The position numbers and the translations under genes are program-made. Of a stretch of 64,000 bases of DNA, positions 1 through 64,000 are shown piece after piece (the first letter of the stretch is position 1; every line of letters begins with the position of its first letter). Source of the DNA: Thecaphora thlaspeos (lineage: Eukaryota > Basidiomycota > Ustilaginomycetes > Urocystidales > Glomosporiaceae); assembly GCA_900291925.1 (NCBI GenBank), contig UWYS01000004.1:1-64000 (forward strand). The letters are read 5' to 3'. The notes beneath the pieces are model-generated. The model was not told the DNA's origin, made no database searches, and saw only the letters and a list, made by a program, of their open reading frames with translations.

Positions 1-22
1 AACCCTAACCCTAACCCTAACC

Positions 23-63
<41 letters not shown>

Positions 64-204
64 CCCTAACCCTAACCCTAACCCTAACCCTAACCCTAAC
101 CCTAACCCTAACCCTAACCCTAACCCTAACCCTAACCCTAACCCTAACCCTAACCCTAACCCTAACCCTAACCCTAACCCTAACCCTAACCCTAACCCTA
201 ACCC
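1..204. repeat. Telomere repeat array (CCCTAA)n
   Basis: About 34 tandem CCCTAA units run from the first base to about position 204, so this is the C-rich strand of a left chromosome end with TTAGGG-type telomeres. One unit near position 44 carries an extra A (CCCTAAA). The array ends sharply at ACCCATAGGCTG and unique sequence follows. Confidence 0.98.
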
Positions 205-874
205 ATAGGCTGACTAATGCTTGGGGATAATAGGATGCTGGCCCAAAATCTAGTTAGCACTTCATATCTGGAGAAAAAGTTAGGCCCAGCTAGCCATCTG
301 AGGTAGGGTTAGGGTCACAAGGGTCCCCTCCAGAAAACCTGAAAAGCGGCCTCTTTGAATGCATGGGTGGGTAGATGGGACCAAAAGGGGGCCTTTGGGA
401 GATTTTGGCGAAACCCTATTTCGTTGCATCGGAGATATAGACTGTCAAAGTTGGCACTGGGATCCTGAGGAGGAAAAAAAATTATTTACATTTCAGATAT
501 CACCATGTCTGTTGCATGGAGGTTGTAGAGGGTAAGTTCAGGGTCATGGGACATCCATTGGATTGCCATTTGGTTGAGCGGTTGGAGCAGGAGCGGGCCT
601 GAAACAAGTAATCCCCTCGGTTAGCTCTGTTGGTTAGCTTGCCCAAACTTTGTCGACGGAATTTTTGACCCCTACCTACGTTGACCTGCCTCGATCGAAC
701 CATTCCGTTTCGAGTATCCCCCGACCGGCCCGCTTTAGAACACACGTGCGTGCGCGTCGTAGCGGTTACGGACGTACCCGTCGTGCTCTGACGCGACGAG
801 AGACGACGTAAGTTGGCGCGGGTTTAGGAAGGGTCAAGTCACTGTCCGGATTCTCTATTCTAGCGGCGGCACGG
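205..874. other. Short subtelomeric spacer, no gene seen
   Basis: About 670 bases separate the telomere from the stop codon of the first gene. The sequence is less GC-rich than the rest and holds no convincing reading frame; an 81-codon frame at 500-745 on the minus strand has no recognisable motif. No RecQ helicase or other typical subtelomeric gene family is present. Confidence 0.6.
304..314 (+). repeat. Interstitial telomere-like motif, inverted
   Basis: TAGGGTTAGGG lies about 100 bases inside the telomere, with the G-rich strand on the plus strand, opposite to the terminal array. It is under two full units, so it may be a healing scar, a binding site for a telomere protein, or chance. 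Confidence 0.5.
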
Positions 875-3462
875 TTAGTAGTCGCCCGTCGTTCGAGAGG
901 AGAGCAGGGTGTACGCTCCCCTCTCTGCCGTGGCGCCGCGTAGGTTGGCCCACATGTTCCATCTACGTCTCGTCTCGCCGCCGTCTCTCGTCGTCGCACC
1001 ACCCGCTTCCAGATCGTCCACACCGCCGCCGCCACCACCACCACCACCACCACCTCCTCTTCCTCCTCCTCCTCCTCCTCTTCCTCCTCCTCCCGCCGCC
1101 ATCCCGCCGCGTCGGAACCCTGCGGGCGGAACGTCGTAGATCCTCTCGTAGCGCACGCCAAGCTCGGCTCCCTTTGTCCAAAAGTCCATGCAGTTGCCCA
1201 GCGTCCCGACGTCGAACGGGTTGCCCGCCCGGCTGGCCTTTTTCAGTCCTTTACCCGCCTTGCCGCGTGTATACAGGTCGAGGCCTACGATGGAGAGCAG
1301 CAGGTTGCCGCCCTTCTCCAGCCCGCCCTTGATCCCGCCTGCAGCAGCGCCGCCGCCGCCGCCCGCTCCCGTCTTTGTCCTCGCCGCACCCGCGCCATCC
1401 GCACCGTCGGGGTCGTGTAGCGCGCCCAGGGCCGCCTCGGCCGTCTGGTGGCCGCTGCTCCGAGAGAGGTGGAGCGCCATCATGCCCTGCTGCCCCGTGT
1501 AGCTCTGTCCGCCCTTGCCGCCCATGAAGCCGTACCGTCCCAGGTTCGACACCTCAAACGTCGTCATCTGCCGGCAGATCTGCCACACCTGCGCAAACAG
1601 CAGGACGAGCGTCCACGAGAGCTGGAGCAGCGCCCACGCGGTAACGCTCAGCAGGAACGGGTCCAGCGCTACGGCCGAGCAGAGGAGCGACGAGGACAGG
1701 TGGCACGTCGCCTGGTCCGACGTCGGATCCGGAAGAGGATCGTACGGCGGTGCGTGGATGGCGTAGTCTGTGCGGACGGGGACGGGTGAGGAGAGGGGCA
1801 GGTGTGCGCATGGAGACGGGCGAGGAGGGACAGGAGAGACGTCGAGATTCAGCGTGCGACGCCATGTGCGCTCGTGAGGCCCAACGCCATCGACTCACAG
1901 CAGGTGCTCAGATAGCCAAAGAACAGGATCCCGGCGACGAGGGCGGCAACAAAGACGATAAACTGGCGGTGGTTGTCGACGCCGACGCAGTTGGCCACCC
2001 ACGGGCAGTGGTGGTCGTGGCGCGCGACGCAGCGGCGGCAGAGCTTGCAGTGCTTGCTGCGCAGCGGCTTGCGCGTCATGCAGGCGACGCAAAACGTCTG
2101 GCCGTTGAGACGGCCCTGCGCAGCGAGCTCGTAAACGGCGTCGCGCCGTTCGCCTGGGCTCGCTGGGAGCGGCGCGTAGCCCGGCTCGAGGGTTGACGCG
2201 CGGAAGAGGTTCCAGACGGTGAGGAGGAGCGCGAGCGCGAAAAAGAGGTTGGCGGTGGCGTGGCCGGGGACGTTGGAGGCGAGCTTGGTGGCCCACTCCC
2301 AGCCGACCCAGGCAATCGAGGCCGAGATGATGGCGAGAAAGTAGTTTGAGCGCTGGAGGAAGTCGTGCTCGTTAGGGTCGAGGAGGACGCGGGTGACGAC
2401 GTGGTGCATGCCAAAGAACTCGGCCGTGGCGAGCGGGAGGGCGGTGTACCAGGGGAGCGTGGCGAGGGTGGCAAAGACGAGGCCGAGCGCGGTCAAGGTG
2501 ACGGCCATGACGGCGAGGCGGGCGGTGCGGTCGGTGGAGGCACCAAAGGGGCGCGTGTTCGGGCGGCCGTCCTGGTCGAGGCCGACGTCGGCGAGGGCGT
2601 TGCGGTAGGCGCCGATGGACTTGAGCTCGGCGGCCATGTCGCGGGGGGTCTTGCCGGAGGCCTCCTTTGCCCAGAGGTCGGAGTTGGCCTGTGCGAGGAG
2701 GCGGATGCAGAGGCGGTTGCCCTTGACGACGGCCCAGTGCATGGCGGTGAGGCCGGAGGCGTCGCGCTGGTGGACGCCTGCGCCGTGCTTGAGGAGGATG
2801 TCGAGGGAGATGGCGTCGCCCTGGTAGGCGGCCCACATGAGGGCGGTGTGTCCGTGGGAGTCGAAGGAGTTGACACCTTCGCGGCTGGCGAGGGCGGGGT
2901 GCTGGAGGATGTAGACGAGGGGCATGACGGCGCTCGAGTGGACGACGAGGTGGAGGGCGTTGAAGCCCTGGGAGTCGGTGATGGTGGGGTCTGCGCCGCG
3001 CTCGAGGAGGAGCTGGATGACGTAGGTGTGGCCGTTGCGCGCGGCCCACTGGAGCGGGCTAGCGACGAGGTCGCCGCCGAGGGCATCGACGTGCGCGCCC
3101 TGGTCGAGGAGGTAGCGGCATACGGAGAGCTGCGCGTTGATAGAGGCCCAGTGCAAGGGGGTGATGGCGTCGTGGTCGCGGTCGTTTACGCCGGCGGCGG
3201 CTGTGGAGACGAGGTGGACGATGGTGGCATAGTCGCCGCGCTGTGCGGCCGAGTGGATCGCGGGACGAGAGTCGGAGGCGTAGGCGGCGGCGGATGGCGC
3301 GGCGGCAGAAGCGTCGTTATTGTGGTCGGCCATGGGGGCGTGCTTGGTATCTGGTGTGGCGTCGAGCGAGGCCGAGTCGAGGGAGACGAGGGGCTGCTGG
3401 AGGGTGGCGGTTGCCTTGAGCGGGGTACCGGGAGCAGGGCCGCCGCCGTGAGGAGGGGGCAT
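875..3462 (-). CDS. AKR1: Akr1-type ankyrin-repeat DHHC palmitoyltransferase
   Basis: S-palmitoyltransferase of Golgi/endosomal membranes that attaches palmitate to cysteines of client proteins. Two exons, 3462-1899 and 1767-875, are joined through a 131-base intron with donor GTGAGT and acceptor CACAG; the join restores the fourth membrane segment and the downstream motif [10 protein letters not shown]. The protein is about 818 residues: a disordered N-terminus, about six ankyrin repeats (roughly residues 65-300), paired membrane segments, the cysteine-rich domain ending in [14 protein letters not shown] (about residues 455-495), then two more membrane segments. Budding-yeast Akr1 has DHYC at the active site; this one has the canonical DHHC. 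The C-terminus carries a polyglycine tract from a microsatellite. The ATG at 3462 was chosen because sequence further upstream is low-complexity; a downstream ATG (MADHNN) is possible. The gene lies only about 0.7 kb from the telomere and diverges from the next gene. Confidence 0.93.
1021..1110. repeat. CCG/CAC/TCC trinucleotide microsatellite in AKR1
   Basis: Runs of CCG, CAC and CTC/TCC triplets occupy this stretch inside the last exon of the palmitoyltransferase gene. On the coding strand they specify a long glycine tract near the C-terminus. Length variation between strains is likely and would stay in frame. Confidence 0.85.
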
Positions 3463-3942
3463 GCCGGTTGTGGGGGAAGGCGTGGAGCGGCGGTGTTGGT
3501 AAAGGTGGTGGTAATGATGGCGGCAGGCGGAGGGTAGGACGGAGGATGACGCTCGAGGAGAGAAAAAGGGGAGCGACTGAGCGTCGAGCACGGGCCGCGG
3601 GCCGCGGGCGGGCGAGTTGTGAGCTCGTGGCAGTGCGCACCGCTGTGCTGGGCGGCGCGCTGCACCCTGCCGCTCGTCACTGTGACGGTGTGGCGCTCTT
3701 TGCCCGTTTCCCGAGCAAAGGCGCGCGCTTTTTTTTTCTTCTTCTTCTCGTTTCTCCACTTTGTTGGAGGGTGTGGCGCCGACGTCAGCCTATGTAACTC
3801 TCTCGTTCGTGTCTTGCCCCTGTCGCTCGCCTCTACCTTTGCCCTTCCATCTTGCGCCCCCCACCCCCCCACCGCCTTCCATCTCGCCCGTCGCCCGTCG
3901 CCACCACACCAGCCACCGCGCGTCTGCCCCAGCACCCCCGCC
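3463..3942. promoter_or_regulatory. Divergent intergenic promoter region
   Basis: A gap of 480 bases lies between the start codons of the palmitoyltransferase gene (minus) and the RMD1-like gene (plus), so both promoters and 5' leaders must lie here. Pyrimidine-rich tracts (a T-run near 3730, CT stretches up to 3940) are seen; no TATA element was identified. Confidence 0.5.
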
Positions 3943-5571
3943 ATGCTCTCCTCCGTCGGCGCATCAGCCCGGCGCACCCTCCTCGCCCAGCAGGCGATCG
4001 TCTCGACCCTCCGCCTGGCCGCCTCGCTCCCTCGACTCGCCACCGCATCGACGTCCAGGCTCAACTCGTCCTCCTCCTCCCACTCCTCCTCCTCCTCTTC
4101 CCCGCCATCCGACGACAAACCGCCATCTTCGCCGTCCTCGTCCACGGCTAGCGCGCCTTCCGCCTCGGCTGCTTCCAAGCCCATCACCAAGCCCGTTCAG
4201 ATCTCCTACGTCCCCTCCAAGTCCGGCTCGGGCGGCGGGTCGCTCACGTTGAACCTGCCGCCGCACCTGCTCAGCGCGCTCAAGTCGCAGGCCGCCGCGT
4301 CTACCTCCAAGGCCAAGTCCAAGCCCGCCTCCGCCTCCGCCTCCGCCGCCAAGGCGAGGGCCGCCAGGGAGGAGGCACACGCTGACCCTACGCGCCTCGG
4401 CAGCCACGCCGACACGCTGCTCCACCACCGAGAGGCGGCCGCTGCCCGCCGCCCCGACGCCACGTCCGCCGCGACGGCGCGCAAGCACATCTCCGAGGTC
4501 TTTGCATGGGCCACCGCCTACCAGTACGACTTCAACGCGCTCATCAGCTCTGGCCGTCTCCCGGCGGGCTGGAAGTGGCTCGAGGACAAGGAGGTCATCT
4601 ACATCCCCTCTTGGCCTTCCCATTCTTTGTCGTCGTCGTCGTCCTTCCCCTCGTCGCCCTTTCCCTCCTTCTCCTCCCCGTCGTCCTCGGACGCCACGCC
4701 GCCACCGCCACCGCCGCCTACGGGGCATGTCTTCATCTTCCGTTCGGGGAGCTACATCACGTGGGGACTTTCGCTCTCGCACTCTCGGCGTTTCATGCGC
4801 CAGGTGATACAGGGTCGCGACCTCAAGCACGTCGTCGAGCGAGCGCCCTACACCGAGATGGGCGACGAGGCCATGGAGTGCCTCCACGATCCCACCGAGG
4901 TGACGCGCATCCGCGACGGTCTCATCGTGCTCGGCAAGTCGCCCCTCGAGGACGGCGTCGCCTCCGAATCGTCCATCGACGCGACCACTACTACTACGAC
5001 CACGACGACGAGCTCGAGCACGACGACGACGAGCGAGGACGAGTGGACGTCTCTCCTTGCGATGCTGGCTTTTTCGCAGGGTCTCGCGACGTCTGCGCGT
5101 CTGTCGGTGCAAGAGACGGCGCTTTCCAACTTCCTCTCTTCGGTCTCTACGATTCCGTTGCAGCTCGAGACGACGGGTCGAGTCCCCCTGACGCGCGCCC
5201 AGGTGATCCGACAGATGGGCACGTTACTCCGCCTTCGGCAGAAAGCGAACCTGGACCGGGACAACTTCTACGACGAACCGGAGGTGTACTGGGACAATGC
5301 ACGGATGGAGGAGCACTTCCGATCCATCTGCACGGACCTCGACATCAGTTCGAGGTTCGAGACGTTGAATGAGAAGTTGGACATCTGCGAGAACCTGCTG
5401 GGCGTGGTGAGGGCGCTCAAGACGGAGAGTACCACGCATAGGATGGAGTTGGTCATCATTGCGCTCATTGCGTTCGAGGTGGGCATTGCGTTGTTGAGCC
5501 ATGGCTGGATTCCAGAGTGGTTGGTGGAGGCGTGGAACGGCGGGAAGCAGGTCGTCGGCGGTGCAGGGTGA
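3943..5571 (+). CDS. RMD1/DUF155 family mitochondrial membrane protein
   Basis: About 542 residues, single exon. The N-terminus from the ATG at 3943 (MLSSVGASARRTLLAQQ) is rich in Arg, Ser and Ala without acidic residues, as in a mitochondrial presequence; a long Ser/Pro-rich stretch follows. The DUF155 core spans roughly residue 190 to the end: the conserved beta-strand with GHVFIFRSGSYITWG, then the helical C-terminal signature with NLDRDNFYDEPEVYW and LDICENLLGVVRALKTE, and one hydrophobic segment just before the C-terminus (about residue 510). Family members (yeast RMD1, RMD8 and Mrx10; human RMND1) sit in the mitochondrial inner membrane or related membranes and support mitochondrial translation. 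Presequence plus C-terminal anchor makes the Mrx10/RMND1 branch most likely, but I cannot separate paralogues. A Ser/Thr-rich insert (about residues 345-365) interrupts the domain. Confidence 0.88.
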   Translation: MLSSVGASARRTLLAQQAIVSTLRLAASLPRLATASTSRLNSSSSSHSSSSSSPPSDDKPPSSPSSSTASAPSASAASKPITKPVQISYVPSKSGSGGGSLTLNLPPHLLSALKSQAAASTSKAKSKPASASASAAKARAAREEAHADPTRLGSHADTLLHHREAAAARRPDATSAATARKHISEVFAWATAYQYDFNALISSGRLPAGWKWLEDKEVIYIPSWPSHSLSSSSSFPSSPFPSFSSPSSSDATPPPPPPPTGHVFIFRSGSYITWGLSLSHSRRFMRQVIQGRDLKHVVERAPYTEMGDEAMECLHDPTEVTRIRDGLIVLGKSPLEDGVASESSIDATTTTTTTTTSSSTTTTSEDEWTSLLAMLAFSQGLATSARLSVQETALSNFLSSVSTIPLQLETTGRVPLTRAQVIRQMGTLLRLRQKANLDRDNFYDEPEVYWDNARMEEHFRSICTDLDISSRFETLNEKLDICENLLGVVRALKTESTTHRMELVIIALIAFEVGIALLSHGWIPEWLVEAWNGGKQVVGGAG

Positions 5572-7469
5572 GCCAGCGAGGACACAGGTCCGAGCGGACC
5601 GAGTGGCGCCCGGTATGTGCCGGACCGCCGTACACTGTATAGAGATTGAAGTCGAGCGAAGAATCGGAGGTGTTTGAGCACTTCTTGTATACCAGAGCAG
5701 CGCAGGGCGAGACGACGCCAAACGTCGCGTAATACACACCACTTCCATGCCTCACGCTGCCGTGTCGCTCAGTCTGCCGTCTCTCTCTTACTGGCATGCG
5801 GCGCGACGGCGTGAACGAAGCGAGGCTCGTAGCTCGGAAGGAAGGGGAAGCGGGCGGAATGCGGGCACGTCGTCGTAGGGAGGTGAGGGACACGCAGCAA
5901 GACGAGCATGACGGTGAGGAGGAGCGAAAGTTGACAGCAGAGCAGGATCAGAGGAACGGGTGACACTGCTGCGCGATGGTCGGGAGGAAGGGGGAGGGAC
6001 GCTCGAGCTTGCGTCGCTGGATCGAGTTGACGAGGCTAGAGGCTGGGAGGTAGCGCGACGCGCCGACGTCGGGATCCAACGAGTAGTCGCGCTTCTGTCC
6101 TCGCGCGCGCGATGTAGCGTTCTAGACCGTCGATGCCGTCTCTGTGGATGGCGTGCAGCTCGAGGCCATTGTCGAGGGGTTGAGACGACGGTGCGCGCGA
6201 CCACGGTTCGTGCTGGGCGTTGGAAGGTGGTCGTCGCGCATCGACGTGACAAGACGTTGCGCGACGTGTCGGGCCAGCGGATGAGCGGGCTCTGGGGCTG
6301 GAGCTCCTTCATCTTGCGATGGGCCTGAGTGACGAGCAGATGGACCTTTCCGATGAGGGTGTAGTCGAGCACAACTCGTTCGCCATGCCGTAGAACGGGA
6401 CGAGCCTGTGCCAGAGAGTCGGACATGAGGCGGATGTGCTTGGACCCGTGGATGGCGACGTCGATGCTGGACGAAGAGCACGAAGTCGATGCTGTAGAAG
6501 GACGCGTGCTTGTCTTGAGTCTTGATGGACGGACTGATTTTGGGGGCAGACGTGGTGGTGATCGAGGGGCAGACCGGACCATTCCAGAGGCAAGGCAGGG
6601 ACGTGGTGGGATGCGTGGGCACGTCTGCGTGGCGACTCGGACGGTGGCGTGGCCGCCTGCTCGCCTGGCTTTGGAGTGCATCATGGCTGAAGAGGTACGG
6701 CGGGTACGGCGGTTCAAGACCGGCGCTCGTGAGAAGCGAATTGGCGAGACGCAGCGAGAGGGCGTGGTGGTGGAGAAGAAGGAGGAGGAGGAGGAGGAGA
6801 AGAAGAGGCAGAGGGCACTCACCTTTTGCTGTGCTACGGATCGACCGTGGCGCGCGTGACTTTATGACGACGCCCCTTCGCTCTCAGCCGCATGTCACAG
6901 TGCACGGCTAGTTAGACCGGGCCCTGTTCTGGAGGCGCCCTCTTCTCCTTCTCCTTCTCCGTCGCACGAACCATTCATCGTCTGTGGCCCAGGCATTGGG
7001 TGCACGTCAGGATATCGTTCTTCCGGCACGGCAGCTCTCCCTCTGTCCTTGCCTTTGCTCGTGTCGAGAAGCAAGGGATGGCCGGGCGAGACAGACGGCG
7101 TCAGTGACACACTTGCAGGTGGCTGTGCAAACGCTCGATGGACAGTGTGACCAGACGACCGGAGTGGAATTCCTCACGAGCGAGAAAAGAAACCACAGCG
7201 AAACGGCGAGGGGAGACGTCTAGAATGGTGGGGTCAATAAAGAGGGATAGGAAAAGGAGAGAGAGCAGATGGAACGAATAGGCGAGAGGTGCACTCTAGG
7301 TCGCCTCTCGATCTACATCCTACGCTCATACGAAGACGAAAAGAGAGGAGAGGGCGTTGGGGATCGGTGACGAGAGACGGAACGGGGAAAAGAGACCGGC
7401 CAAGGAAAGGAAACAAAAAGAAACAACACAGAGCGAGCGGAGAGAGAGAGGGGGCCGAGAGCGACAGGC
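5572..7469. other. Spacer with no confidently called gene
   Basis: This 1.9 kb lies between the ends of two genes facing each other. It contains the coding-like stretch described separately (about 5948-6684, minus strand). The rest (5572-5940 and 6690-7469) is 3'-flanking sequence with purine-rich tracts such as the GGA repeats near 6780-6800. No RNA gene was recognised. Confidence 0.4.
5948..6684 (-). other. Coding-like stretch, frame broken or spliced, product unknown
   Basis: One minus-strand frame stays open through the whole stretch. Coding-like segments nevertheless occur in different frames: one with ASFYSIDFVLFV, one with VLRHGERVVLDYTLIGKVH, one with NGLELHAIHRDGIDGLERYI, and one ending LERPSPFLPTIAQQCHPFL just before a TGA at 5948. 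No set of GT-AG introns that I tried joins them cleanly. Either this is a small gene with several short exons, or it carries indels (real, or assembly errors like the one in the neighbouring gene). I do not recognise the family. ATG codons at 6684 and 6681 are possible starts. Confidence 0.25.
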
Positions 7470-10400
7470 CTAGAGACCGGCGTAACCGGACGAGACGAGG
7501 GCGAGGTACTGGCACTCGCTCACCTCACCGCCAGTGACGGTGTTGGTGACCTTTCCGCTGGTGAGTATCTTGATCGACGCATCGACGTCCTTGCCGAGGA
7601 AGATCTTGGAGGGTGCGCTGCCCTTGAAGTTGCAGACGATCGGGTAGAATCCGGTGCCCTGCGTGTTGAGGGCCATGTAGATACCGTCCGTCTCTGTGTC
7701 TCCGTCGACGTTGAGCGCCACGAGCGAGACGAGGTCGGACGTCTTGATGATCTTGTCCGTCGGGCTGAGGCGGAAGCGCGAGACACCGTACTTGTCCATG
7801 AGCTCGGGGAAGTACGAGAGCAGGTACTGGTCCGCGTTGTAGCTGACGATGTTCTGGTACGACGCAAAGATCAGTCCGCCATCGTCCGAGCTGGCAGCCT
7901 GCACGTTGACCGTACCGTCCTCGCCGGACTCGAGCACGTACTTGCCGCTCTGGTCCTTGATCTGGACGTAGAGGACACCGTCACCCTCCTCGGCAGCCGT
8001 CTCGGACTCGAGCGCCGCGATCGCCTTGTCCACCTCACTGTCGAGAGCGGCGTAGGTAGCGTCCGAAAGCTGGTCTCCGGTGAAGTCGACATCCTCGCTC
8101 GTCCACTCGGAATCGGAGTCGCCCTCGGTCGCGAAGTCGTCCGTGGGCGTCGAGGTGGTCGTGGTGGTCTGACGACGACGGAGAACGACGCGACCCTTGG
8201 AGCCGGAGAGGTGGACCGAGCGACGACGGCGGCCGGTCGGAGCGTCGTCGGAGTCGCCACTTGCACTGCCGCTGTCCGCGCCCGAGTCCGAGTCGACGCT
8301 GGTAGGGAGCGTGCTCGAGCCGCTCTCGCCGTCGCTCTTGCCGTCGCTCTTGCCGTCGCTCTTGCCGTCATTGCTGCCGTCTCCGCTGCCGGAGCCAGTA
8401 CCCGATTCTGCTCCGGTGCCAGAGCCGGAATCGTCGTCACCGTCGCTGCTGCCCGAGCCGGTTTCAGTGCCCGAGCCAGAGCCCGAGCCCGAGTCGTTGT
8501 CGCCGTCACCACTTCCGGTGCCAGATCCAGCGTCGCCGCCCGTGCCCGTGCCCGTGCCTGTGCCAGTGCCAGTGCCGGTGCCGGTGCCGGTACCCGTATC
8601 GGTCTCGCTGCCGGCATCGCCTCCCTTGCCGTCGAGCTTCTTGACGATGACGCAGCCGTCCTTGATCGGCTTCTCGTCCTTGGGCCACTTGAACAGGCTG
8701 TACTCGGGGTTCTCAAAGACGCGGAACGAGACCTCCTCCTGCGCGACAATGGCCCAGCCGATACCGCCGTTGCAGTCCTCGTTGGTGTCCTTGGTGGTGT
8801 CGTAGCTGAAGTTGGCCTTGGCTCCGATGGAAGCCTCGCTGGTGATGGCGAGCGTCTTGTCGAAGCCGATCGGCTTGACCTTGATACCAAAGGCGACGCT
8901 CAGCGGGAATCCGAGGGCGGTCGACATCTCAATCTGACCCTCGGCCTCGAAGACGGAGGTGAACTTGGGCTCGAATCCCTTCTGGTACGACTTGGACTTG
9001 TCGAGAAAGTCGACGTTGACCTCGAACTTCTCTATGCCAAACTGACCGCCCATCAGCAGGGAGCCCTTGGCGTTGACGCCAAACTTGAACTTGGCATCGA
9101 GGCTGAGCGCCGGACCGATCAGGACAATGTCGCGGATCGCGATACCCCCGAGAGGGTAGGTGATGAGGTTCTTGGTCTTTGTCTCGGTGTGGCTGAACTC
9201 GGCCTCGAGACCGAGCTGCAGCTTGGCCAGGAGGCCGCCGTCGAGCGTGATCTGTCCGCTCTTGATGCCCTTGTCGGCGAGGCTGAACGTGACCGTTCCG
9301 ACAAAGTGGGCCGAACCTTTGACTCCGCAGTCGACGCAGAAGAGGTCGAGGGATGCCGAGGTCTTCTCGTCCGCCGACGTCTTGGAGATGTTGAAGATCG
9401 AGTACTGCTCTCCCCACTTCTTGCTGGCCTTGTAGCCCTTCTTGGGCGGGGCGATCTCGAGGCTGAGGGTCTTGTCGATCTTGAACGGGTTCTTGTCGAG
9501 CACGTAGTCGACCACCAGGCCGATCGGCGTCTTGGAGACCACCTGGAGGGCGAGACCGGCACCGGCCTTGTAGCCGCTGACGAGGGCGCCGCCGAGACCG
9601 ATGGCGGCCTTCTTCATCAGCTTGAACGGGTTGAGCGTGATGCGGCGCTGCAGGGCGACGGAACGGCGGTGGCGACGGTGCATCATCCTGGCAGCGTGAC
9701 CGCGCGCCGCGACGGCTCCTCGACGGCCGATCTGGCCGGCGGGCGCGTAGTCGTCGCCATCGACGTCGTAGTCGCTCTCGGCATAGTCCGGCAGACCGGG
9801 CGCAAACTCCTTGAGCTCGTCGATCGTACCGTCTCCGTTGTCCATGTCAAAGTAGCCCAGCGCGGCGTCAAGCGTCGCGTCAAAGTCCGGTCCGCACGCG
9901 GCGGCGGGGAAGCCATCGATGGTTGCCGACGCCGGCTTGTCGCAGTTGTAAGGGCTTGACGGGGCCGGCGTCGTGGGGACGCCCGGCGTCGGAACGCCCG
10001 TGCCGCTGCCGGGCGTGGTACCAAAGTCGACCTGAATCTCCTCTGCGACCTCCTCGGTGGCGACCTGGGTGACACGGACCCCTACGTCCATCTCGGAGTC
10101 GTCCCATTTGAAGCGGTTGCTGGAGGGTTCTACGAGCCAGATGGTGCGCTCGTCGGGCATGTCTGCCTTGCCGCATCCGTCGGTGTGGCTGACGAGGAGG
10201 AAGCTTCCCTTGACGGCGGACCAGCTCTTCTTTGCTCGCGCGTAGGCGTTCCAGTCGGCAAAGGGGATCTGGAGGAGGGTGGTGTTGCTCTTGCCATCGG
10301 CTTGGCAGGTGGGAGCACCGATTCGCTTCGAGTACGTAAGCACGACGGCCGGCATGCTAAAGTTGGTCTTGAGCGCGGCGAAGAGCTGCGAGGCGGAAGA

Positions 10401-11046
10401 GTCAAACGTTCCGCTGTCGGTGTAGAAGAGGTAGGTCGAGCTGACGGGTTCGATGGAGGCGAGGGAGTTGGCATCTCCCTTCCACGGCATGGAAGGCTGG
10501 AGCTCCGGCGGGTTCTGTCCGTCCGGATTGTACGGGATGGCGCATCGCATGCGCCCCTTGTCGCAGAGACCCGAGATGCAGTTGGAGTTCTTGTAGCAGT
10601 ACGTTCCAAAGGACTTTTTCCACGGTGCAGTAGGAGTACTGGCCGTTGCGCTGACAGTTGCCCATCTTGCACATGGACGAGGCGGTGCAGCGAGATCCGC
10701 GGTGAAGGTTCCACGACTGGCACGTGGACAACTTGGCGTCGCAGCTTCCCGAGACGCAGCTGCGCCAGCCGGCACACCTGGATCCGTTGGCCTTTTTGGG
10801 CTTGCACGTCTTGCTCGTGGTGGAGCAGTACGAGTTGCGACCGCAGTCGCCGTAGCTCTTGCATTGCTTCGCGGCGGCGCGCGCGTGCAGCTCGTGCGGA
10901 AGCGCAAAGTCCGGCTCGACTGGCTCGACGACGGAGCGAACGACGATCGAGTCCAGGTGGTCCTGGAACGTGTAGGCGTGCGCCTGCAGGGACAAGAGCA
11001 GGATCGTGGCCACGAGGGCGCTCAACGAGGCGGCCGTGAGCCTCAT
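7470..11046 (-). CDS. Secreted cysteine-rich protein with Gly-Thr/Ser repeat, frameshifted
   Basis: A predicted extracellular protein of nearly 1,200 residues. The ATG at 11046 opens a classic signal peptide (MRLTAASLSALVATILLLSL, then QAHA). Next comes a cysteine-rich region of about 130 residues with dickkopf-like C-x(4-6)-C spacing. A central region (about residues 400-740) of alternating beta-strand character resembles fungal secreted domains of unknown function. It is followed by a Gly/Thr/Ser/Asp repeat and a C-terminal domain ending VSECQYLALVSSGYAGL. Arg-rich clusters (RRHRRS, GRRRRS, VVLRRR) look like Kex2 processing sites. The reading frame shifts at the run of five T at 10615-10619 (five A on the coding strand). 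With one base fewer, the cysteine-rich region reads straight through (YSYCTVEKSFGTYCYKN). This points to a sequencing/assembly indel or a recent mutation. Function unknown; an adhesin or host/surface-interaction role is only a guess. Confidence 0.75.
8330..8605. repeat. Dipeptide repeat tract (Gly-Thr, Gly-Ser, Asp-Gly-Lys-Ser)
   Basis: Imperfect tandem repeats lie inside the secreted-protein gene: CTTGCCGTCG units near 8336-8370 (Asp-Gly-Lys-Ser repeats) and GTGCCG/GTGCCC units near 8540-8600 (Gly-Thr repeats). Unit lengths are multiples of three, so copy-number changes keep the frame, as in repeat-variable fungal surface proteins. Confidence 0.8.
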
Positions 11047-13189
11047 GGTGGGCGACGGGTGGACGCGACGGATGTTGACGACGCGTTGGTTAGGGCTCTT
11101 TGCTACTGCTGCTGTCGCTGCGTCGGGTAGAGAGGGACTGATTCAACAGCGGCTCGCGTGGAGTTGAAAAGGAGAGTGAGATGCTGAAAGAATGTGTTTG
11201 GCGGAAGGAGACAGAGAGGGTTGGTCCAAGCTAGCGAAGCGCCATCCAAGAAGGACCTTGGACGGAGGAGCGGCTGGTGAGAGGGGATGAGGGGAGGGGG
11301 AGGGGGAGGGGGAGGGGAAGCAGTCTTGAGGGAGCGGGTGGTAAGTGGAAACAGAAACAAGAGTACGGCAGACGTCAGTCTCGATGACGACTCTTATAGG
11401 CATCTCGACAGCCTGTCGCTTGATCCTTGTCCGTGACGGCCCGGTATGGCGGCGCAAAGAGAGGATAGCGCGGCGATGCATCTCCCTCGAGACCAAGACG
11501 CGCTGTCCCGCTCGTTTGCATGTGCTCGTCACTGTTGATCTGATCATCGCTCTCCACTGAGACAGACGGAGGAAAAGGTAGTGAGACAGGGCAGGACGAC
11601 GATCACGCCAAGTTCAAGGGCCAGGGCGATGGAGCAGGGGAGACGAGGAGCAGAGCGCCGTGCTGCCTTGTCGCCGTCGTGGTTGGCGCAGTCCGAGCGG
11701 TTGCTGTGCGCGTACGTCTGTTGTGGCCTCGGGCGTCTGTCCATCTCCGCCATTCCGTCGGTGAGAGGGTACAGTCCAAGCCAGCAACGGACGCCAAGGG
11801 GACGAGGGGCGCTCGAGTCGGGCCGAAAGGTGTATGCGGTGAGCGGGGCCCGCGAATCCTCGTCGCCCGACGGAAGCGCGAGCTTTTGAGCCGAGGTAGT
11901 TAGGACATGTTGTTCCTTTCTCGGTAAAAGAAGTTGACAGGAGGAAAGAAAGGGCGAGGGGAAGAGGGGGACGGTTGGACAGGAACGAGCGACGGAAGCG
12001 GAGCATAGGCATGAGCGTTAGGGACGGCAGGCAGCGGCAAGGACGGGAAGGAAAGATCGGGCTCAAGGAGCGGTGAGCTGGCAAGGTCTAGATGGGAGCT
12101 GGTGCGAGTGAGGTACTGTAAGTAACTTAGGAGGAGATGGCGGCGTAGCGACGCCGAGGTCGCCGGGAATGGGTATGCAGAGATGCAAGAGCGGGAAGGC
12201 TGTTGCATGGGGTGGCGGAAGGAGAGAGGGGAGGAGAGGAGGAGAGGAGGAGAGGAGGGAGGGGGACGACGCCAGCACGTGGATGTACGGTACCTGGAAG
12301 CACTCACGACTGCTGCGACGCGTGTCTGTCCGTTTGACAGCTGTCTTGCTCGCTGCGGTGACACTGGCGGTTTTGCGCGGCCTTTGGTTGCAGCGGCGGG
12401 CCAAAGGTGACCAGCGGTCCCTGAATGCAGCGGCGCCAACAAAATTTTGTCTGCATCGCATCAATAGCCCCGCCAACGTCCCAACGTCCCCACATCCCCG
12501 GAGCAGGTGCCCAAACCCCATCGCAGCTCAAGGCCGTCATGCAAGAAGGCTCGCGCTCGACGACACCTCGAGACACACTACTTGCTTCCGTCGGTCGCTT
12601 GGGCGCTTTGCGATCGGGTACTGTCGCAGGCTATCGTAGCCTTCGAGCGTACATCTCCAGATGGCGCATCGGCCTGGCCTACTCGACGGAAGCTGTTCGC
12701 ATCCACTTACGGCCGACGTTGGACGGTGCTCGTCTGGCAGTCCTCCCTCGTCGTCGTCATGAGTGAGGGACAAAGCAGTCTGATCCCCCGTTGGAGCATC
12801 GCGCTTCTGCAGAGAGGAACAAAGGCCTTGCGGTGCGTTGGGTAGGATAGCGCCGAAATCTTGCTCACGCACGTACCTCAAGGAAATATGTAGCTGGAGA
12901 CACCTCTCCATCCCGTGTGCGTCCATGGGCCAAACGCCGACGCCAGCCAAGCCTCGGCCAGGTCATGTTGTTTCCCGTTCGTGATCAATGGTATCACTGC
13001 ATTGAGGCGTGTCGTGTCCGTTGCACGTGTGTTCCTCAGCTTCCTCCTGCCAGTAGCAGTTATGGAAGGTAAGCGAAAGAAGTTGAGAGCCGGTTGAGGA
13101 GGCGGCAAGACAACCCCTCATCCCGCAGTCTTCCGGACGACTCTCGAGTGTGAAGAAAAAAAGGTAGCGAAAAAATGAGAGTGAATTTC
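11047..13189. other. Gene-free spacer, left of the satellite
   Basis: The first few hundred bases should hold the promoter of the secreted-protein gene on the minus strand; a CCTCCC/GGGAGG-rich tract lies at 11290-11325. Several frames of 60-180 codons exist on both strands, but they are compositionally simple, overlap one another and carry no motif. Sequence near 12465-12510 (cccacatccccgg) resembles words from the adjoining satellite, so degenerate satellite may extend this far. Confidence 0.5.
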
Positions 13190-14519
13190 CATTCCACACC
13201 TCCAGGGCCAGAGCCAATAAAAACCTCCACATTCCCAGTGCATCGTGCGCGTAAACACCTCCACATCCCCGGTGCGTCGTCCGTACGCGTCTCGCGCGAC
13301 TAAACACCTCCGCATCGCGTCGCGCCATTCAGACGCGTCTCGCGTGCGTAAACAGGTTCACAACCAGACGCGTCGAGCGAGTAAATACGTCCTCACCAGG
13401 ACGCGTCAATCCAACGCGTCTCGCGCGAGTGAATACCTCCATATCAAGTCGCCTCGTCAAGATGCGTCTCGCGCGAGTCAACACGTCCACCTCCGCAGCC
13501 GGTATGTGCTCCGGAATCAAGGACACGAGGGAAAGGACAGGATAAGGGGCGAACAGGGGGACGGACCTGGGTTGCCGGACCGAGAGGTGCGCGTCGCGAA
13601 TGGGCCAGTGGGCCAAATGACGCGAGGGCGAAGGCGCGGGAGCGTGCAGCTGCGAGGCCCAAAGCGAGACGGGGGGGGGGAACGAGGGCGAACGAGGGTG
13701 GAGAGACAAATGTGGTGAAGAGGGAAGATGCGAGGCGGGGAAGGGAGGCCTAAAATGAGCATGGGAGATGGACGGGTCGTCCGCGCACGCCGGCTGCCTC
13801 TCGTTGCACGGTTGCGAACGAACTCGAGCCGTCACGTCAGGACTCATTTCGCGCGAGTAAACAATTTTTATTTTATTTTTTCTAAATGCGTTGCGTCGCG
13901 CGAGTAATGACCTCCTCATCCAGCAAGGGTGTGCTCGATCGACGGCACGAGGGACGGGAAAAAGAAAACTGGGATTGCGGGTCCGGAGGACGGCCAGCCT
14001 CAGAGGTCATCCGGCCTGCTTTTGTCGCGCCGGGGCGCGAGCTTGTACAGGTGCTCGGGCATAAAGCGGCCCTGAACGATCGCGTCCAGCTGGCGGCGCT
14101 CCACATCCGATAACTTGGAGGGCAACGTTAGAGTTAGGTGGTGGCGTTGTCGTCTGTATGCTGGAAGCTGACGGACGAGGAACGAGTGCGTGCCAAGCTG
14201 GTGGGCGCTTGGGTTCGTGTTTACTAGAGCGAGACGCATAATCGCGGCGAATAAATTTGGGGTCTCTAATGTCGAACTAAATCGGGCAAGATAGGTTGAG
14301 GCGGCGCTCCTGCATGTGGAGAGGCGTGGTCGCCAAATGATTCGGGCGAGACGCGTTTGATTCGTCGCATCTGCATGGAGGTGCCTAAGCGCGTGTGACT
14401 CGGCCGTTGCGCAATCACGTTGTCTCTCGGGCTAGACGCGTCGGTTCGATGCGCCTGCATGTGGAGGTACCAAGCGATTTTGTCACGCGCGTACCTTCAC
14501 ATTAAACCGCGTCGTCGAC

Positions 14520-14690
14520 AGGTTTCGGCATCGGGCCCTTTCGGGCGAAAGCCTCCAACTACCGGTTGCATTGAGCTTTCAAGGTTATCGGGCGAGAAGC
14601 TGCACATTTCTGTTATATCGGGCGAATAGACGTTGCATTTGGTGGTAGTTAGATTTCGGACTCACCGGGCGAGGCCGCCTGCCACTGACG
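14520..14690 (+). repeat. Second satellite motif block (TATCGGGCGAGAAG), copy 1
   Basis: Three or four spaced copies of a TATCGGGCGAGAAGC-like word (TTCGGGCGAAAGC, TTATCGGGCGAGAAGCTG, ATATCGGGCGAATAG) end in GGGCGAGGCCGCCTGC at 14667-14682. The same block recurs near 16.4-16.54 and 17.27-17.35 kb, showing a higher-order arrangement within the satellite. Confidence 0.7.
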
Positions 14691-16399
14691 ATGCAACAAG
14701 GTTTGGAGGCCGGGCAACGCGTCTCCTCGCACTTGGCTTCGGTACGAGTGACGCGGCTTGGTTCCGAGATGGGCAGGATGTTTAATCCGGCAGGACGCTT
14801 TGCATCGGCACTCGGCGAATTTAGACGTCGAGGTAGGCCGCCTGTTTATTCGTGCGGGATGCGTCTCGTCGGCGTCTCACCAATTTCGATGGGCAGGCCT
14901 GACATCTTGTTGACTCATGCGAGTCGTGTTTATCCGATTCGTACGAAGCGACCTGATGAGGAGGTGGGGGTCCTGAAAGTCACTCGCGCGAGACCCGATT
15001 TGTCGTTTTGACGCGTCTGCTTCGAGCCAATTTGCGTGAGACGCGTTATTTTCTGTTGTGATCAACGCATCTCGTTGGGGAGGTGGGCGCCCAATTTCTT
15101 TTTGCGCGAGACGCAACGCGTCCTCGCGCCCGACGCGCCTTGGTCTGGAGTTGAGCCACGAATAATAATTATTTTTTCGCGCGGAACCCGTCGTGCCTGC
15201 ACGGGTGACGCGCCATGGTGAGGAGGTGAGCCGCGTGTTTACCCGTGTGTGATGCGTTCCGCCGGCATGGTCGGTGCGACCCGTGTGGAGTGTCCGAATG
15301 TTAACTCGCGCGAGATGCTGGGTGCCGCTACCATCTTCGCGACTGGTAGAGGTGAGTGGCGCGTGCACCCGTGCGAGCCGTTTTTTGCCGGCACGGTTGA
15401 CGGCACATCGTGGAGGTGAGCTTGAATTTACATACTCCCGCCAGACGCATTGAGTTGGGGCATGGCAAGCCCCACGCGACTCAGTGTGGAGGTGGGCCAC
15501 GCTTTTGTCTCGCGCGAGACATTTGCTGCCGGCTTGGTTGCCGCGATTTGATGAGGTGGGCCGCGTGATTTTTCACGCGAGACGCGCTGGCTTCTGCCCG
15601 CTTTACGTGACTTATGGGGAGATGGGCTGCATTTTGTTTCGCGCGAGACGTGTTGTCATTTTCGACGCGACACGATGAGGAAGAGGGCCGCGTGTTTACT
15701 AGCGGGAGACGGACCTGCCTGGCGGGCTCGTCGCGCGCGTAAATACCTCCTCATCCTGTCAACCTGTCCAGTTGCGTCTCGCGCGACTAAATCCCTCCTC
15801 TTTTGGGCGCGAGTAATCACTACCGTCCGGACGCGTCGTCCAGACGCGTCTCGCGCAAATCAATGCTCAGCGACACTCGTCTAGACGGTGCGATCAAATC
15901 TGTAGGTGATAACTCGCGCGGGACGTGCTCGGTTGATGCGCCTGGATGAGAAAATGATGACTTGCGCGAGACGAAATGAGAGGTTGCGCCTTGATCGGGA
16001 GGTGTTTACCCGCGCGACCATACCGGTTGGGTAGGTGTTTTTCGCGCGACACGATTGACTAAGCAAAGATTACTCGCGCGAGTCGCGATCGATCGACGCA
16101 ACGGAATCAAGAGGTGGTCCCTCACAAGACGCGACTGAAAGTGGAAAGATCGCGTTGGCCGGCCGCGTCCTGCGCGAGTCGACCCCTTCTCGCAGGTAAA
16201 CACGCGGCCCCTCCACATTATGTCGCGTCGGCCGCCGGCGCTTTCCGCCCCGTAAACACTTACCAAATCTGATCGGATCGTATAGACGCGTGTCGCGGGA
16301 GTCATCAACTTGCCATTCAGACGCGTTGTCCAGACGCGTCTCGCGCGACTCATTAACTTCAGATTTAAACGTGGCGCCGACTTCCGCATTAATTCAGCT

Positions 16400-16540
16400 G
16401 GGATTATGCGGCTCTCGGACTTATCAAGCTCCCAAAATTATCGTGCGAGAAGCTATGACTTACCGATGTGCCGAGGGAGAAGATATTGCTTTTGCAGGTA
16501 TCGGGCTTTTGAACTTATCGGGCGAGGCCGCCTGCAATTT
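16400..16540 (+). repeat. Second satellite motif block, copy 2
   Basis: Contains TTATCGTGCGAGAAGCTA, GTATCGGGCTTTTG and TTATCGGGCGAGGCC, ending with the same 16-base word GGGCGAGGCCGCCTGC (16520-16535) found at 14667-14682. It lies between an inverted and a direct run of the palindrome units, as does copy 3. Confidence 0.7.
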
Positions 16541-17264
16541 CGACGTGACTTGGTGTGGAGGCATGCCTCTTGTTTATTCGTGCGAGACAAGTTGCGACGG
16601 CACGGTCGACGCGACACGACGTGATGGGGTGGGCCGCATGATTACTCGCGCGAGACGCGTTTGTCGATTGACGCGACTGGCCGTCTGTTTACTCGCGTGA
16701 GACGCGTCGGCCCGATTTTACGGGAACTGATGTGGAGGTGGGCCGTGTATCTTCACTCGCGCGAGACGCGTTGGTCCAGTTGACGCGCTTTCATGTGGAG
16801 GTGGGCTGCGTGTTTACCCGCGCGAGACGCTAGTTATTTTTGATGGATGTGGAAGTGGGGCCCTTCTTTACCCGCGCGAGATCTTGCGCCGACAGGACTT
16901 GATGTGGAGGCTGGTCGTGTCTTTCCTCGCGCGAGACGCGCCTGCATGGGTTTACGCGACCGGATGTGGAGGTGAGCCCAGTGTTATTCCGCGCGAGATG
17001 TGCCGGCATGGCGGGCTCGACGCGCGAGTAAACACACCCTCATCTCGGCGCGTCAACCATCCGCGTCTCGCGCGAGTAATTCCCTTCATTTTCGGTTTCC
17101 CGTCCTCTGGATGCGTCTCGTGCGATTTGACCTCTCCACATCTGGTCGCCCCGTCCGGACACGACTTGCGCGAGTCCTTATTTCCACATCAAATCGCGTC
17201 GACGACGTGGTACGGTACCCAGACTTTCCGGACGAAATTCATGCGGCTACCGAATTGATTTAGG

Positions 17265-17355
17265 TCCCATATCTATCGGGCGAAAAGCTGTTGTTTCACC
17301 GACCTTTCGGGCGAGAAGTGATTTTTTTTTTTGAAGGTATCGGGCGAGCCGCATG
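17265..17355 (+). repeat. Second satellite motif block, copy 3
   Basis: Contains CTATCGGGCGAAAAGCTG, CTTTCGGGCGAGAAGTG and GTATCGGGCGAGCCGCATGC, then direct palindrome units resume. Spacing between words is about 30-40 bases, as in the other two blocks. Confidence 0.7.
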
Positions 17356-17443
17356 CATCCGCGCGTGAGACGCGTTGCGCCGACATGGTCAACGCGACTT
17401 GATGTGGAGGTAGGATAAAAGCTTACTCGCGCGAGAGACCTAT

Positions 17444-17444
<1 letters not shown>

Positions 17445-17478
<34 letters not shown>
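17445..17478 (+). repeat. Poly(T) tract of 34 bases
   Basis: An uninterrupted run of about 34 T follows a palindrome unit inside the satellite and is followed by TCGATGCGAC. It could be the (reversed) A-tail of a retroposed fragment or slippage in a satellite unit. The length may not be exact in the assembly. Confidence 0.8.
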
Positions 17479-17890
17479 CGATGCGACTTTATGGAGGTGA
17501 ATCGTGCCATTTTTCGCGCGAGACGAGTGATCCTGGCATAGGTGCGCCCCGATGGAGGCGGGGCAACGTGTTTACTCGCGCGAGACGCTTTGCGCCCGCA
17601 CGGTAGACGCGACCTGCTGTAGAGGTGAGACGCATTTCACTCGCGCGAGACGCATTGATACGGCACTCGACGCGACCTGTTGAGGAGGCACCCCGCGTAT
17701 TGACGCGTGGGAGACAAGGCTTTCCCGCCGACGCATCTCGATTTGGAGGCGCCCCGCCTGATTAACCGCGCGAGACGCGGCGTTTGGCCGATGCGTCTAG
17801 TTCGGAGGTGAGCCGCGTGCTTACCCGCGCGAGACGATGTGGAGGGTGAGCCGCGTTTTGCTCGGGCGAGACGAGCTGCGCCGGCAGTGT

Positions 17891-18680
17891 CGAAGTGTAT
17901 CAAAGTGGATTCGCGTCTTCCTGTGTATCTCCCGAGGAATCGATAGCAAAGACAACATGAAAGTTCGTCCAGGTGAGAACCAGCCGAGTTGTGCTCCCGG
18001 TCGACCGGTCGATAGGGGAGAGACAAGAACGAACCAGAGGCAAACAGGGAGGAAGGGAAGAGGAAACCGGAGCTGAAGATCTCGGACACGAGACGGGACG
18101 CCTTGCGCACGGGCCCGGGAGGGCCGAGCGGAGCAATCGGTCAGAGACTGGCGCAGAGCAAGGTCGAAACAAAGTGCAGGAGGGAACGGAGGGCAGACGA
18201 GAGAAGGGGGAGGGAAGGGTGGGAAGCTCGAAAGTCAGGGTGTAGAGGGACGCGCGAGAGGAGAGAGAGAGAGAGAGAGAGAGTTGTTGGAGGAAGAGAG
18301 GATAGGCGGATTCCAAGGTTAAGCGGCGAGATATATGGGGAAGGGGGGTATGCGCAGGCTAGCCGCCCCACATCACTCGGCCGTGATATGGACGAAGACC
18401 AATACCACCCTTGAACGTTGTTTCGTGTAAGGGCGAAGCGGCCCACCGACCGAGGTTGAGCTGGACGCAAGACGTCCAAGCTAAGGCCAAGACCTCAACG
18501 CTCGTAAGGAGCCAGGGATGGATGCAAGAACTCGGACTTCATCCTTCTCGAGGACAAAGCCAAGCTCAACTCGCACCGTGCAAGATCCATGCAGCTCGTT
18601 TCGCACAGCTGCTATCACGCGTTCCGATTCGATTCGATAAGTGATCCTCTCCTCATTCTAAGAGGCGTAGTGTAGTGTAA
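17891..18680. other. Gene-free spacer, right of the satellite
   Basis: This is the 3' flank of the amino acid transporter. It holds a GA dinucleotide tract at 18257-18283 and no convincing frame or RNA gene. The palindrome units stop at about 17890. Confidence 0.5.
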
Positions 18681-18786
18681 TTACTTCTCACCTTCTTCCC
18701 TCCTCGCACCTCCGATACTGTCTCTAGGTAACATTTCGACCTCCTCCTCTTCCTCAGCCTTGCGATCCTTTCTCAGTGGCATGACA

Positions 18787-18817
<31 letters not shown>

Positions 18818-20977
18818 GGGTTGGACCTGGTCTAGTCTCGGTCGACCGCGAGCGGAGGCAAGAGAATCCCGGGATCCGCCGTCTAGCTTCGGCCTGGGAG
18901 AGGAAGTAGACTGGTACACCGACCAAGATGAAGCCAAAGGCCGCTAGAGCTTCCAGAGGGGCAGAGACGACGGGCATGAGAAGCAGAAAGAGCGCCACGG
19001 CTGTACGATCGGGACGCAAGGCGGAGAGAGGCGGTTCGTCAGATGGATGAACGAGCGTCAACGTTAGGAAGCGGGGGGAAGGGGGGGACGTACCTGCAAA
19101 GAGGATCGGTGTAGGTAGCCAGGCCTGCGACGGTATCAGAGGAAGGCGATGTCGTTCCAGTGTAAGTGAGCAGTCCATGCATCAGGATCCCTACCGCAGC
19201 CGCCCCTCTCGCGCTCGCTCACCTTGTAGGGTCGTTGCAGGTTGGGCTCCTTGATCCGCAGCACCAGGAGCCCGAGCACGGTGCAGAGGTAAAAGGTCCA
19301 GCTGCACACGCCGTAAAAGTTGACCAGGCTCGCAAACCCGCTCCCGAGCACGATGTACATGATGGTCAGCACCAGCTGGAGCATGAGCGCGTTGAGCGGC
19401 GTCTTTGTCCGCCTGTTGAGGTCGCCAAACAACGCCGGTAGGTAGCCTTCGCGCGACGCTGCGAGGATCAGCCGCGCCGTCGTGTAGACCTGGCCGTTGA
19501 GCGCGCCGAAGCAGCTAAAGGCGACGAAGAAGGCAAAGACGACGCCGCCCGTGGTGCCAGAGATCGCAGAGCCAAAGTCGAGCGCGACGGTGTTGGTGCG
19601 CTTGACAAGGTCCGGCGGCAGGACGACAAAGTAGGACGTCACCGCCGAGAGAAAGATGAGGATGACAATCGAGAGGCTGAGGTGGATGACGCGCGGAAGG
19701 TCGCGCTCGACGCGCTTCATCTCGCCCGCGACAAAGCAGCTCTGATCCCACCCGTCAAAGGCCCACAGGCCGCTGTAGAGGGCCAGGGCGTAGGCGCTCG
19801 GGTTGGTCGAGGACCCCTGGAAGAGATGCGAGAGCGAGCCAAAGGCGTAGGCCGAGTCGGTCGACACCCGACCGCGCGCCACCTGGACGATGGCGAGGAT
19901 GGGGACGGCCGCGAGCGCGACGAGCTTGACGAGGGTCGTGGCGATCTGGGTGCGCGTCCCGAGCTTGTTGCTGAAGGCGTTGAGCAGCGTGACGACGAGC
20001 GCAATCAAGCAGGCGATCAACTTGACGCTCCAGGCGGGGATATCGTCGAGGCCCTTTTCGTGCGGGTGTCCGGCATCGCTGGTTGTGACGTGGTAGAGGA
20101 CACGAGCGATGTACTCGCCAAAGATGGTCGCGACGATCGCCCCGGCGCCCGGCTTCAGCGCGACGAGGGCGGACCAGGTGAAGAGGAAGGCGGTGGCCGG
20201 GCCGAACGAGTAGTTGAGGTAGGCTTGGGGGCCGCCGTTGAGCGGGATCGAGGCGCCGAGCTCGGCGTAGGAGCTGGCGCCCGTCCAGGCGAGGACACCG
20301 CTGAGGAGCCAGACGACGAGGCTGGCGCCGATGGAGCCGACGTTGAGCGTCACGACGCCGGGCGAGGAAAAGATGCCGCTGCCGATCTGGACGCCGACGG
20401 TGAGGGCGATGCCGTCGAGGAGGGTGACCTTACGCTCGTTGTCGCGCGACCCGCCGAGCGAGCGTCGCGGGCGATGTGCCCCCTGCCTCGAGCGTGCACG
20501 GCTGCGGTCGCTGGATGCGCTGACGGCGCCCTCTACGTCTCCGTAGTCGCCCGCCTGCCAGCTGGCGTCAGCGTCCTGCGTACTGAGGCTCAAGGGTAAG
20601 AGGTGGTCGCGGTAGCCAAACGAGAGGCTCTCGACGCTGGCGCGCGCCAAGGCGTGGCCGACCTTTGTCAAGCCGTCGTCGTCGCTATGGCCCTCTGACT
20701 CGAGCTTTGCTATTCTTGGGAGGGCCGAGCCGGAACGAAAGACTACGAGGTCATCTTCATCGTCACCGCCATCTGCATCAAGGTCGCTTTCGGTCTCCCT
20801 CTGTTTGCCCCTTGCGTTGGCTGATGATGCCTGCGTGACTGGATGTTGTTCCTGCTGCTGCTGCGGCGACGGCGGCGATGGGCTGAGGTCGTGGTCGAGT
20901 GGGCTGGAGGTGATGGCCGCTAGTGCGTCTGGTACACCGACCGTAGCGATGGCGGCGGCGACCGGATCCGATGACAT
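18681..20977 (-). CDS. LAT-family amino acid transporter (APC superfamily)
   Basis: Plasma-membrane amino acid permease related to L-type/MUP-type transporters. Three exons: 20977-19223, a 31-base microexon 19124-19094, and 19000-18681. Both introns are short (98 and 93 bases) with GTGAGC and GTACGT donors. The joins restore the conserved segment NLQRPYKAWLPTPILFAAVA. The predicted protein is about 701 residues: a disordered N-terminus of about 200 residues with Gln- and Asp-rich parts, then twelve membrane segments. The first transmembrane signature is GVQIGSGIFSSPGVV, followed by TGASSYAELGASIPLNGGPQ, both typical of the family. The C-terminus carries a poly-Asp tract encoded by a GTC repeat (18788-18820). 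The start MSSDPV at 20977 was preferred over an upstream in-frame ATG because the upstream part is low-complexity and overlaps the shared promoter with the Sfi1 gene. Substrate not predictable; neutral amino acids or methionine are typical. Confidence 0.9.
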
Positions 20978-21656
20978 CGGAGCGCGGGGCCCGGTTGAGG
21001 GTAGCAGAGAGCGAGGCAATGAGGCTGGCAGCGGGGGGGGGGGGCAAGGTGACTGGCAGAGGCGCGGCGGCGATGGTGGCGAGTGGTTGGGAGAGACTGT
21101 CCCTTGGAGCGGGTGCGTGGGCTGGTGGTCGACGTCGGCGTCGAGCGAGAGGTGAGGTGTGAGGCCTCCGTGCCGGTGCAGGTGAGTGCAGCAAGGATGA
21201 AGCCCCTCACCAGACACACCTCGGCGGCCGCCCGGGACCCGAGCCAAAAATTTAGGTGCGCTTCACGCTTCTCGCTCGGTGGAGGTCTCAAGTGTCTGGC
21301 TGGACGTGGAGCGTGGCGTGGAGCGTGGCGTGTCGCGTCAGAGCAAGGCTCCCCGCCCCGCCGGCCGCTCTGCGCTGGAGCGTGGGAAAGAGAGTGTTGG
21401 TCTTGTGCGCGCCGGCTCATCCGGCAAACCTCATCGTCGTCGCACCATCACGTCAGTGACGCCAAAACAGCCTCCACCATGCCCAACATCATAAACAACA
21501 GCACCCCAACGCTCGAATAGCGTATCGCGGCCACGGCACCCGACCCGACACACACGCCCCAGCCGAGCACGGCACGGCCTCGGCCTCTCGACGCGGACGT
21601 TCCCAGTGAGCAAGCAAGCAAGCAAGCAAGCACGGCTTCCGACGTCGACCGCCACC
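20978..21656. promoter_or_regulatory. Divergent promoter region between transporter and SFI1
   Basis: 679 bases separate the start codons of two diverging genes. Features seen are a G9 run at 21035-21043, GTGGAGCGTGGCGTGGAGC direct repeats at 21307-21330 and a CAAG tetranucleotide repeat (21610-21631) in the presumed leader of the rightward gene. Confidence 0.5.
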
Positions 21657-24600
21657 ATGTCGGGCCACCGGGGCAGCCCGCATCTCTTTCGGCCGTCGTC
21701 CGATACGGCTGCTGCTGCGACCGCTGGCTCCGCGCTACAGCACCACTTCCTCCGGCGGTCGCCCTACCGCCCGGCCTATCCGTCGCCCCTCTCTCAGCAG
21801 CCGCTGCAGGCTTCGGTCTCGTCGAGCCGTACCGGCGGCGGCGCATCGTCTCGTTCCGTCACTTCTGCCCGCACCACTTCGACCTCGGCCACATCGCGCT
21901 TCTCCATCACCCAAGCCTTTTCCTCGCTGCGGAATCACGAGGTGCGCTTCTTTGACCACGTCATCGAGCTCCTCCCGCCGCACGCCGCCGATTTCGCCCA
22001 GCTCAAGAAGGCATACAACGTCGTCCTCTCGTCGGAGATCGACGCTAGGGCACAGCAGCGTACGGGAAGGAGAGACGGCGGTCATGACGACGGTGACGAG
22101 GACGAGGAGTGGGACACCAACCTCTGGTCGTGCCTCCTCAGCCTCGTCAAGGTCCGCGGGCACGACTGGAAGGACAGGTGGGACTCGGTCAGGATGGCGC
22201 TCGGCTTGGATCCAAGGAGCAGCGGCGATGACGACGACGACCAGGGCCAGACGACGCAGAGCCAGAGCCCGGACGACAGCCAGGACGGCAGCCAGGACGA
22301 CCCGAGCGGGTCCTCTACCGAGGATGAATCGAGCGACGCCGACCCGCGCCATTGGCACGCGCGGCAACAGCAGCGGCGTCCTCCATCACCGCCGGTCCAG
22401 CTGCCGGTTCAGCGCACCGTCGCCGGACAGAAACGCAAGACAGCCGTCCCACACTCGCGCAACGAGGCCATGGGCGGACGACAGAGCCCACACAGGCAAA
22501 AGGCGAGCAGGCTCGACCCGAGTGCTGCCGCCCGGTCGCCGGCACCCCACCATCACCGTGACTCGAATAGCGCCGGACCGAGGCCCTCCCGATTGCGCAC
22601 CCGGGCTCACTCGTACGACCAGCCGCAGCGCTCCTCGTCGCTCGAGGAGCGCATAGAGCGCCGTCGTCTGCTCCAGCTCGGCGTGGGCTCCCTCACCGGA
22701 ACTGCCGACGACAGCATGGCCTACCATGATTCGGAGTCCCTCGAGTCGGCTCGCGCCCGGCTACAGAGGCTGCGCCTCCACAGCCACGGCCACGATCGCG
22801 GTCACACTGCGGCGGAGGAGTCGCACATCGACACGTCCATGTCCGAGCCCGAGGACTTTGGCGGCCCATCGATGGCGCAGAAGCGCTTCCAGGAGGTGGT
22901 CCGCAACTCGCTGGCCGAGCGCGAGGCGATCCGCAGCGCGCGCGCGGCCCGCAAGGAGGCCGAGGAGGAGCAGCAGTGGTCCGAAGAGGCGCAACGCGCC
23001 GACCGCATCTTTGCCCATCGCCTGCTCCGGACGACGCTAGGATGGTGGCTCGCACTCACACGTAGGCAGGCAGAGCACGCCCGCAACGCTCAGGAGGTGC
23101 ACGACCGCATCGTCGTTGCGCGCACCTGGGACCGCTGGAAGGAGGCGGCCCAGCAGGAGGCAGCCGAGCGGACGCGCGCCGACAAGATCGACCGCGTACG
23201 GTGCAAGCTGGGAGCTTGGCGGCGGTGGCGGCGCGTGTGCAAGCAGAGGGCAGAGGCGAGGCAGGTGGAAAAGAAGGAAACGCTCAAGCGCGCCTACTAC
23301 CAGGTGGCGCGCCGGCAAAAGGAGCGGGTGGCGCGCGACGCCTACCAAGCATGGCGCGGCCTCTACCTCGAGCGTGTGGCCGATGCCATCCGACGCCGCC
23401 ACCTCCAGCAGGGCGCATTCGCCATCTGGCAGCTGCGCCTCGGCCGATCTTCGGACCTCCGGGCACTCGAACTCGAGATGGCGCAGCGCTACCGCTTCCG
23501 TCTGCTCGAAGCCCGCTGGACTCAGTGGCACCGTCGGGCCACACTGTCGACGGCCGAGCAGACGCTCATCGTCGGCATCGACCGGCACCTGCTCGCCGAG
23601 GCGCTGACCCAGTGGCGGAAGCAGACGCTGCTCCACGAGCTGGCCGAGGCGTTCGTGCGACGGCGGCTCCAGACGGTCGCGTTCGTTGGCTGGACAGAGG
23701 CGCGTGCGGCAGCCGCTGAGCAGCGGCGCAAGGAGGCGCTGGCCGACCGCTGGCGCAACCGCAAGGCGAAGCGGACCGCGCTGCAGCACTGGCAGCGGCG
23801 CCTCTCGCGGCTCGACGAGCACGAGCAGCGGGCCGACCGCTTGGTCCGGCAGGTCGATGAGCGGAGGAAGGCGGCGACCCTGGCGATCTGGGTGACCAAG
23901 GAGCGCGGAACGCTGCTCATCCGCGTGCGGCAGGCGCGCACCGTCGAGACCTTCTTTACACGATGGAGACAGCAGCACCACTCGCTCGCGACCAGCCTGG
24001 CGCAGCGCGAGTCGAGGGTCGTCGCACGGCGCGACCACGCCGCCCTGGCCGCTAGCGTGGACCGCTGGCGCTGGCGCCTTTCGAGCGTCGCGGCGATGCA
24101 GAGTCTCGCCGTCGACACCGACGTGGCGCGGGTGCGCTTCACGCTCTTCGACCTCTGGCGACGGAAGCTCGAGGCGCACGCTCTCGACGAGCGCCAGGCC
24201 GGACTCTTCCATCACACCTCCGTGCAACGTCGCGCATTGGGCGTCTGGACGGCTCGCATCTGCCAATCACGTCTCGACGCTCTGCTAGCCGACCGCGACC
24301 GTCGCCTGCTCGCCACAGCCATGACGACATGGCAGTCGCGTCTGATGCAACGACGAGAGGACCAGGGACGTCTCGCCCGATTCGTATCGGTGCGAGAGCG
24401 ACGGATCTCGCAGAAAGCCATGCAGCACTGGCTGCACCTGACCATCGAACGACGCAACGCCGAGCTGAACGCTACGCTCTACCACCGCCTGCAGATGCAG
24501 CAACGGACATTCTACCACTGGATCTCGCTGTGTCTCAAGCACGACGACATGTTGAACCTTGTCCAGTCCCAGCTCGACCTGAAGCGCGAGACGGAACTGC

Positions 24601-25100
24601 GTCGACACTTCCACCGCTGGCTCGAGAGGGCGTGCCAAGAGCGCCAACGCAAATCGCGCCTATCGACGTTGCTCGCTGCCCGTCGTACCGCTGTACTGGC
24701 CGGAGGCTTCGAGACGTGGCGTTCCAAACTGCTCGAATCGAAACTGCAAGAGGTAGAGTACGAAGTGACGCTCAAGCACCACGAAGTGACACTGCTCCGT
24801 CTCTTTCGAACGTGGAAAGAACAAACGTCCACTCTACCCGCCGTTCGCATGCGCAACTCGCACCTGAAACGACTCGCAATGACGAAATGGAAGACGGCCT
24901 TACCCGGTATGGTGCGACGACGACGAGCTCGAGAGATGGACGAGGCGAAGTTGATGCGAGAGACGGTGGAGAGGTGGAGGGAGAGGTGGAGGGAGAAGAA
25001 AAGATTGAGGGCCGCACAGAGGTTTGGAGCGGTCGGGATGGAGAGGTTGAGGAGACGGAGCGGGTCCAGGAGTCATCTACCACCTCTTCCTCTCGTCTGA
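21657..25100 (+). CDS. SFI1: Sfi1-type centrin-binding spindle pole body protein
   Basis: Structural protein of the spindle pole body half-bridge; it forms a long helix that binds centrin (Cdc31) at each repeat and directs pole duplication. The predicted protein is 1,147 residues in a single exon. After a Ser-rich N-terminus there is a conserved segment (about residues 85-185, including FFDHVIELLPPHAADFAQLK). A disordered Asp/Ser/Arg-rich linker follows, then about twenty tandem helical repeats from about residue 465 to 1090, each with a Trp in an L-x(6-7)-W pattern spaced about 30-35 residues (GWWLALTRR, TWDRWKEAA, AWRRWRRVC, AYQAWRGLY and so on). Near-continuous Arg/Gln/Glu-rich helix with regular Trp is diagnostic for Sfi1. 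The ATG at 21657 has a good context (GCCACCATG); an upstream in-frame start would add only CAAG-repeat-encoded residues. The next gene converges on it. Confidence 0.93.
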   Translation: MSGHRGSPHLFRPSSDTAAAATAGSALQHHFLRRSPYRPAYPSPLSQQPLQASVSSSRTGGGASSRSVTSARTTSTSATSRFSITQAFSSLRNHEVRFFDHVIELLPPHAADFAQLKKAYNVVLSSEIDARAQQRTGRRDGGHDDGDEDEEWDTNLWSCLLSLVKVRGHDWKDRWDSVRMALGLDPRSSGDDDDDQGQTTQSQSPDDSQDGSQDDPSGSSTEDESSDADPRHWHARQQQRRPPSPPVQLPVQRTVAGQKRKTAVPHSRNEAMGGRQSPHRQKASRLDPSAAARSPAPHHHRDSNSAGPRPSRLRTRAHSYDQPQRSSSLEERIERRRLLQLGVGSLTGTADDSMAYHDSESLESARARLQRLRLHSHGHDRGHTAAEESHIDTSMSEPEDFGGPSMAQKRFQEVVRNSLAEREAIRSARAARKEAEEEQQWSEEAQRADRIFAHRLLRTTLGWWLALTRRQAEHARNAQEVHDRIVVARTWDRWKEAAQQEAAERTRADKIDRVRCKLGAWRRWRRVCKQRAEARQVEKKETLKRAYYQVARRQKERVARDAYQAWRGLYLERVADAIRRRHLQQGAFAIWQLRLGRSSDLRALELEMAQRYRFRLLEARWTQWHRRATLSTAEQTLIVGIDRHLLAEALTQWRKQTLLHELAEAFVRRRLQTVAFVGWTEARAAAAEQRRKEALADRWRNRKAKRTALQHWQRRLSRLDEHEQRADRLVRQVDERRKAATLAIWVTKERGTLLIRVRQARTVETFFTRWRQQHHSLATSLAQRESRVVARRDHAALAASVDRWRWRLSSVAAMQSLAVDTDVARVRFTLFDLWRRKLEAHALDERQAGLFHHTSVQRRALGVWTARICQSRLDALLADRDRRLLATAMTTWQSRLMQRREDQGRLARFVSVRERRISQKAMQHWLHLTIERRNAELNATLYHRLQMQQRTFYHWISLCLKHDDMLNLVQSQLDLKRETELRRHFHRWLERACQERQRKSRLSTLLAARRTAVLAGGFETWRSKLLESKLQEVEYEVTLKHHEVTLLRLFRTWKEQTSTLPAVRMRNSHLKRLAMTKWKTALPGMVRRRRAREMDEAKLMRETVERWRERWREKKRLRAAQRFGAVGMERLRRRSGSRSHLPPLPLV

Positions 25101-25358
25101 GTCGGAGACTGAAAACACGTCAATAGCATTGGCTGCGGACCGCCTCTGCCTCAAAGGGAACAGACCGCTAGGATGATGACAAGACTGTGCTTACGCAAAT
25201 GCTTCCCGCGACGTGCGACGGCGAGCGCACAGAGGTCTCGAGACGACGATGGCCGTAGGCCCGCCGCGTCGAGGCGCTCCTCTTCCCGCATCCTGTTTCT
25301 TCATCCCCCTCAGCCGTCTCTGTCGAGCCTGCCTCGCTGCTGCTGCTGCTGCGGCCGC

Positions 25359-28300
25359 TTACTTGCGCTGCCGCTTGATCTCGGCCTTGGCGGCACTGCC
25401 GCTGCCGGCGGGGCCCGGCCCGCTGTTGGGCGACGAGGCCGGCGGTCCCGGCGCCGGGGCAATCGGCACATTGCCCGTCCGTATCCCCGCCACCGAGGCC
25501 GAGTTGCCGACTCGGATCCGCTGCGCTGACGACGAGGCGGCGCTAGCAATCTTCTGCGGGCCCGCTCCGTTGCCCTGTCCCAGGCCACCGCCTACCGTTG
25601 CCCCTCCCCCGACACCACCGCTGGCGCCTGCCAAGCCGTTCCGGCCCCGCGCCTGGTCCCGCTGCGCACCGCTGGCCCGGTTGCGCTTCTTGATCACGTC
25701 CGTCTTGAGAGAGAGCGGCCGGACGACGCCGTGCAGCTTGAGGAAGAGACCGCACGCGTTACAAAGCGGCTGCCCCTCGGGGTCGCGCCTCCACAGCGGC
25801 GTCTTGGTTGTGTTGCAGTTGGAGCAGACCGTCGGCGGATCGGCCGTCGCCATCGATGCCGACGATGGGAGTTCTTTCGCCGAACTCGCTCCGCCGTTGG
25901 CTGACGACCCGTTGCTGCCGCCTGGCGCTGCTGCTGCGCCCGCCACCTTCTTGGCGGACGCGGTTCCCGATGACGGTGACACGTTGGGCCCGCCGGCGGC
26001 AGGGGCGCTGCCCTTCCTGCCTATGGTGTCGTTGAGCGTGGCGGTCTTCTGCAGCGGCTGCACGGCGCCGCCGGGTGCCTTGGTGGGCGTCATCCGTGCC
26101 GCCAGCCTAGCCCCGGAGGCAGAAGCGGAGGCGGAAACAGAGGTAGAGGCAGAGACAGAGCGATCGCCGGCCGGGGTCGAGCCGACTTCGAGCGGAGAGT
26201 CGCGCATCTGCGATCCACTGTTGCTAATCAGCGGAGACGACTGGTACGAGGCGTGGTGGACGGCGCCGGGCGGCGTTGCGGCCGCAGAGGGTGCGCCGCT
26301 CGACGGGCTGTACGTCCACGACGAGCCTTCGTCGCCGGACGCAATCAACGAGGCCGGCGCCGACGGCTCCGTGCCCGTTGGGTCGCCGGCAAAGACGTGG
26401 TTCGGATTGACGTGGGTAAACGGCGGCGGCTGCTGCTGCTGCTGCTGCTGCGGAAGGCCGGCGTCCGAGTTGTAGAACATGTTCATGATCGCCTCGAGGT
26501 CCGACTGACTGCCGGTTCCCTGCGGCGGCGGCGGCTGCTGCTGCCTGTGATGACTGTGGTGCTCATCGCTGCTCGAGGGAGTCACGGGCGGCATGGCGAG
26601 GACGGCCTGAGGCGAGGCCGACATGGGACCGGACCCCAGGTAGTAGGCGCCGCGGCTGTGGAGCGGCGTGTTGGCCTGCGAAGTCAGAGCCTCGAGCAGG
26701 TGGTCGAGGTCCGACGCGCTCTGACCCTGCTGGTGGCCGCTGCCGCTCGCGCTCGCGCCCATCACCGTGCTGCCGCCGACCACGGCGTCCGAGGCCGGGA
26801 AAGAGAAATCAAACGTCGTCGAAGGGACCGCGTGGAGGAAAGAGGCGCCTCCTTGTGAGGCGAACAACGGGAGATTGCGCGAGAGGCCGGCCGCGATGCG
26901 CTGGTCGATCGTCGTCGGGATGTGCAGTTGCGGCCGGGCGGGCGAAGGCTCGTCGCGGAAGGGTCGCTTGCGGTTGTTGAAGGCATCGATGCCGCGCACC
27001 TCGCGGCGCGGGCCCCGCGACTGGCTCCGCTCCTTCTCCTTGACCTTGACCTTGTGGTCGAAGCTCGTCTTGCGGACGAGGCGTGGCAGGAAGCCGTACT
27101 CGGGATGCTGGTTGCCGGCATGGCCCACAAAGTCGCCGATGCCCGGAATGCTGTCGAGGTTTGAGAATGGCGCGCCAAACGCGTTGGCTGCACCGATCGA
27201 CGCCATCTTGTAGCTCGACTTCTTGTCGTCGCCTCCGCCCAATGCATCGCTAGCGTCATCGTTATCTTGCCACGATTCCAGGCTGGCGCCAAAGAGGTCG
27301 GCATGGGCCGCCGTCTTGAAGGCGCTTTGCATGTGCGCCCTGCGCACCGTGCTAGGTGTCCGCTGGCTCGACGACGGTCCGGGTATCTGCAGGCCCTGCG
27401 CATAAGGGGCGGTGGCAACGGATGCGCCGGCGTTGAACGGCAGCATCGGCCCGCCGGGGCTGTTTTCAAACTTGAGCAGGTTGCCCAGCTCTGCCTCGTC
27501 CAGGCCGGCGAAGTCGTCGTCGTCGTCGTCGTCGAGCGCAGCCAGCTCGGCAAAGCTGAAGGCGTTGTAGTCCGGCGCCGAGCGGCTCAGCAGCGACGGG
27601 TCGGCGCCCTCGTCGGAAATTGTGTCGAGCCTCTGCGGCGGACGGGAGCGCGAGCGGCTGACGCCACGCCAGTCGACGTCCATCGCGCTGACCGAGCGGC
27701 TGCGCGACCGGCTTTTGCTCTTCATGCGCCAGTCCTGGATCTCCTGGACGCTGTTCGGCCTGCGGGTCATCGCCGTGTTCGATTGCAAGTAGCGTAATAG
27801 GTGTGCTCGATCGGTCAGTTTGATGCCCGGCGCGCACAGATGGAGACGCTTTGCAGCATCTGATGGGAGGCGAAGTAGCGGGGGGAAGATGACGCTTCGA
27901 CTCACGTGGTATGCTCGGGTGTCCGCGGGCTGCGGCCACGTCGACCCCGCTCCTCCTCCTCCTGCTGGATCATGACCTCGGCGAAGCGAGCCTTGCCCTT
28001 GTAGTTGCCTGTGCGAGTCTCGGCAGCTGGGCCAGTTGCCGGACGGATACTGCTGAAACCCTGCAGCTGGCCCCGCATCAGCGAAGGTGCCGCCTGCCCG
28101 CTTGTCGCTGCTGCTGCTGCGGCTGCTGCTGCGGCAATTTCTGATGCTGCTGCTGCCACCGAGCCTTCGCCGCCCGCTTCGGCAGCGACATGTGAGCCGC
28201 TGCTCCTCCGCGAGCTGGCCACAGATCGGGATGAGACGAGGGGAGAGTGTCTGGCGCTCGATCCGCCCTGGCTGCCGGCCTCTGACTTGGTGCGCGCCCC

Positions 28301-30089
28301 ATGTTCCGCCCGGGCGTCGGCGGCCTCCTGCTCGCGCTTCTTTCGCAGCGTCATCGCCATCATGCGCCACGTGATGTTCTGTGGGTGAGAGAAAGCCACA
28401 GCCAGAGCAAAGGTGAGGGGTAGCAATCAGAGGATGAGAAGAACAGCGTCAGTGCCCGCGACGGTGTGAAGCAAGAGCGGTGGCCCAAGAGGATCCATAG
28501 ACGAGCGACCCACACGAGCGACTTACCTCCATGCGGGCGCCATTTGGAAGCTGGGAGCGTTGCTTGGCGTACATCCGCCACACCTGGGTCGCAAGCGGAT
28601 CCTTCTTTGACATCTCCTCGGGGTCCACCTCCTCGTCGGCGTCGGCGTCCTCCGTACCAGCCGAGCCGCGGCGGCTCAAGTTCAGGCTGCCGCCGAGCGA
28701 GTTGGCGCCACCGCTGATGCTCAGCTCGTCCGAGAACTCGGTGCCCTGGCGCGATCGGCCTGTCGGCTGACCTTCTGTCAACCCTGCGATGGGGTGGCCG
28801 TTACCTTTGCTGTTGTTGTGGCTGTTGTAGCTCCGGCGAGACCCTTCCATGCCTTGGCGAGTCGGCGCCGCCATCGACTTCATGCCACTACCACCGACGC
28901 CGGCGGGCAAAGCCTGCTGCAGCATCGCCGCGTTGCCGTTGACGCCAAAGAAGCCGGCAAACTCGGCCGGCGCCGCCTCGGGCGAGAGGAGCGGCTCGAC
29001 GTCAGCGGGCTGTCGGTACTCGCTAAAGTGATTGGAGTGGGCCGGCAGCAGCAGCTGCTGCTGCTGCTGTTGCGCCTGATGCGAGACGAAAGAAGCCTGT
29101 CCGAACGACGTGCCGCCGTAAGACTGCTGCGAAGCAGATGTGAACGATTGTGGCGCCCACGAGCCGGGCTGCACGGTCGACTGAGACGTCGACAGCCCGC
29201 CGACACTGTTCGTCCCCAAAAGCGCTCCTGCGCCGGCGTTGTTAGCAGTGGCGTAGGGAGAGCCTACATAGGAGCCCGACCCAGAGGCGGCCGCTTGCGC
29301 CTGGGCCTGAGCTTGAGCCTGTTGTTGCTGTAGCGCGCGCTGCAGGCCCGAGGGCACGTTCATCGCGGCAGTCTGCGCCTGATGGCCCGCCAAGTGGGCG
29401 CCGGGATGATGATGATGCTGCTGCTGCTGCTGCTGTTGCTGCTGATACGGATGCGAGCTGCCGGGCGAAGGTGCCCGCGACGGGCCAGCGTTCGGCACGG
29501 TCGAGCGAGGCGCGGTCGCAGCATAGCCGCTGGGCCGCCTGCTGTGGGAGCTGCCCGGTGTGTTGCTGAAAGCCTGCATCGTCGACGGGTGCTGGAAGCT
29601 CGACGAGTGCGTAAAAGAGCCAGGACTTGCTTCGGCGATGCCGTTCTGGGAGCGCAAGTTGAACGAGCCAGGGCTCTGGAAGCCGGGGGAGGCCAGAGGC
29701 CTGCCGTCGATTCCACCTTCCGACGTCGCTTCCATCCACGCTTGCTGCTGCTGCTGCTGCCGTTGCTGTTGCGTCATCTGGGGCGAGCCGTACTGGCTCG
29801 CAAGGGCCGCAGCGGACGCCTGTTGGGTATGGCCTGCGCCGAGTTGCTGCTGCTGCTGCTGTTGCTGCTGTTGCTGAGCCAGGTGCTGCTGCATGGCCTG
29901 CGACAGAAGCGACATTGACGGCGTTGCTTGTCCTCCTGATAACGCGTTTGCGCCAGTTTGGTGGAAGCTCGACCCATCGATCGCTGCACGCTGGTTGCCA
30001 TCGCCTTGCCAGAGTAGCGGGAAGCTCTTCCATTCCAGGTTGCCGCTACCCTGCGGCTCCGCTCGAGAGCGATCTGGCGAACTCCTCAT
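25359..30089 (-). CDS. nit2: AreA/Nit2-type GATA transcription factor (nitrogen control)
   Basis: Global activator of nitrogen-catabolite genes that binds GATA sites. Three exons: 30089-28527, 28378-27906 and 27759-25359; introns of 148 and 146 bases have GTAAGT and GTGAGT donors. Intron 1 splits the AreA-specific N-terminal motif: [20 protein letters not shown] is followed in exon 2 by [14 protein letters not shown], as expected for this domain. The predicted protein is about 1,478 residues. The single GATA zinc finger near the C-terminus (about residues 1320-1345) is C-x2-C-x17-C-x2-C and runs into [20 protein letters not shown], essentially identical to AreA/NIT2. Long Gln runs encoded by CAG/CTG repeats fill exon 1 (near 29430 and 29850) and part of exon 3; exon 2 has an Ala run. 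The join into exon 3 is less certain than the first. An in-frame ATG at 30134 would add 15 residues. Confidence 0.92.
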
Positions 30090-32554
30090 AGCTGTAGGCA
30101 AGGGAGGCGAACCCGTGCAAATGACAGAGTACAAAGAGGGGAACAGGGAGAAGCGGAGCGGGGAGAGATCAGACTGAGGGTTCGCGAAGCAATCAACCCC
30201 TGATCCTGGCTCCGTCTCGGCTCGCGACTGGATTAGGTAGGGTCAATCTTGCAACTCGCTCGAAAGCCCGGCGCTCCGCTGTTCTTCGGACCACCAGTAG
30301 CGACTCTGCCGTGCCGCAGCAGTCGCTCCAAGTACGCTCTAGGCGGAACGGAGCGGTACGTATAGCCTTTCCCAATCTACCGTTGTATTTCGACGAGAGC
30401 TGCGTCCGAGGAGCCGACGGCGTCTTACTCACCTGTTGGGGCTGGTATCTATCCTGACCTTTCTTCGGCTCTGATCTCTGTTCTTTGGCTACCGTGGGGC
30501 TAGACTTCCGGCGAGTCACAACGGCTTGACCCTGTGTTTTGTTGCAGCGGGTCGCAAGACGGACCTAGGCAGAGATGAGGAGATGGAGATGACCAGACTG
30601 CTCTGGTTGCGCCTTGCTGACTTTGACCTGCCGGAGTACGGGCAGTGGTGGGGAAGATGGGACTCGACGGTGCGGCGCAAGGGGGGGGGGAGACGAGCCG
30701 GATAGGGCGACCGAGATCTCTGCTGCCAGCGAAGTCAAAGGGCCTGAGAAGGAGCGCTGCGTGACGGAACGTTGGAAAGAAGTGTAGCAAGAGAGGCCGG
30801 CCCCGGCGTGGCGACAAGGCGACGGCGCCGAACTAGCGGGCTGGTGGAAGAGTTGATCGTACAAAAGGAGATGTGATGAGACTACCACGATGGCAGCAAG
30901 GGGGCCAAGAGTCCGCTCCGAGGGCGAGCAGGTAAGATGGAGCTGAGGTCTGGTCCGCAATTGCTGCGAGCGGAAAGGCGGCCTGGTCGCTGCGCGTGTG
31001 TGGGCGAGTGCTCGGCGGGCCAAAATTGGGAGGCGACAGGGGAATCAAGTCACCCCAGAATGGCCGCAAGGAGACGAGCGGTGAGACGATCCGATCCGAT
31101 CCGATCCGATCCAGTCCGGTCCGGTCTAGGAAAGAGGTGGAGGTGGCGACGGCGACGGCGACGGTGCTCTGCTGCTGTTGCGGTGAGCTCGCAGACGGGT
31201 CGGTGCTGAGCAGATGGTGATTCCGAAGGCTGACGCTGGTGGGGCGAGTCAGGTCAGGTCGAGTGGAGCGCGGTGATGCCGTCGCAGTTGGACGCACAGA
31301 AGGGTGGACTCGTCGTTGCAGAGGTAGGAGAGGGAAAGGGGTGGAAGATAGACGAGAGAGAAAGACGGGGGAAAGAAAGAGGGGGGAGAGATCCGCAAGA
31401 GCGGCCGCGTCGGAGGGAGGTGGTGGAGTGGAGAAAGCGAGGTGTAGGATGGCGACGGCGGCGGCATCGGCATCGGCATCGGCATCGGCATCGGCATCGG
31501 CGGCAGAAGTGTCGGGACCACAGGCGAGGTGGAGCGGTCGGTGTGCACCAACGGGAGGAGGCGGCGGCGTCAGCCAGCGGAGGGAGCAGGCCCGCCAGCC
31601 AGGCGGGGGGGGGGGGAGGGGTGGTGCGGCGAGCGCAGGCAAGCCAAGGCAGGGGAATCTTATCTCTCTCTCTCTCTCTCTCTGGGCCCCTGCCTGCCTC
31701 TTCGACCGGCGAGGCAGGCCTAAAATTGAAAGCGTGCTCGCGCAGCCCAGCCCAGAGAGCCTGCGTGGCGAAGGGAAAGTGGGCGGGGCGGCTGCGTATG
31801 GCTACATAATTTCACCGACCACGCCCCGTTTGCGTCGACACACAGCCGGACGCGCAGGCCAGACGGTCAAGGCAGGGCAGGGCAGGGCAGGGCCGGGCCG
31901 GGCCGTTAATACCGAGCGCTCACCGCCGCGCTCTTCTCAAAGTCTCAGTGCGCCGCCGGCTCTTTTCCTTTGTAGTCAGCTGGGCTGCGGCGTGTCCTCG
32001 ACACCTACCCCATGAGACCATCGCGACCGACGAGCAATGCAGAGTTAGCATAGGAGTTTTTTTTTTTTGTTTTTTGTTTTTTTGGCCCCACAGACGATCG
32101 GCTTCACCGACGGCCGGGCCAGCAGACGGGGACGATGAATGTACGCTGGAAGGCGAGAGCAGGGATAGGCGCTGCTGGCGTCGGTGGCCTTTCAAGGGAG
32201 GCTGGCCGGTGAGACTCGCACCGAAAGGGGTTTCCGCGGAGCTCGTTGCTGTGCTGGATGCAAGAGCAAGGGCAAGGGCAGGCGGCGATGACCCGGTACC
32301 CACACACACTCTACCCGCGACTGCACCTTTTACAGCGCCCGTGCTCGGCTGTGGCCGTGGGTAGAGGTAGTCATCGCGTCGCACGGGGGTTGGAGCTGGC
32401 CCCGTCTGAGCGAGCGCTCGTTGCTTGGGATCGTGGCAAAGGCAGCGGGGAACGACTTCGTGGACGAGCATAAAGACCGGAAGCCGAAGAGCGTGCAAAA
32501 GGGGCGGGAGGACTCTAGGCTGAACGTTGGCAGCCATCCTGGAAACGGTGTACC

Positions 32555-32587
<33 letters not shown>

Positions 32588-33820
32588 AGGTGGAAGTCAC
32601 AAGTGTAGATTTGTAGTGGTAGCGCCGCCGTGCGTTGGGCATGTGCCAGGCGAACCCTGGAACTCGGTCGGCGCATGGCTCTCCAAGGGAACGGGAGCCG
32701 GAGCCGGAGCCGGAGCCGGTGCCGGTGCTGGCGGGCCTGAACTGCAGCTGCTGCCTCTTGACCCAACGCTTCCTCAGCCTCGTGTAAAGGGGCGGCGTAC
32801 GGTAGTCACGACGTCCCGTGATCCCGTCGCGTGCCGCAGCTACGATGCCAAGTCTCAGCCGGGCCGGCCCTTTGGTTTCCTTTTCCTTGTGCACGTTTCT
32901 CATGGCTGACAAGAGAAAAGGGAGATGGAAGGCCATGTCGGGTGGGAGGGGGAGAGCGAGGAGGGAGACATGATTGATTCTGATTGGCGCGATAGGATGA
33001 TCGAGATAAGGAAGGGAGAGGATGGCGCGGGCTTCCTCGGAGCCGCACCCATTTGATTTGTCGACAGGGTCCTGATTGCAAGTCGGACAGTTCGCCTCCT
33101 CTCCACTGAGAGAGGCAGACCGAATTGCGCATCGGCGGCTACTCCTACATACCAGGGCTGCGCCGGTCAGAGGTGAGGTGAGGTGAGGTGAGGTTGCTGT
33201 CCGATGGCAAACAGCGTTCGTACGCAGGAGCCAAGGTCGGTTGCCATCATCATCTACATAGTCCTCTGAACCTTTGTAGCTAGAGCGCGGCGTCAACTAG
33301 GCCCACCGTACAGCACAGCACCACACAGCACCGCAGGTAGACTCCGAAACGACCCGAATTTCCTTATCTTTTTTCTTTTTCTTTTTCTTTTCTTTTTCTT
33401 TTCTTTTCTTTCTTTTCCCTTTACTTCCCCCCGCGCTCATTTTGACAGTCGCCTAACGGGTTACGCAACGCATTCATCGTCGTCCTGGGACCTACCACCA
33501 CCCCATCTTGAACGACAGAGAGGGAGAGAGAGAGTGTGTGTGTGTGTGTGTGAGCGACAATATCTTGAAACCAGGAAATCTATTTTGCGTGTCGGAAAGG
33601 GAGAAACGTGATAACAAAGAGGCCAAGGTGGCATAGCAGAGGAAGCGTATAAAACCAGACGCGACGCACGACACTCCCTCCTCCCCGCCCTCTCTCTCAC
33701 TCTCTCGCTCTCCAGGAAAAAAAAGAGGCGCGAGGGAGCGAGGGGAGGGGCCATCACCGCTCCTCCGTCACCCACAGACAGGACCCGACAGCCGGCCACG
33801 CGCCAACGCCCTTCTACTGG
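30090..33820. other. Long non-coding, microsatellite-rich upstream region of the GATA factor
   Basis: 3.7 kb lies between the start of the GATA-factor gene and the end of the eEF3 gene, both on the minus strand. No convincing gene is present: the longest frame (31920-33296, minus) runs through simple repeats and shows no motif. Tandem repeats seen: GATCC x5 (31088-31112), CATCGG x6 (31465-31500), CT dinucleotides (31664-31682), GGGCA/GGGCC units (31870-31906), GA dinucleotides (32555-32587), AGGTG x4 (33171-33190) and CTTTT units (33369-33420). Three GATAAG sites (31659 and 33363 on the minus strand, 33005 on the plus strand) are compatible with autoregulation but are near chance number. Confidence 0.55.
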
Positions 33821-36800
33821 CTACTTCTCATCATCGTCCGTATCCGGCTCCCTCTCGCCTCCGTAGCTGAGCCAGTTTGTCAAGCGCAGTCTCCTCCTTT
33901 CCTCCTGCGCCTTTTTCTCGTTTCTCGTCATCTTCTTCTTGCCCTTTTTCGCCTTGAACTTGGACATGTCGGCGCTCTGACCTTCGTTGTCGCTTCCGGC
34001 CGGCGTCGCAGCCGCCGACGAGACGGGCGTTCCGGCTTTCGAGTTGAGACGAGACGCCACCGCCGATCCGGGTAGCGGCGTGGAGGGGACCGAGATGCCA
34101 GGCGTCGAGGCGGCCGCGTCGTCCAGGAACGCATCTTCCGCCAGGTCCGTACGGTGTTTCGAGGTGATTCGTCCGCCTTCGACGTTCCAGATCTCCGGGC
34201 ACAGCGCACCGACAAACTCCATGTTGTGCGAGATGATCACCACCGCTCCGGCCCAGTCGCGGATGGCCGTCGCTAGACCGCCAAGGGCGTCGCGATCGAG
34301 GTAGTTTGTCGGCTCATCGAGAACCAACACCTGCGGGTTGTTCCACATCGCTGCAGCCAGCACCACCTTGACCTTCTGCCCACCGCTGTAGCCTCCTACG
34401 GCGTGGTGCTGCGCAATCTCGCCCTGCAGACCGACGGCCTCGAGGTGCTGTCGGATCAGCTTGACCGACATCTCGCGCGATCCCGCCCCTTCGCGCGACG
34501 CCTCAAAGTCGTCAAACTGCTGTACCATCTTGTCGAAGCCCAGCTCGAGCAGTCGTTCGCGCGGGATCCAAGTGTTGTGCCGGTGCTCCAGCCCGCGCCA
34601 CTTGATCTCGTACTGGTACGACTTCTTGAGCTTCTGCCGTCCCACGATGAACTCGACGCGCCGCTGTTCGCCCGTCGTCGACCTGATCGGTGTCTCCATC
34701 TGCGCCTGCTCCTCGGCCGACATCTTGCGCGAAGCCTTCTCCGTCACCTCGCGATCGTGGCCGTCCTGGTAGCGCCACGCGATGTACTCGCACGCCGTCT
34801 TCTCCAGGTGCTGCTCGAGGTGGTGGAAGGCGTGCTGCGCCATCATGGCGATGCGCAGGTTCGGGTGCTTCTCCACCTTGCCCTCCTGCGGCACCGTCTC
34901 GCCCGTGAGCAGCTTGATCAGCGTCGACTTGCCCGCGCCGTTGGGCCCCAGCACGCCGACGCGGCTGCTCAGCGAGATGGCGCACGACGTGTCGACCAGC
35001 GACGGCTTCGCCATCCCCGGGTAGGTAAAGGTGCAGTTCGACATCTTGAGGATGGTGCGCGTGTTGGAGCGCACGCCCATCAGGCTGCCCGGCGGCGGGA
35101 ACGAGAACTTGACCGTGCTCGAGCCGAGCGAGTAGTACGACTTGGCCTCGGGCTTCGTCGCGACAAAGTCGCTCAGGTTGCCCTTGTAGTAGCGCAGCTT
35201 CTTCTTCTCGTAGTGAATGATGTCGGTGCAGATGTTGTCGAGGAAGCCGCTGTCGTGCGAGACGGTGACCACCGTGATTTGGTCGTTGGACACGAGGAAG
35301 TTCTCCAGCCAGGCGACCGACCCGACGTCGAGGTGGTTGGTCGGCTCGTCGAGCAGGTAGACGACGGCGTCCGAGAGCATCGCGCGCGCCAGCTCCAGCT
35401 TCATCTTCCAGCCGCCCGAGAGCGAGGCGACCGGGTTCTGCTGCTTCTCGTCGTCGAAGCCCACCTCGCGCAGCCGGTCAGCCACCTCGGCGCGCGACTT
35501 GCCGACGAGCTTCTTGTCGTTGGCGATGAAGTCGATGATCGGCGTCGAGCCGTCCTCGCCCTGCAGGCTGTGCTCGACCATGATGGTGCGCACCTGGTCC
35601 TGGCTCGGGTACCCCTCCACCTTGCCGTCGCGCATCGCCTTGAGCAGCGTCGACTTACCGCTGCCGTTGGCCGCGACGACGCCGTAGCGGTGGCCGCGGT
35701 GGAGCTTGAGCGTGGTGTGGTTGAGCAGCAGCAGGCCGCCGTAGGCGAGCGAGAACTCGGTCTTGCAGAGGCACTCGCCCGCCGCGTCCTCCTCCTCCTC
35801 CTCGGGCTGGCCAAAGCGGGCCTTGTCGAGCTCCGTGTAGACCTTGCGCAGCTCGTCGGTGGCCGCCTTGGCCGCCTCGTCCGAGGCGCACACGCAGCGG
35901 AAGTAGGGGAGCACGTAAACGTCGTCCCACGCCGAGGCCTGTACGACGCGCTTGTCGGCGAGGCGGACGACGAGCTTGGCGACGTAGTCAAGCCCGACGA
36001 GCGCCCACTTGTCGCTCTGGACGTTGGCGTGCTGCTCGTCGACGTGCGGCTGGACGGCGGCCAGGATGGCGTCGAGCGCGGCGTCCTTGGCCTGGCCGAA
36101 GACTTTCTTGGGGTCGACCGTCTGGGCGCCCTCGCCGACGGCCTCGGTGGCGGCGCGGAGCGTGTCCATGGCGCTCTTGGCGTGGTCGCGGACCTCGGGG
36201 AAGCTCGCGCCCTTTTCGATGCGTTCGACGCCGGGCGTGAGCGTAGGGAGGAAGCGGCTCGCCTCGTGCGGGTCGCGCACCAGCTTGCAGAGGTTGTCTA
36301 CGACGACGACCGTCTGACGCTGGACGTTTTGGCTACGCTCGTTGAGGGCGCGCTCGAGCAGGGGTACCATGACGGCGAGCGCCGGGCCTGTGACCTCGGC
36401 GACGAACGTCGTGCCGCTGAGCTTCTTGATGCACTCGGGGACCGAGTCCGGGCGCGCCATGCATCCGACGAGGTCCGGGATGAAGGGCCTGATGTCGTTG
36501 TTGTCGAGGCAGGCCTCGCAGACCTTTGTCGTCGTCTTGAAGGCCTGCTTTGCAACCTCGGCCTTTGTCTCGTGCATGGCGTGGGTGAGGTGCGGGATGA
36601 GGTCGACGAGCTGCTCGCCGACCTGTTCGCTGGCCGAGTTGGCGAGGCGGCCGAGGAGCTTGAGGGCGCCGATCTTGGCCTGCCACTTTGCGCTGCCCGA
36701 GTCGAGAACGGCATAGAGGGCCTCGAGGAACTCGGGGGCGGCCTCGGCGGGAAAGAGGGCGAAGAGGGACGAGGCGGCCGACTCGGCGGCCTCGCGGACG

Positions 36801-37144
36801 ACGTCGCCCTTGTCGGCGTAGAGGTCGAGGATGGCAGGGAGCGTGGCGAGGAGCCAGGGCTCGGCGCCGAGCGGCGAGAGGGCATTTTTCCCGCCGCACT
36901 TGACAAAGATGGCGTCGAGGCCGATCGCGGCGGCCTCGCGCTCGTAGCCGCTCTTCTTGTTCTTGGAGGCCCTTACGAGCGAGTCGAGGATCTTGTCGGT
37001 CTCCAGGCGGCGGAGGCCGACGTGGTTGACGTGGTTGCAAATCTGCTCTGCGGCGAGGTGGCACTCTTTGGGCGAGAGCGCGGCGAGAAGGGCCTTGACG
37101 AGGTCGGCGGCCAAGGCGCCGTTTGTCGGGGCTGCGGTGGACAT
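33821..37144 (-). CDS. TEF3: Translation elongation factor 3 (eEF3)
   Basis: Fungal-specific cytosolic ATPase that promotes release of deacylated tRNA from the ribosomal E-site during elongation. The predicted protein is 1,107 residues, intronless and full length (yeast eEF3 is about 1,044). HEAT repeats fill about residues 1-320, then a helical bundle. The first ABC cassette has Walker A GVVAANGSGKSTLLKAM (about 485), signature LSGGWKMKLELARAM and Walker B VVYLLDEPTNHLD. The second has GVLGPNGAGKSTLIKLL (about 728), signature YSGGQKVKVVLAAAM and VLVLDEPTNYLDRD. A chromodomain-like insertion (YQYEIKWRGLEHRHNTWIP) sits inside the second cassette, as in all eEF3. The C-terminal tail is Lys/Arg-rich (KFKAKKGKKKMTRNEKK), as expected for ribosome binding. 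All catalytic motifs are intact. Strong codon bias opens a 930-codon frame on the opposite strand that is not a gene. Confidence 0.98.
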   Translation of the reverse strand: MSTAAPTNGALAADLVKALLAALSPKECHLAAEQICNHVNHVGLRRLETDKILDSLVRASKNKKSGYEREAAAIGLDAIFVKCGGKNALSPLGAEPWLLATLPAILDLYADKGDVVREAAESAASSLFALFPAEAAPEFLEALYAVLDSGSAKWQAKIGALKLLGRLANSASEQVGEQLVDLIPHLTHAMHETKAEVAKQAFKTTTKVCEACLDNNDIRPFIPDLVGCMARPDSVPECIKKLSGTTFVAEVTGPALAVMVPLLERALNERSQNVQRQTVVVVDNLCKLVRDPHEASRFLPTLTPGVERIEKGASFPEVRDHAKSAMDTLRAATEAVGEGAQTVDPKKVFGQAKDAALDAILAAVQPHVDEQHANVQSDKWALVGLDYVAKLVVRLADKRVVQASAWDDVYVLPYFRCVCASDEAAKAATDELRKVYTELDKARFGQPEEEEEDAAGECLCKTEFSLAYGGLLLLNHTTLKLHRGHRYGVVAANGSGKSTLLKAMRDGKVEGYPSQDQVRTIMVEHSLQGEDGSTPIIDFIANDKKLVGKSRAEVADRLREVGFDDEKQQNPVASLSGGWKMKLELARAMLSDAVVYLLDEPTNHLDVGSVAWLENFLVSNDQITVVTVSHDSGFLDNICTDIIHYEKKKLRYYKGNLSDFVATKPEAKSYYSLGSSTVKFSFPPPGSLMGVRSNTRTILKMSNCTFTYPGMAKPSLVDTSCAISLSSRVGVLGPNGAGKSTLIKLLTGETVPQEGKVEKHPNLRIAMMAQHAFHHLEQHLEKTACEYIAWRYQDGHDREVTEKASRKMSAEEQAQMETPIRSTTGEQRRVEFIVGRQKLKKSYQYEIKWRGLEHRHNTWIPRERLLELGFDKMVQQFDDFEASREGAGSREMSVKLIRQHLEAVGLQGEIAQHHAVGGYSGGQKVKVVLAAAMWNNPQVLVLDEPTNYLDRDALGGLATAIRDWAGAVVIISHNMEFVGALCPEIWNVEGGRITSKHRTDLAEDAFLDDAAASTPGISVPSTPLPGSAVASRLNSKAGTPVSSAAATPAGSDNEGQSADMSKFKAKKGKKKMTRNEKKAQEERRRLRLTNWLSYGGEREPDTDDDEK

Positions 37145-38120
37145 GGTGGGCGGCGTCGAGAGGAGTTGGGAGCTGAAGAGGGGGTCCTAGTCTAGGTGGT
37201 GGGCAAGCGGAGGGCGACGGGCAAGAAGACCAAGGTAGGAATACACTCGAGAGGAGAAGAGGGAGAGAGAGAGAGAAAGCCGATGGAAGGAGCTGGAGCG
37301 ACGACGTGGGGACGGCAAAGAGGCTGCGAGAGGGACGCTGAGGGTCCTTTCTGGGGGGTGGAGGGTTTGAGTGGTGGTGTGTGTGGACTGGAACAGGTGG
37401 ATGGCCTCTGGTCGCTCGATGGAAGTTCTTGAGCAAGACAGCAACAGACGGGTCACGACCGGACAAGAAAGGGCGACGGGACGAGGAGAGTGAGGGGTGG
37501 TATACGGTACGAGCTGACTCGACCTGGTGAAGGGAAGGGAGGCGGGGATGAGTGTGTGATGGCCGGTGGTGGTGGTTTGGTGGCAAGGCTGTCGAGGGCC
37601 GGGGGCGAGGCAAAGGATGGCGCGCAGCAGGGCCTTGCCGGGCCGATCGACGCCTCTCGCCTCTCGCCTCTCGCCTGGTGCTGGCGCTCGAGAAAGGGAC
37701 TGCAGCCAGCGTTGAGGGCGTTGGTTGCTTCTTGAAAGTCGAAATTGTTCTCTCCCTTTGCCCAGCACAGCCAAATCCTGAGCGGCCCTTGTATCTCGCT
37801 CCTAATGAAAAAGTTGGCCCGTGCCCGTGCCCGTGCCCGTGCCAGCGCCAACGCCTCACCCTTTCACACGTCGTGCCCCAGCAGCCGGCCGACAGGTTCC
37901 TCCCGCGCGTCGCCTCATGTCGTCCTCCTTCCTGTCTCTGACCGAGGGGGGTCATGGCCAGCTCCTACCCTCACAGGCTATGCCAACAGGCAGCGATACA
38001 ACATACCATCGCCGCAGAACACTCGCATCGCAGGCTCAACAGCAAAGCCGCTTTGTCTCTCATGATGAAGCGACGATGGTCTTTTCCACGGCTCGGCTGC
38101 GCCCCGTCCAACGCTCTTCC
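37145..38120. other. Spacer between eEF3 and the HECT_2 gene
   Basis: About 1 kb holds the eEF3 promoter and long pyrimidine-rich leader (minus strand) and, at its right, the 3' flank of the next minus-strand gene. Minus-strand frames here (for example 37187-37774) are Ser/Pro/Arg-rich leader sequence with no motif. A short GTGCCC repeat lies near 37820-37845. Confidence 0.5.
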
Positions 38121-41100
38121 TCACCAAGCGCCCGCATCTCCTGTCCTCGCCAACCATGTCACGTCCCATCCACCCCCAAACTTCCTCCGACTCTCAGGGT
38201 ACGCTGCATTGGCTTGCTTCAATATCTTTACTACCTTTTCACACCTCGCTCTCGATAGTGCGATCCTCTCTTCACCTTGCTCTCTCCTCTGTCGGTGCGA
38301 TGCGATGGGGAACAGTTGAAAGAGGCACTTCGTAGCTTCCGTCCCTGTCTCGCTTGACGAGAGGTGGTCGGAAAACACTCGAAAAGATGGTTGGAATAGC
38401 CAGATCTGGTTGGCGCTCGTTCGACCGAAGAGCAAGAGGGAGGGGGGGACGGATATAATCAGAATGCAAACAACTACAGCTCCAGGACGCCGAGTAATGA
38501 CAAACGAGGTCAACTTACCAAGACCCTCTCCGTCCCCGTCTCTTCCTCCGTCACCACAAAGTGGTATACAGCATGAGCTCTAGAGACCTCTACCATCTGC
38601 GCCGACATCAGATACGCCAACACGTTGCCCTCTGACGGTGTACAGATGGAGTGCTTCAACAGTTTCATCGTACCCTCTCCTCTTTCCCCCTTGGTCTCAG
38701 CAGGAGCAAAGTGTAGACCGATGACGTCCCTACAGACCTTGCAGCGTATCGGTGTCGTCTCCTGCAGAAAAAGGATGTACGACGAAAATAAAATCAAATA
38801 AATAAATAAAAGGATCCAGGTAAGCGATGCGATGTTCTCTACGATAGTGACCCATCCCCTCCTTGATCTATGGACGGGGAGAGTGTTTCTGTCAAGAATA
38901 GAGACCCGTCCAAACCCTGGATCCAGAGGTTGGAACTCAGATTTGGAGGCATCGATCTAGGACGCATTGTATCAATCGAAGGAGAACTCGAACCGGTCAG
39001 ACGACGGCACCGTCCCTCGGACGGGGCCAAGGTCGCCGAGAAAAGGGGGAGGGCTCGGATCCTGCCTACTTTCCAAGAATAGCGGCGGTTCACAATCACC
39101 TTCTCACCTCCCACTCTTTCGACCTCGTCGCCGCAAGGGACTGCAACGCGCCGTCTTCCGCTTCGCGCCGGTAGGATGGGTAGGCGTCGACTTTCTATTG
39201 GTCCGTGGCGGGGTTCTGGAAGAGAAGGGCAAGACAGTGAGGATGAGGGTGAAGAGGAGGCCAAGCCGAGGCTTACCGTTTGCGTCGTCTGACCGTCCAG
39301 AGTCCACTCCATCGCGCCCTTCACGGCGACACGTGCAGGCACGAGGAGATAAAGGTCCGCCACCCACACCTCTTCGCTCGGGATGGGCCTGCCCTCCTCC
39401 AACCCCTGCTTGCCGCGCGCTACGCTCTCGTTGAGCTCTTGATCGCCATGACACATCCACGCATCCACCAGCTCCTCCCAGTGCTGCGACGGTAGAGCCC
39501 GATACCGCGTTGTGGCGCGCAAGTCCGCTACGGGCGTCTTGCAGCCGGCGCAGTGGAGCGCCGTGGGTCGGTGACGGGAGAGCGAGTCCGAGGAAAGGGG
39601 AAACTCGACGGGCTCAGAGGAGGCGTGGCGGTGCGTCGGTGCGGAGCCCCGGCCTTGACGTGCGGAGCAGGCCTGCATCGTGAGGCGGAAGGAGAAATGG
39701 TCGGCACTGAATTGGGCCGTGCCCCTTTGCGCAGGCACCTGGAGGCCGGTGAGCCGGACGGATACGGTCGAACCCGAAGGAGCACGCGTCATTTGCAGTG
39801 TCGAGTCGAGGCGGTCGTCGCCGTTCGTGTCTGTGACGTGGGCGACGATGACTTTGTAGTCGATCCGAGAGGATGCTAGAGATCCCGTGTCGCCGTCGCC
39901 GCCGCTCCCGCCGCTGCTGCTTCCGTCGACCGAAACCATCGCATTGATGGCGCTGAGGTTGCTCTGACTCTCGAGGACGTATCGCAATCCTGGAGAGGGA
40001 CAGACAGGCTCGACTCGATCAGCCCCTGCTGCTATGGCCATACTTGACGTCCCGCCGCCGCCGCCGCCCGCGATCCGATGGCCAGCTGACGGTGATGATG
40101 AAGACGACGACGACAACGAAGGCGACTCACAGGGTGATGAGGTCTCGAGCATGGAGGAGGACGCCTTGCTGGTGTTGCGCGTCGCCTCAACGCCGTCACC
40201 TGGACCTGCTGGCGCGATCTCGTCCGACGATACGACCCCGTCCTGAAGAGGCGGCCGAGGGATGCGTTGGGCGGTCAGTTCATTAGACGCTAGCGCGCAG
40301 AGATCAGGCTGAGATGCTCGCCGCGGCTCCCTACCGGCCTGACGCACCGTCCTGACGGCGTCCTGGCCGGCCATGCGCGACTGTCCCTGGCTATTGAGCA
40401 GCTGGAAGAGCGCATCGTCCTGGTCGCCGTCATGGCCAAAGCAGCCGCCGTCCTCGCCGCCGTCGAGGGCGCTGGACACCGTCAGATAGCTCGCCTTACG
40501 CGTCGTCCTTGACCTCATCGTCGTCCTCTGCTCGCCCATGCTCATGTCCTGTGCGCGACGGACCGAATCGAGCAGCTTGTTCAGCGAGGCTTGGTCGCGG
40601 ACGCGCTCCTGGCCTTCGCCGTTGCTCCACCGTATGGCGGCAGATCGAGGTTGATGGTCAGTCGCGGCCGTTGCGGTCATCGCCTCGCGCTCCTTGCCCT
40701 TGCCCTTGGAATCAGGGGTGGTGGCGGTGGCGGCAGCGGCAAACGAGTTACGCTTGAGCGAGTTGGCCAAGTTGGAGATGGAAAACTTGCGTCCCAGCTG
40801 AGCCGCAGCCGAGAGGCGGCGATGGGACTTGACGTTCGTCTCGACGCCGAGGTGGACGCGCGACGATGTCGCCACGGTCGAGGCGGTCGGGTCGGACGCC
40901 TTGCGCATGCGGATCGACGGTTGAGCGGCGCGCTGGTCCTCGAGCCGCGGCGTGGCGGCCGCCAGCTTGTCCATCATCCGCTGCAAGCTGGCGTCCCGCA
41001 GCTCCTCCGGGCCGAGCGCGGAGCGCTGGTCGACGAATTGCGGGACCGCCGCGTAAAGCCGCTCGATCGAGTGCTGTACCATCAGCAGGTCCTGCGGCGT

Positions 41101-42570
41101 GCGCGCGTCGTAGGCGGCCGTCTGCGCCCGCAGCGTCGCCGACAACGTCTGCTTCTTGATCATGGCCTGCTGCTGCTCCTGCTGCTCTCGCAGCTCCAGA
41201 GGATCCTTCTCGGCGAGCGGAGCCTTTTTCTCGTCGTTCGCGCCGAGGTGCGCGAGAAGCCCGTCTTCGTCAGTGTAGCCGGGCAGCGAAGAGACTCTTT
41301 GGTGGCCCGCCTCCTTGGCTGTCGACATTGGTGGTCCCCCTTCCTCCACCTTGTGATGACCATTGTCCTGGCCTTGAATGTCGTGTGCCTCGAGTGAACC
41401 GCAGCCGTACGAGGGGGGCAGCGAGCAGTCCGACCACACCGAGGTCCTCTGCGTGTTCCGGAGCGACAGCGATACCGAGGAGCGCGCCAGCGTCGCGTGG
41501 CCTAAGCCCATCGATCCCGCCGAGGCCCTCTTGGGATGCATCGAGACCGAGGCGGCGCTATGAACAAGGCCAGGCTCTGGCACAGACGCCCTCGCTTCGC
41601 GGGCGACCATGTCGTTGACGGCGGTAGCACTACCGCTGAAGCCGTGGCCGTGACCGACGAGCGGGCTGTTGTGGCTCATGTGGCTGGTGTGGCTCAGGCT
41701 GGGTGCCCGGCCGCCGTGGGCGCCGAGCTGGGGCGATTCCTGCGGCTTGACCTGCGAGGCCCTCCGCTGCGCGACGAGCTCCTGCGTGATGTCCAGAAGC
41801 TCCGTCCGCTGCTGCCGCGCTTCCTCATCGCTGCCGACGGAGCCAGCCGTAGCAATAGCCGCCCCTGCATCGGCAAAGGGGCCCAAGGTCGACGTCCAGG
41901 CCGCCTGGTCCGACAGAGATGGTGATGGCAGCGGGCCGGGGATGAGCGAGCTGCCTTTTCCTGCTCCAGCGGTAGCGTCTCCCGCCTGCAGTGGGGACAG
42001 CTGTGGGTGGAGCCTGTTGAAGACGTCGGCCTTGGCCGTCTCGGCGAAGGGGTCGCGAGGCTCTTGGCGGCCGCTGTGAGAGGAACGCGCCGAGGCAAAC
42101 GAGGCACGGCGTAGCGCTGCGTCGGTCGACGACGAGGCCGAGCCCGGACGCCCGTGAGCGACAGGGTGGTGATGGTGACTGAGCGACGACTGCAACGGGA
42201 GCTGGCCGGTGCCTTCTACCTGTAGACCGGCGGTGGTCGAATGGCGAGCGCTGTCTTCCGATGATGGCGCGGCACTGGCTGCGGCTGCGATGGCTGCGAG
42301 TGCGAGGCCATATTGGTGTTCGAAGGGCAAAGGTAGGCCATCTTGGGGCTCATGTGTCGGGACAGAGGGGAGGAAAATGGCGTCAGGGGTGCGGAGGATG
42401 GTGGGCGAGGAGGGGACAAAGCCGAGAAGCGAGGCGTTGCCGTTGTGATTAGCCTGAGGCTGAGGCTGGAGGGACGACTGGGCTAAAGATGACGAGAGGC
42501 TGTCGCCGCGTGGATGGAGCGGTACGACACGGCTGGCGGGCGAGGATAGGGGGCGTTGCAGGGTGGCCAT
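38121..42570 (-). CDS. HECT-like E2-binding protein (UBE3D/Ipa1 family)
   Basis: Predicted ubiquitin E3-type protein of the HECT_2 family (human UBE3D, yeast Ipa1), which binds ubiquitin-conjugating enzymes and has been linked to mRNA 3'-end processing. Exons resolved: 42570-39277, 39194-39108, 38761-38519 and 38405-38121; the introns of 82 and 113 bases fit phase and GT-AG rules. One or more small exons between 39107 and 38762 are not resolved. HECT_2 signatures start near residue 900: LRYVLESQSNLSAINAMVSV, then LHCAGCKTPVADL and LPSQHWEELVDAWMCH, then IRCKVCRDVIG and TMKLLKHSI in exon 38761-38519, and IWLFQPS in the last exon. The Cys pairs are the expected zinc ligands. About 850 residues of disordered Ser/Ala/His-rich sequence precede the domain, far longer than usual. 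An upstream in-frame ATG at 42714 would add a hydrophobic stretch and looks less likely. Confidence 0.8.
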
Positions 42571-42991
42571 GGCGGCCGAGTCGGTCGAGGCGGCGGTGGT
42601 GGTGGTGATGAGCAAAGTGACGGCAAACAGACCAGCCAGCAGGGATCCGTGCGTCTTTTCGGCGTCACGTGCCCGTGGCAGGCTGGCCCGTGCAACGCCC
42701 AAGCCACGCCGCAAAGAGGCATTTCAAAAAAGACGTACGTCCTATTCATCATCAGACGCTGGAAACAGAGCTAGCGTAGTTGTAGTTAGCTGACTAAACA
42801 AATCTTCTACATTTCTACTTTTCTCCCAGCGCTCGAGTGTGGCACGGGATTGTAGAAAGGGTGCGCGACTGGGAAAGCGTCGCCTTCTTCCCTCTCGCAC
42901 CACGCTACTCCTCTCGTCTTCTGTGTACGAACATGGCATGTTCTTGGTTGATATGTGCACCGCAGCGCAACGCCGCGCCGTCCTCTTAGCG
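42571..42991. other. Spacer between TRS120 and the HECT_2 gene
   Basis: 421 bases between two head-to-tail minus-strand genes: the 3' end of the Trs120 gene and the promoter of the HECT_2 gene. No separate feature is seen. Confidence 0.5.
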
Positions 42992-45900
42992 CTACACCAC
43001 AACGATCTCTACCGGCTTCCTACTGACATATTCTACCCTGTCCCTCCCCCCCCGCTCCGCCTTGCTTTCCTCCTCTTGAACACAGATCAAAAAGCTAAAT
43101 ATGCCCCTTGATAGGAACACCACTTCTTTCTCTATCTTTGTCGTGCCGCTTTCCGTGTCGTTTGGCGTCGCAAGAACGGGGACGACGGTAGAAGCGGAAG
43201 AGGGCGGACGAGATGAAGGCAGGAGTGGAAAAGGTCGGACTTTCTCAACTTCGTTGCCTTGCGTCCATATGATCGAAGAGGATAGTAAGGTGGCATGGCG
43301 GTCCCTCTCCGTCTGGTTCTTTCCATCCAGCGAGGTTGAGGGTATGGCGACTAGCTTGAGGTGTAGTTTGAGGGGACGAGTGGTGTCGTTCCAGATGGTC
43401 GTTTCGATCGTCGCGGGTTTCTCTACTTCCACCTCGTCTGACCATATCCCCTCTTCCACGGCGGAGGAGGAGGGCGAGGAAGGCGAACGTCGGAAGCGAC
43501 ATTCGACTCTTACGCCCTCCCTCTGCAACGCCATGACGTCTTCCTGTTGCAATACCTGATCCCTCAATCCCACCTCTCCCCCCCTCCCCGCCTCTCCCTC
43601 TCCCTCGCCCACGCTCCACTCCGCCTTGAAACGGTGCAAGAGTTCGCGTCTATACCAGAATCTCTTTCTCATCTCGCTCTCCTCCTCCGCAGACAGGACG
43701 AGTTTGGACACGATAAACTGTCGTCGACTCAGACTCGGGATCGGCTGCGTCGCCGCCGTATCCGCTAGCGAGAGACGCGGACACGGAAAGACGAAGCGAG
43801 ATGTCGCCATCGGTTTGATGCGTCGAGAGAGATGCAGTTGTCTCAGTCCGCCCGTGTTGAGTGAAAACTTGACCGTCGCCGGCTCGGTGTAGACGTTGCG
43901 CACGTCGAGCGAGAGCAAGCAGGAGCCATCCGCATCAGCGGCGATACTGGCTGCTACCAGCTTTGACTCGCCACCGTTGTCGTCTTCTTGCATCGTCCCA
44001 CTCTCGTCCGCGCGCGATGTCGTCGTCGTCGTCGTCGTCGTTGTCGGTGAGGCCTCCGGGCCCGCCGCTGCAGGGTCGGACATGGCGAGGCTCCGCGCCG
44101 TCAACCTCGCCGCCTCCTCTGCGTGTAGCGGTCGGATTTCGATCGCTCCACACTCCAATAGCGGCTGCACCGTGATGCTGAACGGCAGCGAGAGATGGCG
44201 TGCGAAGAAATTGTCGCCCGCGACGCCAGAGAGGCTAGCGTACTCGACACCGATCCGGCCGGCGGTGCAGTCGAGCTTACCGAGCACCTCGACGTACAGC
44301 GTCGTCGTGGCGCCCGGTGCGATGGAGAGGCGCTTCGTCGGGACGGCGGCCGCGGCTGCCGGGCCGGCCGAGACCAGCGCCGACGACGACATGGGGGCTG
44401 CGCTCGGTGCGCCTCTGGCCTGCTGGAAGACGGGTCGATGCAGCAGGTCCCACTCGATCTCGTGGGCGTCCGACGGCAGCAAGTCGCCCTCGGCCAACAC
44501 CTGCTTTGCCGTTTCGGAGAGGTTGTCGCTGAACGTCAGCCTGACGTACTCGACCGCCACCGCCTCGGACAAGTTTGTCACTCTAAGCCGAACCGTCCGG
44601 CGCTCGCCCTCAAACAGATGCAGCGTCCCGTGGCGGAGCGCGGCACACTTCGCCCGTAACATTGGCTGCGGCGGCGCGACCTTGCACTCGAGATAGCGCG
44701 GCTCCGGCGGCGGACGATGCGAGGCGGTACGGCGTTTTGCTGCCCCCGTTGTTGCCTCGGCGGCCGCCTTGGCAGCGGCGGCCAGAGCCTCGCCGTGTTT
44801 GATGACGGCCGGCCGGGCATCGAGCCCGACTTGCTTCATGCGCGTACGCCGGTCGTTGGCGTCGGCGGCGCGATGCTGCGCCTCGCGCTCGGCCTGTTGG
44901 TCAAAAATGGGCAGGAGGAACGTCTCCTCGATGCACCCCGCCAGGACGATCGAGAGGCCCTTGACCTTGAGCGTCCCGGCGCCCTTGGCAGTCCCGCTAA
45001 GCCGGACGGCGTGGAACGCGCTCGCCGGCATCACCGTCCGCACGGCCGCAGCGTCGAAGTCGACCCCGTCGACGATCAGCTTGACGCTCTCCAGCTCGAG
45101 GTCGATCGCGAACGGGTTCTGCAGCGTCGCCATCACCTCAAGCGGCTCGCCGGCCACCACGACGACGACGCTGTTCTTGTTGCTACCGCTGCTGCTGCTG
45201 CTGCTGCTGCCGCCGCCGCCGCCGGTCCCGCCACCAGCCGCAGGGTTCCAGAAGAACGGATTGTTGAGACCGGCCACGCCTTCCTGAGAAACTCCGTCGG
45301 CGACGGCGGTGGCTGCGAGCGGGGCCGATTCGAGCGCCTGAACCGACCTCTCGGCGGGCAGGCGATGGCCCTGGAGCGGGACGAACTGGAGGCTGCAGAG
45401 CGGCTCGGCGGGGCCCCAGTACCGCACCTGGAGGTCCTGGGCACCCTGCCACCGCGCGCTCGCCACCACCCTGGCCAGGCCGTCATGGACGCGCCACTGC
45501 TCCTCGGCCGACAGCATGCGGTGGAAGTCGCGCAGCAGCGTCGCGGCGAAGAAGGCCATCCCGATATTGTCGCCGAGCATCTCGGCCACGCCGATCGTGT
45601 CCTTGAGCAGCGCCGCCTGCTGCTCCGGCCAGCCGAATGCCGCCTCGGTCTCGAGATCGAGCCGGCTCAGCACGGCGTCGAGGGGCCGGGCCGCGGCCCC
45701 GACGCCGTTTCCTGACCACGAACCATCCGCATTGGCGGGGTTGGGCGAGGCATAGGCGCTCCGGAGACCTTCGCTGGCGCGCGATAGGATGTGGTAGGGC
45801 GGGGCATTCTTGAGCGGGTCAACTTCGACATTGATGCCGTACGTCTCGCACACCTGCATCGCCAGCACCAGGACCGCCTCAGGCCCGGCAGCCACCGCGT

Positions 45901-46545
45901 CGTGGCTGATCTGCTGAATCATCGTGCCGACCAGCACGTCTTCGCCGACGTCGCAGAGCAGCGGCAGCGTCGTCGTCGTTGGCTGTTGCGACTGCCGCAA
46001 GATCGACTTGGCCAGCAGCGAGACGATGACGGCCTGCAGCCGGCGCAGCAGGTACGCCTCGCGGCGCGGGAAGCCGATGCAACCGAACAGGCTTGTCAGT
46101 ATGCTGAGCACCGTGATCTGGTCTGTCGCCTTCAACGCGGACGCCGACTGCGTCAGCGCCGACGAGGCGGCTGCGGCGATGTCGTGCCGCTTTACGCCCG
46201 AGAGCGCGCTGAAGCGAAGGAGCGTCCCGGGGCTGGGCCGCGTCTCGTCTGCCAGGCTGGGCGGAACGCCACCGTAGAGGAGCTGGTCGAAGCACTCGCC
46301 GTTCCAGCCCGCCGACGCCCAGACCGCCAGCAGGAAGCGCGCATACTGAATGCAAGCGCCGGCGTGGATCAGCGGGTGGGTGAAGTCACGCGGCGTCTCG
46401 TTGGTCACTGAGCGCGCCGGCTCCAGCAGGACGTGCGGCGGCGCCAGGCACTTGGCGTAGATGGCCAGCGCGAGCGAGTAGGCCTCGGCTATATCGCCCC
46501 ATGCCTGCCGCGCGTAGGGCCCGTCCCTGCCGCCGTCCCTGCCGC

Positions 46546-46584
<39 letters not shown>

Positions 46585-48100
46585 CCTTGTCCTTGTCCTT
46601 GCCGCTGGCCGCCGCTGCGGCGGCGATGCCCGTCGGCAGGTCGAAAGCGGGTGCCTTTTCTAGAACCTCGCCGCCCATCCGCGAAACAAGCACCTTGGCG
46701 ACGGCCCACCCTTCGAGCGCGCTGGCGTACCAGACTGCATCCTGCCCGCCTGCGAGAGCGCGCTCCTTACCCAGGTAGTTGAGCGAGGCCTCGTAGCCCT
46801 CGAGCGCGGCCCACAGGTCGCCAGACAACAGGCAGAAATCGGCCCGCACCTTGGCGAAGCGGCCAGACCCCGTCGGCCCCACGCCGCTGGTGCTGGACGT
46901 CTTCTTGCCCTTCTTTCCCGCGGAGACGGGCGAGAGGATGGTTCGCCTCTTTGCTGCGTCAGGGTTGGATGAGGAGGACGCGGACGAGAAGGATGCGGTG
47001 GCTAGAAAAAGGCCCATGTCCGGCTGCGAGCCGCCTCCTATCGCTGAGACGGGTCTAGAGCTAGCGGCGGAAGAAGGGCTGCCGCCGACGCCACCGCTGC
47101 TGCTGCCAAAGGAGCTGAAGAGGGCCGAAGCTCGGCTGGCGGCGGTGCTGATCGTAGAGGACGAGGCGCTGGTGACGGCCTGGAGGGCGGCCGAGGAGCC
47201 GGCGGTGGAGCTGGCGTGGCCGGGCGAGACGATACCGTCGAGCGTCTCGCGCGGCGTCTCGAGCGGCGTACCTTCGAGCGTCGATACGATGGCGTCGAGG
47301 CCGTCGAGAATTGAGGCGACGAGCTCGGCGACGAGCGTGCGGAGGTAGAAGTGAACATCCTTGGCGTCCTTGCGGACCGCGGGGAAGACGACGAGGCCAC
47401 CTGCGTTGCGGCCGGAGAAGCCGCCTTTGCTCGTCGCCTCGGACGCCATCGAGTTGGCTGAGGTCGACCTAGGCATCGTGCCGGCGCCCGGCCCTTCCCC
47501 CGCCGCTCCGGCTCCCAGCGTGGGTGCATCCTGAAGCGTCATAGCGTCGGGCGTCGGACCGCTGGAGGATGCTGCACCTTCTGCTGCCTCCATCATTGCC
47601 GCAACTTCCTGCACCGACGAGAGGTCGACAGTCGGTGGCCTGGTGGCGCCGTTGTCGAAGCCAAAGACGCGGTGGACGATTGCGTTGGGGTGGAGCTCCC
47701 TAAGGGCGCCAGGCGCACGTTCGAGCGCATCCCCGTCTGCGTGGGCGCCATAGGTGGTGAGGCCAAGCACGCCGAGCACCTGCCTATGGAGGTTAAATGG
47801 TGCGAGGAAGGAGTGCGCCGGGTCGGTGGCGGTGACGAATGAGAGGTGAACCTCGCCCACCTGCCTGAGAGGCGAGTCGTGTGCGGGCCACTTGCGGCTG
47901 GTGGCGCCGGGGAGCTGCTTGAGGCGGACGGTGTCAAAGTTGCGCATGTGCTGCGACCACAGGGCAAAGTCGGACTGGGAGACATCGCCTACGGGCGTGA
48001 GGAGGATGCGGATCTTTGCTGCGTCGGTGAAACTGGAGCCACCGGTGGGGCTGGGCGTGGGCGAGGCATAGTCGGTGATGGGGTCGGCATGGCGCGTCAT
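42992..48100 (-). CDS. TRS120: TRAPP complex subunit Trs120/TRAPPC9
   Basis: Subunit of TRAPPII, the Golgi vesicle-tethering complex and exchange factor for Rab11/Ypt31-type GTPases. The predicted protein is 1,702 residues from the ATG at 48100, in one uninterrupted exon. The N-terminus shows the family signature: RILLTPVGDVSQSDFALWSQ, then LRQVGEVHLSFVTA and FNLHRQVLGVLGLTTYG. The middle (roughly residues 500-860) holds the helical Trs120 region with AWGDIAEAYSLALAIYAKCL, and the C-terminal half is rich in beta-sandwich (ASPA-like) segments such as LEVMATLQNPFAIDLELESVK. Lineage-specific insertions include an Arg-Asp repeat (DRDRDRDRDRDG) from a GTCCCT hexamer repeat at about 46545-46600 and Ser/Gly-rich loops. 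It is longer than yeast Trs120 (about 1,290 residues), mostly because of these inserts. GA-rich microsatellite lies just upstream (48160-48232). Confidence 0.93.
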
Positions 48101-48200
48101 GCCATGCGGCTGCGGCGGTGGCGGCACAGACAGCGGCAGTAGCGAGGGGAAGAAGGATGGGAGAGGGAGAGGGAGAGAGAGAGAGAGGGAGAGAGAGAGG

Positions 48201-48231
<31 letters not shown>

Positions 48232-48993
48232 GTCGCTCGCTTGCTGGCCCGCCCTGCGCCCCTCTGTGTAATTGATGGCGGCCCGTGCGTACGCGCCACC
48301 ACCTCAGCTCCACGCCACCCGTGCGCCTCGCCACCCGTGCGTCTCGCCACCCGTGCGTCTCGCCCACTACGCTTCACCGCGCCGCACGCTCTACGTCGAG
48401 GGAAATCAGCAATTACATTCCGCCCTTCCGTTCGTCGGGGTATCGTTACTGTCGTCAGCAGCATCCATCCGCCACAGCAGTGTGTATATACATGAGGTTC
48501 CGGTTCTGTCTCTGTTCTCTCTAAGGTAGCAGGCCCAGCCCGCCATCGCTGCTGCCTGACGACTTTGAGCCACCGCAGCCACCGCCGCCACCGCTGCTGC
48601 CACCTCCTTCACCGCGACCTCCGCCGGCGGCGGCGGCGGCGAGAATCTTGGGGTCGTGCAGGGAGTCGACAGTGTCGAGGGGGAGTGCAGCGGTGCGCAG
48701 CGGTGCGCAGCATTTGACCTCATCCGACCTCTCGGAAGCAAAGCCAGAGAGGCAGAGGCCGGGCGCGTGGAGGTGCTTGCGTGACGACACAGACGCCGAG
48801 CAAGGGCCCGCTGGCATCTCGGCGTAGCTCGCGACCCCTTGGCTCCTCTGATCGCACCATCGTCGTCATGTATGCATGTGCCTTGCTCGTGCTCGCGAGA
48901 TCGGCAGGTCTGTAGTTCTGATGTTCGGTCTAAGTGTTCGTACTGTTACAGGGTTGTTGTTGTTGTATGGGGAAAACAAGGCGGGAGGGGGGA
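48101..48993. other. Spacer with Trs120 promoter and transporter 3' flank
   Basis: Near the Trs120 start there is a GA tract (48160-48232) and direct repeats of GCCACCCGTGCGTCTC (48315-48362). A minus-strand frame at 48521-48817 encodes a Gly/Ala/Ser-rich peptide of 98 residues with no motif and is not called. No RNA gene was recognised. Confidence 0.45.
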
Positions 48994-50715
48994 TCATGCG
49001 TCGTTCTGCTGAGTCGCACCGCTGCGGACCACATCCTTCCTCATCTTGGCGGCGTAGCGGGGGACATGTAGGACCGTGGGTGCCGCAAAGCACTCGTCGA
49101 TCAGTTCCAGGGACATCTCCGTCGTTTCCGGGTAGAGGAAGAAGATCGAGATAGGAATGCAAGCCGACACCGATCCGAAGACGAGGAAGTACCTCCACTC
49201 GATCGTCTCGATGGCCAGCGGCGTGACCATCTGAACGAGGAACTGGAAGACCCAGTGGTTGGCCACCGAGAGCGGCGTGAAGACGGAGCGCAGGTGGTTG
49301 GGCGAGAGCTCGGTGACGTAGACAAAGTTGGCGCCCAGGAAGCCGATGGGATAGACAAAGTTGAACAGGAACAGCAAGAGCGCCGTGAAGGCGTTGGCCG
49401 TCGTGTTGTCCGGCAGGCTGGCGGTTCCGGCGAGCGCAAACATGCAGACGGCCATGCCGGCGCCGCTGAACATCATGATGGGCCGTCGTCCGAAGCGGTC
49501 GATGGTCAGATAACCGACGAAACTCGCAAAAACCTTCCAGGTCAGGGCAGAGGCAGCCAGAATGCGCGAAACACTGTCGCTCTCGTGCATGTAGTTTGTA
49601 AAGAGGCTCGTTGAGAATACACTTAGCACGTTCCCACCGCAGGACTGCTGGTAAAACTGGACGAGGAGGCATAGAAAAAGGCGGTAGATGGCGCGGTTGG
49701 CATGGCGATGCTGCGGAGGGGCGGTGGCGGTGGCGGTGGCGGTGGCGGCCAAGCTGCTGTCGTCGCGCGAGCTGGATGCGTCGTTTTCCGAGATGTAGAG
49801 GTTTTCGCCGTCGGCGGTGCCGGCCTTTTCGTTCTTAGGCCCGCTGCCGCGGTTGGAGGCCTGATGGTGGATGGACTGGTAGATGCCCTCGAGCTCCTCG
49901 ATCAGGCGCGCGTCCGCCTCGGGCAGGTCTCGGAGGCGCGAGAGCTCGCGGGCGGCCTCGTGGTCGCGTCCCTTGAGCATGAGCCAGCGCGGCGACTCGG
50001 GGAAGAAGGGGAGCAGCGCGGCGACGGCGACCGAGAGCAGGATGGGCAGGGCAACGGGGACGCGCCATGTGGCGGTGCTGTTCTGGATGTGGTGGAAGCC
50101 AAAGTCGATCCAGGCGGCTAGCGCGTAGCCAAGCGCCATAAAGACGCCCGTGGTGATGACGAGCTGACCGCGGTTCCTTGTGGCCGAGCACTCTGCCTGC
50201 CAGGTGGGGACGGTGGCGCTGTAGAAGCCGATGCCCATGCCTAGCACGACGCGGCCGACGAGAAAGTGCGCCCAGGTGAAGGCGGTGCACTGGATAATCC
50301 CGCCGACGATGGAAGTGGCGGCGCCGACGTAGATGAAGGCCTTGCGCGAGATGGTGTCGTTGATGACGGATGTAAGGAGGGTGGTGACGAGGGCGCCCAG
50401 CGTGAAGACGGCGATGGTGAGGCCCTGGAGCGTGGCGTGGTGGGACTTGAGCTCGCCCGTGACGTGGACCGTATCGATCTCGGGGAAGGTGCGCATCCAC
50501 GAGCTGTCCGACGTGAGAGAGCCGACGCTGCAGAGAAAAGATGAGCGCAACGTCAGACCACCGTTGCCCTAGAAGATGCGGGAGAAGGCTGAGATGCGAT
50601 GCGCTGCCACCCACCCGGCCTGATTGTATCCGAAGGAGACAAAGGAGCATCCGAGGATGAGGAAGGTCTGGAGATTCTGGAGGGCAGGGCCCCGGGCGTT
50701 GAGGAGCGTGGGCAT
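48994..50715 (-). CDS. MFS sugar transporter (sugar porter family)
   Basis: Plasma-membrane hexose or disaccharide:proton symporter, about 544 residues. Two exons: 50715-50615 and 50527-48994, with an 87-base intron (GTGGGT donor, CTGCAG acceptor). The join gives CSFVSFGYNQAGVGSLTSD, matching the first membrane segment of fungal sugar porters. Twelve membrane segments are visible. Family signatures: GRVVLGMGIGFYSATVPTWQ in the N-half, PESPRWLMLKGR before the central loop, QFYQQSCGGNVLS in segment 7, DRFGRRP after segment 8 and PETTEMSLELID at the end of the C-half. The central loop carries a short Ala-Thr repeat (49715-49745). The ATG at 50715 was chosen for length typical of the family; an upstream in-frame ATG exists at 50859. 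Substrate not predictable. Confidence 0.93.
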
Positions 50716-51027
50716 GGCGGGCGGCTGTGAGTGCGAGTGAGGTGGGCGGTGCCAGCTAAAGAAGCGTGGGTGGACGAGGCCGCTGTAGAGGCGACGCTGC
50801 GTTGCGCCGTGAAGGGAGATGGTACGAGGGAGCAACGAGGCTGTACGAGGCAAACTCAAGCATGGGGGAGGGCAAAGGGGAGCGGGAAGGGAGCGGGGTA
50901 TTTACAGGGAGCTCGACATGGCGGGGCAACGGCGGCACGCGGGGCGACATTGCCAGCGAGGAGAGGACTTGGTACACTGAAGCAGCAGGTCACAGGTCAC
51001 AGGTCAGTCACCGGTAGGGCCGCACAC
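50716..51027. other. Spacer between sugar transporter and transposon
   Basis: About 310 bases with the transporter's promoter on the minus strand. A short direct repeat GTCACAGGTCACAGGTCAGTCA sits at about 50989-51010, immediately before the transposon end. CpG is common here, in contrast with the element that follows. No gene is seen. Confidence 0.5.
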
Positions 51028-51126
51028 AACGCCTTTCCCTGGGAATCCGGCCTCGCAATCTACTCGTCGGCCTTGCTCACCACCACCACCACCACCACCC
51101 TTGCTGTCACTGCTACACCACCTGCA
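51028..51126 (+). repeat. Left terminal inverted repeat of the transposon
   Basis: Starts AACGCCTTTCCCTGGGAAT and continues through ACTCGTCGGCCTTGCTCACC, a CAC triplet run and TGCTGTCACTGCTACACCA. It pairs with the right end with a few mismatches and a different CAC copy number. CpG dinucleotides survive in the outer 60 bases. Confidence 0.88.
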
Positions 51127-51227
51127 TTAAATCTTGCTCTCTGGAACAGCACAGCAGCACCTCTCTACTGCCAGCACCACCCTGTCTATGCACCTCTTGC
51201 TCTCCATCATAGGCCATGATGCTGCAG

Positions 51228-53092
51228 ATGGTCCTGCCAGCATACCAACAAGCAGTCAGGAACAAGGTGGTCAAGAATTGCCAGGCAAGCAACATTGCCA
51301 TGGCTCAGGTGCTTTGACATCTGTCCAAAGCAGTGTACAAGAGCTTGTCTGCAGCAGCCAAGGCCATTGGCATGCCAAAGTAAACACTGCAAGACTGCCA
51401 GCATGGCACCCTGCCAAAGACTGCTGCCCATGCAGCACAGCAGGCCCTCTCACCAGCCACCAAGGCTGCTCTTGCCACCCACATTGAGCACTGCACCAAT
51501 CAAGGCTTCCCCCTCACCCCAGCAATGGTCCAGAATTATGCTGGAACACTGCAATTGCCTGTAGAAACTGGTGGCCACTGTCAGGTAAGGGAGCTGGGCA
51601 AGAACTGGGTGCAGCACTACCTTGAGCACCACCCACAGCTCTGGATCAAGTACAACCAAGCTCTAGAGAATCAGCACATGGATGGTGCCTCATTCAACAA
51701 CCTCAACTGCTTCTATGCCAACTTTTCCTGCACCATCAGCCAGTACAACATTGCACAAGACCAGATCTACAACATGGACAAGACTGGCATCATCATGGGG
51801 TTCAGCAGACATCAGAAGGTCATTGTCCCAGTTAAGAAGAAGAAGAATGCCTTCCATGTCCATCCAGGCAACCATGAGTCCACCACTGTTGTTGAGTGCA
51901 TTGGCTCTAGCAGCCTCTTTCTTGACCTGCTCATGATCTGGAAAGGCACATAGCACCAGCTTGGAGATCACGGGGGGGGGGGGGGATGGAAGGACCAGGC
52001 CCCAACTGGCACTTTGCCATCTTGCCAAAGGGCTGGACAAGCAATGACTTGGTGCTTGAGTGGCTTCAACAGGTCTTTGAGCCACAAACCAAGCCAACTG
52101 GGGCTCAAGAGGGTGATTGGTGGCTGCTGCTCCTTGATAGGCATATCTTGCATGTCTCTGTTGACTTCTGCAACCAGTGCTGGAAGCACCACATTGTGCC
52201 AGTCTGCTTTCTGGCTCACACCACCCACATTATCCAGCCTCTTGATACCAGCATCTTTGGCCCCATCAAGGACAGCTATGGCTGTCAGGTTGCTGCTCTT
52301 GGTAGCACAAAGAAGGTTGACTGCATCTACTTTGCTTGGTTCTATGCTGAGGCCCACAGCAAGATCAAGGATGCTGCAGTATGCAAGGCCTTTTCAGATG
52401 TGGGTCTGATGGTGCCACCCTCCCCTGAGAAGGTCCTCTTGATGCTCTCTGGCTACAAGCCACCTTGCCAAGAGATGCTGCTGCCTGCTCAGGAGCCCTT
52501 CTTCAATACTCCAAGGAAGCCACAGCGCTTTGAAGCCCTCCTCAACAACTATAAGCACAGCACAAACAAGAGAGAGAGGAGCTGCATTTGCTGCAAGCTG
52601 CAGAAGGGGTTTGACAAGTTGTTCCATGGCTGCAAGCTAGTCCAAGAGAAGGAGCAATGCAGCAAGTCACCACTCAAGACAACCTTTGAGGTGGGCAACC
52701 ATTGCTACATCAGCAAGGACACCATGATCAGCTGAGCAACAGGAGAGCACCTGTGGGAAGAGAGGGTTGCAATGGACATTGCAGAGCAGCAGAGGAAGGA
52801 GGAACAAGAGTGAGCAGCCACCAAGAAGGCCAGCAAGGCAGATGCTGCAACACCAACAAAGAAGACGGCAAGGAAGGCAGCATCAAGCAAGGCAAAGGGC
52901 AAAGGCAAAGCGGCTGATGTTGCGCAACCACCCCCTCTAGCACCTGCTGAGCCTGCAGAGCCACTGCCAGCACCACCTCAACTTGCTGTTGATCCTGCTT
53001 CTGCTGGACCAAGCTCTCTTGCCTTGTATGACCCCTGGCTCCTCTTCCCCAACCCATCTGGCAGCAGTTCTGGACCAGACAAGCAAAGCTGA
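51228..53092 (+). pseudogene. Degenerate pogo/Fot1-type transposase (CENP-B HTH + DDE)
   Basis: A frame from the ATG at 51228 reads helix-turn-helix sequence (including SKAVYKSLSAAAKAIGMPK), then a CENP-B-like second HTH with GFPLTPAMVQNYA. The DDE catalytic domain follows: first Asp in YNMDKTGI, second in LLLLDRHILH, third in HIIQPLDTSIFGPIKDSY. The second motif normally reads DGHGSH, so it is altered here. The C-terminal tail is Lys/Ala/Pro-rich. The frame is broken by stops at 51315 (TGA), 51381 (TAA), 51951 (TAG), 52733 (TGA) and 52811 (TGA), and by a frame change at a G14 run (51972-51985). All three TGA codons sit where Arg would suit the context, consistent with CGA to TGA. No active transposase can be made from this copy. 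Confidence 0.88.
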
Positions 53093-53155
53093 GCATGTAC
53101 TATTTGGAGCAAGTGTTGAACTGATTGCAGTGCTTGTCTGGTGTGCTTGACAGAG

Positions 53156-53245
53156 TGCAGATGGTGTAGCAGTGACAGCAAGGGTGGTGGTGGTGAGGAA
53201 GGCCGACGAGTAAATTTTTCCGCCGGATTGCCAGGGAAATGCGTT
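53156..53245 (-). repeat. Right terminal inverted repeat of the transposon
   Basis: Read on the minus strand it begins AACGCATTTCCCTGGCAAT, then ACTCGTCGGCCTTCCTCACC, a shorter CAC run and TGCTGTCACTGCTACACCA, matching the left end. CpG is retained in the outer part only. Confidence 0.88.
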
Positions 53246-53989
53246 ACAACAGATACAACTTTCTGCATTCTGCCGGCGCTTCGGTTTGCTCCGCCCTGCA
53301 ACCACGGAAGCTTCCGTCTCGGCCGCGTCGCCGCGTCGCCGCGGGCCCGCTGCAGCGCTACAGTGCCACTACCGGCCGTGAGCGCGGGCCTGGGGACCTT
53401 TGTCAACACAAAGGCGCGCTCGTCCTGCTGCGCGTGAGGCCACAAGCGCCTAGCCCCGAGAGCAGACGGCGCACCGTGCGTAACTCTTGACCGTACCCTA
53501 TGTACCGCACCGCGCCGTACGCCCCCGGACATCTCCCGCCGCCGGCGCATCCGCACGGCTCAGGAGCTGCAACGAGAGTACAGTACCTGGAACTTAGCGT
53601 ACAGTGGCGTGACAAACTGCCTACCGTACGATAGCCTACGGTGTGTACATTACTGTACGTGCGGCACCTCGTACGGGCAAGACTGGCCGGGCCAATCAAA
53701 TCACACGCGTGTCAAAGCTTTCGCCTGCGCAAGACGGGATGGCACAAGGAGCACCCTCCGTCCCTCCAGCTCGTCCGGCTTCGTTTGCGGGGTGCGCTGC
53801 GTCTGGCCGTCCAGTCTCGGGCACCCTGAGCGGGTGGCTGCAACGTACGCCAACCCTCAAATACGGGTTCTGGCCAAGTAGCTAGCTAGAATTCGAGGAT
53901 CTGCAAAGTGTCATTTCAAAACGCTAAGCAATGTTAATGGCCGGTGAGTTGCTACTCCTCTCCCTGCCTCGGCCTTGTCCTCCCTGACG
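53246..53989. other. Spacer between transposon and DNMT5, with a GTAC cluster
   Basis: This 744-base gap is CpG-rich again and has no convincing gene. Ten copies of the palindrome GTAC lie within 182 bases (starts at 53493, 53502, 53517, 53578, 53583, 53599, 53626, 53645, 53655 and 53671), where about one is expected. The DNMT5 gene ends at its right edge, so this is its 3' flank. Confidence 0.6.
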
Positions 53990-56900
53990 CTACTCGTCGT
54001 CGTCGAGTGCGATCGGCTCGACGGCCGAACCACGTCCTTTCGTTGCCCGGGCTACCTTGCGGCGTGGCTTGCTGCGCGGCTTGGTCTCCTCCTCCTCCTC
54101 CTCCTCTCGCTCGTCGCTCCCGTCGTCTCTCGAGCGCTTCGCCTTGCTTGCCGCGTTGACGTCGCGCAGCACGAGCGTTCCGCCGGCCGCCTCGTCGAAA
54201 CGCGCATGAAGCTCGTCGACGGCGAGTGTAATCTTCTCCCGCCGCTCTATCGTCTCCTGATCGATTGTCTCCATCGCAATGAATCGCCACACGTACACCT
54301 TCTTCGTCTGTCCGTATCGAACGCACCTTCCGATAGCCTGCGTCATCGTCGCGTCGTACTGCTGCTGCTCCTGCTTGAGCAACGGTCCGACAAAGATGAC
54401 GTGGTTTGCTACCGTCAAGTTGCTTCCTGCCGCGCTCTCGTCGTCGACGTTGAGCAGCAACACCCGAGCTCCATGCTCGTCTTGGTACGCTTCGAGGAGC
54501 GAGCTGCGTCGTGACGCCGTTCCCGTCAGCTGTACGAAGCTCACCCCGTACGCCGCCAGCGCCTCGGCCACCGTCGCTGTCAGCGTCTCGAATTGAACAA
54601 AGACGAGCGCGCGTTCCTCCTTGGGCAGCCGCTTCACCAGGCTGCACAGCAGCGCCAGCTTCGTCCCGTACCGCGTCGCCGCGCCGTCGTCCTCGGCGCC
54701 CAGCGAAGACGCATGCACCACCGACGTCGGTTTTGCCAGCGCCGCGCATCCTCCCGTCGGACACTGGCCGATGTAGGCTTCGCGCACGATGCACTCCCGA
54801 CAGCCGCTGTGGCCGCACGTCGAGCTGATCGCGATCGCCTCGAGCGGCAGTCGCTGCCCCCGGTGCGCGCACGCCGACGAGGGACAGACGACGTTGACCT
54901 CGACGCCCTCGAGGTGGGCGCGCTGGCAGTCGCGGATCGCCGTAAAGAAGCGCAGCGCATTGATGCGTCCCACGAGCTCGTTGCGCAGCCGCGTCAGCTG
55001 GTGCACCATGGCGCGCAGGTGGTACTCCTCGCCCCATGCCAGGTCCTTGGCGCTGAGCTTCTTCTTGCCCTCGCCGTCGTCGCCGCCCTTCTCGGCAGCC
55101 GCGCGCTCCTTTTCGCGCCGCTTGAGCGCAGCCTGGAGCGCGGCCTTGGGCGCCCCATGCCCACCGAAACGGCGTTTGGCCGCCCCGCTCGTGATGCTCG
55201 CCATCGTGCAGTCGGCCTTCTGGAGGATCTCGCGCACCATCTCCTTGGACTCGCCGTCGCCCCACGACGCATTGAGCGCGTTACGGACAAAGTCGCGGAA
55301 GAATTGGCGGTTCTCGTCGCGGAAGCCAAAGTGGTGTAGGACGAGGAGGTGCTGCTCGAGCGCCAGCGGCAGCTCGCGCTCCAGTTGGAGCTTGCAGTCC
55401 TGCAGCTGCTTCTTGCGCTCGCGCACGATGTACTCACACGCCTTGATCGCATTGTTGACGCCCTTGATCTTGGTCAGGTCGACGCCGGCAAAGTCGTCGT
55501 ACACCGAGGCCCGCTTCAGCAGCGCCTCCTCGGGCGACGCGCTGTTGCCGAGCGTCTCGATCAGCCTACGGTCGCGGTGGCTCATCTCGAGGTTAGGATC
55601 GCCCTTTTTGCTGCCAACCTTCTTGGCGGCAGTGGCGGCGGCAGCCTTGCCCTTCTTCTGCTTCGTGCCGCCGATGTCGTCCGAATTCTCCTCCTCGTCG
55701 TCGTCCAAGAAATCGTCGGTGGTGGCCTTCTTCTTCGTCGCTGCTGCTGCTGATGCGGCGGCGGCGGCGGCGATTGTCGAGGTGCCGCGCGCCTTGCCCT
55801 TGCCCTTGAACATCTTGCGCTGGTGGCGCAGGTCCAGGTTCTCGATGGCGTGCGCCAGCTCGAGGTAGAGGGCCGACTCGGCGGCGGGCAGGCGTATGGG
55901 CTTGATCAGCTGCTCACTCGGCAGCTCGCCGATCTCGGGCTCGTTGCTGCGGACGTAGGCGTCGAGGAAACGCTGCGCCACCTGCTGGCGACGATGGTGC
56001 CAGGCGGGAGAGTGCATCTCGCGGAAGTTGTTGAACTTCTCGGCCGCAGTTCGGTTCTTTTCGCGCGCGCGGCGCACCGAGTCCTTGAGCGTGTCGGCGT
56101 CGTCGTCGACACCGAGGTGAAGATTGAGGAAGACGGCGATGCTCTTGACGTCGCTAAAGTCGGCCGTCGGCGGCGTGCCGGAGAGGATCCACTTGGCGCG
56201 CGCCTGGAGACTGGTGACGCCCGAGAGCGTCCGGTCGGCCGCCTCGGCGATGTAGTGGAACTCGTCGACGACGACGCGGTTCCACATGAACATCTCGAGC
56301 GGCGGGCACTTCATCCGGCGCCAGTCCTTGCGCACCGACGCCGATCCCAGCCCCCACGGATCGGGCTCGGCCTTACCCTTGGTCTGGAAGTCCTTGTGCA
56401 GTTTGAAAGCGGCGTCGTCGTCATCGTCGTCGCTGCCCGCCTCCTTCTTGGCCTTGCCGCCGTGGGCGTCGGCGTACGCCTGGCCGATCAGTCGGCCGCG
56501 CGCCTTGTGGCTCGTCATGTGGGAGTTGTCAAAGTCAGCCCGGTTGCGGATCGACTCGGCCAGCTTTCGGACGCCGCTGCCTTCTCCCTCGCCATCGTTG
56601 GTGGCGGTCAGATCCTTGACGCGGTTGCGCAGCGCCGCGAGCGAGCGCTTGAGCGCCGCGTTGAAGAAGCGGCCGGGCCGGTTCGGCAGCGGGTTGACGG
56701 CGGCGACGCGCGCGAGCGCCTCCCAGTACGTGTCGCTCTTGTAGACGGTGACCGACATGATGATGATGTCGGCCTCGAGGACGTCGCGGACGGAGAGCTT
56801 GTTGAGCTCGAGCTTCGAGGTGATGACGGGTACGGCGAGCTTGTTACCGCAGAACTTGCCCACCTCCTTCTCCCACTGCTTGCACAGGTGACCCGGGACG

Positions 56901-59900
56901 ATGACGAGCGTCGCCTTGGTCGGGACGAAGGCGTGCGTGTCGCTCTCGGGCAGCTCGGGGAGCTTGTTGCGATTGGGCGAGGCGGCGATCAGGGCGAGCG
57001 AGATGGCCGTCTTGCCGTAGCCGACGGCATCGGCCAGTACGCCGCCGCGAACCGTGACGGGGCGCGTCGCGCGGCCCTCGGCGCGCCAGCCGAACGGCGT
57101 CAGCAGGCCCTCGGAGATCTCCTCCTCGTAAAAGGGCTTGGCGTCATCGCGCTCCTGCGCGAGCATCCAGGTGAGCGAGCGCTTCTGCTCCTTGCGCAGC
57201 TCGAGCGCAAAGATGCTCGGGTTGGCCGCCTCGCCATCCTGTCGGTTGCTCTTGATTGTGTACTGGGGCAGGCCAAACATCGTCAGCGAGCGGTCGAGCC
57301 TAGTCAGGCGCCACGACAGCTCAACGTCGCCCGCGTGCGGCGTCGCGGGAAGGCGCGAGAGGGCGCGATGCATCAGCGTCGCCGCATTGATGCCGAATCG
57401 CGTCTGCGCCAGGCCGTCCTTGAGGCGGAGGTGCATCACGAACGGCGCCGGGCGGTTCTTGAGCGCCTGCTCGTAAGGGCCGGCCTGCTGGGTGTTTTCG
57501 ATGGGGACCACGGGGCGGCCGGGGACCGCGAGCCACTGGATGTCGGGCTCGGCCGGCGCGCACCGTTTGCACGTCGCGGTGGCGAGGTCGAGCGTGTCGT
57601 GCTTGGCCTCCATCCAGCCTTGGAACGCCGTGATGTCCGGGACACGCTCGACGAGCCAGGCGAGGTGGCTAAAGGTCATGTTGGTCTTATGCAGCAAGTC
57701 GACCTGGCCCCACGCCCCGCCAACGGGCCAGATGCGGTTGTCCTCGGCCGTCCGCACGGGCGCCGAGCACTCGAGTACGGCCAGAGCGCACTCGCAGCCC
57801 TGGCGGCGCAGGTCGAGCTCAACCGGAGTGCTGGCGACGTTGATCTCGCCGTCGACGTCCACGCCCGCCTGGACCGCAAAGCCCGGCGCCAGCGTCCACG
57901 TCCCGTCGATCTGGAGCGGGACCTGCTCGACGATCTCGGTCTGCTTGCCCTTTGGCAGCTTGGGCTTCCAGCCGGCGGGCAGCCGTCCGAGGGCGGTGCG
58001 CTCCAAGGGGTAGGGGAGGCGTCCGATGTCGGTCGAAAAGACGAAGCGGTCGCCGCCCGCGTCCTTGTACCGGTCGGCGTCGAGGAAGAGGTACAGCTTG
58101 CGCGAGTCGGGCCCGGCCGCGTCGCCGCTGGTGCTGCCGCTGCGGCGCAGATGGAGCGCGCAGTTGGCGGTCCCGCACTGCGCGAGCAGATCGTAGGTCC
58201 CCTCGATGTCGCTGTCGAGGTGCGCCCGGGCCTCATCGGGGACAGCGACGCGCATCTCCGAGAAGCGTTTGGTGTCGGCGTACTTGCCGCCGAGCCCGAG
58301 TGCGCTCTGCCACGTCGGGACCTGGTCACCCGTCGACGTGATGCTGATCTTGAAGACGTTTTCGGTCGGCAGGTTGAGCTCCCAGCGGCCGTGGAACAGC
58401 CCGACGTCGGTCGCCTTCGGGTCGAGCGCCATCCGGGCGACGGGCTGCATCAGCGTCGCGCGCAGCTTGCTCCCCGCTGGCTCGGTCGGCAGCGCGTCAA
58501 CAAAGATGCGCCAGTGCGGCGCCGCTCGATCGAGACTGAGGTCGAGGCGGGCCCCCGGCGCGGCGAAGCGCGCCTGCCACGCCTTCTGGCGCAGCAGGTC
58601 CTGGAAGCGGAACTCCGTCTCGCTCAACGCCTCGCTCACTCGTTGACTCCACTCAAGCGCAAGGATCCGGTCGCGGCTCGGCAGATCGGCCGAGAGCGCG
58701 GCGATGTCGTCCATCGTGATGACGGCCGTCTGGAGACGCATCGGGAGCGAGCGCTTGAGGTGCTCGGCAAAGTCGTCCGGCAGCGTCCGCGGCCGCGGGT
58801 CGAGCTCAAAGTCGTGAACGGGCCGGCCCTTGCAGCTCTCGCAGGCGGTGTGGTCGCAGCTGGCGCATCGGTAGATGGCGCGCTCGGTCGTCATGGTGCG
58901 CCCCTCGCAGATGCAGAGCTGCGAGCTGTCGACGGCCTCCTTCAGCAGCGCCGGCATCGAGACGTCGACGCTGCTCGTCAGATTGAGTGTGCGCGTCTCG
59001 AGGCGGTTGGCGTCGACGATCGCGTCGCCGTCCTCGGGGACCGTGTCGACGACGTCGCTCGACTCGGCGATCGCCTCCTTGCTCTCGCGGCTCGACTCCC
59101 ACGTCCGCTTGGCCTTGCCGCACTCGGCGGCCTCGCGTGCGAAGTCCTTGCTCGCCACGATCAGCGCCGAGAGGACGCACGCGCCGACGACGGTCGAGCT
59201 CATCGCGTTGCCGGCCAGGTCCTGGAGCTGATCGTCGGTCTCGCGGGTGAGGAGGAGCTCGTCGAGAGGCAAGCCCTGCAACGACAGCGCCTCTAGGCCG
59301 ATCATCGGCGCGCCGCGGGCGGGCAGAAAGGGGATGCCCGAGGGCGTCAGGCAAGGGGCGATGCCGGGTCGCGACGAGGCGACGTTCCGGTCGACGTTCT
59401 GCGAGAGCTCCCAGATCTTGGACTTGTAGAGCGGGTCCTGGTCGAGCGCGGCGAAGCGGAGCGTGGTGATGTCGAGCAGATCGGTCACTCGCTCCGGCTG
59501 GCGGATGGCCCACTCGTTCCAGCCGTCGTGCGACATCTTGCACGTCCCGCCCTCCTCCCAGGCGGTCAGGGGCCGCGTCTTGCCGAGATCTTCCTCGTCG
59601 CGCGCCCGCTCGTGCCTATTCTGGCACTTGCTCCAGTCGATCGTCGAGCGGCCCTTGGAGAGCCCTTCGCCGTGGGCAAACTGCTGGCGCACCTTTTGGA
59701 TGCGCGGGTCGTCCGAGGGCAGGAGGAAAGCGTCGAGCGGGCTCGAGGCGGGGCGCACCAGCCAGTTGACGAGCAGGTCCCAGTTCTCCGGGAGGCAGTC
59801 GGTCGTGTTGCGCGTCGCCAGCAGGTAGCCGCGCTGGCGCGTATGCGGGATGTAGTAGTTTTTGGTGTCGAACGTGTTGCTGAAGTTGACGTCGTAGCCG

Positions 59901-61360
59901 GCCTCTTGGACGATGGCCTCGGCTACGCCGAGCCACGGCGCGTTCTTGACGTTCTCGAGAACCACGAGCGCCGGCTTGTGGCGCTTCACCCAGCCGAGCA
60001 TGCCGTGGAAAGTGCGCCCACTCTCGCCGCCGTCGTTGAGGCCCTTTTTCTTGTTGTTGAGATGCGAGTAGTCGACGCACGACGTCCCCGCAACGAGGAT
60101 GTCGACGTTACCCGGTACGTCGACCAGCGCGCCGTAGGCCGTGTGGGCACGGTCGCCGCCGAGCTCGGTGACGTCGCGGAAGAGGATCGGAGGGGAAAAG
60201 TTGCGCTCGATGTAGGCCTGCTTGAAGGACTCGATCTCGCAGCTGAAGACGTGCTCGATCTTGATGCGGATCCCGTGTTGCTCCTTGATGGCACGCGCCA
60301 TCAGCTCGAGCGCGAGCAGCGGCGACTCGGTCCCGCTGCACATGGTGGCGACGCGCAGCGGCCGGTCCTGGAGCGACTTGGCCAGTTCTAGCACACCCGG
60401 GGCCCGCGCGATCATGTCGGCGAAGATGTCGTTGAGGTCGTGGATGGGCGGAAACTTGCCCTGGGCGAGCGTGCTGCTCGCGTCGGCGAGGTGGTTCTTG
60501 ACCTTCTGCGCCGTCGGGACAAAGTCCATCCTGACGAACTTGCGGTTGCGCGCGAATCTCGACTTCCAGTCCTTGCAGCTCGACTGCGACATGTTAAGCT
60601 TGGCCGAGGAGGCGCCCGCCGCGCCGCTCTTCCGCGCCTTCTTCTTGGCCGGAGAGACATTGTCGTCGTCATCGAAAAAGTCGGAGAGCTCCTCGTAAGC
60701 TTCGTGCTGCTTTGTCGCCGTCGGCGGCGGCTTCGGCTTGGGCGACGACTTGGTTTTGACGCCAAACATGTCCGAGAGCGTCGCCTGCCGCTTCTTGGCG
60801 CTGCCAGAGGCGCTGCTGCTGGACAATGGCGTGGAGAAGAGGGACGCAAAGCCGGCGCTCTTCCTGGGCGTCTGGGAGGCCGCCGCCGCTTTGCCCTTGC
60901 CCTTGCCCTTGCCGGAAGCTGCGACGGCGGCGGCGTTTGTCAGGTCGACGAACGGCTCTTTGCCGGCAAAGTATCCCATGGCCTTAAACGCGGCCGCGAC
61001 CGGGCCGGGGGGGGCACCGTTGGCGGGTGTCTCGGGAGCAGGGCTGCTGTCGTCGTCGGCTTCGACGTCATCGCTTTCCGCGCTGTTTTCCTCCATGCTG
61101 GGTGTGCCCTTGTCGGCTAGGCTTTGGTCGTCGCTCTCGCTCTCTGCGCTCGGCGGGACGAAGGCGTCGCTCTCATCGTTGTCGTCCACTATCCTCCGCC
61201 TCTTGCTCTTGACGGGCGACTTTGAGGAGGCCTTGCCGGCCCTGCTGGCTGTACGCGAGCGAGCGAGCGGCCTGACGCCCTGATCTTCGTCGTCGCCCTC
61301 TGTGCTCGAGTCGACGAGGGAGGTGTACAAGACGCGCGACGAGGAGCGTGGAAGAGGCAT
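53990..61360 (-). CDS. DNMT5: DNMT5-type DNA cytosine methyltransferase / SNF2 ATPase
   Basis: Predicted nuclear ATP-dependent maintenance CpG methyltransferase, 2,456 residues from the ATG at 61360, uninterrupted. The N-terminus (1-260) is disordered with basic, acidic and Ser-rich stretches and a PIP-box-like QATLSDMF at 192-199. C5-methyltransferase domain (about 335-790): motif I ATMCSGTES (338), catalytic motif GTSCVDYS with Cys about 428, ENV motif LENVKNAP (468), QxR motif HTRQRGYLL and the C-terminal LQDLAGNAMSSTVVG. A Cys-rich cluster (CICEG to CESCKG, about 812-850) follows. SNF2 ATPase: Walker A LADAVGYGKTAISLAL (about 1440) and DEFH box VVVDEFHYI (about 1693). A C3HC4-type RING (about 2155-2205) lies between the lobes, then helicase C-lobe with QAIGRCVRYGQ (about 2350). 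This methyltransferase-RING-SNF2 order defines DNMT5, known from Cryptococcus for copying CpG methylation at hemimethylated sites. I see no N-terminal chromodomain. The RING splits the ATPase as in Rad5/Rad16 relatives. Confidence 0.94.
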   Translation of the reverse strand: MPLPRSSSRVLYTSLVDSSTEGDDEDQGVRPLARSRTASRAGKASSKSPVKSKRRRIVDDNDESDAFVPPSAESESDDQSLADKGTPSMEENSAESDDVEADDDSSPAPETPANGAPPGPVAAAFKAMGYFAGKEPFVDLTNAAAVAASGKGKGKGKAAAASQTPRKSAGFASLFSTPLSSSSASGSAKKRQATLSDMFGVKTKSSPKPKPPPTATKQHEAYEELSDFFDDDDNVSPAKKKARKSGAAGASSAKLNMSQSSCKDWKSRFARNRKFVRMDFVPTAQKVKNHLADASSTLAQGKFPPIHDLNDIFADMIARAPGVLELAKSLQDRPLRVATMCSGTESPLLALELMARAIKEQHGIRIKIEHVFSCEIESFKQAYIERNFSPPILFRDVTELGGDRAHTAYGALVDVPGNVDILVAGTSCVDYSHLNNKKKGLNDGGESGRTFHGMLGWVKRHKPALVVLENVKNAPWLGVAEAIVQEAGYDVNFSNTFDTKNYYIPHTRQRGYLLATRNTTDCLPENWDLLVNWLVRPASSPLDAFLLPSDDPRIQKVRQQFAHGEGLSKGRSTIDWSKCQNRHERARDEEDLGKTRPLTAWEEGGTCKMSHDGWNEWAIRQPERVTDLLDITTLRFAALDQDPLYKSKIWELSQNVDRNVASSRPGIAPCLTPSGIPFLPARGAPMIGLEALSLQGLPLDELLLTRETDDQLQDLAGNAMSSTVVGACVLSALIVASKDFAREAAECGKAKRTWESSRESKEAIAESSDVVDTVPEDGDAIVDANRLETRTLNLTSSVDVSMPALLKEAVDSSQLCICEGRTMTTERAIYRCASCDHTACESCKGRPVHDFELDPRPRTLPDDFAEHLKRSLPMRLQTAVITMDDIAALSADLPSRDRILALEWSQRVSEALSETEFRFQDLLRQKAWQARFAAPGARLDLSLDRAAPHWRIFVDALPTEPAGSKLRATLMQPVARMALDPKATDVGLFHGRWELNLPTENVFKISITSTGDQVPTWQSALGLGGKYADTKRFSEMRVAVPDEARAHLDSDIEGTYDLLAQCGTANCALHLRRSGSTSGDAAGPDSRKLYLFLDADRYKDAGGDRFVFSTDIGRLPYPLERTALGRLPAGWKPKLPKGKQTEIVEQVPLQIDGTWTLAPGFAVQAGVDVDGEINVASTPVELDLRRQGCECALAVLECSAPVRTAEDNRIWPVGGAWGQVDLLHKTNMTFSHLAWLVERVPDITAFQGWMEAKHDTLDLATATCKRCAPAEPDIQWLAVPGRPVVPIENTQQAGPYEQALKNRPAPFVMHLRLKDGLAQTRFGINAATLMHRALSRLPATPHAGDVELSWRLTRLDRSLTMFGLPQYTIKSNRQDGEAANPSIFALELRKEQKRSLTWMLAQERDDAKPFYEEEISEGLLTPFGWRAEGRATRPVTVRGGVLADAVGYGKTAISLALIAASPNRNKLPELPESDTHAFVPTKATLVIVPGHLCKQWEKEVGKFCGNKLAVPVITSKLELNKLSVRDVLEADIIIMSVTVYKSDTYWEALARVAAVNPLPNRPGRFFNAALKRSLAALRNRVKDLTATNDGEGEGSGVRKLAESIRNRADFDNSHMTSHKARGRLIGQAYADAHGGKAKKEAGSDDDDDDAAFKLHKDFQTKGKAEPDPWGLGSASVRKDWRRMKCPPLEMFMWNRVVVDEFHYIAEAADRTLSGVTSLQARAKWILSGTPPTADFSDVKSIAVFLNLHLGVDDDADTLKDSVRRAREKNRTAAEKFNNFREMHSPAWHHRRQQVAQRFLDAYVRSNEPEIGELPSEQLIKPIRLPAAESALYLELAHAIENLDLRHQRKMFKGKGKARGTSTIAAAAAASAAAATKKKATTDDFLDDDEEENSDDIGGTKQKKGKAAAATAAKKVGSKKGDPNLEMSHRDRRLIETLGNSASPEEALLKRASVYDDFAGVDLTKIKGVNNAIKACEYIVRERKKQLQDCKLQLERELPLALEQHLLVLHHFGFRDENRQFFRDFVRNALNASWGDGESKEMVREILQKADCTMASITSGAAKRRFGGHGAPKAALQAALKRREKERAAAEKGGDDGEGKKKLSAKDLAWGEEYHLRAMVHQLTRLRNELVGRINALRFFTAIRDCQRAHLEGVEVNVVCPSSACAHRGQRLPLEAIAISSTCGHSGCRECIVREAYIGQCPTGGCAALAKPTSVVHASSLGAEDDGAATRYGTKLALLCSLVKRLPKEERALVFVQFETLTATVAEALAAYGVSFVQLTGTASRRSSLLEAYQDEHGARVLLLNVDDESAAGSNLTVANHVIFVGPLLKQEQQQYDATMTQAIGRCVRYGQTKKVYVWRFIAMETIDQETIERREKITLAVDELHARFDEAAGGTLVLRDVNAASKAKRSRDDGSDEREEEEEEETKPRSKPRRKVARATKGRGSAVEPIALDDDE

Positions 61361-61602
61361 TGCGGACGGCGTGGACGACGAGCTAGGTAGCTGTCGCCGG
61401 CGTCGTTGAGAGGTTCCAAGAGGGAGAGAGAACGGGGGATGGGGAATGCGAGGGAGAGAGGAGGCAGGAGGGGTCGGTGGAGAAGCGTGAGTGGGAGGGT
61501 CTATGGCAAAGGGCCGAGGTGTCGCTGGGTGGCGGGTCTCCCTATCCTGCTGGGGAAGAAGAGAGAAGGGGAGGAGGGAGGCCAAGAGATCGAAGGAGCG
61601 AG

Positions 61603-61639
<37 letters not shown>

Positions 61640-62279
61640 GGGATGTGAGGGGGGAGCGTGGCTCACACTCACTCTGGCCCTGTGCCTCTCTCTCTCTCTC
61701 TCCCACAAGACCCTCGACTAAGTTAGACTCTCCCTCTATCTCCGTCTGGCAGACGAGCAGGCGAGCGGACCAGCCGGCGAGGCCAACCAGCACGCCCCTA
61801 GCCTGCCTTGGCCGCGCTGACCTTGCTGACGTGAGCGCGCGTCGCGTCCGGCCGGGTGCCGAGGGCGTTCAGTTGCTGCTTTCTCACGCAAGGCGCATGC
61901 GCGTCGCGTTAAATCCCCCGCCGCCAGCGCAAGGGCGTGGCTTCACGGCGTGGCTTCACGGCGTGCAGGCATTCCCTCCTGCGCCTGGCTAGGCGTTTCT
62001 CGCGTCCGAGCTTCCTACGCCCAGCAAGGGCGGGACCGCACGAGACACAGACACGATCGGTGCAGCCGTCGACGGTCGGGGAGTCTGAGCGACAGACTAC
62101 AAGGCAAGGGGGGTCGCGTCGTATCGGTGTCGTTACAGGCCGAGAGAAGTACATACAGGAGCAAACGTAACCGTTTGTCGACATTGCGCTGGAAAGTCCA
62201 TCGTAAGAAAAGAGGCCCAGTCAAGAAGCTAGCGCCAAGGAAAGAGCCATCCCGTCCCTCGCTACCGCGTCGTCCTTTC
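61361..62279. other. Spacer with DNMT5 promoter and chitinase 3' flank
   Basis: 0.9 kb between two minus-strand genes. A GA dinucleotide tract lies at 61607-61637 and a CT tract at 61687-61703, within the presumed DNMT5 leader/promoter. GGCGTGGCTTCAC is directly repeated at about 61934-61960. No gene is seen. Confidence 0.5.
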
Positions 62280-64000
62280 TTAGATCCCCTTTCTGACGTT
62301 ATCCCACTTGCTACCAGGGTAGGACAGATGGTTCAGCGTCTGATCCAGACTTCCCAACTCCTTGGCGACAATCTTGATGAGCGATCTCTCTACACCACCG
62401 TTCTTGGCATCGGCATCTCCCGAAAGCTCCCAGAACATCGCCCCGCGAAGACGTCGTCGCTTGATGTACAGACACTTTCGTCGCACCATCTGCGGACTGT
62501 CGTACGTCACGAATTCGCGCTTGCCAGAGTCGTAAGACCACGAGGCGCCAATCGTTGCGTTGTACTTCTCCACTGCGCCTTTCAAGGGCAGGAACTGTGG
62601 GGGAGAAGCGCAAGGTGACGGTCAGAAGAGGGTCGGATGAGACAAGATCAAGGACAGCGCCACTGTGGGACGGTAAGGATCGAACAGCCGGAGCACGGGG
62701 ACGGGAAGATAGAACGCACCTTATAATCGTACATTCCAGCCTCCCAGGATCCCTGACCGACGCCAGAGTAGGGCTTGCCGGGACCGTCGGTGTTCTGGAA
62801 GCAGCGGCCGTAGAGCGGCATGCCGAGCACGAGCTTGTGCGGTGGTGCCTTTTGCGAGACGTAGTAGTCGACGGCCGTCTTTGTCGAGGGATCGGGACCA
62901 AAGAGGTTGGCCTGGTGATTCGCCACAGTGCTCCAGCTTCCGGCGTAGTCGTACGCCATCAGGTTGATCCAGTCGAGGTATGTGTTCATCTCGGCGATGC
63001 GTAGCTTCTTGTAGTGGTCGGAGCCACACGGAGCGGCAATGGTGAGCAGGTACGGGTTCGTCTCTTTCTTTTTCGTCTGGTGTGCCGTCAGGCCCACCCT
63101 CAACTCCTTGAGAAGCGAAACATAGTTCTGCGCCTGAGCGTCGTTGTCCGGGTACTCCCAGTCGATGTCGAGACCATCCAGTCCGCTGTTCTCGAGGATC
63201 GTGATGGCGCTCGAGACAAACTTGGCGCGTCGAGCCGGGTCCTTGGCCATAGGGGCAAAGTGCGGCGCAAAGGTCCACCCGCCGATCGAGAGGAGAAGCT
63301 TGAGATGGCGGTACTGCTTCTTGAGCATGAGGAACTGCTTAAAGTTGCCGTAGAGGTTGGTCCCAACGTCGTTCCAGCTGTCACCCTCGTAGTGGATCTG
63401 CTCGTCGGCCCAAGTGTCCGTCAGGAAGACTTCGCCTGTATCCGGCTTGACGTCGGCAAAGGCGTAGTAGATGTGCGAGAGTTGAGAGGCGGGGACCTGC
63501 TGCGGCTTGTAGTTGCGAGCGTAGATTCCCCAGTTGGCGAAGCTTTGGCGGAGAGCAGGAACGGATCGAGACGGAAGAGGGGGTAGGGGGATGATGCGTG
63601 TACCTGGTCAGTAACAAGTTTCCCGTCAAATAGCCGCCGTCGTCACGCCACGCCGACTTACTATGCTCCGTTGACCTTGGGCAGCGCGAGCGCCTGTGTG
63701 TCCTCCTCGTCACCCTCTTCTTCATCCTCGGCGGCGTCGTCCTGCGGTTGAGCGGGTTCGACAGGCGCTGCTGTAGCCGGGGTCGTCGTCGGTGTCGAAG
63801 GGGCAGGAGCGGGGGCTGCGGCGCTAGACTGGCTCGAGGCCGAGCTGCTAGGCGCAGCGGCGTCTACGCTGGCGCTAGCGCTGCCCGTGCTGGCGGCATC
63901 GCCGTGCTTATCTCCGAACGCCTTCTTGAGATCTATCCGAATGATTTGACGATCAATGCGGAGAAGAAGAAGGGACGAGACGGCAATGAGGAAGGCCAGG
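62280..64000 (-). CDS. GH18 endochitinase, N-terminus cut by window edge
   Basis: Glycoside hydrolase family 18 enzyme that hydrolyses beta-1,4-GlcNAc links in chitin, acting in wall remodelling or nutrition. Exons: from beyond 64000 to 63662, then 63542-62720 and 62594-62280; introns of 119 and 125 bases fit GT-AG and phase. The first join gives VNGAYFANWGIYARNYKPQ, the second YDYKFLPLKGAVEKY, both family-typical. The substrate-binding motif LLLSIGGWTF and the catalytic motif DGLDIDWEYP (DxxDxDxE, Glu as proton donor) are intact, and INLMAYDYAG and MFWELSGD complete the barrel. Upstream of the barrel lies a Ser/Ala/Pro/Thr- and Glu-rich linker of about 85 residues, preceded by a hydrophobic stretch (LAFLIAVSSLLLL) at the very edge that could be a membrane anchor, or intron if the CGGATAG acceptor at about 63935 is used. 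The start codon is outside the window. Confidence 0.92.

What the first reader, a model, noticed from the sequence alone, without database searches (positions are those of the whole stretch)
51028..53245. Transposon stripped of CpG next to a DNMT5 methylase gene
Seen: only five CpG (about 51970, 52525, 52866, 52911, 52923) in some 2.1 kb of transposon interior, in a genome where a single 60-base line often has five to ten. Three of five in-frame stops are TGA where Arg (CGA) fits. Known: 5-methylcytosine in CpG deaminates to T, and DNMT5 maintains CpG methylation in Cryptococcus. Inference: this lineage methylates transposons at CpG and loses them by deamination or a RIP-like process, and the window holds both the likely enzyme and its scar.
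Basis: partly seen in the sequence, partly recalled or inferred. Interest (0 to 1): 0.87.

Follow-up and report, generated by a model that had tools for sequence, protein, structure and literature searches.

The report
Transposon copies individually stripped of CpG
In a smut fungus, long and older transposon copies have each lost nearly all their CG letter pairs by C-to-T change, while short copies and recent long copies kept them: a known kind of repeat mutation, seen here with unusually clear before-and-after copies.

Summary
In detail: 5 CpG between 51069 and 53203, TpG/CpA in excess. The element is a dead pogo-like (DDE_1) transposon in what is very probably Thecaphora thlaspeos (genome 20,591,595 bases; 20,591,600 published).

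Ancestral composition is excluded. Twelve long copies show both TG and CA at 96 of 114 inferred CpG sites. In a sister family, five long copies kept 7-10% of the CpG of a CpG-bearing relative; one LINE-like copy kept 26 of 318. The sister family has no C-to-T bias outside CpG (170 against 164). Of 46 DDE_1 matches DNA was held for 31: 28 stripped, 3 not.

Short copies (416-762 bp) of about the same age kept much more CpG, and recent long duplicates kept it too, so the process looks length-gated and mostly past. DNMT5 is intact; a second methyltransferase gene looks broken.

Best reading: methylation of long repeats followed by CpG deamination, now weak. A RIP-like route is a live rival. Methylation was not measured. 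CpG-signature mutation of basidiomycete transposons is already published (PMC4352252).

The parts
51028..53245 (+). Dead copy (F1) of a Tc1/mariner-pogo-like DNA transposon, family A
   Evidence: terminal inverted repeats; DDE_1 (E 1.2e-17); Tc5-type HTH at 21.2 bits, one bit under its cut-off of 22.2. Across the family the base before the element is T in 20 of 22 copies with a left end (this copy has C) and the base after it is A in 21 of 21 with a right end, i.e. a TA target.
51028..51126 (+). Left terminal inverted repeat; outer 41 bases keep 5 CpG
   Evidence: self-match of the two ends, 81%
53156..53245 (-). Right terminal inverted repeat; outer 42 bases keep 5 CpG
51069..53203 (.). CpG-stripped interior, 5 CpG in 2135 bases
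51315..52813 (+). Broken transposase reading frame: five in-frame stops and one change of frame
53990..61717 (-). DNMT5 gene, uninterrupted stop-to-stop frame of 2575 codons (DNA_methylase, SNF2, Helicase_C)

Best explanation
The window holds one dead copy of a Tc1/mariner-pogo-like DNA transposon. It and other long transposon copies of this genome had nearly every CpG turned into TpG or CpA, largely each copy on its own. Shown: a C-to-T change restricted to CpG (sister family), separate in different copies, confined to the element, and sparing short relatives of about the same age and recent long duplicates. Inferred: the targets carried 5-methylcytosine, laid down on long repeats and kept up by DNMT5, and the methylated CpG deaminated to T faster than repair restored them. 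Inferred too: the process has largely stopped, perhaps because a second, DnmtX/DNMT1-like methyltransferase gene became inactive, leaving DNMT5 alone.
For: Both TG and CA at 96 of 114 inferred sites among 12 long copies; two-letter dimorphism CA/TG 79 times against 5 for the next kind. Five long family-B copies kept 7-10% of the CpG of L031; their TG/CA choice differs at 32-47% of sites in nine pairs and 12% in one; outside CpG C>T plus G>A 170 against the reverse 164. L072 to L077: of 318 CpG 277 became TG or CA and 26 stayed. No strand patches: neighbour agreement 0.519 against 0.521 permuted, in 10 of the 12 long copies, which fits independent events at single sites. Flanks normal beyond 50 bp in 15 of 24 flanks. 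An intact DNMT5 is present.
Against: No methylation data. Stripped copies show CpG change at roughly 50-75 times other transitions (my arithmetic, half of the distance assigned to each copy), more than I recall for ordinary 5mC deamination. L077 has a mild C>T excess outside CpG too (56 against 39). Spared and stripped long copies nearly touch in transversion distance (0.17-0.51% against 0.51-2.24%), so the switch in time is not sharp. The sparing of short copies is tested in one family only. The link to the second methyltransferase is a correlation within one genome, and an assembly error in that gene is not excluded.
Confidence: 0.62

Rival explanations
1. A RIP-like process: an enzyme recognises long duplicated DNA around mating and changes C to T at CpG directly, in bursts, without lasting methylation.
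For: Spared short copies of about the same age look like a length threshold (Neurospora's thresholds are recalled). Outcome nearly all-or-none: 28 of 31 DDE_1 matches held are below o/e 0.3, 3 at 0.77-0.86, none between. High CpG-specific rate. Sharp edges at the element ends.
Against: No further PF00145 gene besides DNMT5 and the broken one, so no RID-type gene was found. Long duplicates of 3.3 kb at 98% identity, three pairs, are untouched. No strand patches. RIP as described in most ascomycetes prefers CpA (PMC4352252, passages); family B shows no excess outside CpG.
Confidence: 0.27
2. The element is CpG-poor by descent: the family arrived or evolved CpG-poor.
For: Part of the loss was shared: pairwise TG/CA disagreement in family A is 0.14-0.48, below the 0.5 of full independence, and 0.01 for E11/E12.
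Against: TG/CA dimorphism, CpG-bearing relatives in family A (MITEs), family B (L031, L041, L046) and a LINE-like family (L072).
Confidence: 0.02
3. Adaptive CpG avoidance: an active element lost CpG under selection to escape methylation.
For: Some stripped copies still have long open frames around the DDE_1 match, e.g. 374 and 437 codons without a stop in the match.
Against: All 12 long family-A copies carry at least one in-frame stop against the frame of L031, and different copies lost opposite strands at the same sites, which fits damage to single copies and not descent from a favoured CpG-free master.
Confidence: 0.03

Closest known systems
CpG-signature C-to-T mutation in basidiomycete transposons (Microbotryum and rusts, PMC4352252; CpG-biased mutation in Rhizoctonia solani AG8, PMC4014442)
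   Same: C-to-T at CpG in transposon copies of a basidiomycete without a RID-type gene; methylation followed by deamination is the mechanism proposed there (passages).
   Different: Here hit and unhit copies of the same families sit side by side, short copies of about the same age and recent long copies are spared, and the only methyltransferase genes found are DNMT5 and a broken second one. A TpCpG bias is reported for Pucciniomycotina (PMC4014442, passages); here nearly all contexts are hit.
RIP of Neurospora (RID-type)
   Same: C-to-T mutation of repeats, apparent length dependence, nearly all-or-none outcome.
   Different: CpG only in family B, not CpA; no RID-type gene found; no strand patches; recent long duplicates untouched.
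Maintenance-only methylation in Cryptococcus (DNMT5 kept, DnmtX lost; PMC11185503, PMC13297926, passages)
   Same: DNMT5 intact while the other methyltransferase gene is lost or, here, apparently broken.
   Different: Different lineage (smuts); the second gene is still recognisable; no methylation measured; orthology of the second gene to DnmtX not tested.
Fot1/pogo-type transposons (name recalled)
   Same: Tc5-type HTH, DDE_1, terminal inverted repeats, TA target, MITE-like derivatives.
   Different: Few protein relatives: three above threshold for the 602-codon frame of L031, 24-31% identical, among the 7991 candidates scored.

Membership tests
CpG-signature mutation of basidiomycete transposons | C-to-T change concentrated at CpG, both strands, in transposon copies | tested here: met
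CpG-signature mutation of basidiomycete transposons | No RID-type methyltransferase in the genome | tested here: met
   PF00145 rings at two genes only, DNMT5 and the C21 gene, which is nearest to DNMT1-type proteins
CpG-signature mutation of basidiomycete transposons | Targets carry 5-methylcytosine | not testable with these tools
   No methylation data
RIP (Neurospora type) | CpA preference | tested here: not met
   C-to-T per cytosine 0.45 at CpG, 0.046 at CpA, 0.034 at CpC and CpT in L072/L077; no bias outside CpG
RIP (Neurospora type) | RID gene present | tested here: not met
RIP (Neurospora type) | Repeats above a length threshold hit, shorter ones spared | tested here: inconclusive
   Met within family A; in family B length and age go together; recent 3.3-kb duplicates are spared
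RIP (Neurospora type) | Acts in the sexual cycle | not testable with these tools
   Needs crosses
DNMT5 | Methylase domain followed by SNF2 ATPase and helicase C in one protein, conserved residues intact | tested here: met
   (invariant residues in an alignment of four proteins)
DnmtX / DNMT1-like (C21 gene) | BAH plus DNA methylase, no RFD, intact frame | tested here: not met
   Methylase met, BAH below cut-off (17.7 of 30.8 bits), no RFD hit in the four pieces; frame interrupted
Tc1/mariner-pogo transposon | DDE_1 transposase, terminal inverted repeats, TA target | tested here: met

The most novel reading that the evidence does not exclude
This genome records the death of a repeat-sensing CpG defence. 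A DnmtX/DNMT1-like enzyme once marked or mutated repeats longer than about 1-1.5 kb; its gene was then inactivated; long elements that moved afterwards kept their CpG; and DNMT5 survives alone with almost no CpG left in the old targets. It would be a maintenance-only methylation lineage in the smuts, independent of Cryptococcus and dated by its own transposon scars.
Probability: 0.22. Interest if true: 0.8.

Novelty: new member of a known kind. Interest (0 to 1): 0.55.

Why it matters
Which enzyme causes CpG-type repeat mutation in basidiomycetes, and whether it is RIP-like or plain deamination, is open in the papers I saw. This 20.6-Mb genome holds intact, half-stripped and stripped relatives, short spared copies of about the same age, an intact DNMT5 and a second methyltransferase gene that looks broken. 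That makes the question testable by methylation sequencing and by comparing a few close species.

Tried and rejected
Ancestral CpG-poor composition: rejected for most sites. Age alone: not enough in family A, where MITE-like copies are of about the same age by transversions but keep more CpG; by transitions they look younger (1.42% against 1.99% pairwise; 11 private against 26), and that is told here against my reading. Length alone: not enough, since three recent long duplicate pairs and L031 keep CpG. Strand patches as the mark of a processive deaminase: not found (z 1.01, where one of five copies has z 2.48, towards too many runs, not patches). Context: retained CpG favour GCGC and CCGC/GCGG in L077 (21 of 94 against 5 of 223) and in long family-A interiors (50 of 78 against 1120 of 3493 in intact LINE-like elements); weak in the other stripped retroelements (83 of 220, p 0.09); in family B only GCGC stands out (14 of 61; CCGC 16 of 152, near the mean). 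Left unexplained. Spreading heterochromatin: not favoured, though the first 50 bp of flank are at o/e 0.78. Literature: the listings showed no title on CpG loss in Thecaphora transposons; the species' genome paper (Courville 2019) was not seen.

Full report
OBSERVATION. One search confirms the count: 5 CpG between 51069 and 53203, o/e 0.00-0.19 per 200 bases from 51201 to 53200 and TpG+CpA o/e 1.43-1.98, in a window with CpG o/e 1.12. The ends differ: five CpG lie in the outer 41 bases on the left and five in the outer 42 on the right. The element runs from 51028 to 53245 with inverted repeats and family insertions at TA. Pfam finds DDE_1, and a Tc5-type HTH one bit under its cut-off.

ORGANISM. 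The DNMT5 frame is 84% identical to Thecaphora frezii and 81% to Pseudozyma flocculosa over residues 420-1400. The genome has 20,591,595 bases in 32 contigs. A T. frezii paper gives 20,591,600 bp for T. thlaspeos (PMC9933313, passages), so I take it to be that species; this is an inference. The window begins with a run of AACCCT repeats and is the start of contig C4, so the site is subtelomeric.

COPIES. From I took 12 long copies (1712-2231 bp, 3-20 CpG each) and 11 short MITE-like copies (416-762 bp, 15-30 CpG each). One search scored 40 of 57 candidates, so numbers are lower bounds. Long copies F3 and E9 share the same flanking letters and lie beside related retroelement matches, so they are probably one insertion carried in a larger duplication; E11 and E12 are nearly identical.

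INDEPENDENT LOSS, FAMILY A. Among 12 long copies I inferred 114 former CpG sites; 96 show both TG and CA. Over the whole alignment CA and TG occur in at least two copies each at 79 dinucleotides (75 of the 114 sites); the next two-letter pair does so at 5. The sites are inferred from the copies themselves and miss CpG lost in a common ancestor. Pairwise disagreement of 0.14-0.48 (0.01 for E11/E12) says that part of the loss was shared.

INDEPENDENT LOSS, FAMILY B AND A LINE-LIKE ELEMENT. Searches show a sister family, 68-72% identical to family A. Its copy L031 has an open frame of 602 codons and 138 aligned CpG, and itself lacks 17-24 CpG present in the shorter copies L041 and L046. Five long copies retain 14 of 138, 11 of 132, 10 of 135, 12 of 128 and 10 of 117 of these CpG. 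TG/CA disagreement is 32-47% in nine pairs and 12% in one. Outside CpG, C>T plus G>A (170) about equals the reverse (164). In the pair L072/L077 (reverse-transcriptase elements that I call LINE-like from memory; class not tested) 277 of 318 CpG became TG or CA, 26 remain, and L077 has no CpG of its own. This pair shows a mild excess of C>T plus G>A outside CpG (56 against 39). These comparisons need no inferred ancestor.

GENOME-WIDE. Of 46 DDE_1 matches I held DNA for 31: 28 are below o/e 0.3, 3 at 0.77-0.86, none between. Of 22 RVT_1 matches (16 over the family's cut-off), 8 lie in stripped DNA (central o/e 0.07-0.29), 2 (one locus) at 0.65-0.67 and 12 at 0.99 or more; whether all 12 are transposons was not tested.

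LENGTH AND AGE. In family A MITE-like copies keep CpG at 87-90% of cells in the outermost 60 columns of each end and at 27-67% further in; long copies keep 25-52% and 0-11% (the column bins 120-300 and 800-1500 hold no MITE letters at these sites). By transversions in the shared region MITE-like copies (0.90% pairwise) are about as old as long copies (1.11%); private transversions are 11 in 4919 cells against 8 in 5413. By transitions they look younger (1.42% against 1.99%; 11 private against 26), though transitions may be raised in stripped copies by missed CpG sites. So age alone does not explain the sparing well. Stripped long pairs stand at 0.51-2.24% transversions (E11/E12 left out). Unstripped long duplicates (three LINE-like pairs; L031 with two shorter copies; those two with each other) stand at 0.17-0.51%. 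The groups touch at 0.51%, so a switch in time is suggested, not sharp. In family B the shorter spared copies are also younger, so length is not separable there.

RATES. In MITE-like copies CpG change per cytosine is 8-9 times other transitions. In the three intact LINE-like pairs it is about 1.4-2.2 times, and in stripped copies roughly 50-75 times (my arithmetic on the counts, half of the distance assigned to each copy). The last figure is higher than I recall for ordinary 5mC deamination; it keeps the enzymatic rival alive.

FOOTPRINT. Flanks are at o/e 0.78 in the first 50 bp and 0.92-1.18 from 50 to 600 bp, over 15 of 24 flanks; 9 were dropped because they were short or themselves depleted. 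TG and CA do not cluster by strand: L077 z 1.01, 10 of 12 family-A copies 0.519 against 0.521 permuted, family B z from -0.09 to 2.48.

MACHINERY. PF00145 rings at two genes. DNMT5 is open over 2575 codons, matches PDB chain 7r76_A (named Rad8 there; that it is the Cryptococcus DNMT5 structure is recalled) with E 0 and shares invariant residues with three relatives. The second gene, on C21, matches DNMT1 structures best and is 47% identical to an 897-aa T. frezii protein. Aligned to that protein, its frame is interrupted by an in-frame stop and by a frame change between adjacent residues. I read it as inactivated; an assembly error is not excluded. Its pieces give a BAH score below the cut-off and no RFD hit. 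SRA, Piwi and Pre-SET domains are present; the SRA and Pre-SET matches contain stops that may be introns or breaks, not resolved.

LITERATURE. Amselem et al. (PMC4352252, abstract and passages) report CpG-only signatures in basidiomycete transposons and propose methylation followed by deamination. Hane et al. (PMC4014442, passages) describe CpG-biased mutation in Rhizoctonia and cite a TpCpG bias in Pucciniomycotina. PMC7862722 and PMC13297926 (passages) say that DNMT5 maintains CpG methylation, that basidiomycetes mainly have DNMT1 and DNMT5, and that Ustilago maydis lacks methyltransferases. PMC11185503 (passages) describes loss of DnmtX in Cryptococcus and Bullera alba. PMC12543289 (passages) does not contain 'CpG' or 'Basidiomycota' in its main text. 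PMC7826943 (passages) gives 20.5 Mb and a low repeat content for T. thlaspeos. Length thresholds of RIP in Neurospora are recalled.

VERDICT. The scar is real, recurrent, concentrated at CpG and largely separate in each copy. Its most likely route is methylation followed by deamination, with a RIP-like route at about one in four. It belongs to a known kind. What is unusual is the before-and-after set, the dependence on length and age together, and a second methyltransferase gene that looks broken.

Noticed in passing
window 1-206: Telomere repeat (AACCCT)n at the start of contig C4; DNMT5 and the element are subtelomeric.
   Followed up: no
L062/L066 (C23:158458-158945): The only half-stripped locus among the RVT_1 matches (central o/e about 0.65), with open frames of 469 and 259 codons; a candidate for a copy still decaying.
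   Followed up: partly
L055 (C21:97500-106000): Second DNA methyltransferase gene, nearest to T. frezii (47%) and Testicularia cyperi (39%), with an interrupted frame.
   Followed up: partly
C5:103871 and C2:1083521: Two DDE_1 matches in open frames of 664 codons without stops; their DNA could not be read, so their CpG content is unknown. They would test the length-and-age reading.
   Followed up: no
L044 (C18:134535-135307 and 138190-138962): Two stripped DDE_1 copies with equal match scores in inverted orientation about 2.9 kb apart.
   Followed up: no
L077, long family-A copies: Retained CpG favour GCGC and CCGC/GCGG flanks, weaker in other families; no explanation.
   Followed up: partly
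L003/L009 (C1:865734, C3:535603): Copies F3 and E9 share flanking letters and sit in longer CpG-poor stretches, so they look like parts of a larger duplicated transposon cluster.
   Followed up: no
C18:458092-458614 and C18:325967-326371: SRA-domain and Pre-SET matches with stops inside the match: introns or broken genes, not resolved; relevant to whether the methylation pathway is alive.
   Followed up: no
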